Shown here: positions 1 to 64,000 of the stretch, one piece after another
Layout: each line of letters opens with the position of its first letter
Position numbering within the stretch: the first letter of the stretch is position 1
Source: Candidatus Altimarinota bacterium
GTDB taxonomy: Bacteria > Patescibacteriota > Gracilibacteria > BD1-5 > UBA6164
Assembly (NCBI GenBank): GCA_013368515.1
Contig: JABWCI010000005.1
Span: 1 to 64,000 of the forward strand
Direction: 5' to 3'
DNA: 64,000 bases
Notes under the pieces: model-generated
What the model was told of the DNA's origin: nothing
What the model saw: only the letters and a program-made list of their open reading frames with translations
Databases searched by the model: none
Translations under genes and position numbers: made by a program

Positions 1-99
1 ATATAATATTACTACAATATTTAAATTAAATCAAAAAAAATACATTTTAGATTAAATAAATTGTTTTTAAAAGTTTTTAACATTACTTTTTAAGTAATT

Positions 100-127
100 T
101 TGATAAAGTTTTTTTGCTAAATATAAT
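100..127 (+). promoter_or_regulatory. Putative sigma-70 type promoter upstream of ftsA
   Basis: TTGATA (100-105) and TATAAT (122-127) are separated by 16 bases. This would start transcription about 95 bases before ftsA. Nothing else coding is visible between 1 and 228. The leader holds AAGGAGG (143-149), the only good Shine-Dalgarno-like string I noticed outside genes, but no ORF of useful length follows it. Confidence 0.5.
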
Positions 128-228
128 TTACTAGTCCTAAATAAGGAGGAAAAATTAAAAAGTAAGTAATTAAGCCTATTATGGCTGTATAATTTATTTG
201 AACAATATAATTTTTAATAAAAATTAAA

Positions 229-1464
229 ATGTGAGCATCTAATACTATTACAACTATTGATATATGAAGTTCTAAAATTAGAACTGTAATATGATATTTT
301 GATAAAGAAAGAAATGATGATTTCAATATACTTTGAGTTTGAATTTCAAATTCAACTGCTATGAGAAAGTGAAATATACTTGATATGGAAGAATTTAAAA
401 ATAATTTAGATGCTTCTTTAGAAGAAGCAGAGAAAATGGCATGAGAACATGTTTCTTGAGCTTATATTTCATTTAATTCTTCAAGCTTTGATGTAATAAG
501 AAGCAAGTGAATAGTTTCTGTTACTTGATCTGAAGTTACAGAGGAAGATATTGAAAGATCAATTGAAAAGGCTAAAGGTTGACTTGATATGCCAAATAAA
601 GAGATTTTAAAAGTTGTTCCTGAAAGTTTTGTAGTAGATTTAGAAGATGGGATAAAAAATCCATTGTGAATGTCTGCTAGAAAATTGGAAGTTACTGCAA
701 ATATATTTTCTATGAATTTAAATGTTTTAACAAACATTAAAAAAGCTATAAGTGATATAGGTATAGAAATATATGATATTTATCCAAATTTGTTATCAAG
801 TCCTGAATGAGTTTTAACAAAAAGACAAAAAGAATTATGAGTAGTTTGTATTGATATTGGTTCTTCTACTACTTGAGTTACTGTTTTTGAAAACTGAGTT
901 TTAAGTTTTTCTACAATTATTCCTTTTGGTTGAGACAATGTAACTAATGATATAGCTTTGTGACTTAGAACTTCAACTGCTATGGCGGAAAAAATAAAAC
1001 TAGAATATGCAGAGTTAGATTTAGAAAATAGAGATTGATTTAATGATAATGATTTTGATTTAAGTGAATTAAACATGTGAGAAGAGTGAAGTGTATCAAG
1101 AGAATATCTTTCAAAAATTGTTACAGCAAGATATGAAGAAATATTTCAATTTATTAGAGATGAATTAAAAAAGATTTGAAAAGATGGTATGTTACCAGAA
1201 TGAGCTGTTTGTGTATGAGGATGATCTAAAATAAAATGATTTGTAGAGCTTGCAAAAAAATCTCTTAGATTACCAGTTTTTATAGGTTTGCCTTTTTCTA
1301 AAGATGAACTTGTAGATGCTTCAATATCAGATCCAGTATTTTCTGCTGTAATTTGAACTATGATTTTTTCAAATTTATATTGAAACAAATGACCATTATT
1401 TTCTATAAATTTTAGTTCTATAATAGAGTCACTAAAAAAATTATTTAAGAAAATATTACCTTAA
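229..1464 (+). CDS. ftsA: Cell division protein FtsA
   Basis: Actin-like ATPase that tethers FtsZ to the membrane and recruits the divisome. With UGA=Gly the 411-residue product opens with the actin phosphate-1 motif (TIDIGSSK), continues through an SHS2/1C-like segment (STAMRKGNILD) and has a second nucleotide loop (DIGSSTTGVT). A late VCVGGGSKIKGF segment matches the adenosine loop. The C-terminus ends in a short basic/hydrophobic helix (SLKKLFKKILP) that suits the membrane-targeting helix. The start ATG is followed at once by TGA (Gly). ftsZ begins 27 bases downstream, the usual ftsA-ftsZ order. Confidence 0.93.
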
Positions 1465-1491
1465 AAAAAACTTTATTTATAATAATTTAAT

Positions 1492-2679
1492 ATGATTAAT
1501 AGAAGAGAAGATAAATTAAAAAATTTATTATGAGGGAATTCATGAGATTTATGAGGACCTCAAGAAGTAAAACTTAGCTGAGGTATATCTCCAGTAGCTA
1601 AAATAAAAGTAGTTTGAGTAGGTTGAGCTGGTCAAAATGCAGTAAATAGAATGATTGAATCAGGTTTAGATTGAGTAGAATTTGTTTCTATAAATACAGA
1701 TGCTCAAGCTTTATATAATTCACTTGCTCCAAAAAAATTAAATATTTGAAAAATTATGACTCATGGTTTATGAGCATGAGCTAATCCAGAGGTTGGTAAA
1801 AAAGCTGCTGAAGAATCAAGAGAAGAAATTAAAAACGCTTTAGATTGAGCAGATATGGTATTTATTACTTGTGGTCTTGGTTGATGAACTGGTACTTGAG
1901 CTGCTCCAGTTGTTGCTGAAGTTGCAAAAGAACTTTGAGCTTTGACAGTTTGAATAGTTACTAAACCATTTTCATTTGAAGGTCAAAATAGAATGAGTAA
2001 GGCATTGGATGGTTATTCTTCTTTAAAAGAAAAAGTAGATACTCTTATCACAATTCCAAATGATAGAATTTTAACTATTATTGATAAAAAAACTCCATTA
2101 CTTGATGCGTTTTCAATAGTTGATGAAATTTTAAATCAATGAGTACAATGAGTTTCAGACCTTATAACTCAACCAGGTTTAATTAATGTAGACTTTGCAG
2201 ATGTGACTTCTGTTATGAAAAACGCAGGTTCTGCACTTATGGGTATAGGTTATGGTTCTTGAGAAAATAGAGCAACTGAAGCTGCTAGATCAGCAATAGA
2301 TTCACCTCTTCTTGAATTATCAATTGCTTGAGCAAAATGATTATTATTCAATATAACTTGAGGTACTGACTTATCAATGTATGAAGTTGATGAGGCTGCT
2401 AGAATAATTACAGACAATGTAGATCCAGATGCAAATATTATATTTGGTGCTACAATCAATGAACAATATAATTGAGAATTAAAAATAACTGTTGTTGCAA
2501 CTTGATTTGATGAAGAATCAAATAATCAATATGCTTGAGAGTCTAGAATGACTGCAAAAGCTAATCCTTTTGGTAGAAAACCAGTTTCATCAAGTGATTC
2601 AAGAGTTACTCCAAGTACTCCATCTAAAAAAATTGAAGAAGACTTAGATGTTCCAAGTTTTTTGAGAAAAAAAATGTAA
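1492..2679 (+). CDS. ftsZ: Cell division protein FtsZ (tubulin homologue)
   Basis: GTPase that polymerises into the Z-ring. The 395-residue product has the N-terminal [15 protein letters not shown] loop and the tubulin signature GGGTGTG (about residues 130-136), in which three of five glycines are TGA (1879-1899). The T7-like segment of the GTPase domain follows, then a low-complexity linker. The C-terminal peptide [10 protein letters not shown] matches the conserved FtsA/ZipA-binding tail. It is cotranscribed with ftsA and followed by a strong terminator. The length and all landmarks are normal. Confidence 0.97.
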
Positions 2680-2680
2680 A

Positions 2681-2710
2681 AAATGTAGATTTTTAAAATC
2701 TACATTTTTT
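2681..2710 (+). terminator. Rho-independent terminator after ftsZ
   Basis: A 13-bp perfect hairpin (AAATGTAGATTTT and its complement) followed by a T run, 1 base after the ftsZ stop. Confidence 0.85.
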
Positions 2711-2725
2711 ATTTTTCAAATTATC

Positions 2726-2753
2726 TTGATTTTATTTTTAAATTTTATACAAT
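2726..2753 (+). promoter_or_regulatory. Putative promoter of nusA
   Basis: TTGATT (2726-2731), 16-base spacer, TACAAT (2748-2753). Transcription would start near 2760, about 70 bases before nusA and just ahead of the leader hairpin. Confidence 0.45.
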
Positions 2754-2784
2754 TATATCTGTAAAATGAAAAGTTCTATAGAGG

Positions 2785-2808
2785 GATTTGCAAATGCAAA
2801 TCTTTTTT
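2785..2808 (+). promoter_or_regulatory. Terminator-like hairpin in the nusA leader (candidate attenuator)
   Basis: GATTTGC, loop AAAT, GCAAATC (2785-2802), then six T residues. It lies between the putative promoter and the nusA start 20 bases on, so it cannot be the end of ftsZ, which has its own terminator. A 19-codon ORF (ATG 2766, TAA 2825) runs across the hairpin. I infer possible NusA-dependent autoregulation; autogenous termination control of nusA is known in Bacillus. Confidence 0.5.
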
Positions 2809-2828
2809 ATTTGATAATACCTTAAAAT

Positions 2829-3896
2829 ATGTTAAATGTAAAACAAATAAATCAAGCAATAACTTTGATTTCTAAAGAAAAAAATATCTCAAAAGAGAAA
2901 CTTATTGAGATAATCGAAGCTGCTATTAAAACAGCTTATAAAAAAGATTATTGAAATAAAGATGAAGAAGTAAATGTAAAACTAGATTTAGAAAATGAAA
3001 GTTTACAAGTTACAGTTGAAAAAACTTTAGTTAGTGAAGTAACTAATCCAGCACTTGAAATAAGTTTTGAAGAACTTTGAGAAGATGCTGAATGATTTGT
3101 AGAAGGTGATATTATTGAGCTTGATGTTACTGATGAAATTCAAAATGATGATAATGGTGAAAGTTTTGGTAGAATTGCATCTCAAGCAGCTAGACAAGTT
3201 ATAATTCAAAAGATGTGAGAATCTGAAAAAGAAAAGATTTATGAACTTTTTGAATGAAAACAATGACAAATAGTAAGTGTTAAAATTGATATAGTTGAAT
3301 GATCAAAAGTAGTTTTTGATTATATGTGAAATCAAATAGTTTTACCAAAAGGTGAACAAGTTTCTAGAGATAATTATGTAGCTTGAGCAAGATTTTTTCT
3401 TTATGTAGCAGATGTTTCTAAAACTGAAACATGAGCTCCTAGAGTTATATTATCTAGAAAAAGACCTGAATTAGTAACTGCTATATTTGCTGAAAATGTT
3501 CCTGAAATAGGAGATTGAATTATAAATATAGATAAAGTAGTAAGACAAGCATGAGTTAAAACTAAGATTTTAGTTTCATCAAATTATGATGAGGTTGATC
3601 CTGTAGGTACTCTTATTGGTCAAAAATGAATGAGAGTAAAATCAGTTATGGATGAGTTGGGTTGAGAAAAAATAGATATAATACCAAATGTAGCTGATAT
3701 GAGAGAGGTTATTAAAAAATCATTGTCTCCAGCTGAAATTATAAAAGTTGAAGTTGATGATGAAGTAAAATCTGCTATAGTTTATATTTTGCCTACACAA
3801 AGAGCTAAAGCTGTTTGAAAAAATGGTTTAAATGTAAATTTAGCATCAAAATTAACAGGTTATAAAATATCTATTGAAGATGTAGAAATGGAATAA
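2829..3896 (+). CDS. nusA: Transcription termination/antitermination factor NusA
   Basis: Binds RNA polymerase and modulates pausing, termination and antitermination. The 355-residue product has the NusA N-terminal domain (INQAITLISKEKNISKEKL, then an EAAIKTAYKKDYG segment), an S1-like RNA-binding region, and two KH domains (the PVGTLIGQKGMRVKSVMDEL-type segment and a late AVGKNGLNVNLASKL segment). It ends shortly after KH2, without the C-terminal acidic repeats of gamma-proteobacterial NusA, as is usual outside that group. It has its own leader and terminator. Confidence 0.95.
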
Positions 3897-3921
3897 AAAG
3901 ACTATTTTATAGTCTTTTTTT
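3895..3921 (+). terminator. Terminator after nusA
   Basis: A 10-bp hairpin (AAAAAGACTA / TAGTCTTTTT) overlapping the TAA stop and followed by T residues. Confidence 0.8.
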
Positions 3922-3970
3922 ATTTGAAAAATAACTATTTTTTTTTATACTTAAAAATAGTTATTATTTA

Positions 3971-4435
3971 ATGAAAAAAATTATGAGAGTACTTTTCTTA
4001 AAACATGTTATAAATGTCGGTAAACCTTGAGAAATAAAAGATGTAAAACCAGGATATGCTGCCAATATGTTATTTCCACAATGACTTGCTATAGAACTTA
4101 CTCCAGAAGCTGAAAAAAAACATAAGGAAAAGATAAAAAAAGATGAAAAACATAGAATGGAACTTATAGAAAATAGACATGAAATTGCAGAATCATTAAA
4201 TCATCAAAAATTTTCTTTTACATTAAAAACTTGAGCAAACCACAAAGTATATTGATGAATATGAGAAAAGGATGTAATAGATGAGGTTAAAAAGAAGTTT
4301 AAAATAGAACTTTCAAAAAAGCATATTGAAATGCCAGATTGACACTTGAAGAAATTATGAGAACATATAATCTATATCAAACTTTGAAAAGATGCTATGG
4401 CAAAAATTTTTGTAACTCTTAATGAAGAAAAATAA
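3971..4435 (+). CDS. rplI: 50S ribosomal protein bL9
   Basis: Protein of the large ribosomal subunit at the base of the L1 stalk. The 154-residue product has the diagnostic N-terminal domain (VINVGKPGEIKDVKPGYAAN, with FPQGLAIEL after it), a long charged helix, and a C-terminal domain with GKDAMAKIFVTL. I chose the first ATG (MKKIMRVLFL); the ATG four codons on is an alternative. Its stop overlaps the start of ruvX (TAATG), indicating translational coupling. Confidence 0.94.
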
Positions 4436-4818
4436 TGTATTTAGGACTAGATTTATGAGATAAAAGATGTGGATTAGCAGTTTACATTGAGTGAGTTGTT
4501 ATACCAAAAGAAATAGTTAATAGGGTAGAGATAGTAGATAAAATAAAAAAATATATAAAAGATTATAGTGTAGAAACAATAGTTGTTTGATTACCTTATG
4601 ATTTATATAATTTAGATACAAAACAACTAGATAAAACTAAAAAATTTATAGAAAAACTTAAAATAATATTTCCAAATCAAAAAATAGATTCTATAGATGA
4701 GAGATTTACTTCTTTTGAATCTGATAATATATTAAAAAGTATGAAAATTTCAGATACAAAGTGAAAAAAAGATGCTATTTCAGCTGCTTTAATATTAGAA
4801 TCATATTTAAAAATGTAA
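4435..4818 (+). CDS. ruvX: YqgF/RuvX family putative Holliday junction resolvase (16S rRNA maturation)
   Basis: RNase H-fold nuclease of the YqgF family, tied to pre-16S rRNA processing and Holliday junction resolution. The 127-residue product opens with LGLDLGDKRCGLAV (the first catalytic Asp), has VVGLPYDL in the middle and IDSIDERFTS with the second acidic cluster. The C-terminal KKDAISAALILESYL carries the last catalytic Asp. The length is normal. It overlaps the rplI stop. Confidence 0.9.
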
Positions 4819-4823
4819 TTTTT

Positions 4824-4852
4824 TTGACAAAATTTTTTAAATGTGATTTAAT
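4824..4852 (+). promoter_or_regulatory. Putative promoter of the 4883 surface-protein gene
   Basis: A consensus TTGACA (4824-4829), 17-base spacer and TTTAAT (4847-4852), about 30 bases before the gene. Confidence 0.5.
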
Positions 4853-4882
4853 TATTAGGTATTTATATATTAAGATAAAATT

Positions 4883-5725
4883 ATGACACAATTTAAAGTT
4901 TTATTTACTATTCTAATTTCTAGTTTATTTATTTCAAGTGCTTATTCAGCATCTATTGAAAATATTCAAGCTTTAGATAATCAAACTATAAAAATAGCAG
5001 CTTCTAGCGATGTTATTTTTTCAGATGTAAAAGTTTATTGAGAAGTATCTGTATTAAAAGATATTCAAGTTGTTTCTTCAACTAAAGATTCAGTAAATCC
5101 AAAAAAAATGAGATTAACACTAGCAAATGATTTAACATTAAATAGTTCTTATAATCTTATATGAATAATGTGAGCTGAATGAAATATTGATTTTACAATT
5201 TGAGATAAATTTATAGGAGAGACTATAAATCCTAATTATTATAATGAAGAAAAAATAATAGAAAAAATAAGTATTGTTGATTCAAAAACATTGGAAATTG
5301 TTTATAATTATGATTTAACTACATGATTATATGAGTTTAAACTTTTAGGTGAATTATCAGTAGATTCTATGAATTCAAAAGGTGATAATGTATTAAATAT
5401 AGAACTTTCTTCTAAATTAGATAAATCTTCATCTTATAAAATAATGATAAGTTCTTTAGAAAATATTGATGGTAAAGAAATCAACTTAACTTCAAACATA
5501 TATGATTTTACTACTAATAGTAATTTAGTTGAAAAATCTACTTCTTCACAAGCTGTTGAACAAGTTGTTTCACAAGTTGTAACTACTGCAGAACCAAGTG
5601 TAGAAGATATAGCTTTAAATGCTGCTGAGACACCGGATTCAGGTGCTGAAACATGGTTTGTTATGTTATTAACATTTATAGTTTCAACATTTTATTTTAC
5701 TAGAAATAGATTTAGAAAATCATAA
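4883..5725 (+). CDS. Secreted surface protein with a sortase-type C-terminal signal
   Basis: A 280-residue protein with a signal peptide (residues 1-22, hydrophobic, cut likely after SAYSA). Two repeated beta-rich halves resemble Ig-like or invasin-like modules, e.g. SKTLEIVYNYDLTTG and SSYKIMISSLENIDGKEI; I cannot assign them to a named family. The C-terminus is TPDSGAET, about 18 hydrophobic residues and a basic tail (RNRFRKS), the layout of an LPxTG-like cell-wall sorting signal. A second such protein is at 43162. No sortase gene is in the window. Confidence 0.75.
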
Positions 5726-5757
5726 AAAAATACTACCAAATTTGGTAGTATTTTTTT
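5724..5757 (+). terminator. Terminator after the 4883 gene
   Basis: A 34-bp perfect palindrome centred on CCAAATTTGG, with T residues at the end; it overlaps the stop codon. Confidence 0.85.
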
Positions 5758-5812
5758 GTTTATTAAAACAAGATATGTTATAATTATATTAATTAATTTA
5801 TAATTTATTTTG

Positions 5813-6892
5813 ATGGAAACGATTAAAAAAGACAATATTTTAAAAGACCAATTGTTACAAATAATGATAGATAATGAAGGTAGTGATATGTATATAACAG
5901 TTTGAACATATCCTTCAATAAAAATAGGTTGAGAAATAATTAGAGTTGATGATGGTCTAGAAGTTTTTACATCAGAAGATACACTTAATTTTGCACTTTC
6001 AATAATAACACAAGAGCAACATGAGATACTTTTAAGAGATAAAAACCTTGATTTTTCATTTACTTTTTTAGATAGAAGATTTAGAGCAAATGTTTCTTTT
6101 CAATTATGAAATTATATGACTGTTCTTAGACTTTTGACATCTGATATACCAAACATAGATGATCTATGATTAACAGATGTTTACAAAGAAGTTACAAAAC
6201 TTTGACAAGGTCTTATACTAGTTACTTGACCAACAGGTTCAGGTAAAACTACTACACTTGCTGCTATGATTGATTATATTAATAGAAATTATAATAGACA
6301 TATAATTACTATTGAAGATCCTATAGAATATGTTCATCCACATAAAAAATCTATAATAGAGCATAAAGAGATAGGTAAGGATGTACCTGATTATGAAACA
6401 GCTTTAACATGAGCTATGAGGCAAAATCCAAATGTGATACTTTTTTGAGAAATGAGAAATAGAAATGAAATGGAAATGGCTCTAAGATTATCTGAAACAT
6501 GACATATAGTTTTTTCTACACTTCATACTAGAAGTGCTCATCAAACTATAACTAGAATACTTGATAGTTTTTCTTGAGAAGATAAATGACAAATAAGAAT
6601 GCAACTTGCTGATTCACTTATAGCTGTCTTTTCTCAAAGATTACTAAAAACAAATGATGGTACATGAGTAGTGCTTGCAAAAGAAATACTTGTAAAAAAT
6701 AGTGCTGTTGCAAACTTGATAAGAGAAAATGATCTACATCAAATACCTTCAGTTATACAAATGTGAGCAAGGGAAGGTATGCAACTACTAGAAACAGATA
6801 TAGTTTCATATATCAGAAAATGAGTAATTACAGAAGAGGAATGATTAAAATTTTCAAATAATCCTAAATTAGTAAAAGAATCTCTTATGTAA
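5813..6892 (+). CDS. pilT: Type IV pilus retraction ATPase PilT
   Basis: Hexameric ATPase that depolymerises the pilus. The 359-residue product has a PAS-like N-terminal domain, Walker A GPTGSGKT (about residues 139-146), an Asp-box region ([11 protein letters not shown]), the Walker B region (VILFGEMRN) and the His-box ([10 protein letters not shown]). The PilT-specific C-terminal part [23 protein letters not shown] is present. It lacks the Cys4 motif of PilB. The normally Asp-ending GEMRD reads GEMRN (residue 216), which may affect activity. It faces the pilin and pilC-pilB genes on the other strand. Confidence 0.92.
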
Positions 6893-6895
6893 AAC

Positions 6896-6928
6896 AAAAA
6901 AACAAGACTTTAAAGTCTTGTTTTTTTT
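6896..6928. terminator. Bidirectional terminator between pilT and the pilin gene
   Basis: A 32-bp perfect palindrome (AACAAGACTTT / AAAGTCTTGTT core) with A and T runs on its sides, so it can serve both convergent genes. Confidence 0.8.
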
Positions 6929-6939
6929 ATGATTTAATC

Positions 6940-7539
6940 TTAGTAAAGATTATTAGCAGTACCAATACCAATTTCACCACCATCTATTAAAGCACCACTT
7001 GCTGTAGCAGGAGATATTAATCATACTACATCACTACCTGCAGGATCTCTATAGTATGTACCATTAATTCTAGCTTTTTTAACATCATTTTCTACTATTT
7101 GTCAAGCTAATTGATAAGATTTAAAAGTAGGAATAGTAACTACTGCAAATATGTAATTTGAAGCAGCATTTGTACTATTTGGATCTTTAAAATCTTCACC
7201 ATTTTGACCAATTGCAGAAAAATTTACATTACCAACTCTATAGTTTGTTCAAAATGTTAATGTAGCACCAGTATTTGAGTTTACATTACCAAATGTTCAA
7301 GCAACTTGATTTTGAGCTCCAGTACCAGATACTACATCAAATAATACGATACTATTTCTAGTTGAAGCAGTTTCGATAGCAGAAGCTATATTTCTTAAGT
7401 CTGCAGTAACTTTTGAGTTTTTAGCTTCACCAGAATAACCTTGTAAAGATATGAACGCAATAGTACCAAGAATAGCCAATATAGTAATAACTACGATTAA
7501 CTCAACCAATGTAAAGGCTTTTTTTGTATTTCTCATCAT
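6940..7539 (-). CDS. Type IV pilin (major-type prepilin)
   Basis: A 199-residue prepilin with a short leader (MMRNTKK), the prepilin peptidase/N-methylation motif AFTLVELIVVITILAILG with Glu5, and a hydrophobic N-terminal helix. The globular part is rich in Asn, Gly and Thr (GTFGNVNSNTGATLTFG). Only one Gly is near the start, so a standard-code reading would stop after 80 codons at complement 7297. It lies downstream of pilC-phosphatase-pilB on the same strand but behind a terminator, so it probably has its own promoter. It is the best candidate for the main pilus subunit. Confidence 0.85.
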
Positions 7540-7708
7540 CGTGCGAAAAATTAAAAAATAAAATACAAAAATAAATTTTTAAGGTTTATTGTCTTAAATA
7601 TAGACTTTTTTATTTTATCTCTATATAGACATTTTAGCAAATGTATTTTTTTAATTTACTAGACATAATTTTAAAAATATTCTTTATTATATTTTAAAAA
7701 ATAAAAAA

Positions 7709-7741
7709 ATAAAAAAGCTAGATTTACATCTAACTTTTTTA
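7709..7741 (-). terminator. Terminator after pilC
   Basis: On the minus strand, a 13-bp stem (AAAAAAGTTAGAT with one G-U pair) and a T run follow the pilC stop. The 170 bases from here to the pilin start probably hold the pilin promoter; I see no other feature there. Confidence 0.75.
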
Positions 7742-7744
7742 TTG

Positions 7745-8959
7745 TTACATTCATTTTGCAACCTTTCACATTTCAAAGAAAGGCATTATTATGGCAACTA
7801 CAATCGTACCAACTAGAGCACCAACTATTACGATGATAATAGGTTCTAGCATGCTCGACATATTTCAAATATATCTTTTTAGTTCTCAATTATAGTTTTC
7901 TCATACTTTTCTAAGCGAGCTTGATAAACTTCAAGTTTCTTCTCAAGTACTTACTACATAAGCAAATTCTTCAGGAAAAAGTTTATTTAGATAAACAGAT
8001 TCCTCATAATCTAGATTTAATCAAAGAGATTTTGATATAGTTAATCAAACTTCTACTTCATTTTTAATTCTTATCAATTCTTTTTTATATGATAAGTTTG
8101 GTACTACTTTACTTGATGTTTTTAGTGAATCAAGTAATAATACTCAAGAATCTAATAGTATAGTAAATGCATTTGTAAAATATACTATATTTGATTGTCT
8201 AACTACATAACCAAATATTGGTAGTTTTGTTGCTAAGTTTGCTAGTGTTATTTTACCTATATATGTGGCATTTATAAGCTTAAATGTTCAAATTATAGCT
8301 ATTATTATTAATAATAGTTTTCACCAGTCATGAACTATAAAGTTTGAAAATCATACTACTTTTTGTGTAAGCATAGGTAAGTCAGCTCAGGCTTTTGCAA
8401 ATGTAGCAGAAATTCTAGGAACGATAAATAACATCATGAAAACAACCATTCATATAGTTAAAAGTAAAAGAATAAGAGGATAAACCATCGCTCATTTTAC
8501 TTTTCATTTTAATTCTATATTTTCTAGTAAGTTTTTATCTAACTCAGCTAATATTTTTCATAGTTGTCATGTTTTTTCTCAAACTCAAATTAGAGCAGTA
8601 GTAAGAGGATCAAAAACTTTTGGATATTGAGTCATTGTTTCATTTATACCTATACCATGATCAATATTTTCTCTCATCTCTGTACATATTTTTTTAAGAT
8701 ATGGGTTTTTGATTTGTTTTACCAAGATTCATAAAGCTCATTTTACATCTATTCAAGAATTCAAAAAGATTGAAAATTTGTTTATAAATTGCCATAATTC
8801 TTTTTGTCAGACACTTTGAAATAAGTTGATTTCTATTGCTTTTCAACTTCATTTTCTTCATGTTCATTTGTATTGAGCCCTTCTTGCATCTTCAAGAAGT
8901 TTTATAAACTTTTTATTATCAAAGTTTCAATACCTGTCATAAAATTTATTTCAAAACAT
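7745..8959 (-). CDS. pilC: Type IV pilus inner-membrane platform protein PilC (GspF family)
   Basis: Polytopic platform that couples the cytoplasmic ATPases to pilin polymerisation. The 404-residue product has two GspF domains. Domain 1 contains LFQSVGQKELWQFINKFSIF, SGIDVKGAL and the ENIDHGIGINETM segment; the typical GVGEKTGQL and the hydrophobic VYPLILLLLTIGMVVFMM follow, and the end MLEPIIIVIVGALVGTIV matches the family's last membrane segment. It lies downstream of pilB and the phosphatase on the same strand; the gap to the phosphatase stop is 13 bases. Confidence 0.93.
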
Positions 8960-8972
8960 ATTTGTGTTTTTA

Positions 8973-10865
8973 TTAAATATTTCAATCTTTTGCGATTATT
9001 TCTTCAACTTCTTTAATTACAGCTGTATAATCTCATTTTTTATAAAGTTCCATAAGTATATTGTACTTTATTTCCATTTTTTGATTTTTTTGTTCTACTC
9101 TATAAGCTTTTTCATTTTCTATTGCTTTTCTTAAGTAGAAATTTATTTTTGGATCTATATATCAATCTTTTATGAATCTAGTTGCTTCTTCTTTAAGTTT
9201 TAGTATTTCTCAAGTATAATATAAATTCTCTAGAGTTTTTACCAATCTTTTTGTTTCTTTTTTTCTTCTAATCACTTCAAGTTCTTGTTCTATTTCTTCT
9301 TTTGTTTTTCATTTCAATCTTTTTAAATCTGTTTTATCTAATTTTTCTTTTACTTTTAAATCTTCTATAAAAAGATCTTTTTCATTTACTATATCTTTTG
9401 TTGAATCTCTTTTCAATATTATAATACTAACATCATCATCAAAAGCACTTCATCATCTAAATAATTTAACATCATTTATTAGATATTCATATATATTTTT
9501 TATATTTGATTCATATTTACAAACCATTTTAAATGACTCTTCTAGTTTATCTATTCAATAATATTCTCATTCTAAACTTCTATTTTCTATCAATCAGTCA
9601 CTATAAGTCAAAAGTATATCTCAGTCATCTAATCTTATATTTTTAACTTTTAAATCATTTTTATCTTTTATTATTCTTATACCTGCTGCAAGTCATCCAG
9701 GAATTATTTTTTCAACTTTATTTTCCTTTTTTCTATATACAAATAATGGTTCATGTCACATTCAAATATATCAAATATCATTATTTTCTTTATTTACTTC
9801 AAAAAATATACTTGTTATGAAATTTCTAGACTTTAAATCTTGTTTTAATCAATTATTTACTTCAAATGCTACTTCATTTAAATCTTTATTATAATTTTCT
9901 TTAAATAATTTATTTATAAGAGTTATAATAAATCATGCTCTTATCCCATGACCAGTAGCATCTCATATAAAAAATTTATAATTTTTAGAATTTTCTTCTA
10001 ATCAAAAAGTATCTCAAGATATTTTGTCTGCTCATAGTATTTTTCAATATAAATCATAACCAATCATTTTATATTTATTTATTTCTTTAACTAGTCATCT
10101 ATGTATATTTTCCAATTTTCTACTTGCTAATTCTTCATTTATTCTAGAATCTTCTTCTATAAGTATATTTATCTCATCTAGAAGTTTTTTCTTTCTTATA
10201 TTTTCTTTTAGATTCTTGTAAAAATTTAATTTACTTTTTAATTTACTACTAAAAGAATTATCTACTACTTCTTCTTCTTCATCTACTTTTGCTGTTTCTC
10301 ATATAAGTTGAAGTGCTTCATTTTTAGCATTTCTTTTAAGTTTTTCTTGTTCTTCTTTTCTTTGTTTTTCTATACTTTTTTGTATTCTCTTTTTTTGAGA
10401 ATTATAAAACTTTATTACTATAGAATTTTCTTTATTTTCTTCTAAAAATTTTTGTAGCAGATTCATTGCTTGAAGAGATTTTTTAGTTCAGATCAATGAA
10501 TCAATTTCAGATTTAATTTTTGTAAATCTTACTTTAAATCTTTCTTCTTCAGCAATTTTTACATATTTATCTTCTAATTTTGTGATTTTAATTTTTAGTT
10601 TTTTTATGATTTCCTCTTTATTTTTATATGATTTTCTCTCTTTTTCAGATTTCTTTTTATCTTCTGGAGTAGAGTTTTCATTGTCATATTTTTCTAAAAA
10701 TTTGTTTAGGGCCTCTTTTTCTTTGAATAGAATTTCATCAGTTGCTTTTTTCGCATTTGCCCAATCTGATAAAGCAATAAATACTTCTATTGCTCTAACT
10801 GCTGAATCAAAAGCTTTTACTTCTTTTGTATCAACTTTTTTCTTTTTCTTTAAAAAATCAAACAT
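8973..10865 (-). CDS. PP2C/SpoIIE-type serine phosphatase with a coiled-coil N-terminus
   Basis: A 630-residue cytoplasmic protein. Residues 1 to about 270 are Lys/Glu-rich coiled coil. The catalytic domain carries the metal-binding motifs FFIGDATGHG, TYSDGLIE and AFDDDVSII, all with their aspartates. A further charged helical tail of about 110 residues follows. The SpoIIE/RsbU family removes phosphate from regulators. It sits between pilB and pilC with short gaps (13 bases on each side), so pilus control is a fair inference. No receiver or HAMP domain is visible. Confidence 0.85.
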
Positions 10866-10878
10866 ATTTTTTGTTTTA

Positions 10879-12105
10879 TTAAATTAATTTTAATGCTTCC
10901 TCAATTGTAGTTTGTCACATCAATGCCTTTATTAATGCATCTTGTACTATTGTAACCATACCATGCTTTATTGCAGCATCTCTCATAACATTGGCACTTT
11001 CTTTTTCCAAAATTAATGGTTCTAGATATTCTCAAACTATCAATACTTCATGGATTCAAAGTCTTCATTTATATCAAGTTCCACTACATTTTTCACATCA
11101 AGCTCACTCATAAAATACAGCATTTTCTATATCTTTTTTATCTAGAATAGGAGATAAGTGTTCTAAAACTTTTCTTCTTTCATAATCTGTTATTTTATGT
11201 TCTCTTTTACAATTACTACATATTCTTTTTCAAAGTCTTTGAGATATAACCATTTTCATTGCTGATGCAAGAAGAAATGGTTCAACTCACATGTTTATAA
11301 GTCTTTGTACTGTACCAGCAGCTGAGTTCGTATGTATCGTAGATACTACCAAATGTCAAGTTAAAGCTGCTTCTACAGCAAGTACTGCAGTTTCCTTATC
11401 TCTGATTTCTCATACCATTATTATATCAGGATCTTGTCTAACTAGTGATCTTAATCAAGAAGAAAATGTATATCATATATCAGGTTTTACTTGAGATTGG
11501 TTTACATATTCTATATCATATTCTATTGGATCTTCTAGAGTAGATATATTTAGTTCTAGTGGATCAAAATTTTTTAAAACTCAAAATAGGGTAGTAGATT
11601 TTCAAGATCAAGTAGGTCAAGCTACAAGCATTATTCAATATTTACTTTTTAGAGCCTCTCTAACTTTTTCTAGATTTACATCTATTAATCATAAAGCTTC
11701 TAGGTTTACAAGAGAATCATCTTGTTTTAAGATTCTCATTACCACTTTTTCTCAATAACTTGTAGGAAGAGTAGAAAGTCTTATATCTATATTTTTCTTT
11801 TCTTTTTCATAATAATAAACTATTTTTCAATCCTGAGGTTTTTTATTTTCATCTATTTTTATTTTTGATAAAACTTTAAGTCTTGTTACAGTAGCAGATA
11901 TATGCTCTCTATCAATTTTATCAATTAACATGAAATCTCAGTCTTTACGAAATCTTATTAAAAGAAAATGTTCATGTGGTTCTATATGTATATCTGAAGC
12001 TCACTTATCAATTGCCATTTTGAAAATGTTTCAAACGTAAGAAACGATATCTCAAATCTCTTTTTTCAAAGGCATTTTATTTATTGCTTCCTTGTTATCA
12101 GCCAT
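10879..12105 (-). CDS. pilB: Type IV pilus assembly ATPase PilB (GspE family), copy 1
   Basis: Pilus extension ATPase, 408 residues. It begins close to the N2 domain (ASDIHIEPH, then IRFRKDGDF), so the usual N-terminal MshEN domain of about 150 residues is missing. Walker [10 protein letters not shown], Asp box STLEDPIEY, Walker B DIIMVGEIRD, and the His box GHLVVSTIHT are intact. The Zn-binding Cys4 motif (ICSNCKRE ... GCEKCSGTGYKG) is typical of PilB and absent from PilT. It heads the pilB-phosphatase-pilC group. Two more PilB-like genes lie at 40432 and 53704. Confidence 0.92.
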
Positions 12106-12213
12106 TTTTATCTAAAGTTAATACTATATTAATATATTTAATTTATTTTATCATTCTTTTTATTTAAAATAAAATACTTGATATTGACAGATAGTTTTTT
12201 TATATTAAATAAT

Positions 12214-12243
12214 AAAAAGAGCTAATTTTGTTTAGCTCTTTTT
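12214..12243 (-). terminator. Terminator overlapping the 12222 stop
   Basis: AAAAAGAGCTA / TAGCTCTTTTT, 11-bp stem. The TAG stop of the minus-strand gene is inside the stem, and a T run follows on the minus strand. Confidence 0.75.
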
Positions 12244-13349
12244 AAATAGATTTCAATTATCTTATCATTTATTTTTTTCTTTTTTTCCTCAGGAGTTAGG
12301 TTTTCTTCTATTGAAATTTCTTCTATATATTCTTTTACTTCTTGTTCTATTTCTTCTTCAATTACTTCACCAGTTCAAGTATTTTCATCAGTACTTCAAG
12401 TGTAAATTATAGGGGATTCGTTATTAATTTCTTCTTTTTTTATTGTATTTTTAATATCATTTATAAAATATAATATACTAAAAATACTAAGTCACAATAA
12501 TAAAAGAAAACTTAAAATAAAAATTACTTTTTTATTAATTTTTTTCTTGATTTTATCATTTTTTATATCAATATTTTTTGAATTTCAATTAGAAATATTT
12601 TGTTCTTTATTTACTTTTTCAATAACTTCATCATTTTTTGAAACAATAGTTTCATTGTAATTATATATTATAGATTCATTTGATGATTTTATTTCATTTT
12701 CTGTGTTTGTAATTTCTTGCTTTTCTATATTTTCAATTATATTTTTTTCATTTTCTTCATTTTCTTCAACTTCTTTAGTTTCTTCGCTTTTTTCAACTTC
12801 TTCTTCTAAATCACTTTTATAATTACTAAATAATTCTGTATTTTCTTCTTTATTATAGTCAAATTCTGATTTATCAACTTCTATTTTTGAAGCCAACTCT
12901 TGATATCTTTTTTCTCTTTCTTCTTCAGTTTCAGGCTCTTGTTCTACTATAGTTTCTTCGTATTTATATTTTACTTTTTTAGACTTTTTAGATTTTTTAT
13001 TTTTAGTTTCATTAGTATCTTCTGTATTTTTAATTTCATCTTCTATTTTTTCATTATCTTCATCTGTTGATTCTATTTTTTCTTCATTTTCAAATTCATT
13101 TTCATTTTCAATTTTTTCTACTATAGTTTCAGTATAATTATATTTTACAATTTCATTTTTTTCTATAATTTCTTCTTTTATATCTGTTTCTGTTTCTTCA
13201 ACTTTTTCTACTATAGTTTCAGCATAATTAAAGTTTACTATTGAATTATTTTCATTAGTATTTCCTTGTTTTTCTATTTGTTTTATTTCTTCTTGTTCAA
13301 TTGGTTTATTTGTTGCTAAAGCACTTAAATTTAATTTCTTTTTGAACAT
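12222..13349 (-). CDS. Acidic single-pass membrane protein with four YNYxETIV repeats
   Basis: A 375-residue protein I cannot assign to a family. Residues 1 to about 270 are disordered, Glu/Lys/Asn-rich and presumably cytoplasmic. One membrane helix follows (about 274-293, VIFILSFLLLLGLSIFSILYF), then an acidic external tail. The motif [VI]x[FY][NK]YxETIV occurs at about residues 38, 68, 126 and 227, spaced by low-complexity sequence, suggesting a multivalent docking tail. It lies upstream of pilB on the same strand, with 116 bases between, so a role in the pilus machine is possible but unproven. Confidence 0.75.
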
Positions 13350-13509
13350 ATTTTTAAAAATTATTGATTTAAATAATTAAATATCAATATTATTTTATTA
13401 CATTTAAAGCTTAAAATCAAATATTGTAGGTCTTTTAAATAAAAAATAAGTTTATTTTTTGAAAATTTTAGTTAAAATATAAAAAAACTTAGAAATTAAT
13501 TAGTAAAAA

Positions 13510-14829
13510 ATGATAGTAAAACCAATGCCTATTTCTTGATTTAGAGAGAATTTACCAGAATTTCAATTGATAGAAGATAATTATAAAGAGATAATTAAAA
13601 AAAATTATAGTTTATCAGGTTTTACACCTATAGACACTCCAGTTGTAGAAAGACTTGATGTTTTACTTGCAAAATGAGCAGATGATAATGAAGTATATGC
13701 TATTTCTAGGGTAAATGGGGAAGAGTGAGATGATTCAGATTTATGACTTAGATTTGATTTAACTGTTCCTTTGGCTCGTTTTGTTTCTCAATATGAATGA
13801 GAATTAACTTTTCCATTTAGAAGACAACATATTTCTCGTGTTTATAGATGAGAGAGACCTCAAAAAGGTAGATTTAGAGAGTTTTATCAAGCAGATATTG
13901 ACATAATTTGAAATGGCTCACTTCCTCTTTTTGCAGATGTAGAAGTACTTTCTACTATTTATAACTCTCTAAAAGAATTGGATTTCTGACAATTTGTAAT
14001 CAATATAAATAACAAGAAATTTTTAAGCTGATTCTTAGAAAGTATAGGAGTAACCAATATAAAAGAAACTATTTCTATAATAGATAAAAAAGATAAGGTT
14101 AGACATGAAAAATTAAAAGAAATGTTTTTATCTATATGACTTAGTGAACAAACAATAGAAAAAATAGTAGAATTTATCAAATTTTGAGAAGAGAAAACAA
14201 GTACAGAGATTTTGACATATTATTCACAATTTGACTCATTATTGTTAAAAACTTGATTAGATGAATTAAAATATTTGTACACATCACTTATTTCTTTATG
14301 AGTTGATGAACAATATATAAAAATAAATCCATCTATTTCTAGAGGATTAAATTATTATACTTGAACTGTTTTTGAGACTTTTATCACTTGAGCTCTAAAT
14401 ATGTGAAGTATTAGTTCAGGTGGTAGATATGAAGATCTAGCTTCAAATTTTACAAAAAATAATTTTCCATGAGTTGGTTGAAGTATTTGATTAACTAGAT
14501 TATTATCAGTTTTAGAATCTATTTGAAAGATAGAAACAAATAAAAAAACTACTTCAAAAGTTATGCTTGTAAATATGTGAGATGATTTTTTGAAAAAAAA
14601 TCTAGAAATAATTAGATTTTTAAGACAAAACCTTATAAATACTGAGCTTTATCTTGATAGTGAAGCAAAGATTGTAAAACAATTAAAATATGCAAATAAC
14701 AAAAAGATAAACTATGTTATTATTATTTGAGAAACAGAAATACAAAATGATATAGTAGTTTTAAAAAATCTATATTCTTGAGAACAATTTGAGATAAAAC
14801 AAGAAAATCTTTTGGATTATATATTTTAA
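13510..14829 (+). CDS. hisS: Histidyl-tRNA synthetase
   Basis: Class II synthetase charging tRNA-His, 439 residues. Motif 2 (SRVYRGERPQKGRFREFYQ) is intact, and the histidine-specific motif RGLNYYTGTVFE and motif 3 (GGSIGLTRLLSVL) are present. A C-terminal anticodon-binding domain follows. The start MIVKPMPISGFRENLP matches the family. The gene is divergent from the 12222 gene, with 160 AT-rich bases between them that should carry both promoters. Confidence 0.95.
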
Positions 14830-14836
14830 AAAAAAT

Positions 14837-14874
14837 AAAATAAAAAACTCTTTTATAAAAGAGTTTTTTATTTT
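14837..14874. terminator. Bidirectional terminator between hisS and the minor pilin
   Basis: A 38-bp perfect palindrome (core ACTCTTTTATAAAAGAGT) that reaches into the stop codon of the minus-strand gene. Confidence 0.8.
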
Positions 14875-15694
14875 ATGGTAAAGGGTCTCAGCTACATCAT
14901 GAAGTTCCACAAGTACATACTCTATCAATTAGACTTCAAGAGTTATTAATTATTTGATATGTAACAGGTTGATTATCAGTTTGTAAAGCTTTTCCAGATT
15001 CTTTTATTTCTACACAATTTCTATAATCTGTATTTTGCCAAAATTTATTTAATCATTCTAGTTCTGTTATTATAGCACTTAATTGTGTTCAATCATGTTG
15101 AGGGCTGTATGGTTCAACAAAATCATAAGCTAGATTATGATTTTGTTCTGAAAATATAAATCTATTTCTGTTTACACTACCATCTCAACCAGCATTATTT
15201 ACTCAATTCATTATTTCTACAGTTCAAACTCAAGGGCTAATAGCTAAAATTATACCAGGTAATACATCTTTAGAAACACTTTTATATGTACCATTAACTA
15301 GTGCTATTGGATTATCTTCATTTTCTAGAGTTGTTGCCATTTCATATTCTTGAGCATTTCTAGTAATAGAATAAAAATATGGTATTTGAGCTTTTGGATC
15401 TAGAGGAAGCTTATCAAGAGTATTTAAACGAACATCACTATCAAAACGACCTTGAAAAGCTACTTCATCTCATCTAAGAGTTATTTCAAATTTTTGTCAA
15501 GGTTCAGGATAATATCATCTTTTTTGTTTATATACTTTTAAAGCAGATCATACTTGAGCTAGGTCTGATTTTCTTTGAGAGTCTCTTGAATCTCAAAGAT
15601 AACTACTATAAGATATAAATCATATAGTACTTATTATTGCTAGAATAGTTATAGACACTATAAGTTCTACAAATGAAAATCATTTTTTATTCAT
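14873..15694 (-). CDS. Type IV prepilin-like protein
   Basis: A 273-residue protein with the motif MNKKGFSFVELIVSITILAI (Gly-1, Glu5) and a single N-terminal hydrophobic helix. The rest resembles type II pseudopilin globular heads (VGSALKVYKQKRGYYPEPG). Near the C-terminus three cysteines are close together (VCTCGTSGC), suggesting a disulphide or metal loop. It is 17 bases downstream of the LamG-type gene on the same strand and probably in one operon with it. The precise role (major or minor subunit) is not clear. Confidence 0.8.
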
Positions 15695-15711
15695 AATTTT
15701 ATTTTTATATT

Positions 15712-17064
15712 TTAATAATCTTTAAATTCTTTAATAGTTGTTTCAACTATATCGTATCTTATACTTGATTTACCTCAAAGCCATTTTTGTGAAAAATAGT
15801 TTTGAACTCATCTTATCTCATTTTCGCTAAGAGCATGATTCCGAGAAATAATTTCTCAAATTCATCATTTGAAATAGGCTTTATGTCAAGCTATATAGTC
15901 TCTAAAAACTCACCATGTTTTTCAACTAACATTTAAATAATATACGTTTCATAATCATCAATATAAATGTTCTGGTTGTGGATATACATAATCAGTTTGA
16001 TTTACTAGGAATCAGTTTAAATAAATTTTTAATTTATTTTGACTAGGTATAGAGTTAGAGCTGTCTTGGACAACCATAACAAAATAAATAGTGTTTGGGA
16101 GTACTGTTCATAAACTTACAGATTTGAATTTATGTCATGTCGGCCAAGAAGGATATGTTCTTCAAGTACATATAGAATATATAGCTGTGTTATGTATTCC
16201 TGCCCAGACTTCTCATCATTCAATAATAAAATTGTATCATGTTGCCTGTCATCATTGTTCATATACCATTTGTGAGTTTATTATGTCATCTGATGTTTTA
16301 AAAACGATGGCAAAGGACTTTTCTTTAAATGTATGTTCTGGTTTTGAACAAGCTGGATCATTACTACTAGGATTAATAAATATATTTCTATCAGTATTTA
16401 TCTTTATATTTACATCCATTGCTAACATTTGATCTACTCAATTAAACTCTACCATAGGTTTTCAATTTAATCAATCAATATTAAATCTAGGTAATTGAGA
16501 TGAGTAAATATATGGAGCTAATGGTAAAGTACTTTTATCAACAGCATCAGGTACTCAATTTCCTGCTAAATTAACCCATCTATTTACAACAACTCATCAA
16601 GTTAAAGTAGAATTATATGTTCAATCTACATTACTTGCATCAAAGTGAAAAACTAGATTATTTATTTCTGGTGGTTTTATATCATATCTAAGTATATCTA
16701 TTTTTTTCTCAAACTCTCTTATAAAAGTTTTTCATATATTTGAAGCGGGATCTATATTTCTCCCATCCTTATCTACATATTTTAGGTATTCATTTCATGT
16801 TCAAGTAACAACTTCATATCTTTGAGTTGCTTCATTTCTACGAATCCAAAATTTTTCATCTTGTTGAATGTGGTCTATGTTTAATCTTTTAATTATACTT
16901 TCAGAATTTGATTTAAGTATATATAAATCAGTTTCTTTTTCATAGTTACTAGTTATATTTTGATTATAGTCCAGTACATTTACTATTCACAACATTGCAA
17001 ATGACAGTATAAAAACTGCAATTATTATTCAAGCAATCGTATCTGCCTTTTTATTATTTTTCAT
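15712..17064 (-). CDS. Membrane-anchored surface protein with a LamG/concanavalin-like domain
   Basis: 450 residues. The N-terminus (KKADTIAGIIIAVFILSFAM) is a single hydrophobic helix like that of PilX/GspK-type pseudopilins, lacking a clear Glu5 motif. Residues from about 160 hold a lectin-like beta sandwich: LVFHFDASNVDGT, MVEFNGVDQMLAM, FAIVFKTSD and the closing GEIISRNHALSENEI ... FSQKWLGGKS, as in laminin-G type 3 domains. This fits an adhesin shown on or with a pilus. A CGG codon (complement 15841-15843) sits where the family often has an aromatic residue. Confidence 0.75.
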
Positions 17065-17121
17065 TTTACAAAATGTTTAATATAAATATTATATGAATAA
17101 TATAACTAATTTTTTATAATT

Positions 17122-17772
17122 GTGAAATTTTTTAAAAATAAAAATAATAAAGCTATAACTCTTGTAGAGCTTATCACAACAATAGCAATATCTGGGATAT
17201 TGTTTCTTATAATATTTGTTTTTATAACTGATAGTGTAGAGCAATTGGTTGATAATGAAGTAAAAATCAGCTCTGTTGATGAAGCTTTTACTTTTAAGGA
17301 TACTATGTGAAGATTTGTTAGATGAGGTTATTGAGAAGCATATGTTTTTACAGGTATAACTGAGTCTTCTTATACTTGAACTACTACTATTAACCCTAAT
17401 CACGTTTTGTATTTGAAAAAATTTCATTGAAATGAAGGTATTCTTGTATGAATAGTAAATTTAAACACAAAGAGATTGCAAAGAAACTATACTTATGGTG
17501 ATAACTTTTTATGATATAGATATCTAAGTCAAGAAGAAATGGACCAAATAGATGCAAATAGAGATGTTATATTTACAAAAGAATTTTGACTTGATAAAGT
17601 ATTCCAAAATCTGAGAATGAAAGACTTTCAAGTATGAGTTTACAATGATTGATATATAATAGACATATATTTTAGTGTTATTAACTTATTTGATGATAAA
17701 TTGTTTGGTAAAGATTTTGCAGATTTCTTTATAGATAGGTTGGTTATCGATGAGTATAATTTAATTTATTAA
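17122..17772 (+). CDS. Prepilin-like protein (GTG start)
   Basis: A 216-residue protein beginning at GTG; an in-frame TAA upstream and no nearby ATG force that start. The motif KAITLVELITTIAISGILFL gives Glu5 and the N-terminal helix of a type IV pseudopilin. The remainder is a small globular domain (GDNFLGYRYLSQEEMDQ) without a family match I recognise. It lies 10 bases before the discoidin-type gene, in an operon divergent from the LamG gene. Confidence 0.7.
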
Positions 17773-17782
17773 TATCTTTTTC

Positions 17783-19459
17783 ATGAAAATAAAAAATAAA
17801 AAAGCAAGTATATTTGTTTATACTCTTATACTTATAAATGTAGCTCTTATTATATGATATGTTGTTTTTAATAATACTTATATACTCAATAACAATATAA
17901 ATATCTGAAAAAATGCTGAAGAAGTTTTTTTAAAACTTTCAGATAAGTGAAATATAAATATAGAATCAGTTAGACAATATAATAGAAACTGAGGTTGATT
18001 TTGAGATGTCATATCTTGTCCTACAAATATAACTATGAGTTGAACTACAAATATAACAAGTGGTATTATTTCAGAGATGTTTTATGATTTTGGTACTGTA
18101 TATTGTGCTTTTGATTTTAATTGAGAAAGAGTTAGACTTTATTTTGATGTTGATACTCAAGATTTCACTAGGGTTTATTTTGATTGAGATTTAAAAGATA
18201 TAGTTAATGAAGCTGTTTATGGTACTACTGCCATAAACACTACTAATTGAAGTGTTTCAGTTTCCTGATCAGAGCCAAATAGTAATAGTAATAATGATAA
18301 ACCTGTTAGAGCAATAGATGGTGATATAAATAGTACATATCAATCTAAAACTTTAAACTGATCTAATATAGTATTTGATTTATGAAGTGAGAAAAAATTA
18401 TCTAAAATAATTATCTACAAAAAACTTCGTAATTGAAATTCATTTTGGGATACTTGAAATGTTATACTTAAAAATTGATGAAATACTGTTTTAAAAACTA
18501 TAGGTATAACTTGAGCTCGTTGAAGTGAAGAGATTCATAAATCACTTTGATATTCAGCATATAATACTGCTGCTGGTGTTAGATATATCCAAATTCAATC
18601 TACTTGATGAAGTACTAAAATGGATGTAGCAGAAATTGCCATATTTGAATTAAATCAAAATCCAGAAGATAGATGGAGAGCAGATAGTCCTTTTTCTGAT
18701 TCTGATCAAACTTTATTTTATTTTGATTCTACAGGTATAGGTTGAAATGATGATATAGATGATAATATGAATAGTGATGATTTCAGACCAGGTTCTAGAG
18801 ATTCTATTACTTATCCAGGTAACTTTATAGATGATGATGTAACTCCTAGGTTAACTATTTTTGGTAGTGTATCACCTAATACTACAGACTATCATAATGT
18901 ATTTTGGAATAATCATCTAACAAATGAGATGATTAATGATAATCCTTATAACAATGATTCTCCTGACGTTATGTCAAAAATATGAAATGTAAGCAGATGA
19001 TTTTTATTTTTTGATATATTTGCAAAAACAGATGAGGATCTTAGCTATGATATAAAAATAATAGAGTTTGATAAAGACTCTTATGTAAATAGGAATACTC
19101 TTTTACCTATAAATATTTGGGAAACTACAAATTTAACACAAAACTATTGATATCTTCAAAGAATATGAAGTAATTTATCTCTTTCTAGGTTTAAAACTTG
19201 AAATGAATTTGAGTTCAATTTTAGAGATAAGGATTATGCTATATTTTTTACAAATAAATTATGAGTAAATTTATCAGTTAGAATTACTTGAGAAGAGAGA
19301 CCAGCATCATGAAATATAAATGAACTTTGAAAAAATATTTATATTAATCCTATTGATGAAAGTGAAACTGGGATAATAAAAACTATCGCAAATCATATAA
19401 TAATTGGTTGAGAAAAAAACTTTATCTGAGAAAACTTTACAGTTATATGACCAAAATAA
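17783..19459 (+). CDS. Membrane-anchored protein with an F5/8 type C (discoidin-like) domain
   Basis: A 558-residue protein with one N-terminal hydrophobic helix (ASIFVYTLILINVALIIGYVV) after a basic start, like a PilX/PilV-type pseudopilin. The middle part, roughly residues 170-290, follows the discoidin pattern: KPVRAIDGDINSTYQS, IVFDLGSEKKLSKIIIY, then VRYIQIQSTGGSTKMDVAEI. Such modules bind glycans or lipids. About 250 residues of unknown fold follow. It carries many TGA glycines. Confidence 0.72.
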
Positions 19460-19483
19460 AAAAAGCCATTAATGGCTTTTTTT
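19458..19483 (+). terminator. Terminator after the discoidin-type gene
   Basis: A 26-bp perfect palindrome (AAAGCCATT / AATGGCTTT) ending in T residues. Confidence 0.85.
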
Positions 19484-19563
19484 ATTTTTAAATTGTCTTT
19501 ACAAAAAGCTTTTTTCCGATAAAATGCTTTTACAAAAAAATTTAAATATATTAATTACTTAAA

Positions 19564-20889
19564 ATGGATCCCTTACTCATATTGCTTTTTGTTGTTTTAT
19601 TTTCTTTATCTGCATTTTTTTCTTGAACTGAGCTAGCACTTATGTCGCTTGCTACACATAAAATAGATTCACTTGTTAAAGAGGGGAGATTTTGAGCAAA
19701 ATCACTTAAAAAAGTAAGAGAAGATAGTGATAAATTACTTATAACTATACTTATTTGAAATAATTTAGTAAATACATTCACGGCATCACTTGCTACTACT
19801 ATAGCTATTTCTATAGCTAGAAATTCAGGTATGTGATTAACTGAAGCTACAGCAGTTTGAATCTCTACATGAGTTATTACATTTTTATTATTGCTTTTTT
19901 GAGAAATAATTCCAAAAAGTATAGCAATAAAAAATGCAACATCAATTGCTTTATTTGTTGCTCCTATTTATAAAGTACTTATCTATGTTTTATACCCATT
20001 AATTTTAATTATTTGATTTATAGTTAAGATTTTTAGTAAAAAGTGACATGTTGAAACTATGTCAGAAGAAGAAATAGAAAGTTTTATTGATATGTGAAGA
20101 GATAAAGGTGGTATAGATGATGATGAACATGAAAAAATAAAATCTATTCTTGATTTTGATGATACTACTGTAGAAGAAGTTATGACTCCTAGAGTTAAGA
20201 TAGATGCTCTAGATATAGATACAACTATACAAGAAGCAATGGACTTTTATTTAAGTCATACTCATTCTAGAATTCCTGTTTTTACTGGTACTATAGATAA
20301 GATAGATTATTATGTTACAGGTCGTGATATAATAAGAGAATTAAGTTATTGAAATAAAGATAAAAAACTTAGTGAAATAAAACTTAAAAAAGTATTAAAA
20401 GTACCTTTAACTCAATCAATTCAAAAACTTTTTGAAACTTTACAATGAGCTCATAGAACTATGTCTATAATCATAGATGAGTATGGATGAGTTTCTGGAC
20501 TTGTTACTATGGAAGATATAATCGAACAAGTTTTTGGTGAGATAAGAGATGAAACAGATAAAGAAAGTGAAGAATTTATAAAAAATGGTAAAAATTCTTT
20601 TATAGTACAAAGTGATGTATTGATAGAAGAGGTTTTATATAAATTTGATTTAGATTTAGAACATATCTGACTTGATGAAAAAGAGTTTGATTGAGAAACT
20701 ATAAGTTATGTTATAACTCATATACTTGAATGATTTCCTTCAAACTGAGAAGTTATAACTTTTGATGTTAAAAGAGAAGAGGATTCTCAAGATATAGAAG
20801 AAATACTTACTTTTAAGATACTTGATATAGACAATGCAAAAATCTGAAAAATAGATGTTACTATTTCAAAAAAAGAGATATTAGATTAA
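19564..20889 (+). CDS. CNNM/CorC (hemolysin C) family transporter protein
   Basis: A 441-residue membrane protein. The N-terminal DUF21/CNNM domain has the family opening (AFFSGTELALMSL), a GEIIPKSIA motif and several membrane segments. Two CBS domains follow (VEEVMTPRVKIDAL ... SRIPVFTGTIDKIDYYVTGRD and MSIIIDEYGGVSGLVTMEDI). A C-terminal CorC_HlyC domain completes it. Relatives export Mg2+/Co2+ or affect divalent-ion balance. The last codons lie in a palindrome shared with the convergent gene. Confidence 0.9.
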
Positions 20890-20907
20890 TCTAATATCTC
20901 TTTTTTT
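20868..20907. terminator. 40-bp palindromic bidirectional terminator that also codes for both gene ends
   Basis: Perfect inverted repeat with no spacer, centred at 20887/20888, A run left and T run right. Read either way it encodes the same end, KKEILD-stop. The two stop codons overlap each other at 20886-20889. Confidence 0.85.
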
Positions 20908-21611
20908 AATTGTTTTCTTATATCATTATTGTGAAATTTAAGTAAATCATCATTTATTATAACTCAATATGGTTTTCATATTTTTTCAAAATGATTTAGT
21001 GTTTTTTGTAATAGTATTTTTTTAATTATTTTGTCCAATATACTTATTATTTTGTCTAATATACTCCAATTTTTTGTATTTTTTTTGTATTGTATAAAAT
21101 TTTTATTTTCTTTAATTATATCTTCATATTCATCTATTTCTAGCCAATTTTTATTTATTTTTAGAAATTTTTCATAAGTATTATTATAGTCCAATATAGG
21201 TTTCATATAAACTATCCAAAAATATAGATATATATCATTTTCTATTTTCCAATCCTTAAAATCCATTCAATCAAGAGTACTAAAAAAACTCAAACAAAAT
21301 CTACCAGCATGATATTTATCATTTTTTCTTACTCATAATATCTGAAAAATAAAAGTAATTATAGCTCTATTTAACCACATACTATTTTTACTAGTAACTA
21401 TATATAAATCTATATCACTTTCACTATTTGTACTATTCATAGCTAGACTATTTCAAACTCAAATCATTTTTAATCAGGGAATCCATCTTATATAAGATAT
21501 ATATTTATATGTTTTTTTAAAGAAATTTATTTCTACATCACTTTGATTTTCTCTTATACCAAAGTTTTTTTTAAATATGTCATGAATTTCTTTTGAAAAT
21601 TTTTGTTTCAT
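20886..21611 (-). CDS. Nucleotidyltransferase-domain protein
   Basis: A 241-residue protein with a polymerase-beta-like signature GNSLAMNSTNSESDIDLYIV (Gly-Asn-Ser followed by an Asp-x-Asp pair) at about residues 52-71. The rest is helical and Trp/Lys-rich. Similar proteins are MNT-like or lincosamide-type nucleotidyltransferases of unknown target. It has no HEPN partner beside it. Its stop overlaps that of the CNNM gene on the other strand. Confidence 0.75.
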
Positions 21612-21672
21612 TATTTTGTTATTTCATTATAATTATTTAAATAATACTTTTATATATTAAAAATCAAGAGAA

Positions 21673-22119
21673 ATGAAATATTTATGTGTTAATTGTAATT
21701 ATATTTATGATGAAGCTATTTGAGATTCTTGAGAGGGTATTGAAGCTTGAACAAAGATAGAAGATATAAATTATTGTCCAGTTTGTGAAGAATATGATAC
21801 ATTTCATCATGTAAATGAAGAGATAACATATCTTTGAAATGATTTAAATGATAAATTTGAAGTAGAACATTTTATAGAAGTAAATCATATAGATGAGACA
21901 TTTGAGGTAATTATAGGTTGAAATACTCATCCTATGTGAGAAGACCATAGGATAGCTTGGGTTTGATTATATGATGAATATGGTGATTTAGTAGAAGAAA
22001 AATTTTTAGATATAGATGATGATAGTGTAGTTGTTTTTGATGATTATTCTTTAGATGAAATAGAGATAAGAATAAAATGTACACAGCATAAACTTTTTGC
22101 GAAAAAATTTGTATTATAG
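21673..22119 (+). CDS. Rubredoxin-superoxide reductase fusion
   Basis: A 148-residue protein. Residues 1-50 are a rubredoxin domain: CVNCNYIYD and CPVC give the four iron ligands, with GIEAGTKIEDI between. The second half resembles the superoxide reductase (desulfoferrodoxin) iron domain: NTHPMGEDHRIAWVGLY supplies the His ligands and CTQHKLFAKKF the Cys-x-x-His end. The enzyme would reduce superoxide to peroxide without making oxygen, as in anaerobes. The first ligand motif is atypical (VEHFIEV). Confidence 0.8.
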
Positions 22120-22190
22120 TATGTTTTGTGTTATTATATGTTTGTTTTTAATAGAATTAATAAATTTCTTCTATAAACTCAAAAACTCGA

Positions 22191-22211
22191 CCAATTTACT
22201 ATGTAAATTGG
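22191..22211. repeat. Perfect 9-bp hairpin in the 22120-22347 intergenic gap
   Basis: CCAATTTAC, TAT, GTAAATTGG, not followed by a T run. The region around it uses a composition unlike coding sequence here. A 42-codon ORF (22121-22249) runs across it with atypical codons (TCG, ACC, CAG), so I do not call it a gene. No other feature is visible in the gap. Confidence 0.35.
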
Positions 22212-22347
22212 GACTCAAACAGTTTTCGTTTATTTTAGAAAATTATTAATCCTACTAAATATAAAAAAATTTATTTCTAGTATTTTATATGTTATTTAAG
22301 ACAAGTTTTCTTAAAATATATTGTATAAAAACTAATAAAAAATAAAT

Positions 22348-24786
22348 ATGAGTTTAAAAGTATTTGAAATACTAGTTGATAAAAATAATATCAAATGACC
22401 ATGAGTCTTTGAACATATTCTTATCATACTTCATAGAGTTTTTGAAGATTTTTCCAAAAAAAATCCTGAAAATCAAGTTGCTTTTTCTTTTGAAATAACA
22501 AAAGTAGGTAATAGAATCAGGTTTTTTGTGGTTTCTCCAAAAAAATATGCAAATTTTCTTTCAAATCAAATCTATGCTCATTACAATGATGTAGAAATAC
22601 AAGAAGTTTGAGATTATCTTTCAAATATACCATCTTCAAAAGTACAAATCTGAAAAGTTTCTCTAAAAAAACATTATCTATTTCCTATAAAAAGTTTTAC
22701 TCAAATCCAAGAAGAGGCAAGTCGTGATATGGTTGATCCCTTTTCAAGTATAACTTCAGCATTATCAAAATCTGGTAAATATACACTAAATACTTTTCAA
22801 ATCAATTTTACTCCAGTAAAAGACTCTTTTTGGAAAAATGATAGTGAAAAAATCATAAAAATAATTACATCAAAATCACCAGATTTTATAAAAAAAATCT
22901 TACTTAGCAAATATTTAATATTATTAAAAGTTTTGTCTTTTCCGTTTATTTTATTTTGAAAAATAGTTAAATTATTTTTAAAAAGAGATGAAGAAGATTC
23001 TAGTGAAGAAACAGAAAAAAAAGAAGATGAAGTTGCTGAATATTTTAAAACAAAACTTAGTCTTTCAGGTTTTAATACAAGTATAAATATAATACATGCT
23101 TGAGAAGATAAGATAGAAGCAAATGCTAGTATAAAAGAAATAAGTTCTACATTGGGGATATTCTCTTATTTTTGAGCTAATTCTTTTTTTTTAGATTCTA
23201 TAGTTTCAGGGGAAGAATATTTTGAAATAGTAAAAAATAGAAAAGTTGTTTGAAATAATATACTTTCTACAAATGAATTATCAGGACTTGTTCATTTACC
23301 TACAAGTTATGTAAAAACTCCTCAAATAAATTGGGTTTCTTCTCGTGCTTTTGAACCGCCTTCAAATTTGCCAATTATAGATCCAGATTTAAATGATAAT
23401 ACTTCTGTAGAAAATGATTTAACTCCTATTTGAAAAACAAATTTTAGATGAACTAATATGAGTTTTGGTATAGGTCCAAATGATAGAAGAAGACATATGT
23501 ATATCTTGTGAAAAACAGGTATGTGAAAATCTACTCTTTTAGAAAATATGATTATTGATGATATAAGAAAAGGTAGATGAGTTGCAGTTATTGATCCGCA
23601 TGGTGATTTAGCCGAAGCTGTTATTGGTTTTATACCAAAATCTAGAACAAATCAAACTATTATATTTGACCCAAGTGATACTTCTTGGCCTATTGCTTTC
23701 AATATGCTTGAAGATATAAGTCCAGAACATAGACCACTTGTTGCATCTTGACTTGTATGAATATTTAAGAAAATATTTTGAGATTCTTGGTGACCAAGAC
23801 TTGAACATATACTTAGAAATACAATATTAGCATTACTTGAATATCCAAACTCAACACTTATTTCTATACCACTTATGCTAACAAGAGAAGTATTTAGAAA
23901 TAAAGTTGTTTCAAAGATAAAAGATCCAGTTGTAAAAAATTTTTGGACATGAGAGTTTGCAAAAATGGCTCCAAATCAAAGAAGTGAAGCGGTTTGACCA
24001 ATACTTAATAAAGTATGACAATTTCTTTCTAGTTCTATATTGAGAAATGTTTTATGACAACCAAAAAATAGTTTTTCTCTAAGATGGGCTATGGATAACA
24101 ATAAAATAGTTATAGTAAATCTTTCAAAAGGTAAAATCTGAGAAGATGCTTCTGCACTTTTATGAGCTATGCTTGTAACAAAATTTCAAATGGAAGCTAT
24201 GAGTAGAGCAGATATTTCAGAAGATAAAAGAGTTGATTTTTATCTTTATGTAGATGAATTTCAAAATTTTGCTACTGATAGTTTTGCTACTATTTTGAGT
24301 GAAGCAAGAAAATATAAACTTAATCTTGTAATGGCAAATCAATATATAGACCAAATGCAAGAAAGTGTAAGATGAGCAGTTTTTTGAAATGTTTGAAGTA
24401 TAGTTTCATTTCAAGTTGGTTATCATGATGCAACTATCTTGAAAGAAGTTTTAACTTGAGAGATATTAGAAGACGATTTGATGAATCTAAAAAAATACAA
24501 CATCTATACAAAACAATTGATTGATGGTATGCCAAGTAGAGTTTTTTCTGCTAGTACTTTTCCTCCAAACAAAAAACATGATGAAGTTTTTTCAAAAAGA
24601 TATGAAAAAATACTTCAAGTTTCTCGTGAAAAATATAGTAAACCTAGGAAACAAATAGAAGAAAAAATATATAAAACAATAGAAGATATCGATATTCAAG
24701 AGCAAGCTTTAGAGAAAAAAAGATTAGAAATAAAAGAAAAAGAAAAACAAGATAAGGCTATGAAAAATAAAAAAGAAGACCAATAG
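22348..24786 (+). CDS. TraG/TraD/HerA-like membrane-associated DNA-translocase ATPase
   Basis: An 812-residue P-loop ATPase. About 370 residues of N-terminal sequence contain one hydrophobic stretch near 200 (LSFPFILFGKIVKLF). Walker A is ILGKTGMGKST, followed by GVAVIDPHGDL; Walker B is FYLYVDEFQNF, with a C-terminal ATPase segment SEARKYKLNLVMANQY. It ends in a charged coil. Such stand-alone type IV secretion coupling-protein-like ATPases are frequent in CPR genomes; no conjugation genes adjoin it, so its cargo is unknown. Confidence 0.82.
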
Positions 24787-24797
24787 TCTTCTTTTTT
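24769..24797. terminator. Bidirectional terminator at 24.8 kb
   Basis: AAAAAAGAAGAC / GTCTTCTTTTTT, 12-bp stem with a short loop; it overlaps the stop codons of both flanking convergent genes. Confidence 0.85.
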
Positions 24798-25257
24798 ATT
24801 TTAATAAATTCTTTGTTTTTCATAAATAAGATCTAGAGTTTTGGTAATTTTTAAATATTGCATTATCTAGTTCTTTAAATGAATTGTTTTTTTCTTTTAC
24901 ACTAAGATATTCAAACATCTTATTTGAGTGATATACAAATAGGTTAAAATTATCAACTATTCCATTCATAGTATAATAGTCTATTTCATTATTTTTGTAT
25001 TTTCTTAAAAATTCATTTTTAAGTAATCTTTCGGCACTTCTAAAATTGTTATATAGATTTTGAGAATTATTGTTTATAAAATATATATTTCTTATCTCAT
25101 TTATTTCAAATTTATACTCCTCAATTCAGTAGCTTAAATCTAGAATTTGTTCTAGATATCATTCTATATTTTCATTTCAATAATAATTTGCATTTGAATA
25201 ATTATTTATTGAAAAAAATGTAAATATTGCTATAATAAGATAAACTAATTTTTTCAT
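24796..25257 (-). CDS. Secreted hypothetical protein
   Basis: A 153-residue protein with a signal peptide (KKLVYLIIAIFTFFSINNYSNA). The mature part is helical and rich in Asn, Tyr and Glu (ENIEGYLEQILDLSYGIEEYK; LLKNEFLRKYKNNEIDYY). I do not recognise a family. It resembles in style the secreted protein at 52214. Confidence 0.65.
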
Positions 25258-25306
25258 TTTAAGTTAGTTACTTTTAAACTATATATTTATAATTAAGATT
25301 TATAAA

Positions 25307-25984
25307 ATGTCAAATGATTTATATGAAGTTTTATGAGTAAATAAAAATTCGACTCCAGAAGAAATAAAAAAGGCTTATAGAAAAAAAGCTATGCAATATC
25401 ATCCTGATAGAAATCCTTGAGATAAATCAAGTGAAGAAATGTTTAAAAAGGTAAATGCTGCTTATGAAACACTTTCTGATGAAAGTAAAAGAAAACAGTA
25501 CGATATGTTTTGAACTACTTCTTCTAGTGGTTTTTGATGATGAAGTCCTTTTTGAAATTCTTCTTTTAGTTGATTTGAAGATATATTTTCAAATATGTGA
25601 TGATGAGGTAGAAGCTCTTGATTTGATTTTAACTTTGAAGATTTGTTTGGTTCAATGTGATGAGGTTCGAGTAAGAGAAAAAATTCATATCAAAACGAAG
25701 ATATAAAAGAAACATTAGATTTTGAAAAAACATATGAAGTTCCTATTTTTGATCTTATTTTGGGTTGTAAAATAGAAGTAACTTGAGTTTATGGTCAAAA
25801 AGCTAGTTTAAAAATACCTTCTGGTACAAAACCATGAACAAAGTTTAGAGTTAAAGATTTTTGAAAAAGTGAGTGAATTAAAAAATGAAATCTTATTGTA
25901 AAAATAGATGCACTTATGCCAAAAAATATAAGTGATGTTGATTTACAAATGCTCAAAGTTATAAGGGAAAATGTAGGTTATTAA
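25307..25984 (+). CDS. dnaJ: DnaJ-family co-chaperone (no zinc finger)
   Basis: A 225-residue Hsp40. The J domain (residues 1-70) has LYEVLGVNKNSTPEEIKKAY and the HPD motif (QYHPDRNPGD). A Gly/Phe-rich linker follows in which several glycines are consecutive TGA codons. The C-terminal substrate-binding part is short (KASLKIPSGTKPGTKFRVK) and the CxxCxGxG zinc region is absent, so it is class B or a CbpA-like type. No CIRCE element is seen upstream although hrcA is in the window. Confidence 0.9.
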
Positions 25985-25996
25985 TTAAAAATAAAA

Positions 25997-26020
25997 TATT
26001 TACTTAGTAAATACTTTTTT
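25997..26020 (+). terminator. Terminator after dnaJ
   Basis: TATTTAC / GTAAATA stem with loop TTA, then C and six T residues. Confidence 0.7.
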
Positions 26021-26078
26021 ATTTTTTAAAATATAAAAATTTCTTATAATTTTTATATTAATTCATAAATTTATTTTT

Positions 26079-26756
26079 ATGCTAAAAAAAGCTTTTACAT
26101 TGGTAGAGTTGATAGTTGTAATGACTCTTATAGTTATACTTTCTAGTATATGATTTTTTTCATATCTACAATATACAGAATGAACTAGAGATACTAGTAG
26201 GGTTCATCAACTACAAATAATATGAGATGGTATAGATTTAGCACTTTCAAAATGAATAAAATTAACTCCGGAATCAGCTATAGTAGTAAATGTTGAATGA
26301 GAAAAATATTCTACTCAATGACTTGCTTGAAAAGAGATACTTTGAAAAATTAAATATGTTTCAGATTGATTAGATCCAAAGACAAAAGAATTATTTACTT
26401 TTTCTCTTTGAGCAAACAATAAAGAGTATGATATGCTTACAGCTTTAGATAATCCTAATAATTCACCTAAAAAACAACTTATTAATTCATTTGTTTCTGA
26501 CTCAAATTGAAGAATACCATATGTTTATTGAAAAAATACAGTTTGAATATTTGTTGATTCAAATTATGTACCACTTAATAAGATACTAAATTGAACTCTA
26601 GATATAGATTGTGATACAACAAATAATTGATATAAACTTATATTTGAAAACTGATTGATATTGGATCCAATTACTTGGCAAAATCAATTTGAATATTGAC
26701 CATGTTATGTTGAAGATTTAACTAGTATTATTCCTACGCCACCTCCTTCTCCGTAA
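26079..26756 (+). CDS. Prepilin domain of a pilin-LRR protein (N-terminal part)
   Basis: A 225-residue prepilin: leader MLKK, motif AFTLVELIVVMTLIVILSS with Glu5, one hydrophobic helix. The globular part is like that of the 27457 gene (repeated GKKYSTQ, FSLGANNKEYDMLTAL). It ends in a Pro-rich stretch (PTPPPSP) at a TAA. The leucine-rich sequence continues directly in the -1 frame with no start codon of its own, so I read this as the first half of one broken or frameshifted gene. Confidence 0.75.
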
Positions 26757-27358
26757 ATATTGTTTATACTGATTTATCATCTCTACTTTCTTGAGAGTGT
26801 AACATTTCATGACCAACATTTACTGCAAATTTCAACTCTAATACTTGAGTTTATAATTGAGATCTAATTTGTAACTGAGCATGAATAGATGATACTGAAT
26901 TGCAATTTTTTATTATATTTAGGAGAATAAATTGAACATTTGATTTGAGTTCAAATCTTATAACAAATGTTAATCCACTTGTAAATTTGGAGGGAGTTAC
27001 TTGAGATTTTAGATTAAATGATAATTCTCTTAGAACATTAAATCTTTCAAATAATAATATAAGTAATCTTGACCAATTGTTTAATCTAAATAATTTGGTT
27101 CACTTAAATCTTTCAAATAACAACATAACAAGTATTTATTGAATTAGACAAAAAAATAATTTGGATTATCTAAATATATCTTGAAATCCTAATATAACAG
27201 ACTTATCTTATTTAAATTATTCTTCAAGTTCAAAAACTTTACAATTATATACTAGAAATTATAGTGTAAAAATTAATTCTGTTTCTATTTGTAATAACCG
27301 GACTATACTTGATCAAAATGCAACTACATATCCTAATAAATCTTTAATCTGTAATTAA
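26757..27358 (+). pseudogene. Leucine-rich-repeat C-terminal part, out of frame with the pilin
   Basis: Open in the frame one base before that of the pilin. It encodes about 200 residues with typical LRRs: LRTLNLSNNNISNLDQLFN, LVHLNLSNNNITSI, LDYLNISGNPNITDLSYL, flanked by Cys caps (SGECNISGP; SLICN). No ATG, GTG or TTG opens it. A single-base insertion near 26750 would restore a pilin-linker-LRR fusion like the neighbouring delta-60 fusion. A sequencing indel, a real mutation or phase variation are all possible. Confidence 0.7.
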
Positions 27359-27365
27359 ATATTTT

Positions 27366-27399
27366 AAAAACCATTTTACTTATTTGTAAAGTGATTTTT
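27366..27399 (+). terminator. Terminator after the LRR part
   Basis: An imperfect 14-bp hairpin with one wobble and one mismatch, then T residues. Confidence 0.6.
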
Positions 27400-27456
27400 C
27401 TTTTGTTTTACTTCAAAATATTTTATAATTAATAGGTTATATCTTTATTTATTTTT

Positions 27457-29265
27457 ATGATAAAAAAAGCTTTTACATTAGTTGAATTAATAGTTGTTAT
27501 AGCTGTAATAGCTATAGTTTCTTCTGTTTGAATTTTTACTTTTTCTGAATATATGTCAGAGGTTAGAGATGCAAATAGAATAACTCAAATAAACAATTTG
27601 AGAGATTGAATTGCACTTAAAATTAATTCAGGTTTACTTTTAAAGCCAGAGTGAGCTATAGAAGTACAAAGTAATTGAGATAAAAAATTATTTCAATGAT
27701 ATTTTTGACCTAGTTTAATAAAAAAAGTTGAATATTCTATGGATTGAATAGATCCAAAAGATAAAAGTTATTTTACTTATTCATTATCTGCAAATTGAAA
27801 ATATTTTCAATTAATGGCTTTTTTAGAAGAAGAAGAAAGTTATTTATGAGTATGATATGAAAATATACTTATAAAAGATAATAGAGGTAGAATTCCATAT
27901 ATAGTTTGAAGTAAAGAGATAGGGATATTTTTTAATGATAATGTTGTTCCTATACATGAATATGCCTCATCTCCTTTAAATATTACATCTATAACTGCAG
28001 ATGTTTATAATGTAGTTTTAAGAAATGATAGAATAGTTACATCTACATGATGAACTCTTTTTGCTCAAATGAATAATGTTGTTGCAAATTATGGTAACAA
28101 TGTTTATTGATGTGCAAAACAAATTTATAATTATGCAAATTATTATATTTGAAATCCAACTATTTCAAATACTCCACGGCAAAATGTAAATTCTAGTGCT
28201 CCTTGTTATTTTTCATGTAAATCATGATTTACATGGAATACTGATTTATGTTTTAATAACATATCTATAAATGGTCAAGTAAGAGATGTAAAAGTTCAAA
28301 GTGATGGTAAAGTTTTGATAGGTTGAAATTTTACAACAGTATGATGAGTATCAAGAAATAGGATAGCTAGATTAAATAGTGATTGAACTTTAGATACTAG
28401 TTTCAATGCAAATGTATGAAATAATTCTGTACTTGATATAGAAATACAAAGTGATGGTAAGATTTTGATAGGTTGAAATTTTACAACAGTATGATGAACA
28501 ACAAGAAATAGGATAGCTAGATTAAATAGTGATTGAACTTTAGATACTAGTTTTAATCCAAATGTAAATAATATAGTTTATGATATAGAAATACAAAGTG
28601 AAGGTGAAATAGTTATTTGAGGTACTTTTACAACAGTATGATGAAAAACAAGAAATAGGATAGCTAGATTAAATGAAAATGGTAGTTTAGATACATGATT
28701 TAATCCAAATTCAAATTCTAATATCTATGTTATAGAAATACAAAATGATTGAAAAATACTGGTTTGATGAACATTTGGTAGTATATGAGGTCAAACTCGT
28801 AATAGAATAGCTAGGTTAAATACAAACTGAACAGCAGATAGTTTTAATCCAAATAGTAATTGAAGTATTTGGGCTGTATTACTACAAAGTGATTGAAAAG
28901 TTATTTTATGATGAACTTTTACAAGTATGTGATGACAAACTCGTACTAGACTTGCAAGAGTAAATAATGATGGGACATTAGATACTAGTTTTAATATAAA
29001 TATAAATTCAAGTATTTATACTTTAAAATTACAAAGTGATTGAAAAATAATTATATGATGAAATTTTACAATAGTATGATGATCAACAAGAAATAGTATT
29101 GCTAGATTAAATACAAATTGAACTTTAGATACTTCTTATAATCCAAATGCAAATTCAACAGTATATAGAATTAATATAGATAGTTTATGAAATCATCTAT
29201 TTGGTTGAACATTTACAAGTATAGATTGAATTTCAAAAGAGAGATTTGGTTTATATAGTGAATAA
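27457..29265 (+). CDS. Prepilin fused to a seven-repeat delta-60 (beta-propeller) domain
   Basis: A 602-residue protein. Residues 1-25 are a prepilin signal (MIKKAFTLVELIVVIAVIAI). A pilin head follows, then a Cys-containing neck (CKSGFTWNTDLC). From about residue 275 seven repeats of about 47 residues occur (SDGKVLIGGNFTTVGG, then RNRIARLNSDGTLDTSF), the delta-60/DUF5122 pattern. Repeats 1 and 2 are almost identical in DNA; the last is degenerate. Seven such repeats suggest one closed seven-bladed propeller shown at a pilus tip or along the fibre. Confidence 0.82.
28279..29262 (+). repeat. Seven tandem coding repeats (delta-60)
   Basis: Units of about 140 bases inside the 27457 gene. The first two units share long stretches of identical DNA, suggesting recent duplication; units 4-7 have diverged. 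The two glycines of GGN and VGG are nearly always TGA. Confidence 0.8.
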
Positions 29266-29270
29266 AAATA

Positions 29271-29304
29271 AAAAAGAATTAGATTTGCTCTAATTCTTTT
29301 TTTT
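29271..29304. terminator. Bidirectional terminator between the delta-60 pilin and recO
   Basis: A 13-bp stem (AAAAAGAATTAGA / TCTAATTCTTTTT) that includes the minus-strand stop codon. Confidence 0.8.
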
Positions 29305-29863
29305 GTTCTTCATTTATTCAAGTTAGTTTCAGTATATTTTCTATCTTTGAATTACTTATAAATTTAAGTATTTTTCTTATTATCTCATCATTGTGATTTA
29401 TATTTAGTATTCAAATAAGTGATTTTATTTTTATTTTTGTTAATATAAGTTTTATTTCATCTATATTTTCTTTCTCATTTATTATTTCTATTATTTCATA
29501 GATCTCTTCAAAAGCCACTCATTCGGGTATTTCTCTGTAAATAAGAGCAATTATCTCTAGATATTTATTTATCTCATAAAAGTTTTTATCTTTATTTATA
29601 TTAAATTCATTTTTGATTTTAATATTTTTTATCTTGTGAATCTTTGATTTCTCACTTGTTATTATTTCAAAATTTATATTGTATCATATATCTAAACTTT
29701 TTTCTGTTTTACTATATTTTTTGCTTGCTTTTATTTTTCAATATGTTTTTGTAAAAAGGGTATACAAAAACTCTTTATCATTTTTCTTTGTAAAGCTATC
29801 ATCGTTTATTTTGAGAGTTTTTTCTATTTTTAAAACTATTGCTTTGTCTTTGAATATGCTCAA
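29279..29863 (-). CDS. recO: DNA repair protein RecO (TTG start likely)
   Basis: RecFOR-pathway mediator that loads RecA on SSB-coated DNA. The N-terminal OB fold shows the RecO pattern KDKAIVLKIEK ... YTLFTKTYGKIKASKKYSK. The rest is helical (LEIIALIYREIPEG). No Cys4 zinc site is visible. There is no ATG in this frame; I chose TTG at 29863 (LSIFKDKAIVL), which fits family length (194 residues). The frame stays open to a TTG at 29950, but that start would overlap the divergent gene at 29945. Confidence 0.7.
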
Positions 29864-29944
29864 TTTTAAAAAATTAGTAAATAAATATTGAAATATAAAA
29901 AATATAGTATATAATATTTGCAATTTAATTTTTTTCAATAATTT

Positions 29945-30343
29945 ATGCAAGAAATAAATCTAAGCGAAAAACAAGTGGACGAGTTGATATTATCTCTTAT
30001 TGTTTCACATTCTAGCGAAGTAGAAGTAGATGAAACTACATTTTTAGATTTACTTAAACATAGTTTATCTCTTAATACTATGGAAAAAAAGAGAGTAATA
30101 GATGCTGTCCCAACTCTTAGTCAATTTCAATTTGATGAATTGTCTAAAGTTTTTACTGAAGAAAGAGATAAGTTTAGAGAACTTGCAAAAGAACATCCAG
30201 AAGATATTAAAAAACTTGTTGCAAAACAACAAAAAGAATGGTTAGAACTTTGAGATTTATATCAAGCTGAAATGCAAGCAAAACAAAAAGAATCTCAAGA
30301 TCAAAATAAAATTGATGATATTAAAGCTTCACTTTGATTATAA
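29945..30343 (+). CDS. Conserved-looking hypothetical protein
   Basis: A 132-residue soluble helical protein (INLSEKQVDELILSLIVSH; LSKVFTEERDKFRELAKEH), without membrane helices or motifs I know. A charged coil at the end (KQKESQDQNKIDDIKASLGL) ends in TGA-Leu-TAA. It sits 3 bases before the RluA-family gene and is likely in its operon. Confidence 0.7.
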
Positions 30344-30346
30344 TTT

Positions 30347-31276
30347 ATGTTATATAATTTTTGTATATTATCCGATAAACAAGTAAGAGTAGATATTTAT
30401 TTATCTGCTCTTTTTCAAGATTTTTCAAGAAGTTATATACAAAAGATGATTGATAAATGACAAGTTAGTGTAAATTCAAAAATCATAAATAAAAATCTCA
30501 AAATAAAACCAAGAGATGAGATAAATATAACTATCATAAATGAATCAATCGAAGTAAAACCACAAGATATGAATTTAGATATCATATATGAAGATGAAAA
30601 TTTACTTATAATAAATAAAGATCCATTTTTAAATGTACATCCTGTACCTTGAGAAGATGGAAATAAAAACACTCTTGTAAATGGTATATTGCATCATTGT
30701 AAATGAGCATTACCTTGTATATCTTGAGTAGAAAGACCTGGTATAGTTCATAGGCTCGATAAAGATACTTCATGAATTATTTTGATTGCAAAAACAGATT
30801 TTATGATGAGTTATCTATCAGGTATCATAAAAGATAGGGAAATAACAAAAAATTATATTGCAATTGTAAATGGTATAGTTAAAGATAATGATTTCAAAAT
30901 AGAAAGCTTTATAGGTCGTGATCCAAATGATAGACTCAAGATGACTACAAAAAACCCACTTAATCCAAAACTAGCTATAAGTTATGGTAGTCTGATTTGA
31001 TACATAGATAATAAATATAGTGTTTTAAAAATAAATATAAAAACTTGAAGAACTCATCAAATCAGAGTACATTTATCTAGTATCTGATATCCAATCATAG
31101 GAGATAAAGTTTATGGTATAAAATCTATAAATGAAGAAGTTTTTAAAAAGTATTGACTACAAAGACAAGCACTTCATGCTTATGAACTAGATTTTAATTT
31201 ATACTCTAAAAAAGTTAGTTTTAAAGCAAATTTAAAAGAAGATATGCAAAAAATAGTTTGAGATTTAATTTTTTAA
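30347..31276 (+). CDS. RluA-family 23S rRNA pseudouridine synthase (RluD-like)
   Basis: Makes pseudouridine in large-subunit rRNA. The 309-residue product has an N-terminal S4-like domain (SRSYIQKMIDKGQVSVN), and the catalytic motif GIVHRLDKDTSGIILIAKT with the essential Asp. GRTHQIRVHLSSIGYPIIGD follows as in the family. Which uridines it modifies cannot be told from sequence alone. A lipoprotein gene starts 9 bases after it. Confidence 0.9.
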
Positions 31277-31285
31277 TTTTATTTT

Positions 31286-31483
31286 ATGAAAAAAATATTT
31301 TTAATAATTTTTGTTTTATTTTCACTTACTTCTTGTGGTGAAGATTTCAAAGAAGCATGAGTTATAATGGATGATTATGCAGATACTCTTGAAACTTCTA
31401 TAACAGATTCAAAAGAAGTTAGAGATTTGATGAATCAAAATACTTCTGATTTAAAAAATGCAATTGATGCCGCGAAACAATAA
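31286..31483 (+). CDS. Small putative lipoprotein
   Basis: A 65-residue protein with a lipoprotein signal: MKKIFLIIFVLFSLTSCG, where LTSC is the lipobox. The mature part is one acidic helix (DDYADTLETSITDSKEVRDL). Function unknown. It was short enough to be overlooked, but its spacing, signal peptide and terminator support it. Confidence 0.65.
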
Positions 31484-31511
31484 AAAAAAGAGTTTTTAAA
31501 CTCTTTTTTTT
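31482..31511. terminator. Bidirectional terminator, lipoprotein gene/hrcA
   Basis: A 14-bp stem (AAAAAAAAGAGTTT and complement) with loop TT; it overlaps both stop codons. Confidence 0.85.
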
Positions 31512-32202
31512 ATTTGATTATACCATTTACAGCACTTATATTGAAACTATAATTCATCTTTAAACTTCAAATTAATCATATATAACAGACTTCTCAAGCT
31601 ATGACAATTTGTTTTAATATGATAGTATAATCTTTTAAAAATGGTAATATATTTTCTTCTCATATAAATACATTTAGAGAACCACTTATTGGAAAATTTT
31701 GTATAAACTTTATGAAATTTTCTTTGTCTTCAAGCATTTTTATTATTGAAAATATTGAATCTCATAACCTTTTATAATTTTTTTCAAGAAATACTCATGT
31801 TCAAGAATAATTCATAACATTTTTTGAAGGTACTAGGAAAAATGCTATTTCTCAAGTATTTTTTGATAAATCATAAGATATACTATTTGCAAAATCCCAT
31901 ATATTGTTTATGTTATGTTTATTAGAGCTATTATCACTATTTAAAAAGTGTTCTGGTGTTTGTTGCATCAGATAATTTACAAAAGCTCTCAATCACTTTG
32001 AAGTAGGTAATCTACCAGCAGAATTATATGGTTGATACACAAGTTCTAGCTCTTCAAGTCTAGCCATATCATTTCTAACAGTAGCACTAGATACTCATAA
32101 ATCATATTTTTGTAATAAAAGTTTACTTCATAAAACTTCTCAAGTTTCTAGATATTCTAAAACTATGATTTTAAGTATTTCTATATTTCTATTTGTAAGC
32201 AT
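31510..32202 (-). CDS. hrcA: Heat-inducible transcription repressor HrcA
   Basis: Represses chaperone operons by binding CIRCE. The 230-residue product has the N-terminal winged helix ([40 protein letters not shown]) and the hallmark [19 protein letters not shown]. It is shorter than the usual 330-350 residues; the middle dimerisation domain appears reduced. The final IAGEVCYIGLIGSLKMNYS matches the family's closing GVIGPTRM region. It lies 2 bases after a glycosyltransferase gene. I saw no CIRCE palindrome in the window. Confidence 0.87.
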
Positions 32203-32204
32203 AA

Positions 32205-33293
32205 TTATTTTATTATTTCTAATAAATCTCTAGCAGAATTTTCTTTTGTATATTTGTTTTTTATTTCTTCATAATCAGGGTTTGTTTTATATACTTCGTT
32301 TTCTAAGTATTTTTTTGTATTTTCAAATATACTATTAACAGAAATAGGTGAGAAATAAGTCAATCTATCTCAGAAAATATTTCTTATATTTTTTAGGTCA
32401 GAAGATATTATATTGCTCCCAAAATAAAGTGGTTCGCTTAATCTAAAAGGAAATGGTTCATAAAAACTAGGAAATATAACTCACAAACTCTCACTATAAA
32501 GATATTTTTTATGACTTAATCATACATCTCATAAAAAATAGATATTTTTTTCCATCTTGTTTTCCAAGATTATATTTCTTAGATTTATGTTTGTAGATAT
32601 ATTGTTTCATAAAAAAACTAAATCTATATTGTGTCATGATTCTCTTATTCTTTTCAGAACTAGTATAAGTTTTTCATAATTTTTTTCTATTGAATCTCAT
32701 CAAGAATAAATCAAATAATCATTATTTAATGAATATTTTGTTTTTATGTTTATATTTATTTCATCTAGATTATCATTTACTTTTATTATTTGATCTCACT
32801 CAGGGAAAAATCAATTTATTATGTGTATACTAGATTCTTTTATATCAAATTTTTCTATCAATTCATTTTTTGTATTTTGATCAAGACAAACTATTTTATG
32901 CGATTTTTTTAGGTTTTTATTCATCAAAAATAAGTATTTGTATTTTTCAAAATAAGAAGAAAAATTCATATAATATATATCTTTAAGTCATGAAACTATA
33001 GTTATATATTCTCATTTATATCTTGTTGGTTTGAAGTGGTTGAAAAAAATCATCAGATTATTTTCATCTTTTTTAAATATTTTTAATAATTCAAATTGTT
33101 CATTTAAGCTTCAATTTTTTATATTAACCTTTTTTATATTACAATTTTCAATATTTAATTCATCTATAAAATCAACTACATAGATTATATATTCATTATC
33201 TTTATTTTGTTTTATAAATGTTTTAACAAGCTGTATTGCAAATCTAGAATAAAGCTCATTTTTTACAAATCTTAAATCGATTCAAATTTTCAT
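32205..33293 (-). CDS. Glycosyltransferase, GT4-like (family 1 fold)
   Basis: A 362-residue GT-B enzyme. The N-terminus MKIGIDLRFVKNELYSR matches GT4 proteins; the acceptor half includes YKGEYITIVSGLKDIYYMN. The C-terminal nucleotide-sugar domain has LIYSGGDSIEKNYEKLI, NIYFLGDVGLSHKKYLYSES and the ESLGVIFPSFYEPF segment with its catalytic-region Glu. The substrate is unknown. It lies directly upstream of hrcA on the same strand. Confidence 0.82.
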
Positions 33294-33367
33294 TTTTTTT
33301 AAATTATTTTTATATTTTTGTATTTTTTTATATTATATACTAAAAGTTAATTTTTAAAAAATTTTTT

Positions 33368-33631
33368 ATGAATTTAATTGAATTTATAGATAAAAAAGAA
33401 AATATTTGATACTTAAAAATAAAAGTTATTCCAAATAGTGATAAAACAGAGATAGTTTGACTTATGGATGACTGAGTTTTAAAGATTAAATCAAGATGAG
33501 TTCCTGAAAATGGTAAAGTAAATCTAGAAATAATTGATTTTATTTCTAAAAATATAAAAATAAATAAAAAATTTATACAGATAATTTCTTGAGAAACAAG
33601 TAGAAATAAACTAATCAAAATTGCTTTTTAG
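33368..33631 (+). CDS. DUF167 (YggU) family protein
   Basis: An 87-residue protein with the family pattern LKIKVIPNSDKTEIVG, then LKIKSRGVPENGKVN and ISGETSRNKLIKI. The function of this family is not established. It is the first gene of a short rightward run. Confidence 0.82.
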
Positions 33632-33675
33632 ATTTTTATATCTATAATTTCTTTAATAAAAATTAACTTAAAAAT

Positions 33676-33954
33676 ATGGGATTTTTATACATAATTATAT
33701 ATCTTATATCTTTGATTTTATTATATGCTTTTATAATAGAAAGATTAAAGATATTGAGCCAAAGGCATAAGGAAAATACTTGAATAGAATCACTTTCTAG
33801 ATGATATAGGATAGTGAGAAGAAGGATGATTTTTTTACTAATAGTTTTATATTTTTTAGGTAGTTTAATTTTATTAACTTTTTCAAAAAATGACATATTA
33901 TACAAAACATGATTATATAATGATCAGAAGGCATTGGGTGATGATGTTTTTTAG
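33676..33954 (+). CDS. Small two-helix membrane protein
   Basis: A 92-residue protein with two membrane segments (FLYIIIYLISLILLYAFII and MIFLLIVLYFLGSLILLTF) joined by a basic loop (SRGYRIVRRR). No family recognised. Its last codons overlap the start of the next gene by 14 bases (in another frame), so the two are probably coupled. Confidence 0.65.
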
Positions 33955-34393
33955 ATATATAAAATTTGCCTTTTTTGTTTTTGTTTCTTTGACTTTTTAT
34001 GTATTAGCAATCAAATTTTCTTGAACTTTAGGTAATGAAGTCGTAAGATATATAATTTTACCACTTTCATTTATACTTTTAAATTATGCTTTTATAAAGC
34101 TTATACTTTATTATATAGCATTTTATAATAATTTACTTATATTTCATGATGATAATATAATTGTTATAAAATCTACTTTACTGGATACAGACAATGTTGA
34201 GATAATTGATTTACATAAAGTAACTAAAATAGATGCTTTTGCTACATGATTTGCTGCAAATATTTTTGGTTATGGGACTTTAGTTATAGAGCAACAAAGA
34301 GAAAAAGTTAGAGAATTTTTTTATGTACCGAAACCATATAAAGCTATTTCTCATTTAAAAGAAGCAAGAGATAAAATGGAAGATAAAAAATAA
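33941..34393 (+). CDS. Membrane protein with a bacterial PH-like domain
   Basis: A 150-residue protein with two N-terminal helices (YIKFAFFVFVSLTFYVLAI; IILPLSFILLNYAFIKLILY), followed by a domain like YdbS/bPH proteins (IIVIKSTLLDTDNVEIIDLHK and NIFGYGTLVIEQQ). ATG ATG at 33941/33944 gives two possible starts. It overlaps the preceding gene. Confidence 0.65.
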
Positions 34394-34412
34394 ACCTGAG
34401 GGTTTATTTTTT
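34385..34412 (+). terminator. Terminator after the PH-like gene
   Basis: A 12-bp stem AAAAAATAAACC / GGTTTATTTTTT with loop TGAG, overlapping the stop. Confidence 0.85.
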
Positions 34413-34459
34413 ACTTTTAATTATTTTTATTTATACTAAAAAAAATAATTATAAAAAAT

Positions 34460-35503
<1,044 letters not shown>

Positions 35504-35512
<9 letters not shown>

Positions 35513-35549
35513 AAAACTAGAAGAATTTTCTTCTAGTTTTTTAGTTTAT
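35504..35549. terminator. Bidirectional terminator between mnmA and zupT
   Basis: 22-bp perfect arms with a TT loop; both stop codons are within the arms. Confidence 0.85.
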
Positions 35550-36355
35550 AACAACACTAGGCTTACAGCCATTACAAACATTCATAACATTACTCAAGTT
35601 ATTGCAAGATGATGTTCTCAGTATTCTTCTGCTGTTGGCAATAATTCATCAAGAGATATATAAACCATTATTCAAGCTATAAGAGCAAATATAAATCAAA
35701 AATTTATGTCAGTAAAAAAGTATTTTATAATCACAAATCAAACTAGCGCTCAAACTATCTCAGCAAGTCATGATAAAAAAGATATAATAGATGCTTTTGC
35801 TTTATTTTTTGTAGCATAATATATAGGCATAGCAACAGCTATTCACTCTGGGATATTGTGTATTGCAATTGCTATAGATATACTTACTCATAATTTTGGA
35901 TCTTCTAGAGCAGCTATAAATGTTGCTAATCATTCTGGTAAATTGTGAAGTGATATAATTAAAGCTGAAAAAAGTCAGACACGAAGTAGTTTTTTTTCTT
36001 TTATTTTTGAAATAGTATTTTTGTCAAAATTCATATTTTTTATTTCATGTGGATTTTCTGCACTAGGTACTATTTTATCAATTATTGCTATGATTAATAT
36101 ACCTAAAAAAAATGCAAAAACAGTTAATGCATAACCTTTATCTTCTCAATAAATACTTACTAAATCTAATTTAGCTTTAAAAAAAATCTCAACAAGAGAA
36201 ATGTAAATCATAACTCATGCAGAAAATCATAGAGAAATTGATAATATTTTTGGATTAAATTTTTTGCTAAAAAATACCATTAGACTTCATATTCCAGTTG
36301 CCAATCAGGCGAATAGTGTTAGTAAAAATGCAAGTAGAAAATTTGGATTTTCCAT
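35546..36355 (-). CDS. zupT: ZIP-family metal transporter (ZupT-like)
   Basis: Imports zinc and perhaps other divalent metals. The 269-residue product has eight hydrophobic segments and both family motifs: HNLPEGLATFI and HNIPEGIAVAMPIYYA carry the metal-binding His and Glu. The cytosolic loop holds a few His/Glu (SAENPHEIKNM). A 49-bp palindrome with a Fur/Zur-like core lies 47 bases upstream, suggesting metal-dependent control. Confidence 0.9.
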
Positions 36356-36401
36356 ATCAATATATTAGTTAATTATTTATTATAGCTTATTTTAAAAAAG
36401 A

Positions 36402-36450
36402 AATAAGTCAAATTATTATGAGAATTATTCTCATAATAATTTGACTTATT
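36402..36450. promoter_or_regulatory. 49-bp perfect palindrome with a Fur-family 7-1-7 core (putative Zur/Fur operator)
   Basis: Two 24-base arms around a single T at 36426. The core TGAGAAT-T-ATTCTCA (36419-36433) matches the 7-1-7 layout bound by Fur, Zur and PerR. It lies in the divergent gap between zupT (minus) and the 36524 gene (plus), where a terminator would be out of place. Confidence 0.6.
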
Positions 36451-36523
36451 AAAATTGTATTTTTATTAAAATTATGATAATATAAAAGATAATATAAAAA
36501 TAATATAATATTTAAATATATTT

Positions 36524-37999
36524 ATGGTAGTTGAAGATATAAATTCAGAAAAACCAATTAAACAAAATCCTGAGAAACAATCAGATTTATCAGCAGAAGT
36601 TAATGAATCAATAGAAGAAGTTTTACAAAAAGTAGAGCAAGTAATTGATTTATGATGAAATGATATAATCAAAAAATTTTTTAGCTTAAATAACTTAAGC
36701 GATTATTTTGATTTTTATTATGTAAAATTGGATGATTTTAAATCTATTTTATCAAAAAGTGATAAATTACTTAATTTTTATAAAGAAAAAACTGGTGAAT
36801 CTATATCTAAAATATCAAGTGAATGAATTCTTAGATTTGCTAAATTTTTATGATTGGATAGACCAAGTTATGGTGAAATTAAAACAAGTGTAAAGTCAAA
36901 ATTACAAAAAGTATGAGTTACATACTTAAATGAATTTAATACATTGATTATAAATAATTTTAGAAAATACTTTTCCCAAGATAATGAGTTTAAATATCTT
37001 ATTTTTAGGATATTTAAAAAATCTGTTACAAATATAGACTCAAATGATTATAAAGATTTATGAGAAAAATTGGAATTAGAATATCTAGAATGAGATAATC
37101 TAAAAACAATTATAAAAAATAGACTTAAATTATTAAAAATAGATTATTTAGATGATTTGGTTTCACTTTGAGTTAGAGAATTTGATGAAATCATATGAAA
37201 TGACTTTTTGATAGAATCTTATTTTTTAAGTATATGAATTTTTAAATCTCATATTTTAAAAGAAGATATAGAAAAATTTTGAATAGATATTTGACTCAAG
37301 AAAAAAGAGATAAATAAATCTTCTTATATTTTAAGTTTTTTAAAGTATAATAAAATTTCAAATTTTTCTGATTTGAAAGATTATCCAAAAACAGAGATAA
37401 GAGCATTATTGTGGGAAGATAAAGTTTGTAGAGAAATACTTGAAGGCTTTTGATTAACTCACTTGCAAGACTATAGACTTGATCATCTAAAAAGATTTGC
37501 TAGATTTGTATGACTTTCTTGAGTACCAAAAGACTTTGAACTTGATGAACAAAGATCAAAATCTTTGATTTTAAATATACTTAAACAAAATAAAATTGAT
37601 TGTACTTATTCACTTCAATTTAATTGAATAAAATGATTTAAAAGACTTTTTAAACTCCAAAAAATTTGAAATATTTACAATGATATAAATACTTATATCA
37701 AAAATAATATTTGAAAGACTATACCAAATTTAGCATTTGAAGACTTAGAAAATATATGAATTTTGCTTTGATTACCAACTTTTGATAATTTAGAACATAA
37801 AAAAAGAGTAGATAATTTTTTATTTGAAAAATGAGTTTGGTTAAAAGATCTAAATAAAAATAATTTTAGAAAAGATAATAGTTTTTGGTTTAGTCCAAAT
37901 TTAAGATATTTTTTAGATAAAGTTTCTTGACCAACAGATATAAAACTACTTAGACCAAATCATATAGAAGATATGAAAGATTATATGATGAAATTGTAA
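36524..37999 (+). CDS. Hypothetical helical repeat protein
   Basis: A 491-residue soluble protein, no signal peptide or membrane helix. It shows several degenerate modules of about 45-60 residues, each with a short 'aromatic-Leu-x-Asp/Glu-Leu/Phe' turn between helices (VTYLNEFNTLI; IDYLDDLVSLG; ISNFSDLKDYP; LTHLQDYRLDH; TFDNLEH). They recall helix-hairpin-helix-type arrays, but I would not name a family. It is divergent from zupT across the palindrome and may share its control. Confidence 0.65.
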
Positions 38000-38027
38000 A
38001 AGAATATGTAAAAACATATTCTTTTTT
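37998..38027 (+). terminator. Terminator after the 36524 gene
   Basis: A 12-bp stem (AAAAGAATATGT / ACATATTCTTTT) and a T run. Confidence 0.8.
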
Positions 38028-38104
38028 GTTTAATTTTTAAAAATAATTAAAATCAAAAATAGTTATAAATAAAATAAAAATAAATGAACGATTTAGAAAA
38101 AATA

Positions 38105-40348
38105 TTGCAATTAAAATTTGGTTTAAGTTCTTTTAGAGAAGGTCAAAGAGAGATAATAGATAGTGTATTAAATAAAAAAGATACACTTGTTTTTATGCCT
38201 ACTTGAGGTTGAAAATCTCTTACTTATCAATTACCATGAGTAGTTTTAGATTGACTTGTTATAGTTGTTTCTCCACTTATTTCTCTTATGAAAGATCAAG
38301 TTGATAAACTGAATAATTTGTGACTTAGAGCCGAACTTATAAATTCTACAATTGATAACTATGATAAGCAAATAATACTAAATGATATATCTAAAAATGA
38401 TTGAAGTATAAAGTTTTTATACATAGCTCCAGAAAGACTAAATAGTGATGAATTTTTAAGAATTATTGAAAGAGTTAAAATATCTCTTGTAGCTATAGAT
38501 GAAGCTCATTGTATAAGTCAATGGTGACATGATTTTAGACCAAGTTATATGAAGCTTAAAGGTTTTTTAGAAAGATTAAAATTAAATAATGATTTCCCAA
38601 TTATAGCACTTACTGCAACTGCAACTCAAAAAGTTAGGGCAGACATAACTCTCAGATTATGACTTGTAAATCCAGCTATTTTTACTACTGGTTTTGATAG
38701 AAAAAATATAAGTTTAATAGTTAGAGAAATAAGTAAAAAAGAAGAAAAACTTGAGAAAGTAAGTGAGATACTAGAAAAAACACCATGAAGTTGAATCATC
38801 TATTGTTCATCTAGAAAAAATGTAAAAGAAGTATATGATTATCTAATTTGAAATTGAGTTTCTGCTTGAATTTATACTTGAGAAATGACTTGAGATAATA
38901 GAGAAATAGAACAAAATAATTTTATGGATTCAAATTATAAAGTAATTGTTGCTACAAATGCCTTTGGTATGTGAATAGATAAAAGTGATATCAGATTTGT
39001 AATTCACTACAATTTACCTTGAAGTATAGAAAATTATTATCAAGAAGTTGGTAGAGCTTGAAGAGACTGAAAAAATAGTTATTGAGTAGTAATTGCATCA
39101 TTTGCAGATACTAAAATACAAGAATTTTTTATAGAAAATTCATATCCAACAAAACAAGAAATTGTTGATTTTTATAATTATCTTTACAGAGATTTTTCTA
39201 CTTGAGAGTGAGCTTGAGCTAAGATTTTAAAAACATATTTTGTTATGGCCTCTGAATCTGGAATCGTAAATGATTTAAAAGTTTGAGCAATAATTAGGGT
39301 ACTAGAAAAATATAATATAATCAAAAGGTGACTTGATGATTTTGAAACTCCAAGTGATTTTAGAGGTAGATGAATAATACTTTTGCAAGCAAAACAAAAT
39401 CCAGCATCTATAAAAATAGATTGGTCTCATCAAGAAGCTTTAAAGGCAGAGAGTTATTATAAACTAGAACAAATTAAAAAGTTACTTTTTTATCCAAGTT
39501 GTAGAAAAAAATTTATCTTAAATTATTTTGCTGACGAGGAAGATTTAAAAAAAATCTGAGATAATTGTGGAAGTTGTGATTTTTGTATAGAAAAGAAAAA
39601 TCTCTGAAAACAAGAAGTTATTGATATAGTGAAAATATCGGTTTTTGGCCTTATTCTAGAGACTGTTAAAAAATTTGATACAAAGTTCTGAATACAAACT
39701 TTTGTTAAATTTTTACGGGGAAGTAATGATAAGAAACTCCTAGAGTGGAATATGGATAATGATCAAAATTACTGAGCTCTTAGTGATTTAACTCCAGAAT
39801 TAATTCAGGCAGTTATTGAAGCTCTTATGTCTCTTGAGTATCTATATAAAAGTGATGGTAAATTTCCACTTCTTTGAATTACTGAAACTGGTAGGTTGGC
39901 TATTACAAAAGATTTTTTACTTAAAAATGATAATGAAGAACTTCAAACATATCTTAAAATAAGACTTTGAACTAAATCTCTTTATAAAAAAGAATCAAAC
40001 CCTAAAGAAAAAAAGGAAAAAGTAGATACTTATGAAGAAACATATAAATTACTAAAACTATGAAATAGTTTAGATGATATATCAAAATTAAGAGAATTGA
40101 AGCTTATAACTATTGAAAGTCATATAGTTTTACTTTATAGCGAATCTAAATTAGGACTTTCAGATATTATGAAATATACTAGTTTTTCTAAGTTAAAAAT
40201 AGTAAAAGACGTCATAAATAAAGAATTAAACTGAATAGTTTCTGAACTTAAACCTATAAAAGAAAAAATAGAAAATTTATGAAATAAGGATATTAGCTAT
40301 TTTGACATAAAATTGGCTATTGCAATGATAGATAAAAAAGATTTATAA
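38105..40348 (+). CDS. recQ: ATP-dependent DNA helicase RecQ
   Basis: 3'-5' helicase for recombination and fork repair. From TTG 38105 the product has 747 residues: Walker A PTGGGKSLTYQLPG, DEAH (AIDEAHCISQWGHDFRP), TATAT motif, and motif VI (YYQEVGRAGRDGKNSYG). The RQC zinc site has its cysteines (PSCRKKFILNYF ... NCGSCDFC), and LRGS with a CGG arginine codon is near the HRDC boundary. An upstream ATG (38085) gives a natural RecQ start but is one base out of frame after a run of five A residues, so the true start is unclear. Confidence 0.9.
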
Positions 40349-40376
40349 AAAACAAGTTTGTCAAGCTTGTTTTTTT
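40347..40376 (+). terminator. Terminator after recQ
   Basis: A 10-bp stem AAAAAACAAG / CTTGTTTTTT overlapping the stop, followed by T residues. Confidence 0.75.
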
Positions 40377-40431
40377 GTTTGTATAAATTAAATATGTTAA
40401 AATAATATTATATAATTTGTTATAAGTTTAT

Positions 40432-41784
40432 ATGGATATCTGAGAGCTTTTTAAAAAATGAGTTGTTAAAACTAAACCTAATACTTGAAAAAATGTAAAA
40501 GTAGAGGATTTATTTGGTTCTTCATCTAATAATGACTTAAAATCTGTAAAAAACTCTATTAATTCGGATTTAAATTTAAACTCTTATTGAGAAAAAAAAG
40601 AAGATTGATTTCTTATATCAATTGTAAATGATATGTTTTTAAATGCTATAAAACTTAGAGCTTCTGATGTTCATATAGAACCAAATGATTATAATTTGAC
40701 TATAAGATTTAGAATAGATTGAAAATTTATAAACTATAAAGATCTAGATATAAAAAATAAAGACTCTGTTATTGCTAGGATAAAAATTATGTCTTATCTT
40801 AGAATTGACGAACATAGATTACCGCAGGATTGAAAAATTGCTTATAAATTGTTTGGTTGAAAACAACTAGATATGAGAGTTTCAATAATTCCAACTATTT
40901 ATGGTGAGAAATGTGTAATAAGGATATTAAAAAAAGATTCAACTCCACCAGAATTAAAAGATTTGTGAATTATGCCATACAATATGGTTAAAATAAAAAA
41001 GCATTTAGCAGATAACTATGGTATGATATTGGCTGTATGACCTACAGGTTCCGGTAAGTCTACTACTCTTTTTTCACTTCTTAGTCAATTTAATCCTAAA
41101 GAGAAAAATATTTCAACTTTAGAAGATCCAGTAGAATATAGAATTCCATGAGTAAATCATACACAAATAAACCAAAGTATAGATTTTACATTTGCAAGGG
41201 GGCTTAGGAGTCTTCTTAGACAAGATCCAGATATAATAATGGTCTGAGAAATAAGAGATGAAGAAACAGCAAAATTGGCAGTTGAGGCAAGTATTACATG
41301 ACATATAGTTTTCTCAACAATTCATACCAATTCTGCTACTCATACTATTCAAAGACTTGTAAATTTATGAGTTGATCCACTGCTTATAACTTCAAGTTTG
41401 AGGATGATTATATCTCAGAGACTTACAAGAAAACTTTGTCCTCATTGTAAAATTCAATACAAAGCTAGTGATAAAATAAAAGATTATATAGTATGAAAAG
41501 TAGGTAAATATATAAAAAATAAGGAGGAGTTACTTTTATTTAAGTCAAATGAAAATGGTTGTATAAAATGTAATCATACTTGATATAGTTGAAGAGTTTG
41601 ATTATATGAAGTTTTAGAAATAACTGATAAATTAGAAACACTTATTTTAAACAATGCATCACGCTTACAACTTGAAATTCAGGCTATTTGAGATGGGATG
41701 GTTCCTATAAAAGATGATTGATTATTAAAAGTTATTTTATGAGAAACTTCTCTTGAAGAATTGTTATCTGTTCTATGAACATAA
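40432..41784 (+). CDS. PilB/GspE-family ATPase, copy 2
   Basis: A 450-residue ATPase. A divergent N-terminus of about 70 residues is followed by [19 protein letters not shown]. Walker [10 protein letters not shown], Asp box [29 protein letters not shown] and the Cys4 site (LCPHCK ... [15 protein letters not shown]) are intact. It is not next to a pilC. It may energise a second pilus or pseudopilus, or serve as an alternative extension motor; which prepilins it serves is unknown. Confidence 0.88.
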
Positions 41785-41881
41785 CTTTATAAATAGTAAA
41801 GATATTTTGGAAACAAAATTTGATAAAATTTTTTGCTAAGTATAATTTTATATGATAAAATTATAAATATAATCAATAAAA

Positions 41882-42175
41882 ATGAACATATATTTAGAAA
41901 CATTATTTGATAGATATAATCTTAGTGAAAAGGATAGGCATGATATTTTACAATTCTTTACTTTTTTATCTGATGATAAAAAACAAAATCTTATAAATAA
42001 CTTTGAGATAGTTGTTTATAAAATGCAAAAGATTGAAAAAAGTCTAGAATTAGAAAAAGAAATATTGATTTGAGACTCTGTTGAAAGAGTTAGGCAAGCT
42101 GTTATGCAAAATAGAAAAAAGTTTCTTGATGAACAAATAAAAAAACAAATAGATTTATTAAAAGGAGAAATATAA
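41882..42175 (+). CDS. Hypothetical small protein
   Basis: 97 residues, helical and charged (YNLSEKDRHDILQFFTFLSDDKKQN; VERVRQAVMQNRKKFLDEQ). No motif recognised. It is the first gene of a pair with 42200, 24 bases apart, after pilB copy 2. Confidence 0.6.
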
Positions 42176-42199
42176 ATTTATAACTAAAACAAAAACAAA

Positions 42200-42505
42200 A
42201 TGATAGTTACACCAAAATTACAAGAACATTTTGATTCTAATAGAGAAGTATCTAAAGACACTCTTGATTATTTATTGTCTTTATGAATTGATGAAAGATT
42301 TGCAGAACAATGTAAGGCTATGTTTGATGGTATAAAGGCAGATGTTTCAGAAGTTATTGCAGTTTCTCCTACAATAATAGCAGAAGATGAAAAATTAAAA
42401 AATAAGTTTTCAAAAATGTGATTAAAAGCTAGTATTCAATTTGGGAATGAATTAAAATCAGCAGCTAATGATAGAGTTTATGGTTGATATAAAAAAGCAG
42501 CTTAA
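42200..42505 (+). CDS. Hypothetical small protein
   Basis: 101 residues, soluble (TLDYLLSLGIDERFAEQCKAM; KMGLKASIQFGNELKSAAND). No family recognised. A short operon with 41882 is likely. Confidence 0.6.
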
Positions 42506-42539
42506 TAAAAAGATAAAGGATTTCCTTTATCTTTTTATT
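42504..42539. terminator. Bidirectional terminator at 42.5 kb
   Basis: 17-base perfect arms with a TT loop, covering both flanking stop codons. Confidence 0.85.
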
Positions 42540-43066
42540 ATTCAACTCACTACATCGAATTCTATATTATAATCATATCATCTATTAAAACTATTTATTT
42601 TTAGTGAGCCTTGAGTTGTTAAACAAGTTCATGACAATCTATATTTTCATCATTCAAATATTATAGATCAAGTTTGAGTATTATTTAGAGGATGCTCTGT
42701 TCAGTTTACATCTACACAAGATACTCCATTAATTGAAAATTTTTCCATTGGAATAGAATTTTCAAGTACCCATGGAGAACTATCAGTTAATCTATAATTT
42801 GTATTTATTACTCAACTTCACGATGTTGAAAAATCAATTCTCCATGTTTTTGGAACATCTAAATTTACTCAAATTCATTTTCATATCAATGAATTATTTC
42901 TTATTCTCTCTATCTCAGAAATAATTTTATTATTAAATATTTCTAAGCTTTGTTTGTCTGATATTGATTTGAATGATATGTTGTTTGCTCATAAAGCTAT
43001 TATAGAAATAATTGAAATAGCAACTAATAATTCTACAATAGTAAAAGCTTTATTTTTTTTATTCAT
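42527..43066 (-). CDS. Prepilin-like protein
   Basis: A 179-residue protein with the motif NKAFTIVELLVAISIISIIA (Glu5) and one N-terminal helix, typical of GspH/FimT-like pseudopilins. The head has two cysteines (VSCVDVNG; LSGTCLTT). It is alone on its strand, not far from pilB copy 2, and divergent from an LPVTG protein gene. Confidence 0.8.
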
Positions 43067-43161
43067 AAAAAATTTGTAATAATTTAAAAAAAAATATAAT
43101 TGTATTGTAAGTTTACTTATAAAAAAATAACTTCAAAATATTTTTTAATTTTTCTATTATT

Positions 43162-44235
43162 ATGAATAAAATAATTTTATCTAAGATATTTGTTTTTTTA
43201 GTTTTATTTTCTAGTTTTTCTATTTCTAATGCTGACTTTAAGGCTACAAATCCTACATCTAATAGTATAAGTTTTTCTTGGACTGCTATTGAAAATGTTT
43301 TTATTTATAAAATTTTATATTGATTAGATTCTTCTAAAACTGTAAAATATGATAAAGAATCTGATTATATTGAAAAAACTTCATATACATTATATGATTT
43401 GGTTTCAAAAACTAACTATTATTTTACATTAGTTTGATATGATGAAACATGAAAAGAAATTTATAAGTCATCAGAGATAAGTGCTTCTACTTCTGATAAG
43501 AAAGTTGTAAACTTTGAATCATTATTTATAGAAGATGCTGTTCAAGTTTCTAAAAATAAAATAGAATTATTATTTTCAAATGAAATAAGTGATTTAAATA
43601 ATTATGATAGAGAATTTAAAATAGAAAATGTAAAAAATCCAAATGATGTTTTTGAAGTTAAAGATACTGCTATATCTTTAGAAAATAAAAAGAATCTACT
43701 TTTAACTTTGGATAAAGAACCTGTAGTTTGACAAGATTATAAACTTATAGTTTTAAATATAAGAGATATTTATGATCAAAATATAGAGTTTTGAGTAAAT
43801 TCTGAAGCTATATTTAAATGAGTAGAAATTACTCAAGAACAAGAAAGTAAATTTATTTCAAATAAAGATTATTTTTCTTTCTCTGAATTAAATTCTGCTT
43901 GAACTAATGATAAAGATACATCTTCTAATAATGTTAATTCAACTACAACATCTTCTACAAATGAAGATAAAAAAGATACTGTTAACCAATTAGATGATAA
44001 AAATAACGATAATCAAATAACTTCTACTACTACTTCTGTAGTTGTTACTAATACTATTGAAAGTTGAAATCTTGCTTGAGTTGAGTTAAATTCTGCTAAT
44101 GTATGAAATACTGTATTATCTGAGTCTGAAGAAATATCAAAATTGCCTGTTACTTGACCAGAACAAATTATTTTTGTGTTAATTGCAATTTTGCTTTCAT
44201 GATTTATATATATATATAAATTTATAAGATCATAA
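43162..44235 (+). CDS. Fibronectin type III surface protein with an LPVTG sorting signal
   Basis: A 357-residue secreted protein: a signal peptide (residues 1-24), one FnIII-like domain (TNPTSNSISFSWTAIENVFIY ... YYFTLVGYD), a second beta domain, a Ser/Thr/Asn-rich stalk, and LPVTG followed by a hydrophobic span and IYKFIRS. This is a classical sortase substrate layout. No sortase gene lies in the window. The protein at 4883 has a related signal. Confidence 0.82.
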
Positions 44236-44236
44236 T

Positions 44237-44261
44237 AAAAAATGCACATTGGGCATTTTTT
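44237..44261. terminator. Bidirectional terminator at 44.2 kb
   Basis: AAAAAATGC / GCATTTTTT, 9-bp stem with a 7-base loop. Confidence 0.75.
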
Positions 44262-44263
44262 AT

Positions 44264-44746
44264 TTATTCATAGAAGAATCATATTATAGAAAAATTTGCT
44301 ATCTTTTTATATAATTTGTATTCTTTTTTTATTTTATTATATATCTCAATTCTATTTCATATTTTAGAACTTTTTTCCAAAATAGAATCTTTAAGATATA
44401 GGTATCTAGGATTAATAGTAAGTTTTTTATTTTTTTCACAAATATTGAAAATAAAATCAATTTCATTATGTATTTTTTTATAAGTATTTATTTTATCTTT
44501 TAATCATATTTTGAAACTATTTTCTCAGAAGTCTTTTCTTTTTAATTCAAAAAATTCTTTGAATATCTCATCTGATTTATTTATATAATTTTTTGAAACT
44601 TGATAAATACTTATTACTTGATTATTTCTTTTTTTAAATAATTCAATTATGTTGTTTTCCAAAAAAATTATTTTACTTGATAGATGGTAAACAAATATGT
44701 TGTAAAAAACAAGAATTATTAAAAAAATTACAATAAATGGGTACAT
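44264..44746 (-). CDS. LemA-like membrane protein
   Basis: A 160-residue protein: one N-terminal helix (PFIVIFLIILVFYNIFVYHL), then a helical bundle. LFKKRNNQVISIYQVSKNY, LTINPRYLYLKDSILEKSSKIG and YNKIKKEYKLYKKI resemble the three-helix LemA fold, including the Asn-Pro-x-Leu region. The match is weak. LemA function is not established. Confidence 0.5.
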
Positions 44747-44821
44747 TTTTTATTTTTTATAATATATTAATATAATTCTAACATAATTATTTTTTTTTAC
44801 AAAAAAGAGGATAATTTTATT

Positions 44822-44849
44822 TTGACTAATTCAAAAAAAATTATATAAT
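44822..44849 (+). promoter_or_regulatory. Strong promoter of secE-nusG
   Basis: TTGACT (44822-44827), 16-base spacer, TATAAT (44844-44849). Start expected near 44856. Confidence 0.65.
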
Positions 44850-44859
44850 GTCTATTGAC

Positions 44860-44896
44860 AAATGTTGCAAGAATAAAAAACTGCAACATTTTTTTT
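44860..44896 (+). promoter_or_regulatory. Terminator-like hairpin in the secE-nusG leader (candidate attenuator)
   Basis: AAATGTTGCA / TGCAACATTT with a 12-base A-rich loop, followed by a T run, lying between the promoter and the secE start 19 bases on. Any transcript from the TATAAT promoter must pass it to reach secE. It parallels the nusA leader hairpin. Confidence 0.55.
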
Positions 44897-44914
44897 AATT
44901 TTAACTTTTTTTGT

Positions 44915-45097
44915 ATGGTACAATTTTTAAAAGATTCTATTAGAGAACTTAAACATGTAGTTTGGCCTACTAGACAAGAGACAACAAAGTATTTTTTTAT
45001 AGTTGTTTCAGTTTTAGTATTATTTTGAATTTATCTTTTTATAGCATCTACTGCTTTTTCAGAAGCTATGCTATATTTAAAAAATATAGTTTCTTAA
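44915..45097 (+). CDS. secE: Preprotein translocase subunit SecE
   Basis: Essential small Sec translocon subunit. The 60-residue product has the conserved amphipathic segment IRELKHVVWPTRQETTKY and one membrane helix (FIVVSVLVLFGIYLFIAS). Its place directly before nusG is the near-universal order. Confidence 0.95.
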
Positions 45098-45121
45098 TTT
45101 TAATTACTTTAAATAAAAGAT

Positions 45122-45652
45122 ATGTTTAAAAAACCTGAATGGTATGTTATACAAGTTATTTCTTGAACTGAAGAAAATGTTAGAAAATCTCTTTTTCAAA
45201 GAAGAGAAAGCTTTTGATTAGAGGATTATATATTGGATGTATATGTTCCTACTCATGACGTAGTTTCAGTTAGATCATGATGAGTAAAAGTTAAAAAACA
45301 AAAAAATTTATTACCAGGTTATATTTTGGTGCAAATGAATGTAACAAATGAAAGTTGGTATATTGTTAGAAATACTCCTAATGTTACATGATTTCTATGA
45401 GCTTGAAATATCCCAGTTCCAGTTTCTGGTGCTGAGCTTGAACAATTAAAATGAAAAGTTGAAGAAAGATCTGAAACTTTTGAAACTAAATATCAAGTTT
45501 GAGATATGGCATTAATTATAAGATGAGCATTTGAGTGAAATGAATGAATAATTACAGAAGTTAATGATAAAAAGTGAACTGTAAAAATAAATATTAATTT
45601 ACTTTGAAGAGATACTCCAATCGAGTTAGAATTTTCAGATATAAAAGTTTAA
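45122..45652 (+). CDS. nusG: Transcription elongation factor NusG
   Basis: Couples RNA polymerase to ribosomes or Rho and affects pausing. The 176-residue product has an NGN domain ([46 protein letters not shown]) and a C-terminal KOW (VGDMALIIRGAFEGNEGII). Length and order after secE are normal. Confidence 0.95.
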
Positions 45653-45670
45653 TAATCATATTAAAAAATT

Positions 45671-46384
45671 ATGAGAAATGCAATATTATTTATAATATTT
45701 TTGATATTTTCATTTTTTATAAATGTAGTTTTTTACTATATTTCAGATGATTATAGGCTATTTTTAAAAAATATTAAAAATGATTCTAATATTTCTAAAA
45801 TTGATGATTCTTTTTTATCAATAAAAAATAATTTTTCAGATACACAGGATTCAACATCAATTACTAATGATTCAATAATTATAGATGAGATTGAAATAGA
45901 CGATAGTATAGAGTTAGTTAAAATAAATAACGAAAATGATAATATTTTTGATAAAAATACTAATAAAGTAGAAATAAAAAACTCAGTTAATCTTTGAAAA
46001 AATTATTTAGATATACTAAATAACTTTTCAAATTATAACTTTCAAGAGCTTGAATTGAATACAAACCTTTTTGATATAACAGATGAATATCCAGATAATT
46101 ATTTAGAGTATTATTCTCGTGATTTAACTTTATATTTTTTCCCAACAAAATCTTATAAAGAAGTTTATGATTTATTTTCTGTTTTAGAATTTGAACTTCC
46201 TTTTAAAATTAATCAAACAAATTCTTTTTGAGATAACTCTTTTTTTATAAATTTAAATCAAGATATAGTTGATAATTATATAAGAGTTGTTGTTAATCAC
46301 AAATGAGTTGCTTTTTGATTGAAAATTAAAAAAAATGAATATAATTCTATAAAAGAAAAACTTAATAATTTAAGAAATAACTAA
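45671..46384 (+). CDS. Hypothetical membrane-anchored protein
   Basis: 237 residues: one N-terminal helix ([21 protein letters not shown]), a disordered Asp/Asn/Ser-rich stretch (about 40-115) and a C-terminal globular domain ([38 protein letters not shown]). No family recognised. It lies between nusG and greA on the same strand. Confidence 0.65.
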
Positions 46385-46391
46385 AAAAAAA

Positions 46392-46868
46392 ATGTCAAAC
46401 AAAATATATTTAACAAAAGAAGGTTTATTAAAACTTCAAGAAGAATTAGAATTTCTAAAGACTACTAAAAGGGTAGAAATTGCTGCAAAATTAAAAGAAG
46501 CTATATCTTTTTGAGATTTATCAGAGAACTCAGAATATGAAGATGCTAGAAATGAACAAGCTCAAGTAGAACTTAGAATATTAGATCTAGAAGAACAATT
46601 AAAAAACTATGAATTAATTGAAGAATCTGGAGATAAGAAAAATAGAATTTGAATGTGATCTTTAGTAGAAATTAAAAATATTGAAACTAAAGAAGTTGAA
46701 AAATTTAAAATAGTTTGAGCTACTGAGTCAGATATATTGGCTGAATTACCAACTATTTCAAATGAATCTCCAGTTTGAAGCTCTCTTCTTTGAAAAAAAC
46801 AATGAGATAAAGTAGAAGTAAAAGCTATGTCTTGAACTTATCAATATGAAATAGTAAGTATAAAATAA
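46392..46868 (+). CDS. greA: Transcription elongation factor GreA
   Basis: Rescues backtracked RNA polymerase by stimulating transcript cleavage. The 158-residue product has the coiled-coil domain ([36 protein letters not shown] with the acidic tip) and a C-terminal FKBP-like domain ([13 protein letters not shown]). Eight bases after the preceding gene. Confidence 0.95.
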
Positions 46869-46878
46869 CAAATAAGCT

Positions 46879-47295
46879 ATGCAATATAACTTTTTTTATG
46901 AACATTTATTATTAATACCTGCAATTACTTTTGTAGTTACTGTATTTTTAAAATGAATCTTTGTTAAATTAAAAACTTGAAAAATAGATATATCAAGATC
47001 TCTTTGAAGTTGATGAATGCCTTCTGTTCATTCTTCAGTTGTAGTTTCTTTGACTACTGCAATTGCAATAAAATATTGAGTTAATCATGACTTATTTGCT
47101 ATTGCTATGACATTTACGGTAATTATTATATATGATGCTATAAATGTTAGATTTGAAGCATGACAACATGCTATAGCAATAAATGAGTCTCTTTGACATA
47201 AAAAATTTAAAGAATCATTATGACATCTTCCAAGTGAAGCTTTTGCTTGAAGTATATTATGAATCATTATTGCAACAATTATCTATTATATATAA
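46879..47295 (+). CDS. Divergent PAP2-family (DUF212) membrane protein
   Basis: A 138-residue membrane protein with the signature SGGMPSVHSSVVVSLTTAIA and IIIYDAINVRFEAGQHAIAIN, typical of the DUF212/acid phosphatase-related family. Catalysis of lipid-phosphate hydrolysis is suspected for this group but unproven. It closes the secE-greA run. Confidence 0.85.
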
Positions 47296-47329
47296 AAAAA
47301 AATGAAAACTTTCAAGTTTTCATTTTTTT
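47296..47329. terminator. Bidirectional terminator between the PAP2-like gene and glmS
   Basis: AAAAAATGAAAACT and its complement with loop TTCA; includes the glmS stop region. Confidence 0.85.
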
Positions 47330-49154
47330 ATTCAACAGTAACACTTTTTGCTAAATTTTGAGGTTTATCTATATCTTTTTTTAAGTTTTTAGCAACCTCA
47401 ACAGAAAATAACCATAAAGGTATCAAAGGTAAAAATGGCGTCAATATAGGATGAGTTTTAGGTATTTCTATTATATCATCATATATGTCTTTTGTAGTAT
47501 CTCAAGCAGTTATAACTCATAAAACAACTCAATCTCTTGCTTTTATTTCTTTTATATTTGAAATAGTTTTTTCTCTATTTATTCATTTTGGGTTTATAAC
47601 TATACAAGGGAAGTTTGGTCAAACTAAAGCTAGTGGACCATGTTTTAATTCTCAAGTAGAGTAACTTTCAGCATGTACATAACTTAATTCTTTTATTTTT
47701 AGTGAACATTCACAAGCTGTTCAGTAAACTAAATTTCTTCATAGATAGAAAAAATTATTATATTTACTATATTTATCTGCTAGTTTTTTATAGTGTTTTG
47801 TATTTTGTAATAATCATTCTAATTTTTCTTCAAGTTCATCAAGTTTTTCAATTATATTTTTTGCTTCACTTACTTGTAAATCTCTTTTTAATCACATAGA
47901 AAGAGACATAAGTAGTAAAACAGCCAGTTGAGCTACTACATTTTTAGTTGATGCAACTCAAATTTCCATTCATGAGTGTGTATAAAGTCACATATCACAC
48001 ATTCTAGCAATTGTACTTCAAACTACATTTACTATACCAAAAGTTAGACATCATTTTTCTTTTACCATTCTAACAGACTCTCTTACATCTGCAGTTTCTC
48101 ATGATTGAGACATAAAAATGTATAGAGTTTTTTTGTTTGGGATAAATGTTTCATAAAGAAATTCACTACTTACTCTTACTTCTGTTTTTATTCCGCTTAA
48201 TTCTTCAAACCAATTTTTTCAAACAACTCATGCAAAATAACTAGAACCAGATGCTATTATCTCTATATGTTTTATATCAAGAGAGTTAAGTTCTTCAAGA
48301 GTTTCATTATTTATAGTTTTAGTTTCAAAATTTATTCTTCATTTTAATGCATTTTTCAAAACTTGAGGGACTTCGTTTATTTCTTTTTGTGTAAATGTTT
48401 CAAATTTTCATTTATCAGCTAGTCACATATTGTCAGTTATAATTTCAGTTTCTTTATTTATTTTTTCTCAAGAAAGCGAATATACATCAAATTTTCCATC
48501 TTTAATTATAACTGTTTCTCTATCATCAAGAGTTGTAAATTCTGTTGCAACTTTTCAAAGTGCATTTATATCACTTGATAGAAAAATACCGTTTTCTCAA
48601 ACTCAAACAACCATTGGACTTCATAGTTTTGCTCATATTAAAACACTAGGATTTTCTCTATCAACAACAGCTATAGAATAAGCTCAAACTAGTTTTTTTA
48701 TTACTTTCTCTAGAGTTGTAACTATATTTCAATCAAATAATTTTTCTATAAGTTTAGCTATTACTTCAGTATCTGTTTGTCAGTAAAAGCTATATTTTTT
48801 TTCTAAGTCTTCTTTTAAACTCATGTAGTTTTCTATAATTCAATTATGAACTACATAAAATCTAGCATTTTCACTATGATGAGGATGTGTGTTTTCAAGT
48901 GTTACTTTACCATGAGTTGCCCATCTTGTATGGGCTATTCAACAATTATAATTATTATCTTTATTTTCTCTTTTTTCTACTTTTGTAGCTAGATTTGATA
49001 CTTTTCAAATAGCTTTTTCTAAAAATACTTCTCATTTTGAATTAACTCACATAACTCAAGCACTATCATATCATCTATATTCTAGTTTTCTTAGTCATTC
49101 AACTAGTAAATCTATAGAATTTTCTTTTCAATTATAAGCAAATATTCAACACAT
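47328..49154 (-). CDS. glmS: Glutamine-fructose-6-phosphate aminotransferase GlmS
   Basis: Makes glucosamine-6-phosphate, the entry to peptidoglycan and amino-sugar synthesis. The 608-residue product starts MCGIFAYNG (catalytic Cys after Met removal; the next Gly is TGA), has YRGYDSAG and the glutaminase loop ([13 protein letters not shown]). Two SIS domains follow ([24 protein letters not shown]) and the end KSVTVE is the typical C-terminus. No glmS ribozyme is apparent upstream. Confidence 0.95.
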
Positions 49155-49176
49155 AATTTATTTTTTAGAGATTAAA

Positions 49177-49557
49177 TTATGATTCAAATATATTGTCTAG
49201 CTCCTGTTTTGTCAATTTTAAAAAATAGTCTTTGTTATCTAAATCATCACAAGAAAATGTCTTGTTTTCACCTATAAATACAATAACTCTAGACTCACAA
49301 AAATGGTGAAAAATTTTCTTTATTTCTTTATTGTTTCAGTAATTTGAATAAAAACTATGTAGGGCTATGTGATTACAATTTAAAAGTAGGGAAATACTTC
49401 TCCATGATTTTTTTTGAAGAGTATGATAAAAAAGAGCTTTTATAAAAATAATTGGAGTTATTGTCCTAGGAACGAAACCGATTTTTTTAAAAACTCTTGC
49501 TACATAGTTGTAGTCTTTTGTAGTTATTTTATTTATTCTTATTAACCAGATAATCAA
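49177..49557 (-). CDS. Hypothetical protein, possibly derived from an IS5-type transposase N-terminus
   Basis: A 126-residue protein opening at TTG (49557), with no ATG in frame. The segment FYHTLQKKSWRSISLLLNC then HIALHSFYSNYGNNKEIKKIF recalls the N-terminal helix-turn-helix part of IS5/IS1182-like transposases. No catalytic DDE part, terminal inverted repeats or target duplication is visible, so a domesticated remnant or chance similarity are both possible. It lies 22 bases upstream of glmS on the same strand. Confidence 0.45.
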
Positions 49558-49603
49558 AAAATTAATAAAATATATTTATTATTATAATAATATATACAAA
49601 AAC

Positions 49604-49635
49604 AAAAAAAGATAGTTTTAAAACTATCTTTTTTT
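49604..49635 (-). terminator. Terminator after the 49639 gene
   Basis: A 32-bp perfect palindrome (core GATAGTTTTAAAACTATC) with T residues on the minus strand. Confidence 0.75.
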
Positions 49636-49638
49636 AAA

Positions 49639-50097
49639 TTATACTCTTATTTTAGTTACTTTTTCACCAAATTTCATGCATTTACTAGTTATACATTTAC
49701 CAGTTATTCAAGCAAAAAATGGTAACAATCACATAAAAAATACAAGTGAATCTACATCTAGATTTGGACCTTCAACTATTTTTGAAGATATGTAAAATAA
49801 AGATATACCAAATATTATTTGAACTATTCTCATAATAGATTTTTTTGCAACACATATATTAGTTGCTCACATAATTACAGGAACTATTCATATAGCTATT
49901 ATAAAATAAGTTATGTAAGTTAAAGTATTTTCACTAACTTCTTGCCAGAAAAACACATTTTCTAAAGTATTTGGATTTTCTTGAATAAAAAAATTATAGT
50001 ACATAGCACTCATATATATAAGTCAAAACAATATTCTACCTATAATTATAGTTTTATCACTTGGTCTTTTTTGTAAAAATTTTATAAATCAAAGCAT
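49639..50097 (-). CDS. Hypothetical membrane protein
   Basis: A 152-residue protein with four hydrophobic segments (IIIGRILFGLIYMSAMYY; YITYFIIAIGIVPVIMG; IVQIIFGISLFYI; VFFMGLLPFFAGITG). The cysteines in CITSKCMKF and ICVAKK are the only notable residues. It faces tRNA-Gln. No family recognised. Confidence 0.6.
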
Positions 50098-50164
50098 TTT
50101 TTATTAATTAACAATTAAAATCTCTTTTATATTAAAAAAAGTATAAAAAAAAGCAAAATTAATT

Positions 50165-50191
50165 TTGACTTTTTATTTTTTTTTATATAAT
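50165..50191 (+). promoter_or_regulatory. Putative promoter of tRNA-Gln
   Basis: TTGACT (50165-50170), 15 bases, TATAAT (50186-50191), about 28 bases before the tRNA 5' end. Confidence 0.5.
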
Positions 50192-50219
50192 ACACAAGCT
50201 TTATTAATAAAGTATATAT

Positions 50220-50294
50220 TGGGAATTAGCCAAATGGTAAGGCAGCGGACTTTGACTCCGTCATTTGGGGGTTCGAGCCCCTCATTCCCAGCCA
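50220..50294 (+). tRNA. tRNA-Gln (anticodon TTG), CCA encoded
   Basis: Cloverleaf by eye: acceptor TGGGAAT / ATTCCCA, discriminator G, encoded CCA. Anticodon arm GCGGA / TCCGT with loop CTTTGAC, anticodon TTG reading CAA. T arm GGGGG TTCGAGC CCCTC. Glutamine is the expected identity for this acceptor. UUG-anticodon tRNA-Gln is a substrate of MnmA, encoded at 34460. Confidence 0.9.
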
Positions 50295-50305
50295 TTAACT
50301 ATTAT

Positions 50306-50360
50306 TTGCGACGATAGAATTGAGTCGGAAAGATAGTTACATCGAGCAATAGCGAGATGC
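50306..50360 (+). repeat. Conserved element downstream of tRNA-Gln (copy A)
   Basis: About 55 bases sharing a core (GAGTCGGAA, AGTTA, ATCGA, GAGATG) with 62841-62900 on the minus strand, downstream of tRNA-Leu. TTGC-GA-CGAT and ATCG-A-GCAA can pair to enclose the core. It is richer in G+C than its surroundings. Possibly a structured RNA or processing signal. The rest of the 50361-50547 gap holds an imperfect AT hairpin (GAATAATTAA / TTAATTATTC) and no gene. Confidence 0.55.
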
Positions 50361-50547
50361 ATACAATTAATATAATAAATAATGAGTAGGGAATAATTAA
50401 AATTATTAATTATTCAATGTTTATTATTTTAAGACTTAAGAAATGAGAAAAATTAGGGTTTTTGTTTTTTAAGTTTTAAACTTAAAAATACTAAAGCACT
50501 TGCAGGAGCTTAGTAAAAAATAATTTATTTTTTAATATTAAGATAAC

Positions 50548-50859
50548 ATGTTAGCTGTTATAGAATTAGGAGGAAATCAATTTATCGTTAGAAAAGGTGA
50601 TATGATTGATGTAAAAAAATTAGATAAAGAAGTTAATTCAAATTTTTCAGTTGAAGCAATGCTTGTTTCAGATGAAGATGGTACTTCATTAAAAGTAGGT
50701 ACTCCTCTTGTATCTGGTTCAAAAGTTGAATTAAAAGTTGTTGAACAATTTAAAGGTGAAAAAGTTAGAGTATTTAAAATGAAATCTAAAAAAAGATATA
50801 TGAAAAATACTGGGTTTAGAGCTCATTTAACTAAATTAGAAGTAGTATCAGTTGCTTAA
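50548..50859 (+). CDS. rplU: 50S ribosomal protein bL21
   Basis: Large-subunit protein, 103 residues. MLAVIELGGNQFIVRKGDMIDV and FKMKSKKRYMKNTGFRAHLTKLEV match the family. Two of its Gly codons near the start are GGA/GGT; no TGA is present in the gene. It is followed by a terminator; rpmA is not next to it, contrary to the common rplU-rpmA order. Confidence 0.95.
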   Translation: MLAVIELGGNQFIVRKGDMIDVKKLDKEVNSNFSVEAMLVSDEDGTSLKVGTPLVSGSKVELKVVEQFKGEKVRVFKMKSKKRYMKNTGFRAHLTKLEVVSVA

Positions 50860-50870
50860 AAAAACATTTG

Positions 50871-50920
50871 AAAAATCTTATTTTATGGATATAATACCCC
50901 TACAAAATAAGATTTTTTTT
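50871..50920 (+). terminator. Terminator after rplU
   Basis: A 14-bp stem AAAAATCTTATTTT / AAAATAAGATTTTT with an unusually long 19-base loop, then T residues. Confidence 0.7.
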
Positions 50921-51009
50921 ATGTTCAATAGGATTATTTTATTACTATAAAATAATTAAAAGAATGAGATTTTCATAAGTCTTTTCTATTTATTATTTAA
51001 AAAAATATT

Positions 51010-52182
51010 TTGGTAAATACTGAAAATAGAGTTAATATAAAAGCTCGTATCGATAGACATCTAAGAATAGTAAAAAAAGAGAATTGATTTAAAACCAATT
51101 CTTTAAATGAAAATAGATATTCAAATGCAATATACTTTGTATTAATATTTGTAATATTTGTTTTTCCACTTTATCCATCATTAGCGTCTTTTGTTTATAA
51201 TAATTCAAGTTATGATTTCTATAGATGAAATATAGATGAATCATCAATCATAGAAGCTTATACTATATGAGAATCTGAAGATTGAGAACAATATTGATTA
51301 CCTGTTATTGAAACTACAGATTCATTTTTATCTGTTAATACTATTTTAAATGATAATAGAGATTTAGCTTGAACTAATGAAATTATTAGTTATGAGGTAA
51401 AACCATGAGATTCATTTTCTAGTATATCTTATGAATTTTGAGTAAATACAAATTCTATATTATGGGCTAATAATTTTGAGAAAAATCATGTTTTAAGACC
51501 AGGTCAATTTATAAAAATACCTCCTGTTTCTTGATTATTACATACTGTATGATCTTGAGATACTATTTCATCAATAGCAAAAAAATATGAGATTGAAGAA
51601 ACAAAAATAATGAATCAAAATTTATTATCATCAAATTCTACAATTAAAATCTGAGATGTTTTAGTTATTCCATGAGCAATTAAAAAAGCTCCACCTCCAG
51701 TAATTAAACCTGTTACTACTCCTACTAAGATTTCTAATAATTGAAAAAATACTACTCCTACAAAAATAAATAATAATGTATGATGATATAGTTTTGCCAG
51801 TCAAGCTAATAGTCAAATAGTTTCATCTCAATGAAGTTATAAACTTGTACGGAGAGCTCCAAAACATACTTTCTATTGGTGAAATTGTACATGGTATGTT
51901 GCTCAATATAAAAATGTAACTTGGTGATGAAATGCAAATGAATGGATTTCTAATGCTAGAGCAAAATGAGTTTCTACTTGATCTACTCCTAAATTATGAT
52001 CTATAGTTCAATTTACTTGAACTTGATATAATCCTAGATATGGTCATGTATGAATAGTAATGGAAATAAAATCTGATCATATAATTGTTTCAGATATGAA
52101 TTATAGAAAATTAAATGAAGTTACTTATAGAAAAGTTCCATTAAGTGATAGAAGTATAGATTGATATATATATGTAGATTAA
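51010..52182 (+). CDS. LysM-CHAP peptidoglycan hydrolase, membrane anchored (TTG start)
   Basis: A 390-residue cell-wall hydrolase. The only usable start after an upstream in-frame stop is TTG. A basic cytoplasmic head is followed by one membrane helix (IYFVLIFVIFVFPLYPSLAS). Two LysM-like segments follow (YEVKPGDSFSSISYEFG; HTVGSGDTISSIAKKYEI), then a Pro/Thr linker. The CHAP domain has GNCTWYVAQYKNVTWGG (catalytic Cys) and YGHVGIVMEI (His). It could remodel its own wall or attack a partner's. Confidence 0.88.
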
Positions 52183-52220
52183 AATAAAAAAATCCAAAAT
52201 TATTTGGATTTTTTTATTTT
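52181..52220. terminator. Bidirectional terminator at 52.2 kb
   Basis: 18-base perfect arms with loop ATTA; both stop codons overlap it. Confidence 0.85.
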
Positions 52221-53074
52221 CTCATAGCATTACTTATCTTGTAAGATACTTGATTTATAGGATTTAATGTTTTATGTATAGCCTCTCTTAAAAGTATATA
52301 ATCTTCTCTTAAAAGTTCTAATAAAATATGAACTGTTATATTATTTTCATATTCAGAATATGCTTTAAAAGCAACGGGGAAAGCCTTGTTTGTATCTGAT
52401 ATTTCTTTTTCAATTTCTTTCTTCTTATTTGCTACTTTTTTTACAACTTCATTTATTCATTTTGCATTTTCAGTATTATTTTTTGTTTCTTCATCAAGAT
52501 TTATATTATTTTGATTTATTTCTTTTAAATATTCTAAGTAAAAATTATATTTACAATATTCATATGTTACTTGTTTTAGAACAGATTTTTTAATAATTCA
52601 ATTATTTTTTTCTCAAGTAATTTTACATTTATTACTTGTTTCAATTATTTTTTTCTCAATTTCATTTATTTTATAATTTAGTTTATTTTGTAATCTTCAA
52701 TTTAATTTTGGATTTTTTGTTATCAAATCTTCTTTTATTAATTTTAGACTTCTATAATAAACTATATTTGTAGCACATCAATATATATCATCCATATTTT
52801 TTCTATATTGGTCCTTTCAAACACTTAATGATTTGTTTATATCAATTCATCAGTTATCGTAGTTTTTGAATTGATTATCATTATCGATTAGATAAATCAT
52901 TTCAGAACTATTATCATTTATTTTATATTCACTACAAAATAATGAAACTCTTTCCTGATATAAATCATATCATTTTTTGTCAGATAATGTCTGAACTTCA
53001 TCTCAAAAAGCACTATTAATATTTATTATTATACTAAATATTATTCAAAATATTATAATTTTATTTTTTTTCAT
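52214..53074 (-). CDS. Secreted coiled-coil protein, unknown
   Basis: A 286-residue protein with a signal peptide (NKIIIFGIIFSIIININSAFG). The mature part is helical and Lys/Asn-rich, with four cysteines (LFCSEY; YGCATN; NKCKI; YCKYN) that could form disulphides. No family recognised. It starts 2 bases after the 53077 gene on the same strand, so both are probably one operon. Confidence 0.6.
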
Positions 53075-53076
53075 TT

Positions 53077-53643
53077 TTAAAATATTTTAATTAAATTATT
53101 TTCCTTTATAACATCTTTATTTCATATTTTTTTTATGATTTTATATCTCTTAAACTTAGTTTCAAAATTGTTTTCAGATATTATATCTATATTTGAGTAA
53201 CCTCATAAGTTTTTTATATAAATTTCACCAATTCAACTTACAAAAGTTTCTTTATCATTAATTATTCAATTTATAGTTATATCATTATTATTAATATAAT
53301 ATATTGGGCTTCAGTAATTTATTTTTATAGTTACATTTCAATTTATTGTAGTTTTAATATATATTTCTTCATTTTCTTTTAGTCATGTTTTATAATAATT
53401 ACTTTTTTCAAAAATTATTACTTCATTTCATTTTAATTCGATTTTTTCAAAATTATTATTCTCTATAGCTTCTATTATTTTATTATTTATATTATTATTA
53501 GTTATTATTTTTTCTTTTAGTTCACTATTTTCTTTTAGATTTTTAGCTATTTGTGAACTTATAGAAAGAAAGCTTATTCAAATAATCAAACTTAAGAAAA
53601 TAGACCATAAAAGTATATAGGCATTTTTTTGTATTTTTTGCAT
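53077..53643 (-). CDS. PilX-like membrane-anchored protein
   Basis: A 188-residue protein whose start (KNAYILLWSIFLSLIIGISFL) resembles PilX/GspK-type pseudopilins with a basic head and a long hydrophobic helix; no strong Glu5 prepilin motif. A coil (LKENSELKEKIITNNN) and a C-terminal beta-rich domain follow. Divergent from the third PilB-like gene, which supports a pilus role. Confidence 0.55.
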
Positions 53644-53703
53644 AAAATAAATAATTATGATAGAATTATCTAAATTATATTTATTACTTTGAAAATACAA
53701 GTT

Positions 53704-55023
53704 ATGGTTGTTAAAAAAGATGAAAATACAACTGATAAAAATATCCAAGAAGAGTTAAAAGATGAGATACTTTCAAAAGAACAAAAAAAAGAGTATCATT
53801 CTTTAAAGTTTTCTAAAATAGAAAATCAAGTAAAACAAAGTTTGAAGGAACAAAAAACAGATGATACATTAAGAGATATAACTATTTGAGCATTAGTACT
53901 TGGTAGTAGTGATATACATTATGAAAGTTTTGTAGATTATGTTGTAGTTAGGTTTAGAATAGACTGAGTTTTAGTTGATATATTTAAAATTTCTCATAAA
54001 GAATATAAATTAATTCTTGAAAGATTAAAATATGCTTCTTGACTTAAACTAAATATAACAGATATCCCTCAAGATGGTAAATATTCTATGATAATTGAAT
54101 CTAGAGACATTGATGTAAGAATATCAACACTTCCTGTTTGAGAATCAGAAAATGTAGTTTGTAGAATACTAGATAATTCAAAGTCAATTATAGATTTTGA
54201 TGATTTATGATTTTTTTGGACTACTAAAAGATTTTTAGAAAAATCAATATCAAAGAAAAATGGTATGGTTTTAGTTACATGACCAACTGGTTCTGGTAAA
54301 ACTACAACTTTGTATACTATTTTATCAAAATTAAACACTAGAGATAAAAAAATAATTACTTTAGAAGATCCAATAGAATATACTATGGATTGAGTTATAC
54401 AATCAGAAGTAAATGAGAAAAAATGATTTACTTTTCATTCTTGATTAAGAGCTGTTTTGAGACAGGATCCTGATATAATAATGGTTTGAGAAATAAGAGA
54501 TTTAGAAACATTAGAAACTGCTACTCAAGCAAGTTTAACATGACATTTGGTATTATCAACATTGCATACTAAATCAGCAGCTGAAACTTTAGATAGGATT
54601 ATAAATATGTGATTAAAACCATATATTATAGCTTCTGCTCTTGATACAATAGTTGCCCAAAGGCTTGTTAGAAAAATATGTCCACATTGTAAAAGAGAAA
54701 AAGAAAAAACTCCAGAAGAACAAGCAATTGTTGAAGCAATGATGAAAGATATAGGTATGAGTATAAGACCAGCTAAAAATATAAAACTTTATGAATGAGC
54801 AGGTTGTGAAAAATGTAATCATAGTTGATATAGTTGAAGAATAGGTATATATGAAATTATTTCTTTAAATCATAAACTTAGAGACATGATTAGAGAATGA
54901 GCAACAGCTGAAGAAATAATTGCTGAATCTAGAAATTGAGATTTAATAACAATGAAAGAAGATTGAATATTAAAAGCTATAAAGGGTTACACTACAATAG
55001 AAGAGATTTTAAGAGTAATTTAA
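53704..55023 (+). CDS. PilB/GspE-family ATPase, copy 3
   Basis: A 439-residue ATPase. After a charged N-terminus of about 60 residues come [18 protein letters not shown], Walker [11 protein letters not shown], Asp box [30 protein letters not shown] and the Cys4 site (ICPHCKRE ... [15 protein letters not shown]). I chose ATG 53704; TTG 53689 is also in frame. It is divergent from two membrane proteins, one PilX-like. Confidence 0.88.
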
Positions 55024-55036
55024 AAATAAGAATAAT

Positions 55037-55507
55037 ATAAATAGACAAAATAATTTAGCTATACTAGCTCAAAAAGAGAGAGAAATAAATTCTAGAATAC
55101 AAGAAGAATTATCACAAAAAAACTCACTTATTATTCAAATAATTGATTATACTGATAAAGAAAAAGAAAAAATAGATGATTTTATGCAGCATGTTCATAG
55201 AGTAGATGATTTGATAAAAGCATGACAATGATTTGCAAATAGTGTACAATATAATATGTTTGTTTTATGATATAATGAGTTATCTACAAGAACAAAAAAT
55301 CATTTTAAAGAAATATTTAGAGAGTTTAGATTAAAATATTTGCTTGAAAAAATATCAAAAAATTTAGTTAATTTCAGATGACCAAAAAATGCTTTAAACA
55401 ATTATTTTAGTGAATTAAAAGATGATTATCCAGATTTTGATTTACAATATTTTTATCAAACTTTTCCTAATTCTAAAGTCATATTAGATAAGATATTAAA
55501 AAAGTAG
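55037..55507 (+). CDS. Hypothetical helical protein with no ordinary start codon
   Basis: The frame is open from 55019 to a TAG at 55507. No ATG, GTG or TTG occurs before an internal ATG at 55184; ATA at 55037 is used here only as a marker. The product is helical (LAQKEREINSRIQEELSQK; FMQHVHRVDDLIKAGQGF) and the reading frame is conserved in codon style. It begins right after pilB copy 3, so coupling or a non-canonical start is possible. An upstream indel is the alternative. Confidence 0.55.
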
Positions 55508-55536
55508 AAAATTAATTTTCTACTTTTTTAATATCT
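55491..55536. terminator. 46-bp palindromic bidirectional terminator that codes for both gene ends
   Basis: Perfect inverted repeat with no spacer, centred at 55513/55514. Both flanking genes take their last codons from it and end in ILKK-stop. Confidence 0.85.
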
Positions 55537-56197
55537 CATTTATTTTTATAAAATATCATGCTTTTTCTTTTTCATCAACCTCTACAATTATTCATAAAAT
55601 TTCATTTTTTTCGTTTATAACTATACCTCATGAATTTCAATCTTGAAAAATTATATCAGTTTTTATTTTATTATTATCTATCTCAAGTATAGTTCATGAT
55701 TTTTTTTCTAGATTATGTCAATCTTTTGAGAAACTATAACTATGTATTTTTTCTCACACTTTTACATCGTTTCAGGCTTTTATCTTTCTAAAATTGCCAA
55801 AACTTGTTTGTATCTCTATTTTTGCAAGATCATTAATATCATCTTTGAAAACTAGTTTTCATAAATAAGTTTTTCATCAATTTATATCTATTATTTCATA
55901 TGTACTTTTTTCATTATTAACTCAATGAGCTACTGTTAAAATAGTTTTTTTATCTATAAAAAAACCAGAAAATATGTTTTTATCTAGATTTCAATCATAT
56001 TTTAATATTCATACTGGATTTACACTATTTTTTATTATTTCAGGTTTTTTAATTATTTTTATGGTATTTGTTTCGGCAAAGTTTATTTTATTTTCTCACT
56101 GAAAATAGAATACAATGTAAATTATTAAAAATCATAATCATAATATGAGATTAAAGATTAGTGAAATAATCACAATTTTTTTTTGTATATTTTCCAT
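55520..56197 (-). CDS. Membrane-anchored trypsin-like serine protease
   Basis: A 225-residue protein with one N-terminal helix (IVIISLIFNLILGLGFLIIYI) and a chymotrypsin-fold domain. The catalytic triad is visible: His in ILTVAHGVNNE, Asp in DINDLAKIEI, Ser in DGNSGGIVIN. GlySerGly-type environment is right; PDZ domains of HtrA are lacking. The active site would face outside the membrane. Confidence 0.82.
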
Positions 56198-56305
56198 TTT
56201 TAAAATTATTTTTATGTAAATATTTAAAATATTAACTTTAAAATAAATATTTGCAATAGTTTAAAAAAATAATAATATTTATATATTAAAATTTAATTTA
56301 AAAAA

Positions 56306-56956
56306 ATGAATCAAATAGTAAAGGATAAGATGGCTAGAGAAATAATGGTTGTAAGAAATGATAAAATATTTTCTGATATAGTTAGAAAAAGTAAGTTTTA
56401 TAACAATGATGAAAGTAATTTTGAAAAAAAGATTCTTGATAATTATGAATATATGGTTAGATGAAATGCAGAAATAAATTTTGAGTACAAACAACCAATT
56501 CCATACTGAATAGTTTTAAATGAAAATAATCAAGTGTTTGTTTACAAAAGATGATGAAGTTGAAGTAATGCATGAGAACATAGGTTGCATAGTAAGATAG
56601 CTATTTGAGTATGATGACATATAGAAAAAGAAGATGAAAACTTGTCTAATCCAATAAGTGAATCTTTGATTAGAGAAGTAGAAGAAGAATTAAATATAAA
56701 AGAAAATGATATATTGAGTGTAGAAGCTATTTGATATATAAATAATGAAACAGATGAAGTTTCGAAAGTTCATATTTGAGTTGCATATATTATAAAAATA
56801 CATAATTCAAATTTTGAATTACTTGATGGAGAATTAGATAATTGAGAATTTTTAAGTATTGAAAAATTACAAGAAATGATTGATTCTTGAAAATATGATG
56901 TTGAAGCATGGACAAAAATAGTTTTTGAACCAGTAAAAAAATATTTAACAAAATAA
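56306..56956 (+). CDS. NUDIX hydrolase
   Basis: A 216-residue protein with a complete Nudix box: GGHIEKEDENLSNPISES, then LIREVEEELNI (G-x5-E-x7-REUXEE-x-G pattern, with an insertion between the Gly and the Arg-Glu). It resembles phosphoesterases such as YfcD/MutT-type proteins; the substrate is not predictable. The final WTKIVFEPVKKYL is like IDI/YfcD-type ends. Confidence 0.82.
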
Positions 56957-56981
56957 AAAAGACTTTTAAAAGTCTTTTTTT
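56955..56981 (+). terminator. Terminator after the NUDIX gene
   Basis: A 26-bp perfect palindrome (AAAAAAGACTTTT and complement) followed by T residues. Confidence 0.85.
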
Positions 56982-57034
56982 GCTTTAAAAATATTAAAAT
57001 GTTAAAATACTATTATATTATTTTAATATAAAAT

Positions 57035-58339
57035 ATGGAATTATTAGATTTTACACATACTTGGGTTTGATATCTTTCACTCATTATTTTTATAGTTTCA
57101 TACTATTTTATAGCTAGAGAAGAGGCATATCATCTAAACAAAGCTAAACCTGCACTTTTTGCGGGTACTTCTATGTTTATAATTATCTGAATTTATTTTG
57201 TGTTAAATTGATTGGATACTCAACTTTTAAAATTAGAAACAGAAAAGCTCATCATAGAAATATCTGAAATATTTTTCTTTTTACTTGTTGCTATGACTTA
57301 TATAGAAGTCATGACAAATAGATGAGTTTTTGAAGTATTACAAAGAAAACTTTTTTATCATAAATTTACATATAAACAACTTTTTTGGATACTTTGATTA
57401 TTAGCTTTTTTTATATCTCCAATTGCAGATAATCTTACAACAGCACTTATATTATCAACAGTAGCTTTAAGTATTTCTAAAAATCCAAAAATAATTGTCC
57501 CAATTGCTATAATTATAGTTGTCTGAGCAAATTCAGGTGGAGCTTGGAGTCCATTTTGAGATATAACTACACTTATGACTTGGACATCATGAAAAGCAAG
57601 TTTTTGAGAATTTTTATTATTATTTTTTCCATCTTTTATAGGATTCTTAACTACAGCATTTTTATTATCAATTTTTATTCCAAATACTATACCTGAATCT
57701 AAAACAAAAATAGTTAATGTTTCATTAAAACCTTGAGCAAAAAAAGTTATATTTTTAGGTCTTTTTACTATATTTATATCAGTTGTAATTCATAATTATT
57801 TTGATATACCTGCTATGTGGTGAATGATGTTTTGACTTTCATTGCTACATTTGCTTAGCTATCACTCAAATAAACTTCATAGAGACTTATCTTTTAATGT
57901 TTACAAAAATATAAAAAGAACCGAAATAGATACTTTGTTATTTTTCTTTTGAATATTATCTATAATTTGAGCATTGGATTTCTTATGATATCTAAAATAT
58001 ATTACCAATTTTTATGATTATTTTTGATTTTTTAATTCAAATATAATTATATGACTTTTATCATCAGTAGTTGATAATATACCAGTTATGAGTGCTGTTT
58101 TAAAATCAGACATAGATATGGATACTATAAATTGGTTAATGCTTACATTAACAGTCTGAATTTGATGAAGTTTAATTAGTTTTTGAAGTGCAGCAGGTAT
58201 ATGAGTAATGTGAAAAATGAAATGAATATATACATTTTCATCACATATGAGGTATTTCTCAATTATACTTTTATGATATTTTGTTTCTATTTGAGTTTTT
58301 TATATAGAATTTTATCTATTAAATATTTTACAAAAATAA
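57035..58339 (+). CDS. nhaD: Na+/H+ antiporter NhaD
   Basis: A 434-residue polytopic antiporter of the NhaD/ArsB superfamily. FFISPIADNLTTALIL, ANSGGAWSPFGDITTLMTW and SSVVDNIPVMSAVL match the repeated motifs of this family. About 11-12 membrane segments. It would export sodium for pH or sodium balance. It has no obvious partner genes. Confidence 0.88.
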
Positions 58340-58366
58340 GATAAGCAAAGCTTATCTTATTTTATT
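58333..58366. terminator. Bidirectional terminator between nhaD and radA
   Basis: AAAATAAGATAAGC and complement with loop AAA; overlaps both stop codons. Confidence 0.85.
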
Positions 58367-59673
58367 TTTGAAGTTAATTCATTAACAGATTTTATCTTTA
58401 TTATTTCTATTTCACTAGATTTTATATCACATTCTGGGATAAATATCTTTTTAAATCACATTTTTATAGCTTCTTTTACTCTTTTTTCTAGATGAATTGG
58501 TTTTTTAACTTTTCAAGTTAGAGATATTTCTCATATATAAATAGTATCTTTTGATAAACTTAGATTATTTTTACTAGATATAATTGAAGCTGCAAGTGAT
58601 AAATCTACACCGGGTTCTTCTACTTTTAATCATCTAGCAATGTTGGTATATACATCATAAGCTTCTAGTTTTACAGGAGTATATTTTCATAAAACTGCAA
58701 CTATTAAATCAAGTTTAGATGAGTTTATACCTCTAGAACTTCTTTTTGGATAACCAAATTTTGTATATGTAGTTAAACTTTCAGTTTCTATTATAAGTGG
58801 TCTTGTTCACTCTATAGTTATTGATAAACTAGATCAAATTGTAGCTTCAGTTGAGTTTACAAAATCAAGTCATGGATTTTTTAAATCAGATAATCAATTT
58901 TCATTCATAGTGAAAATACCTATTTCACTTGTTGCTCAAAATCTATTTTTTAGTGCTCTTAAAATCCTTAAATTATCGTATTTATCTCACTCAAAATATA
59001 AAACTGTATCAACCATATGTTCTAGTGTTTTTGGTCATGCTAAGTTTCAATCTTTTGTTATATGTCATATAATAAATACAGAAGTATTACTTGTTTTAGC
59101 AAAAGCTACAAGTAATTCACTTATATATCTTACTTGGCTTACACTTCAAGCAACTCAAGTTACATTATTTGAATGCATAACTGAAATAGAGTCAATAATT
59201 ACTATTTCAGATTTATTTTTACTAAGAGTTTCCAATATGTCTTCGATGCAACTTTCAGCCAGTATTTTCATATTGTTTCAAGTAACTCAAAGTCTTTTTG
59301 CTCTATCTGCTATTTGATATGCTGTTTCTTCTCATGAAATATAAACTATATTTTCATTTACAAGAGATGCCAATTGTAAAGTAATAGTAGATTTTCAAAT
59401 ACCAGGTTCTCATGATAATAAAACAACACTTCATGGTACTATTCATCATCATAAAACATTGTTTAATTCTAGAGATTTAGTTATGATTTTGACTTCTTTA
59501 TTTTCTTTTATTACATCTCATAAATTAGCAAGAATTTTTGCTTCTCATTTTTGTCATCATTTATCATTTAATTTAGCTTCTTTAAACTCGCTTAGAGTAT
59601 TCCATTCACGACAAAAAGTACATTGACCAGTCCATTTTAAACTCTCATTTCAGCAATTACTACATAAATACAT
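58357..59673 (-). CDS. radA: DNA repair protein RadA (Sms)
   Basis: RecA-like branch-migration ATPase, 438 residues. The N-terminal zinc finger is present (CSNCGNESLKWTGQCTFC). Walker A is LSGEPGIGKSTITLQLA; Walker B SEIVIIDSISVM; the Sms-type KNRFGATSEIGIFTM segment follows. The C-terminal Lon-like domain has LGKYTPVKLEAYDVYTN and GEISLTGKVKKP. All hallmarks are intact. Confidence 0.95.
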
Positions 59674-59741
59674 ATACAAAAAATTATGCAAATATTTTAA
59701 ATAAGTATATATATTGTATATAATAAATCAAGAGAAAAAAA

Positions 59742-59769
59742 ATAAATTGGATTTTTAAATCCAATTTAT
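59742..59769 (-). terminator. Terminator after the VanZ-like gene
   Basis: ATAAATTGGATTT / AAATCCAATTTAT with T residues on the minus strand. Confidence 0.7.
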
Positions 59770-59780
59770 CTAAAAAATTT

Positions 59781-60320
59781 TTAATTTTCAATACTTTTTT
59801 TAAATAACCTAAAAATACAAAATCATATAATAAACCCCAATGTATTTAATATTATATCATCAATATCTGTAACTTTATAATTAAATCACAATATTATAGA
59901 AATAATAAATTGAGTTGTTTCTATAAATAAAGTTCAAAATATTCATATAGATAAAGTTTTTTTAAAATTACTTTTATTTTTCCATATAAATGGAATCAAA
60001 AATCATAAAGGAATAAATATAATAATATTTCATATTACTTGTTTAGATTTAATTATTAGAGGTAAATTTTTATTTAATAATATATCTAAAATAGAATTAA
60101 AAGGTATAAAATTATTTGTATCAGTTATATATGTAGATATTTCTTTTAATCAAGCAATTGGTATTGGAAATAATGTAACTGCTAAAAGGGAAGTAATGTA
60201 AATATAAAAAATAGTATAAATTAATATGTTTTTTAATTTACTTCTTTTTATTAAAAATATAACAAGTAAAATGATATAAATGGGTATTGAAATTATGTAT
60301 AAAAATTCAAAATCTAGCAT
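59781..60320 (-). CDS. VanZ-like membrane protein
   Basis: A 179-residue protein with about five hydrophobic segments. The VanZ pattern is visible: NNFIPFNSILDIL, GNIIIFIPLGFLIPFIW, GTLFIETTQFII and TDIDDIILNTLGFIIG. VanZ proteins affect teicoplanin tolerance in enterococci; a general role is unknown. Confidence 0.82.
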
Positions 60321-60441
60321 ATAAATATATTAATTAATAATTTTATTTTAAATTAATTAATATATTTACTAAATCAAATTATTTTTATATTTTACATATT
60401 TGAGTATAATAAAACAGATTTTATATAATTAATTTAAATTA

Positions 60442-61047
60442 ATGAATTTAATTGATGAAATAGAACAATTTAAGAATATACAAAAATTAAAATTTACTTA
60501 TAGATTTTCTTGAAGGACTTTAAATTGAGAAAAAGAATCAACAGCAGAACACACTTGGTGTATGTTTGTTGTTGCAGATTATCTGTTAGAAAAATTGAAT
60601 CAAATATGTCCTTGAAAATATAATTTAGATAAACTAAAAATATATGAAATGATAGTGTATCATGATTTAATTGAATCTGAAACTTGAGATGTAGATTTAG
60701 ATCCTAGTGCTTCGGAATTGCATAAAACTAAAGCACAAATAGAAAAAGAAGCATTTCCAATATTTTTAGACAAAATTCCAAAAGAATTAAGAAAAATTTA
60801 TTCAGAAAAAATAGATGAATATGAAAAAAGAGAAACTATTGAAAGTAAATTTGTAAAATTAGTTGATGTTATAGAAGCTGAATATCAAAGTATTTTTTAT
60901 AAATATTTACGGAAAAATTGGAGTAGAGATTTTTATATACAAAAAAGAGAAAAATATCATGATTATTTCCCAGAGTTAAAATTTATATTTTTCGATATGT
61001 TAGATTATCTTGATGAAAATAATTATTTTAATCAAGATAATTCTTAA
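60442..61047 (+). CDS. HD-domain hydrolase (YfbR/HDDC2-like)
   Basis: A 201-residue protein of the HD superfamily. His and Asp ligands are visible in KESTAEHTWCMFVVADYLL, IVYHDLIESETGDVD and the later ESKFVKLVDVIEAEYQS. Relatives are 5'-deoxynucleotidases. One Arg/Trp-ambiguous CGG codon is at 60910-60912. It is followed by the OB-fold gene 28 bases on. Confidence 0.85.
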
Positions 61048-61075
61048 ATAATTAATTATAATTAAAAACATTTTT

Positions 61076-61693
61076 ATGAAACAACAACAAGAAAAAATAG
61101 TATGAAAATTTCAATGAGGTGAAACTTTTGGGTTTTTAATTCCAGAAGATAGAGATTATTATGGAGGGGATTTTTATGTAAAAAAAGCTCATTTTTGACT
61201 TGCAGAAACTGGCGATAAAGTAGAATGAGTTGAGATTAAATCAACTTGAAAAAAACCAGAAGCTAGAATAACAAGAGTATTTTGAAAAGAAAAACCAATT
61301 GAACAAGAATTTGTTGAGTGAATTTATAGTAAAGGTGAATGAAATTTTGGTTTTATAGATGTAGAATGATTAGAAAAAGGTTTTTTTGTTTATGGTGATA
61401 AGAGAAATGGAGCAAAAGATGGAGATAAAGTTAAAGCTCAAATAATAGAATTTAAAGGTAAAAAAGAAGCAATAGTAGTAAAAGTATTTTCTGATACTCT
61501 TTGAACTGTAATAGGTAGATTTAAAGACAGCAATAAATTTGGTTTTGTTATACCTGATGAAACTAAAAATAATGATGTTTTTATTCCAGGTCATAGAAAA
61601 AATTGAGCAAATGATTGAGATATGGTTGAGGCAAAAATTGTTAAAACTTGATGAAAAAATAGAGAAGGTATTATTTTGAGAATAATAGACTAA
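61076..61693 (+). CDS. Tandem OB-fold (RNase R N-terminal-like) protein without a nuclease domain
   Basis: A 205-residue protein made of three related OB/cold-shock-like units: GETFGFLIPEDRDYYGGDF, GEGNFGFIDVEGLEKGFFV and SNKFGFVIPDETKNNDVF, each followed by GD-x-V(E/K). The same layout opens the RNase R gene at 63315. The RNB catalytic domain is absent, and a stop and terminator follow. It could be a stand-alone RNA-binding factor or an antagonist/partner of RNase R. Confidence 0.75.
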
Positions 61694-61727
61694 AAAATCC
61701 CGATTTTATCGGGATTTTTTAGTCTAT
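61685..61727. terminator. Bidirectional terminator with stop codons in both arms
   Basis: 20-base perfect arms with a TTT loop; the two convergent genes both end in I-D-stop within it. Confidence 0.85.
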
Positions 61728-62615
61728 ATCAAATTTAGATTTTCTTATATCATAAACTAGAGTTAATTTATTTTCATTGTTATAAAAAGTTATTTTAGTT
61801 CAATTTATTTGGATAATTTTTCAAATTCAAAGATATGTCATTTTTCATCAAACTTTTAATACTGTATTATTTCTTAAGTCTATTAAGAATAGATCTTCTC
61901 ATATAAAATTAATAACTATATTTTCTTTAATCTCTATAAAACTATTTCAGTACAATAAAAATAAACTTTCATTTCATGTTCAAACAAATATATAGTTACT
62001 TTCTTCTTCTTGTTGAAACTCTAGTCTTTCTTTTGATTTAATAATTATTTCATTTGTAGATTTATCTATTATTATATACATTCAAGACCTTAAATCTATT
62101 CATAATAAATATTCATCAGTTTCATCTATAAACTCTATATATTTATACTTTTCTATAGTTTCTTTTTTTCATCTATTTCTAAATTTTAAAAATTTCTCAT
62201 TATCTCAATCTATATCTACTTTTCATCTGATATTTTTATTTTGTATCTTTCTTTTTTTTCAGATATTTACTCTTAAGTATTTATTTCATTCATACATTAG
62301 TTCATCTGCTCATAAATCTAGTATATATATAACTTTTGATTTATTCATAAAACAAACAAAACTAGAAAGCATATTTTGATATTCTAAATTTTTTAGTTTT
62401 TCTCTTTTTCAAGTAAAGCTAGAAATAGTTTGATTATATTTTAAAATAAATTCTTTTGAAGTTATAAAATCATATAATAAATTTAATTCATCATCACTTA
62501 CTTTTTCTATAGCTTTTACTCTTTTAAATAAGCTTAATAAGTATTCTTTATTTTCTATTCCTAGATCTAAAATTATTTGTTCAAACAAGTCACTTGTTTC
62601 ACTTGAATGAATCAT
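61719..62615 (-). CDS. Hypothetical protein
   Basis: A 298-residue soluble protein with an N-terminal helical part (MIHSSETSDLFEQIILDLG; SDDELNLLYDFITSKEFIL) and a beta-rich part with repeated IxF/YIxID-type strands (YIEFIDETDEYLLGIDLRSG; IFVGTGNESLFLLYGNSF), possibly a propeller fragment. I cannot name a family. It lies downstream of tRNA-Leu on the same strand. Confidence 0.6.
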
Positions 62616-62727
62616 AGCTTCAGAAGAATTACAATGAATTTTTATATAAAATTTAATATAGATTTAATATGTTTTTATAATAAAATATTATTAATATTTG
62701 TCAAAAGTAAATAAAATAAAACAAAAT

Positions 62728-62776
62728 AAAAACTATTCTACTATAATTTCTTTGAAATTACACTAGAATAGTTTTT
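62728..62776 (-). terminator. Terminator of the tRNA-Leu transcript
   Basis: AAAAACTATTCTA / TAGAATAGTTTTT outer stem with an inner AT stem, followed by T residues on the minus strand. It would end a tRNA-Leu transcript about 300 bases long that includes the two features below. The 62616-62727 stretch holds no gene and probably carries the promoter of the 61719 gene. Confidence 0.65.
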
Positions 62777-62777
62777 A

Positions 62778-62803
62778 TGGTGCTAGAGAGTGGGACTCGG
62801 CGC
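62778..62803 (-). pseudogene. 3'-terminal tRNA-Leu remnant with CCA
   Basis: On the minus strand GCGCC GAGTCCCACTCT then GCACCA repeats the end of the tRNA-Leu at 62951, with the 5' half of the T arm missing and a changed acceptor. No 5' half that could complete a cloverleaf is upstream. A stable GACCC-GAA-GGG hairpin adjoins it. Confidence 0.5.
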
Positions 62804-62840
62804 CCTTCGGGTCGGCCATTCGTTTTTATTAAGGTTGGTA

Positions 62841-62900
62841 CATCTCACTATCGTTCGATATAACTTTCCTTCCGACTCTTGATTTCATCAATCATCGCAA
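62841..62900 (-). repeat. Conserved element downstream of tRNA-Leu (copy B)
   Basis: About 60 bases matching copy A at 50306-50360 (GAGTCGGAA, AGTTA, ATCGA, GAGATG in the same order and spacing). Copy B has an extra small hairpin (TTGAT GAA ATCAA) where A has a few bases, the kind of change expected in a structured RNA. Confidence 0.55.
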
Positions 62901-62950
62901 GAGAAACTTAATTTTTGCTTTGCAAAAAACCTCTATTCGAGTTAAAAAAT

Positions 62951-63034
62951 TGGTGCCCAGAGTGGGACTCGAACCCACACGGCGCAAACCAGAGGATTTT
63001 GAGTCCTCCATGTCTACCATTTCATCACCTGGGC
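62951..63034 (-). tRNA. tRNA-Leu (anticodon CAA), CCA encoded
   Basis: Class II tRNA with a long variable arm. Acceptor GCCCAGG / TCTGGGC, discriminator A, encoded CCA. Anticodon arm GAGGA / TCCTC with loop CTCAAAA, anticodon CAA, reading UUG. Variable arm contains GGTTTGCGCC; T arm GTGGG TTCGAGT CCCAC. Confidence 0.92.
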
Positions 63035-63175
63035 AAAAAATGTTTGAAAAACTTCTAAATTATTCGTCAGATTACAATTTTATTTCAAACATTTACATTT
63101 GTAAATTTATTTCAATAAAATTTTATCTTCCTCTAATTTATCGTTTTTGAAAAATTTTTATATTTCAATATGGTT

Positions 63176-63216
63176 TAGCTTTATTAGTTACCCCCATAAA
63201 AAAGTAAAGCCATTAT
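63176..63216. other. Imperfect hairpin in the 63035-63314 intergenic region
   Basis: A 12-pair stem (TGGTTTAGCTTT against AAAGTAAAGCCA with one mismatch and wobbles) around a loop containing ACCCCC. No T run follows it. The rest of the region is AT-rich and should hold promoters for tRNA-Leu (minus) and rnr (plus); no gene seen. Confidence 0.3.
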
Positions 63217-63314
63217 ATAAAAACCAATTTTTTTTGCAAATTTTTCATTTATTTTTTTCTTTTATAAAAAAGTATGTTATAATTTTTAAGAAATATTATT
63301 TAAAATAAAAACAA

Positions 63315-64000
63315 ATGAAAAAAGCAGTAGGTATATTTCAAGCGAGGGATAGTTATGGTTTCGTGGTTCCAACTGATAAATCACTTCATAGTGGAGATTT
63401 TTTTATTGCTGGTTCAAATATGAACTGAGCATCAAATGGTGATTTAGTTGAAGTTGAAATATTTGATAAAAAATGATGAAAAAGCCAAGAAGCAAAAATA
63501 GTTGGTATATTAAAAGACAATAAAGATCACAAACTTAGTGAAACTAATGTTATATGAGTTTATTCTCAATGAAAATGAGATTTCTGATTTGTTGATGTAG
63601 AAACAGAAACTCCTACTGGAAAAACTAAAAAATGATATTTTGTATTTTCTAGAAATAAAAAAACTGCTCTTGATTGAGATATGGTTGAAGCTAGTATAAA
63701 AGTTCATAAAGGTAAAGAAGAAGCTGAAATAGTAAGAGTAATCGAAAGAAAAAAATGACTTGTAGTAGGTACTTATAAGATATGAAAAGAAGCCTTTGGT
63801 TTTGTTATTCCAAAAAATGAAAATGTAAAAAGTGATATATTTGTAGCTAGTACAAATGCTATGTGAGCTCATAATTGAGATATAGTTTGAGTTGAGATTA
63901 CAAAATGGACAGGAAAAAATCCAGAATGAGTTGTAAAAGAAATCATATCAAGAAAATGAAGTTTAGATAAAAGAGAAGAAGAAATATTGACTTTAGCAGT
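63315..64000 (+). CDS. rnr: Ribonuclease R, N-terminal part (runs off the window)
   Basis: 3'-5' exoribonuclease of the RNase II/R family. The 228 visible residues hold OB/cold-shock units (RDSYGFVVPTDKSLHSGDFF; GKGDFGFVDVETETPTGK; KEAFGFVIPKNENVKSDIF) and end with the linker (WTGKNPEGVVKEIISRKG) that normally precedes the RNB domain. The catalytic part lies beyond the window end. Confidence 0.85.

Follow-up and report, generated by a model that had tools for sequence, protein, structure and literature searches.

The two hairpin sequences that follow the tRNA-Gln and tRNA-Leu(CAA) genes of the window (the whole stretch of 64,000 nucleotides analysed here) are probably mobile elements, short and non-autonomous, that use tRNA 3' ends as targets and do not disrupt the tRNA itself. 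We refer to their kind as type II and to a companion kind, which would join tRNA T-loops, as type I. This reading is drawn from sequence, namely from the location of the copies, a covarying structure, a duplication of the tRNA end, an arm matched to the target, empty and filled sites among relatives, and near-identical element bodies at different tRNAs and in different genera. Such tiny structured elements at tRNA ends, found in one bacterial family, are previously unlisted within Rfam and the limited literature that we searched; that part of the whole literature held no description of such elements for Gracilibacteria.

Two copies of a double-hairpin element in the window

ARAGORN placed two tRNA genes in the window, Gln and Leu(CAA), and an Rfam search of the window matched only these two. 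The original prediction, made from the letters alone, had described an element repeated downstream of both genes, and we found a shared structured sequence behind each of them. With a covariance model of type II (R1, built from four copies), the full element proved longer than the ~55 bases first proposed, spanning 50295-50362(+) as copy A and 62838-62911(-) as copy B. The two copies had also been thought to lie at the same distance from their tRNAs; instead, copy A runs from the first base after the CCA, and copy B, being inserted into hairpin 3 of a type I element, starts 39 nt after the CCA. The features of both loci are:

50220-50294, + strand: tRNA-Gln(UUG) gene, host of copy A (ARAGORN; Rfam RF00005, 63.8 bits)
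50295-50362, + strand: type II element, copy A (R1 covariance model, 88.9 bits; RNA fold z -5.2; empty site at the same tRNA in G001)
50296-50339, + strand: hairpin 1 of copy A (stem TAACTAT/ATAGTTA, conserved TTGCGAC...GTCGGAA)
50340-50359, + strand: hairpin 2 of copy A (CATC-GA-GC-AATA-GC-GA-GATG, tandem GA)
62951-63034, - strand: tRNA-Leu(CAA) gene, host of copy B (ARAGORN; Rfam)
62781-62947, - strand: type I element behind tRNA-Leu(CAA), interrupted by copy B (R2 model, 52.7 bits, E 3e-10; uninterrupted orthologues in G002 and G003, loci L105 and L066)
62936-62943, - strand: type I left arm AACTCGAA, antisense to the tRNA-Leu(CAA) T-loop (sequence; arm test)
62838-62911, - strand: type II element, copy B, nested in type I hairpin 3 (R1 model, 81.5 bits; RNA fold z -4.5)
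62800-62817, - strand: fourth hairpin, formed by the 3' part of the tRNA-Leu(CAA) type I element
62778-62799, - strand: second copy of the tRNA-Leu 3' end, from T-loop C56 to CCA (first 13 bases identical, then CTA in place of GG)

Type II elements at the CCA ends of tRNA genes

The type II element is a ~70-bp double hairpin, and copy A reads outward from the tRNA as CCA followed by TTAACTATTATTTGCGACGATAGAATTGAGTCGGAAAGATAGTTACATCGAGCAATAGCGAGATG. Stem 1 varies between copies yet stays paired (TAACTAT/ATAGTTA, TAAATTC/GAATTTA, TAAGTTTC/GAAAGTTA), the middle is conserved (TTGCGAY...RTCGGAA), and hairpin 2 holds a tandem GA internal loop, with one GC pair changed to AU in copy B. The extra hairpin anticipated in copy B was confirmed as TTGAT-GAA-ATCAA at the tip of hairpin 1. 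The substitutions between the copies go beyond the many transitions first described and are largely compensatory base-pair changes. RNA folding gave z-scores of -5.2 for copy A, -4.5 for copy B and -3.3 for a copy behind tRNA-Leu(UAG). The family supplied 28 distinct copies, in which 92.8% of cells were paired and 17 of 21 pairs had double-side changes, a result equalled by none of 500 shuffles.

A BLAST search of the window's own genome (28 contigs, 1.15 Mb) with 50290-50400 recovered the Leu(UAG) copy as a third, independent one on another contig, C19, directly after the tRNA (E 6e-8). In that genome R1 matched six places, all behind tRNAs, and type I and type II are present at about 5-6 copies each. 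These matches are not due to chance, since copies from other genera that had no part in training score E ~1e-14. A covariance search had been named in the original prediction as the way to check it, with an absence of further copies as the outcome that would speak against it; many further copies were found. No known element in Rfam accounts for them, as searches in gathering and E-value modes returned only tRNA plus weak, sub-threshold chance matches (E up to 1).

Hardly any type II copies lie away from tRNA genes. Of the 27 full-length copies in relatives, about 18 start no more than 2 nt from a CCA, spread over about ten isotypes, and the remainder lie 13-14 nt after the CCA, nested in type I, in tandem, inverted, or within a tRNA fragment. 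One copy, at L081 (G006:C7:63476-63544), is inverted relative to the adjoining tRNA, and at L083 (G021:C95, about 8478) a truncated tRNA sequence, with an apparently intact tRNA start after it, contains a type II-like copy.

Type I elements and their targets

The type I body is ~90 nt long with four stems, and the whole insert measures 90-190 bp. A left arm (e.g. GGAGTCGAA) is followed by a three-hairpin body and then by a second copy of the element's own tRNA from C56 to CCA, with the start of which the left arm pairs; the conserved segments of the body are AAAGGAGG, a tandem GA and ACGGATG. The right junction is fixed between T55 and C56. The downstream C56-to-CCA copy accompanies nearly every type I element, giving the regenerated tRNA gene and displaced tRNA fragment that mark tRNA-targeting integrative elements, and because it is left downstream the functional tRNA is kept whole. 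In the window's genome, type I is intact behind Ile, Ser, Tyr and His, variant behind Trp and decayed behind Ala. Across type I copies 96.3% of cells were paired, with 360 double-change cells against 92 after shuffling (0 of 500 shuffles equal). Helices 2, 3 and 5 give the fairer evidence, since the alignment is model-fitted and the first helix is partly tRNA sequence, and they show the same pattern as the whole element.

A type I covariance model (R2, also built from four copies) matched 17 of 36 genomes of the window's Gracilibacteria family and 0 of 24 from the order's other families. A class-wide search of 288 genomes confined type I to the window's family, with the reservation that most genomes compared are draft MAGs and that distant forms would be missed by models trained on the window's genome. 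When GTDB genomes were scanned with a pattern and the matches confirmed by R2, the carriers were likewise Candidatus Gracilibacteria and related MAGs. Pattern matches in Paenibacillus, Vagococcus, Planctomycetes and other phyla were set aside as chance occurrences of a short pattern, none being confirmed by the covariance model.

Nearly all type I matches of at least 24 bits lie 3-68 nt after a tRNA, and 16 isotypes, as named by ARAGORN, are represented. The exceptions are a second tandem unit, one copy displaced by another small insert, and one beside a truncated CCA-ended sequence. Type I is also found behind tmRNA in L130, with the tag-coding sequence visible; a near-identical unit 2.8 kb away is preceded only by the last bases of the tmRNA 3' end, and the two units lie at L130 2340-2530 and 5150-5340 (G016:C27). 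We considered whether the 2.8 kb between these two copies could be an autonomous element and rejected this, as by sequence reading it holds ATP-grasp-like and serine-hydrolase-like ORFs and no recombinase was recognised.

The type I body additionally appears in two copies away from tRNAs, within a different intergenic repeat of ~220 bp. This repeat reads CTTACTTTTGAATCCAAAAGTAAC...GGTCGATTAC-AAA-GTAATCGAAGGAGG (L131, L132, L199 about 6132, L189 about 5837), and here the first stem of type I finds its pairing partner locally upstream. The repeat might be the source of type I or a sister family. At L048 and L055, in two genera, type I elements adjoin genes that ARAGORN calls tRNA-SeC(tca), which are probably tRNA-Gly reading UGA in the TGA=Gly code.

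Empty and filled sites in related genomes

Genomes of the same genus offer both empty and filled sites, which is evidence of insertion. Double hairpins are present in some relatives and absent from others at the Gln, Leu(UAG), Tyr and Leu(CAA) loci. Downstream of tRNA-Gln, the empty site of G001 reads TTATAATAAATAATGAG, whereas the type II-filled site of G000 reads TTAACTATT...CATACAATTAATATAATAAATAATGAG; type II is also absent from this site in G002 and present in G004. Behind tRNA-Leu(UAG), G001, G002 and G005 all have an empty site. No type II copy interrupts the type I element behind tRNA-Leu(CAA) in G002 or G003; in G000 and G004 one is inserted in it at a shared position, and in G001 at a different one. 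At tRNA-Tyr of G000 a type I unit parts the tRNA from type II, which directly follows the CCA in G003 and G004.

Similar comparisons were available for type I. The tRNA-Val site is empty in G002, and in G005 it holds the body between two nearly identical copies of the stretch from T-loop to trailer (~80 bp); the tRNA-Trp site is empty in G002 as well. Tandem type I units stand behind tRNA-Leu(CAA) in G033 and, in part, in G005. At Trp and Met the first trailer is non-native and the trailer after the duplicate is native. Since that first trailer is unlike the native one, a model of single insertion misfits some copies, and by their flanks type I copies follow two patterns, a local-trailer duplication and an imported unit that carries its own trailer. 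The second pattern could have come from double recombination between tRNA genes of different strains.

The type I arm matches its own tRNA

Among 61 non-redundant type I copies, the arm, antisense to T54-C62 of its own tRNA, showed Watson-Crick matches to it at 515 of 549 positions, a figure slightly favoured by choosing the arm as the best-matching 9-mer near the left end. This 9-mer occupies a fixed model position in nearly all copies. When tRNAs were shuffled among arms, the mean fell to 434.7 (sd 5.5, maximum 457), and none of 10,000 shuffles reached 515.

For a test of retargeting we paired copies with body identity of at least 90% and different T-loops, and read the arm at the fixed position only. 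Both arms tracked their own tRNA at 26 of 27 differing T-loop positions (17 pairs, which overlap and are therefore not independent events). Body identity was 95% between the elements at Ile in genus g4 and at a UCA tRNA in g1, and 92% between those at Ser in g2 and Trp in g1. Lineage does not explain the match, since bodies that are near-identical stand at differing T-loops and their arms follow their own tRNA. Only about four arm positions vary, so the match could also stem from compensatory mutation after insertion.

Proposed mechanism and alternative explanations

In the mechanism that we propose, type II would insert right after the tRNA CCA, apparently using the CCA end, and could also enter type I. 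Type I would join tRNA or tmRNA T-loops at one constant position, between T55 and C56, and leave a downstream C56-to-CCA duplicate, with or without trailer and terminator; its left arm would end antisense to T54-C62 of its tRNA and pair with the duplicated 3' end. T-loops may be found through base pairing of the body, or joining there may be the work of a host enzyme, and the enzyme would in any case be supplied by the host or by another element. Insertion itself might write or select the matching arm, either by copying target bases or by guide pairing at the target.

A more specific form of this idea, which we advance tentatively and would not yet favour, is that the recognition arm is rewritten at each insertion, with the ~90-nt body finding T-loops by pairing, joining between T55 and C56 and gaining the antisense of its new target. 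Rewriting of the arm would let one body spread harmlessly through all tRNA isotypes and tmRNA. Were it to hold, this would be a retargeting mobile nucleic acid without a protein of its own and a simple natural case of base-pairing-guided insertion into tRNA genes, in which tiny gene-less elements move safely among the tRNA genes of a streamlined genome with one end matching the target. Cultured Patescibacteria or reconstituted systems could then serve as test ground, and some tRNA-flanking 'islands' and tRNA fragments in these genomes may derive from elements far below the sizes that island finders consider.

The original prediction had offered three ideas for the repeat, namely a structured RNA, a processing signal and an insertion targeting tRNA ends, and the last is the best supported, by orthologous empty and filled sites and by the placement of nearly all copies at tRNA 3' ends. 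Structure as such is strongly supported by the fold z-scores and covariation, and a host functional RNA would explain it: type II would be a 3' trailer hairpin that sets or protects the tRNA end, and type I a tRNA-linked regulatory RNA whose arm pairs with either the T-arm of the tRNA or the duplicated copy. The strong covariation and conserved loops of both types, the strong conservation of unpaired AAAGGAGG, ACGGATG and tandem GA, and the complementarity of the type I arm to the T-arm all fit such a role, as does the start of type II at the CCA boundary, a border relevant in processed RNA and one at which type II might act as a processing signal. We nevertheless consider it unlikely, because the element is absent from the same tRNA in close relatives, a patchiness that also disfavours an essential role in processing; moreover, many type I copies lie beyond the tRNA's own terminator and copies are nested in one another. 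Of the paired cells, only 1.7% in type I and 3.4% in type II are G.U, compared with 7.5% in the tRNA stems at these loci, a scarcity that is unusual under long selection as RNA. It also hints, and can do no more than hint since the copies are related, that the paired form may be DNA.

A SINE-like retroelement, in which type I RNA would base-pair with the T-loop and be reverse-transcribed in trans into the cut site by target priming, would account for one fixed junction between T55 and C56 beside one variable one, for duplications of roughly 24-90 nt in several copies and for the arm's complementarity to its target. We think it quite improbable: RVT_1 matched in some carriers but had no match in carriers G002, G005, G008, G014, G016 and G021, and while some of these are incomplete, completeness is about 99% for G014 and about 96% for G008. 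The scars of lost ordinary integrative elements (phages or islands) at tRNA att sites would resemble type I in that a regenerated tRNA with a displaced 3' fragment is the Islander signature of islands integrated at tRNA and tmRNA genes (PMC4383910), and the inserts at Tyr, Trp and Met bring their own 3' end and trailer. This origin is made very doubtful by the length of the insert, 90-190 bp, by its single conserved body across 16 isotypes and by an arm that follows each tRNA; no type I copy contains an integrase gene or reaches the Islander size of at least 2 kb, no large version exists among the copies, and most carriers have a single tyrosine recombinase per genome, presumably the host Xer. 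REP/REPIN-type elements moved by a Y1 (RAYT) transposase are likewise short, paired, intergenic hairpins and non-autonomous, and yet such an origin is barely credible here and within the genus largely refuted, as Y1_Tnp (PF01797) had no match in any of 6 same-genus genomes, copies keep to tRNA ends instead of being scattered among genes, and the duplications left by type I are long. A reverse transcriptase, Y1 transposase or dedicated tyrosine integrase as a required partner was rejected as inconsistent across carriers. A group I intron with the arm as guide sequence was rejected too, the body being too short and only two bases pairing with the 5' exon. Viral contigs gave no match to either of the patterns used, one for type I and one for type II.

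Comparison with known systems

Within limited literature searching, we know of no described element with an arm matched anew to each tRNA. There is evidence that the double-hairpin elements of fungal mitochondrial DNA are mobile (Paquin et al. 2000, cited in PMC5910586). Type II resembles these elements in its two adjacent small hairpins, non-coding nature, compensatory change and presence/absence signs of mobility, and differs in its bacterial chromosomal setting, its fixed insertion point at the tRNA CCA end and its partner element with tRNA duplication. The hosts are very different, and common descent is unlikely.

Islands and phages with a tyrosine integrase (PMC4383910) share with type I their tRNA and tmRNA targets, a regenerated target, a displaced 3' tDNA and a crossover in the T-arm. 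Type I differs from them in size (about 90-190 bp versus at least 2 kb), in having no integrase, and in having one body for all isotypes, a target-matched left arm and a conserved four-stem fold. REP/REPIN palindromes (PMC3733652) are similarly short, non-autonomous and palindromic in bacterial intergenic DNA, whereas the window's genus is without Y1 transposase and the elements here are tRNA-end specific and low in copy number. Half the tRNA genes of Methanopyrus kandleri are followed, after about 10 bp, by a palindromic motif (PMC5217627), which is comparable in being conserved and in keeping one position behind many tRNAs; it differs in being archaeal and about 19 bp long, and the text consulted mentions neither tRNA duplication nor mobility for it.

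Two further small sequences were observed beside tRNA genes. In G003 and G004 (L160, L161) a third and even smaller insert, TGGATGAGAAGTTTATGCCCCTTGTGGGTA (~30 nt), is bordered by a duplication of ~80 nt that takes in the 3' end and terminator of tRNA-Val; the insert is present in G001 (L109), lacking in G002 and decayed in G000. A small palindromic motif, TACGAATGGCACAGCCAT..., recurs between tRNA genes, behind Thr and Ile, in the window's genome (L002 2076-2200, L008 1740-1800).
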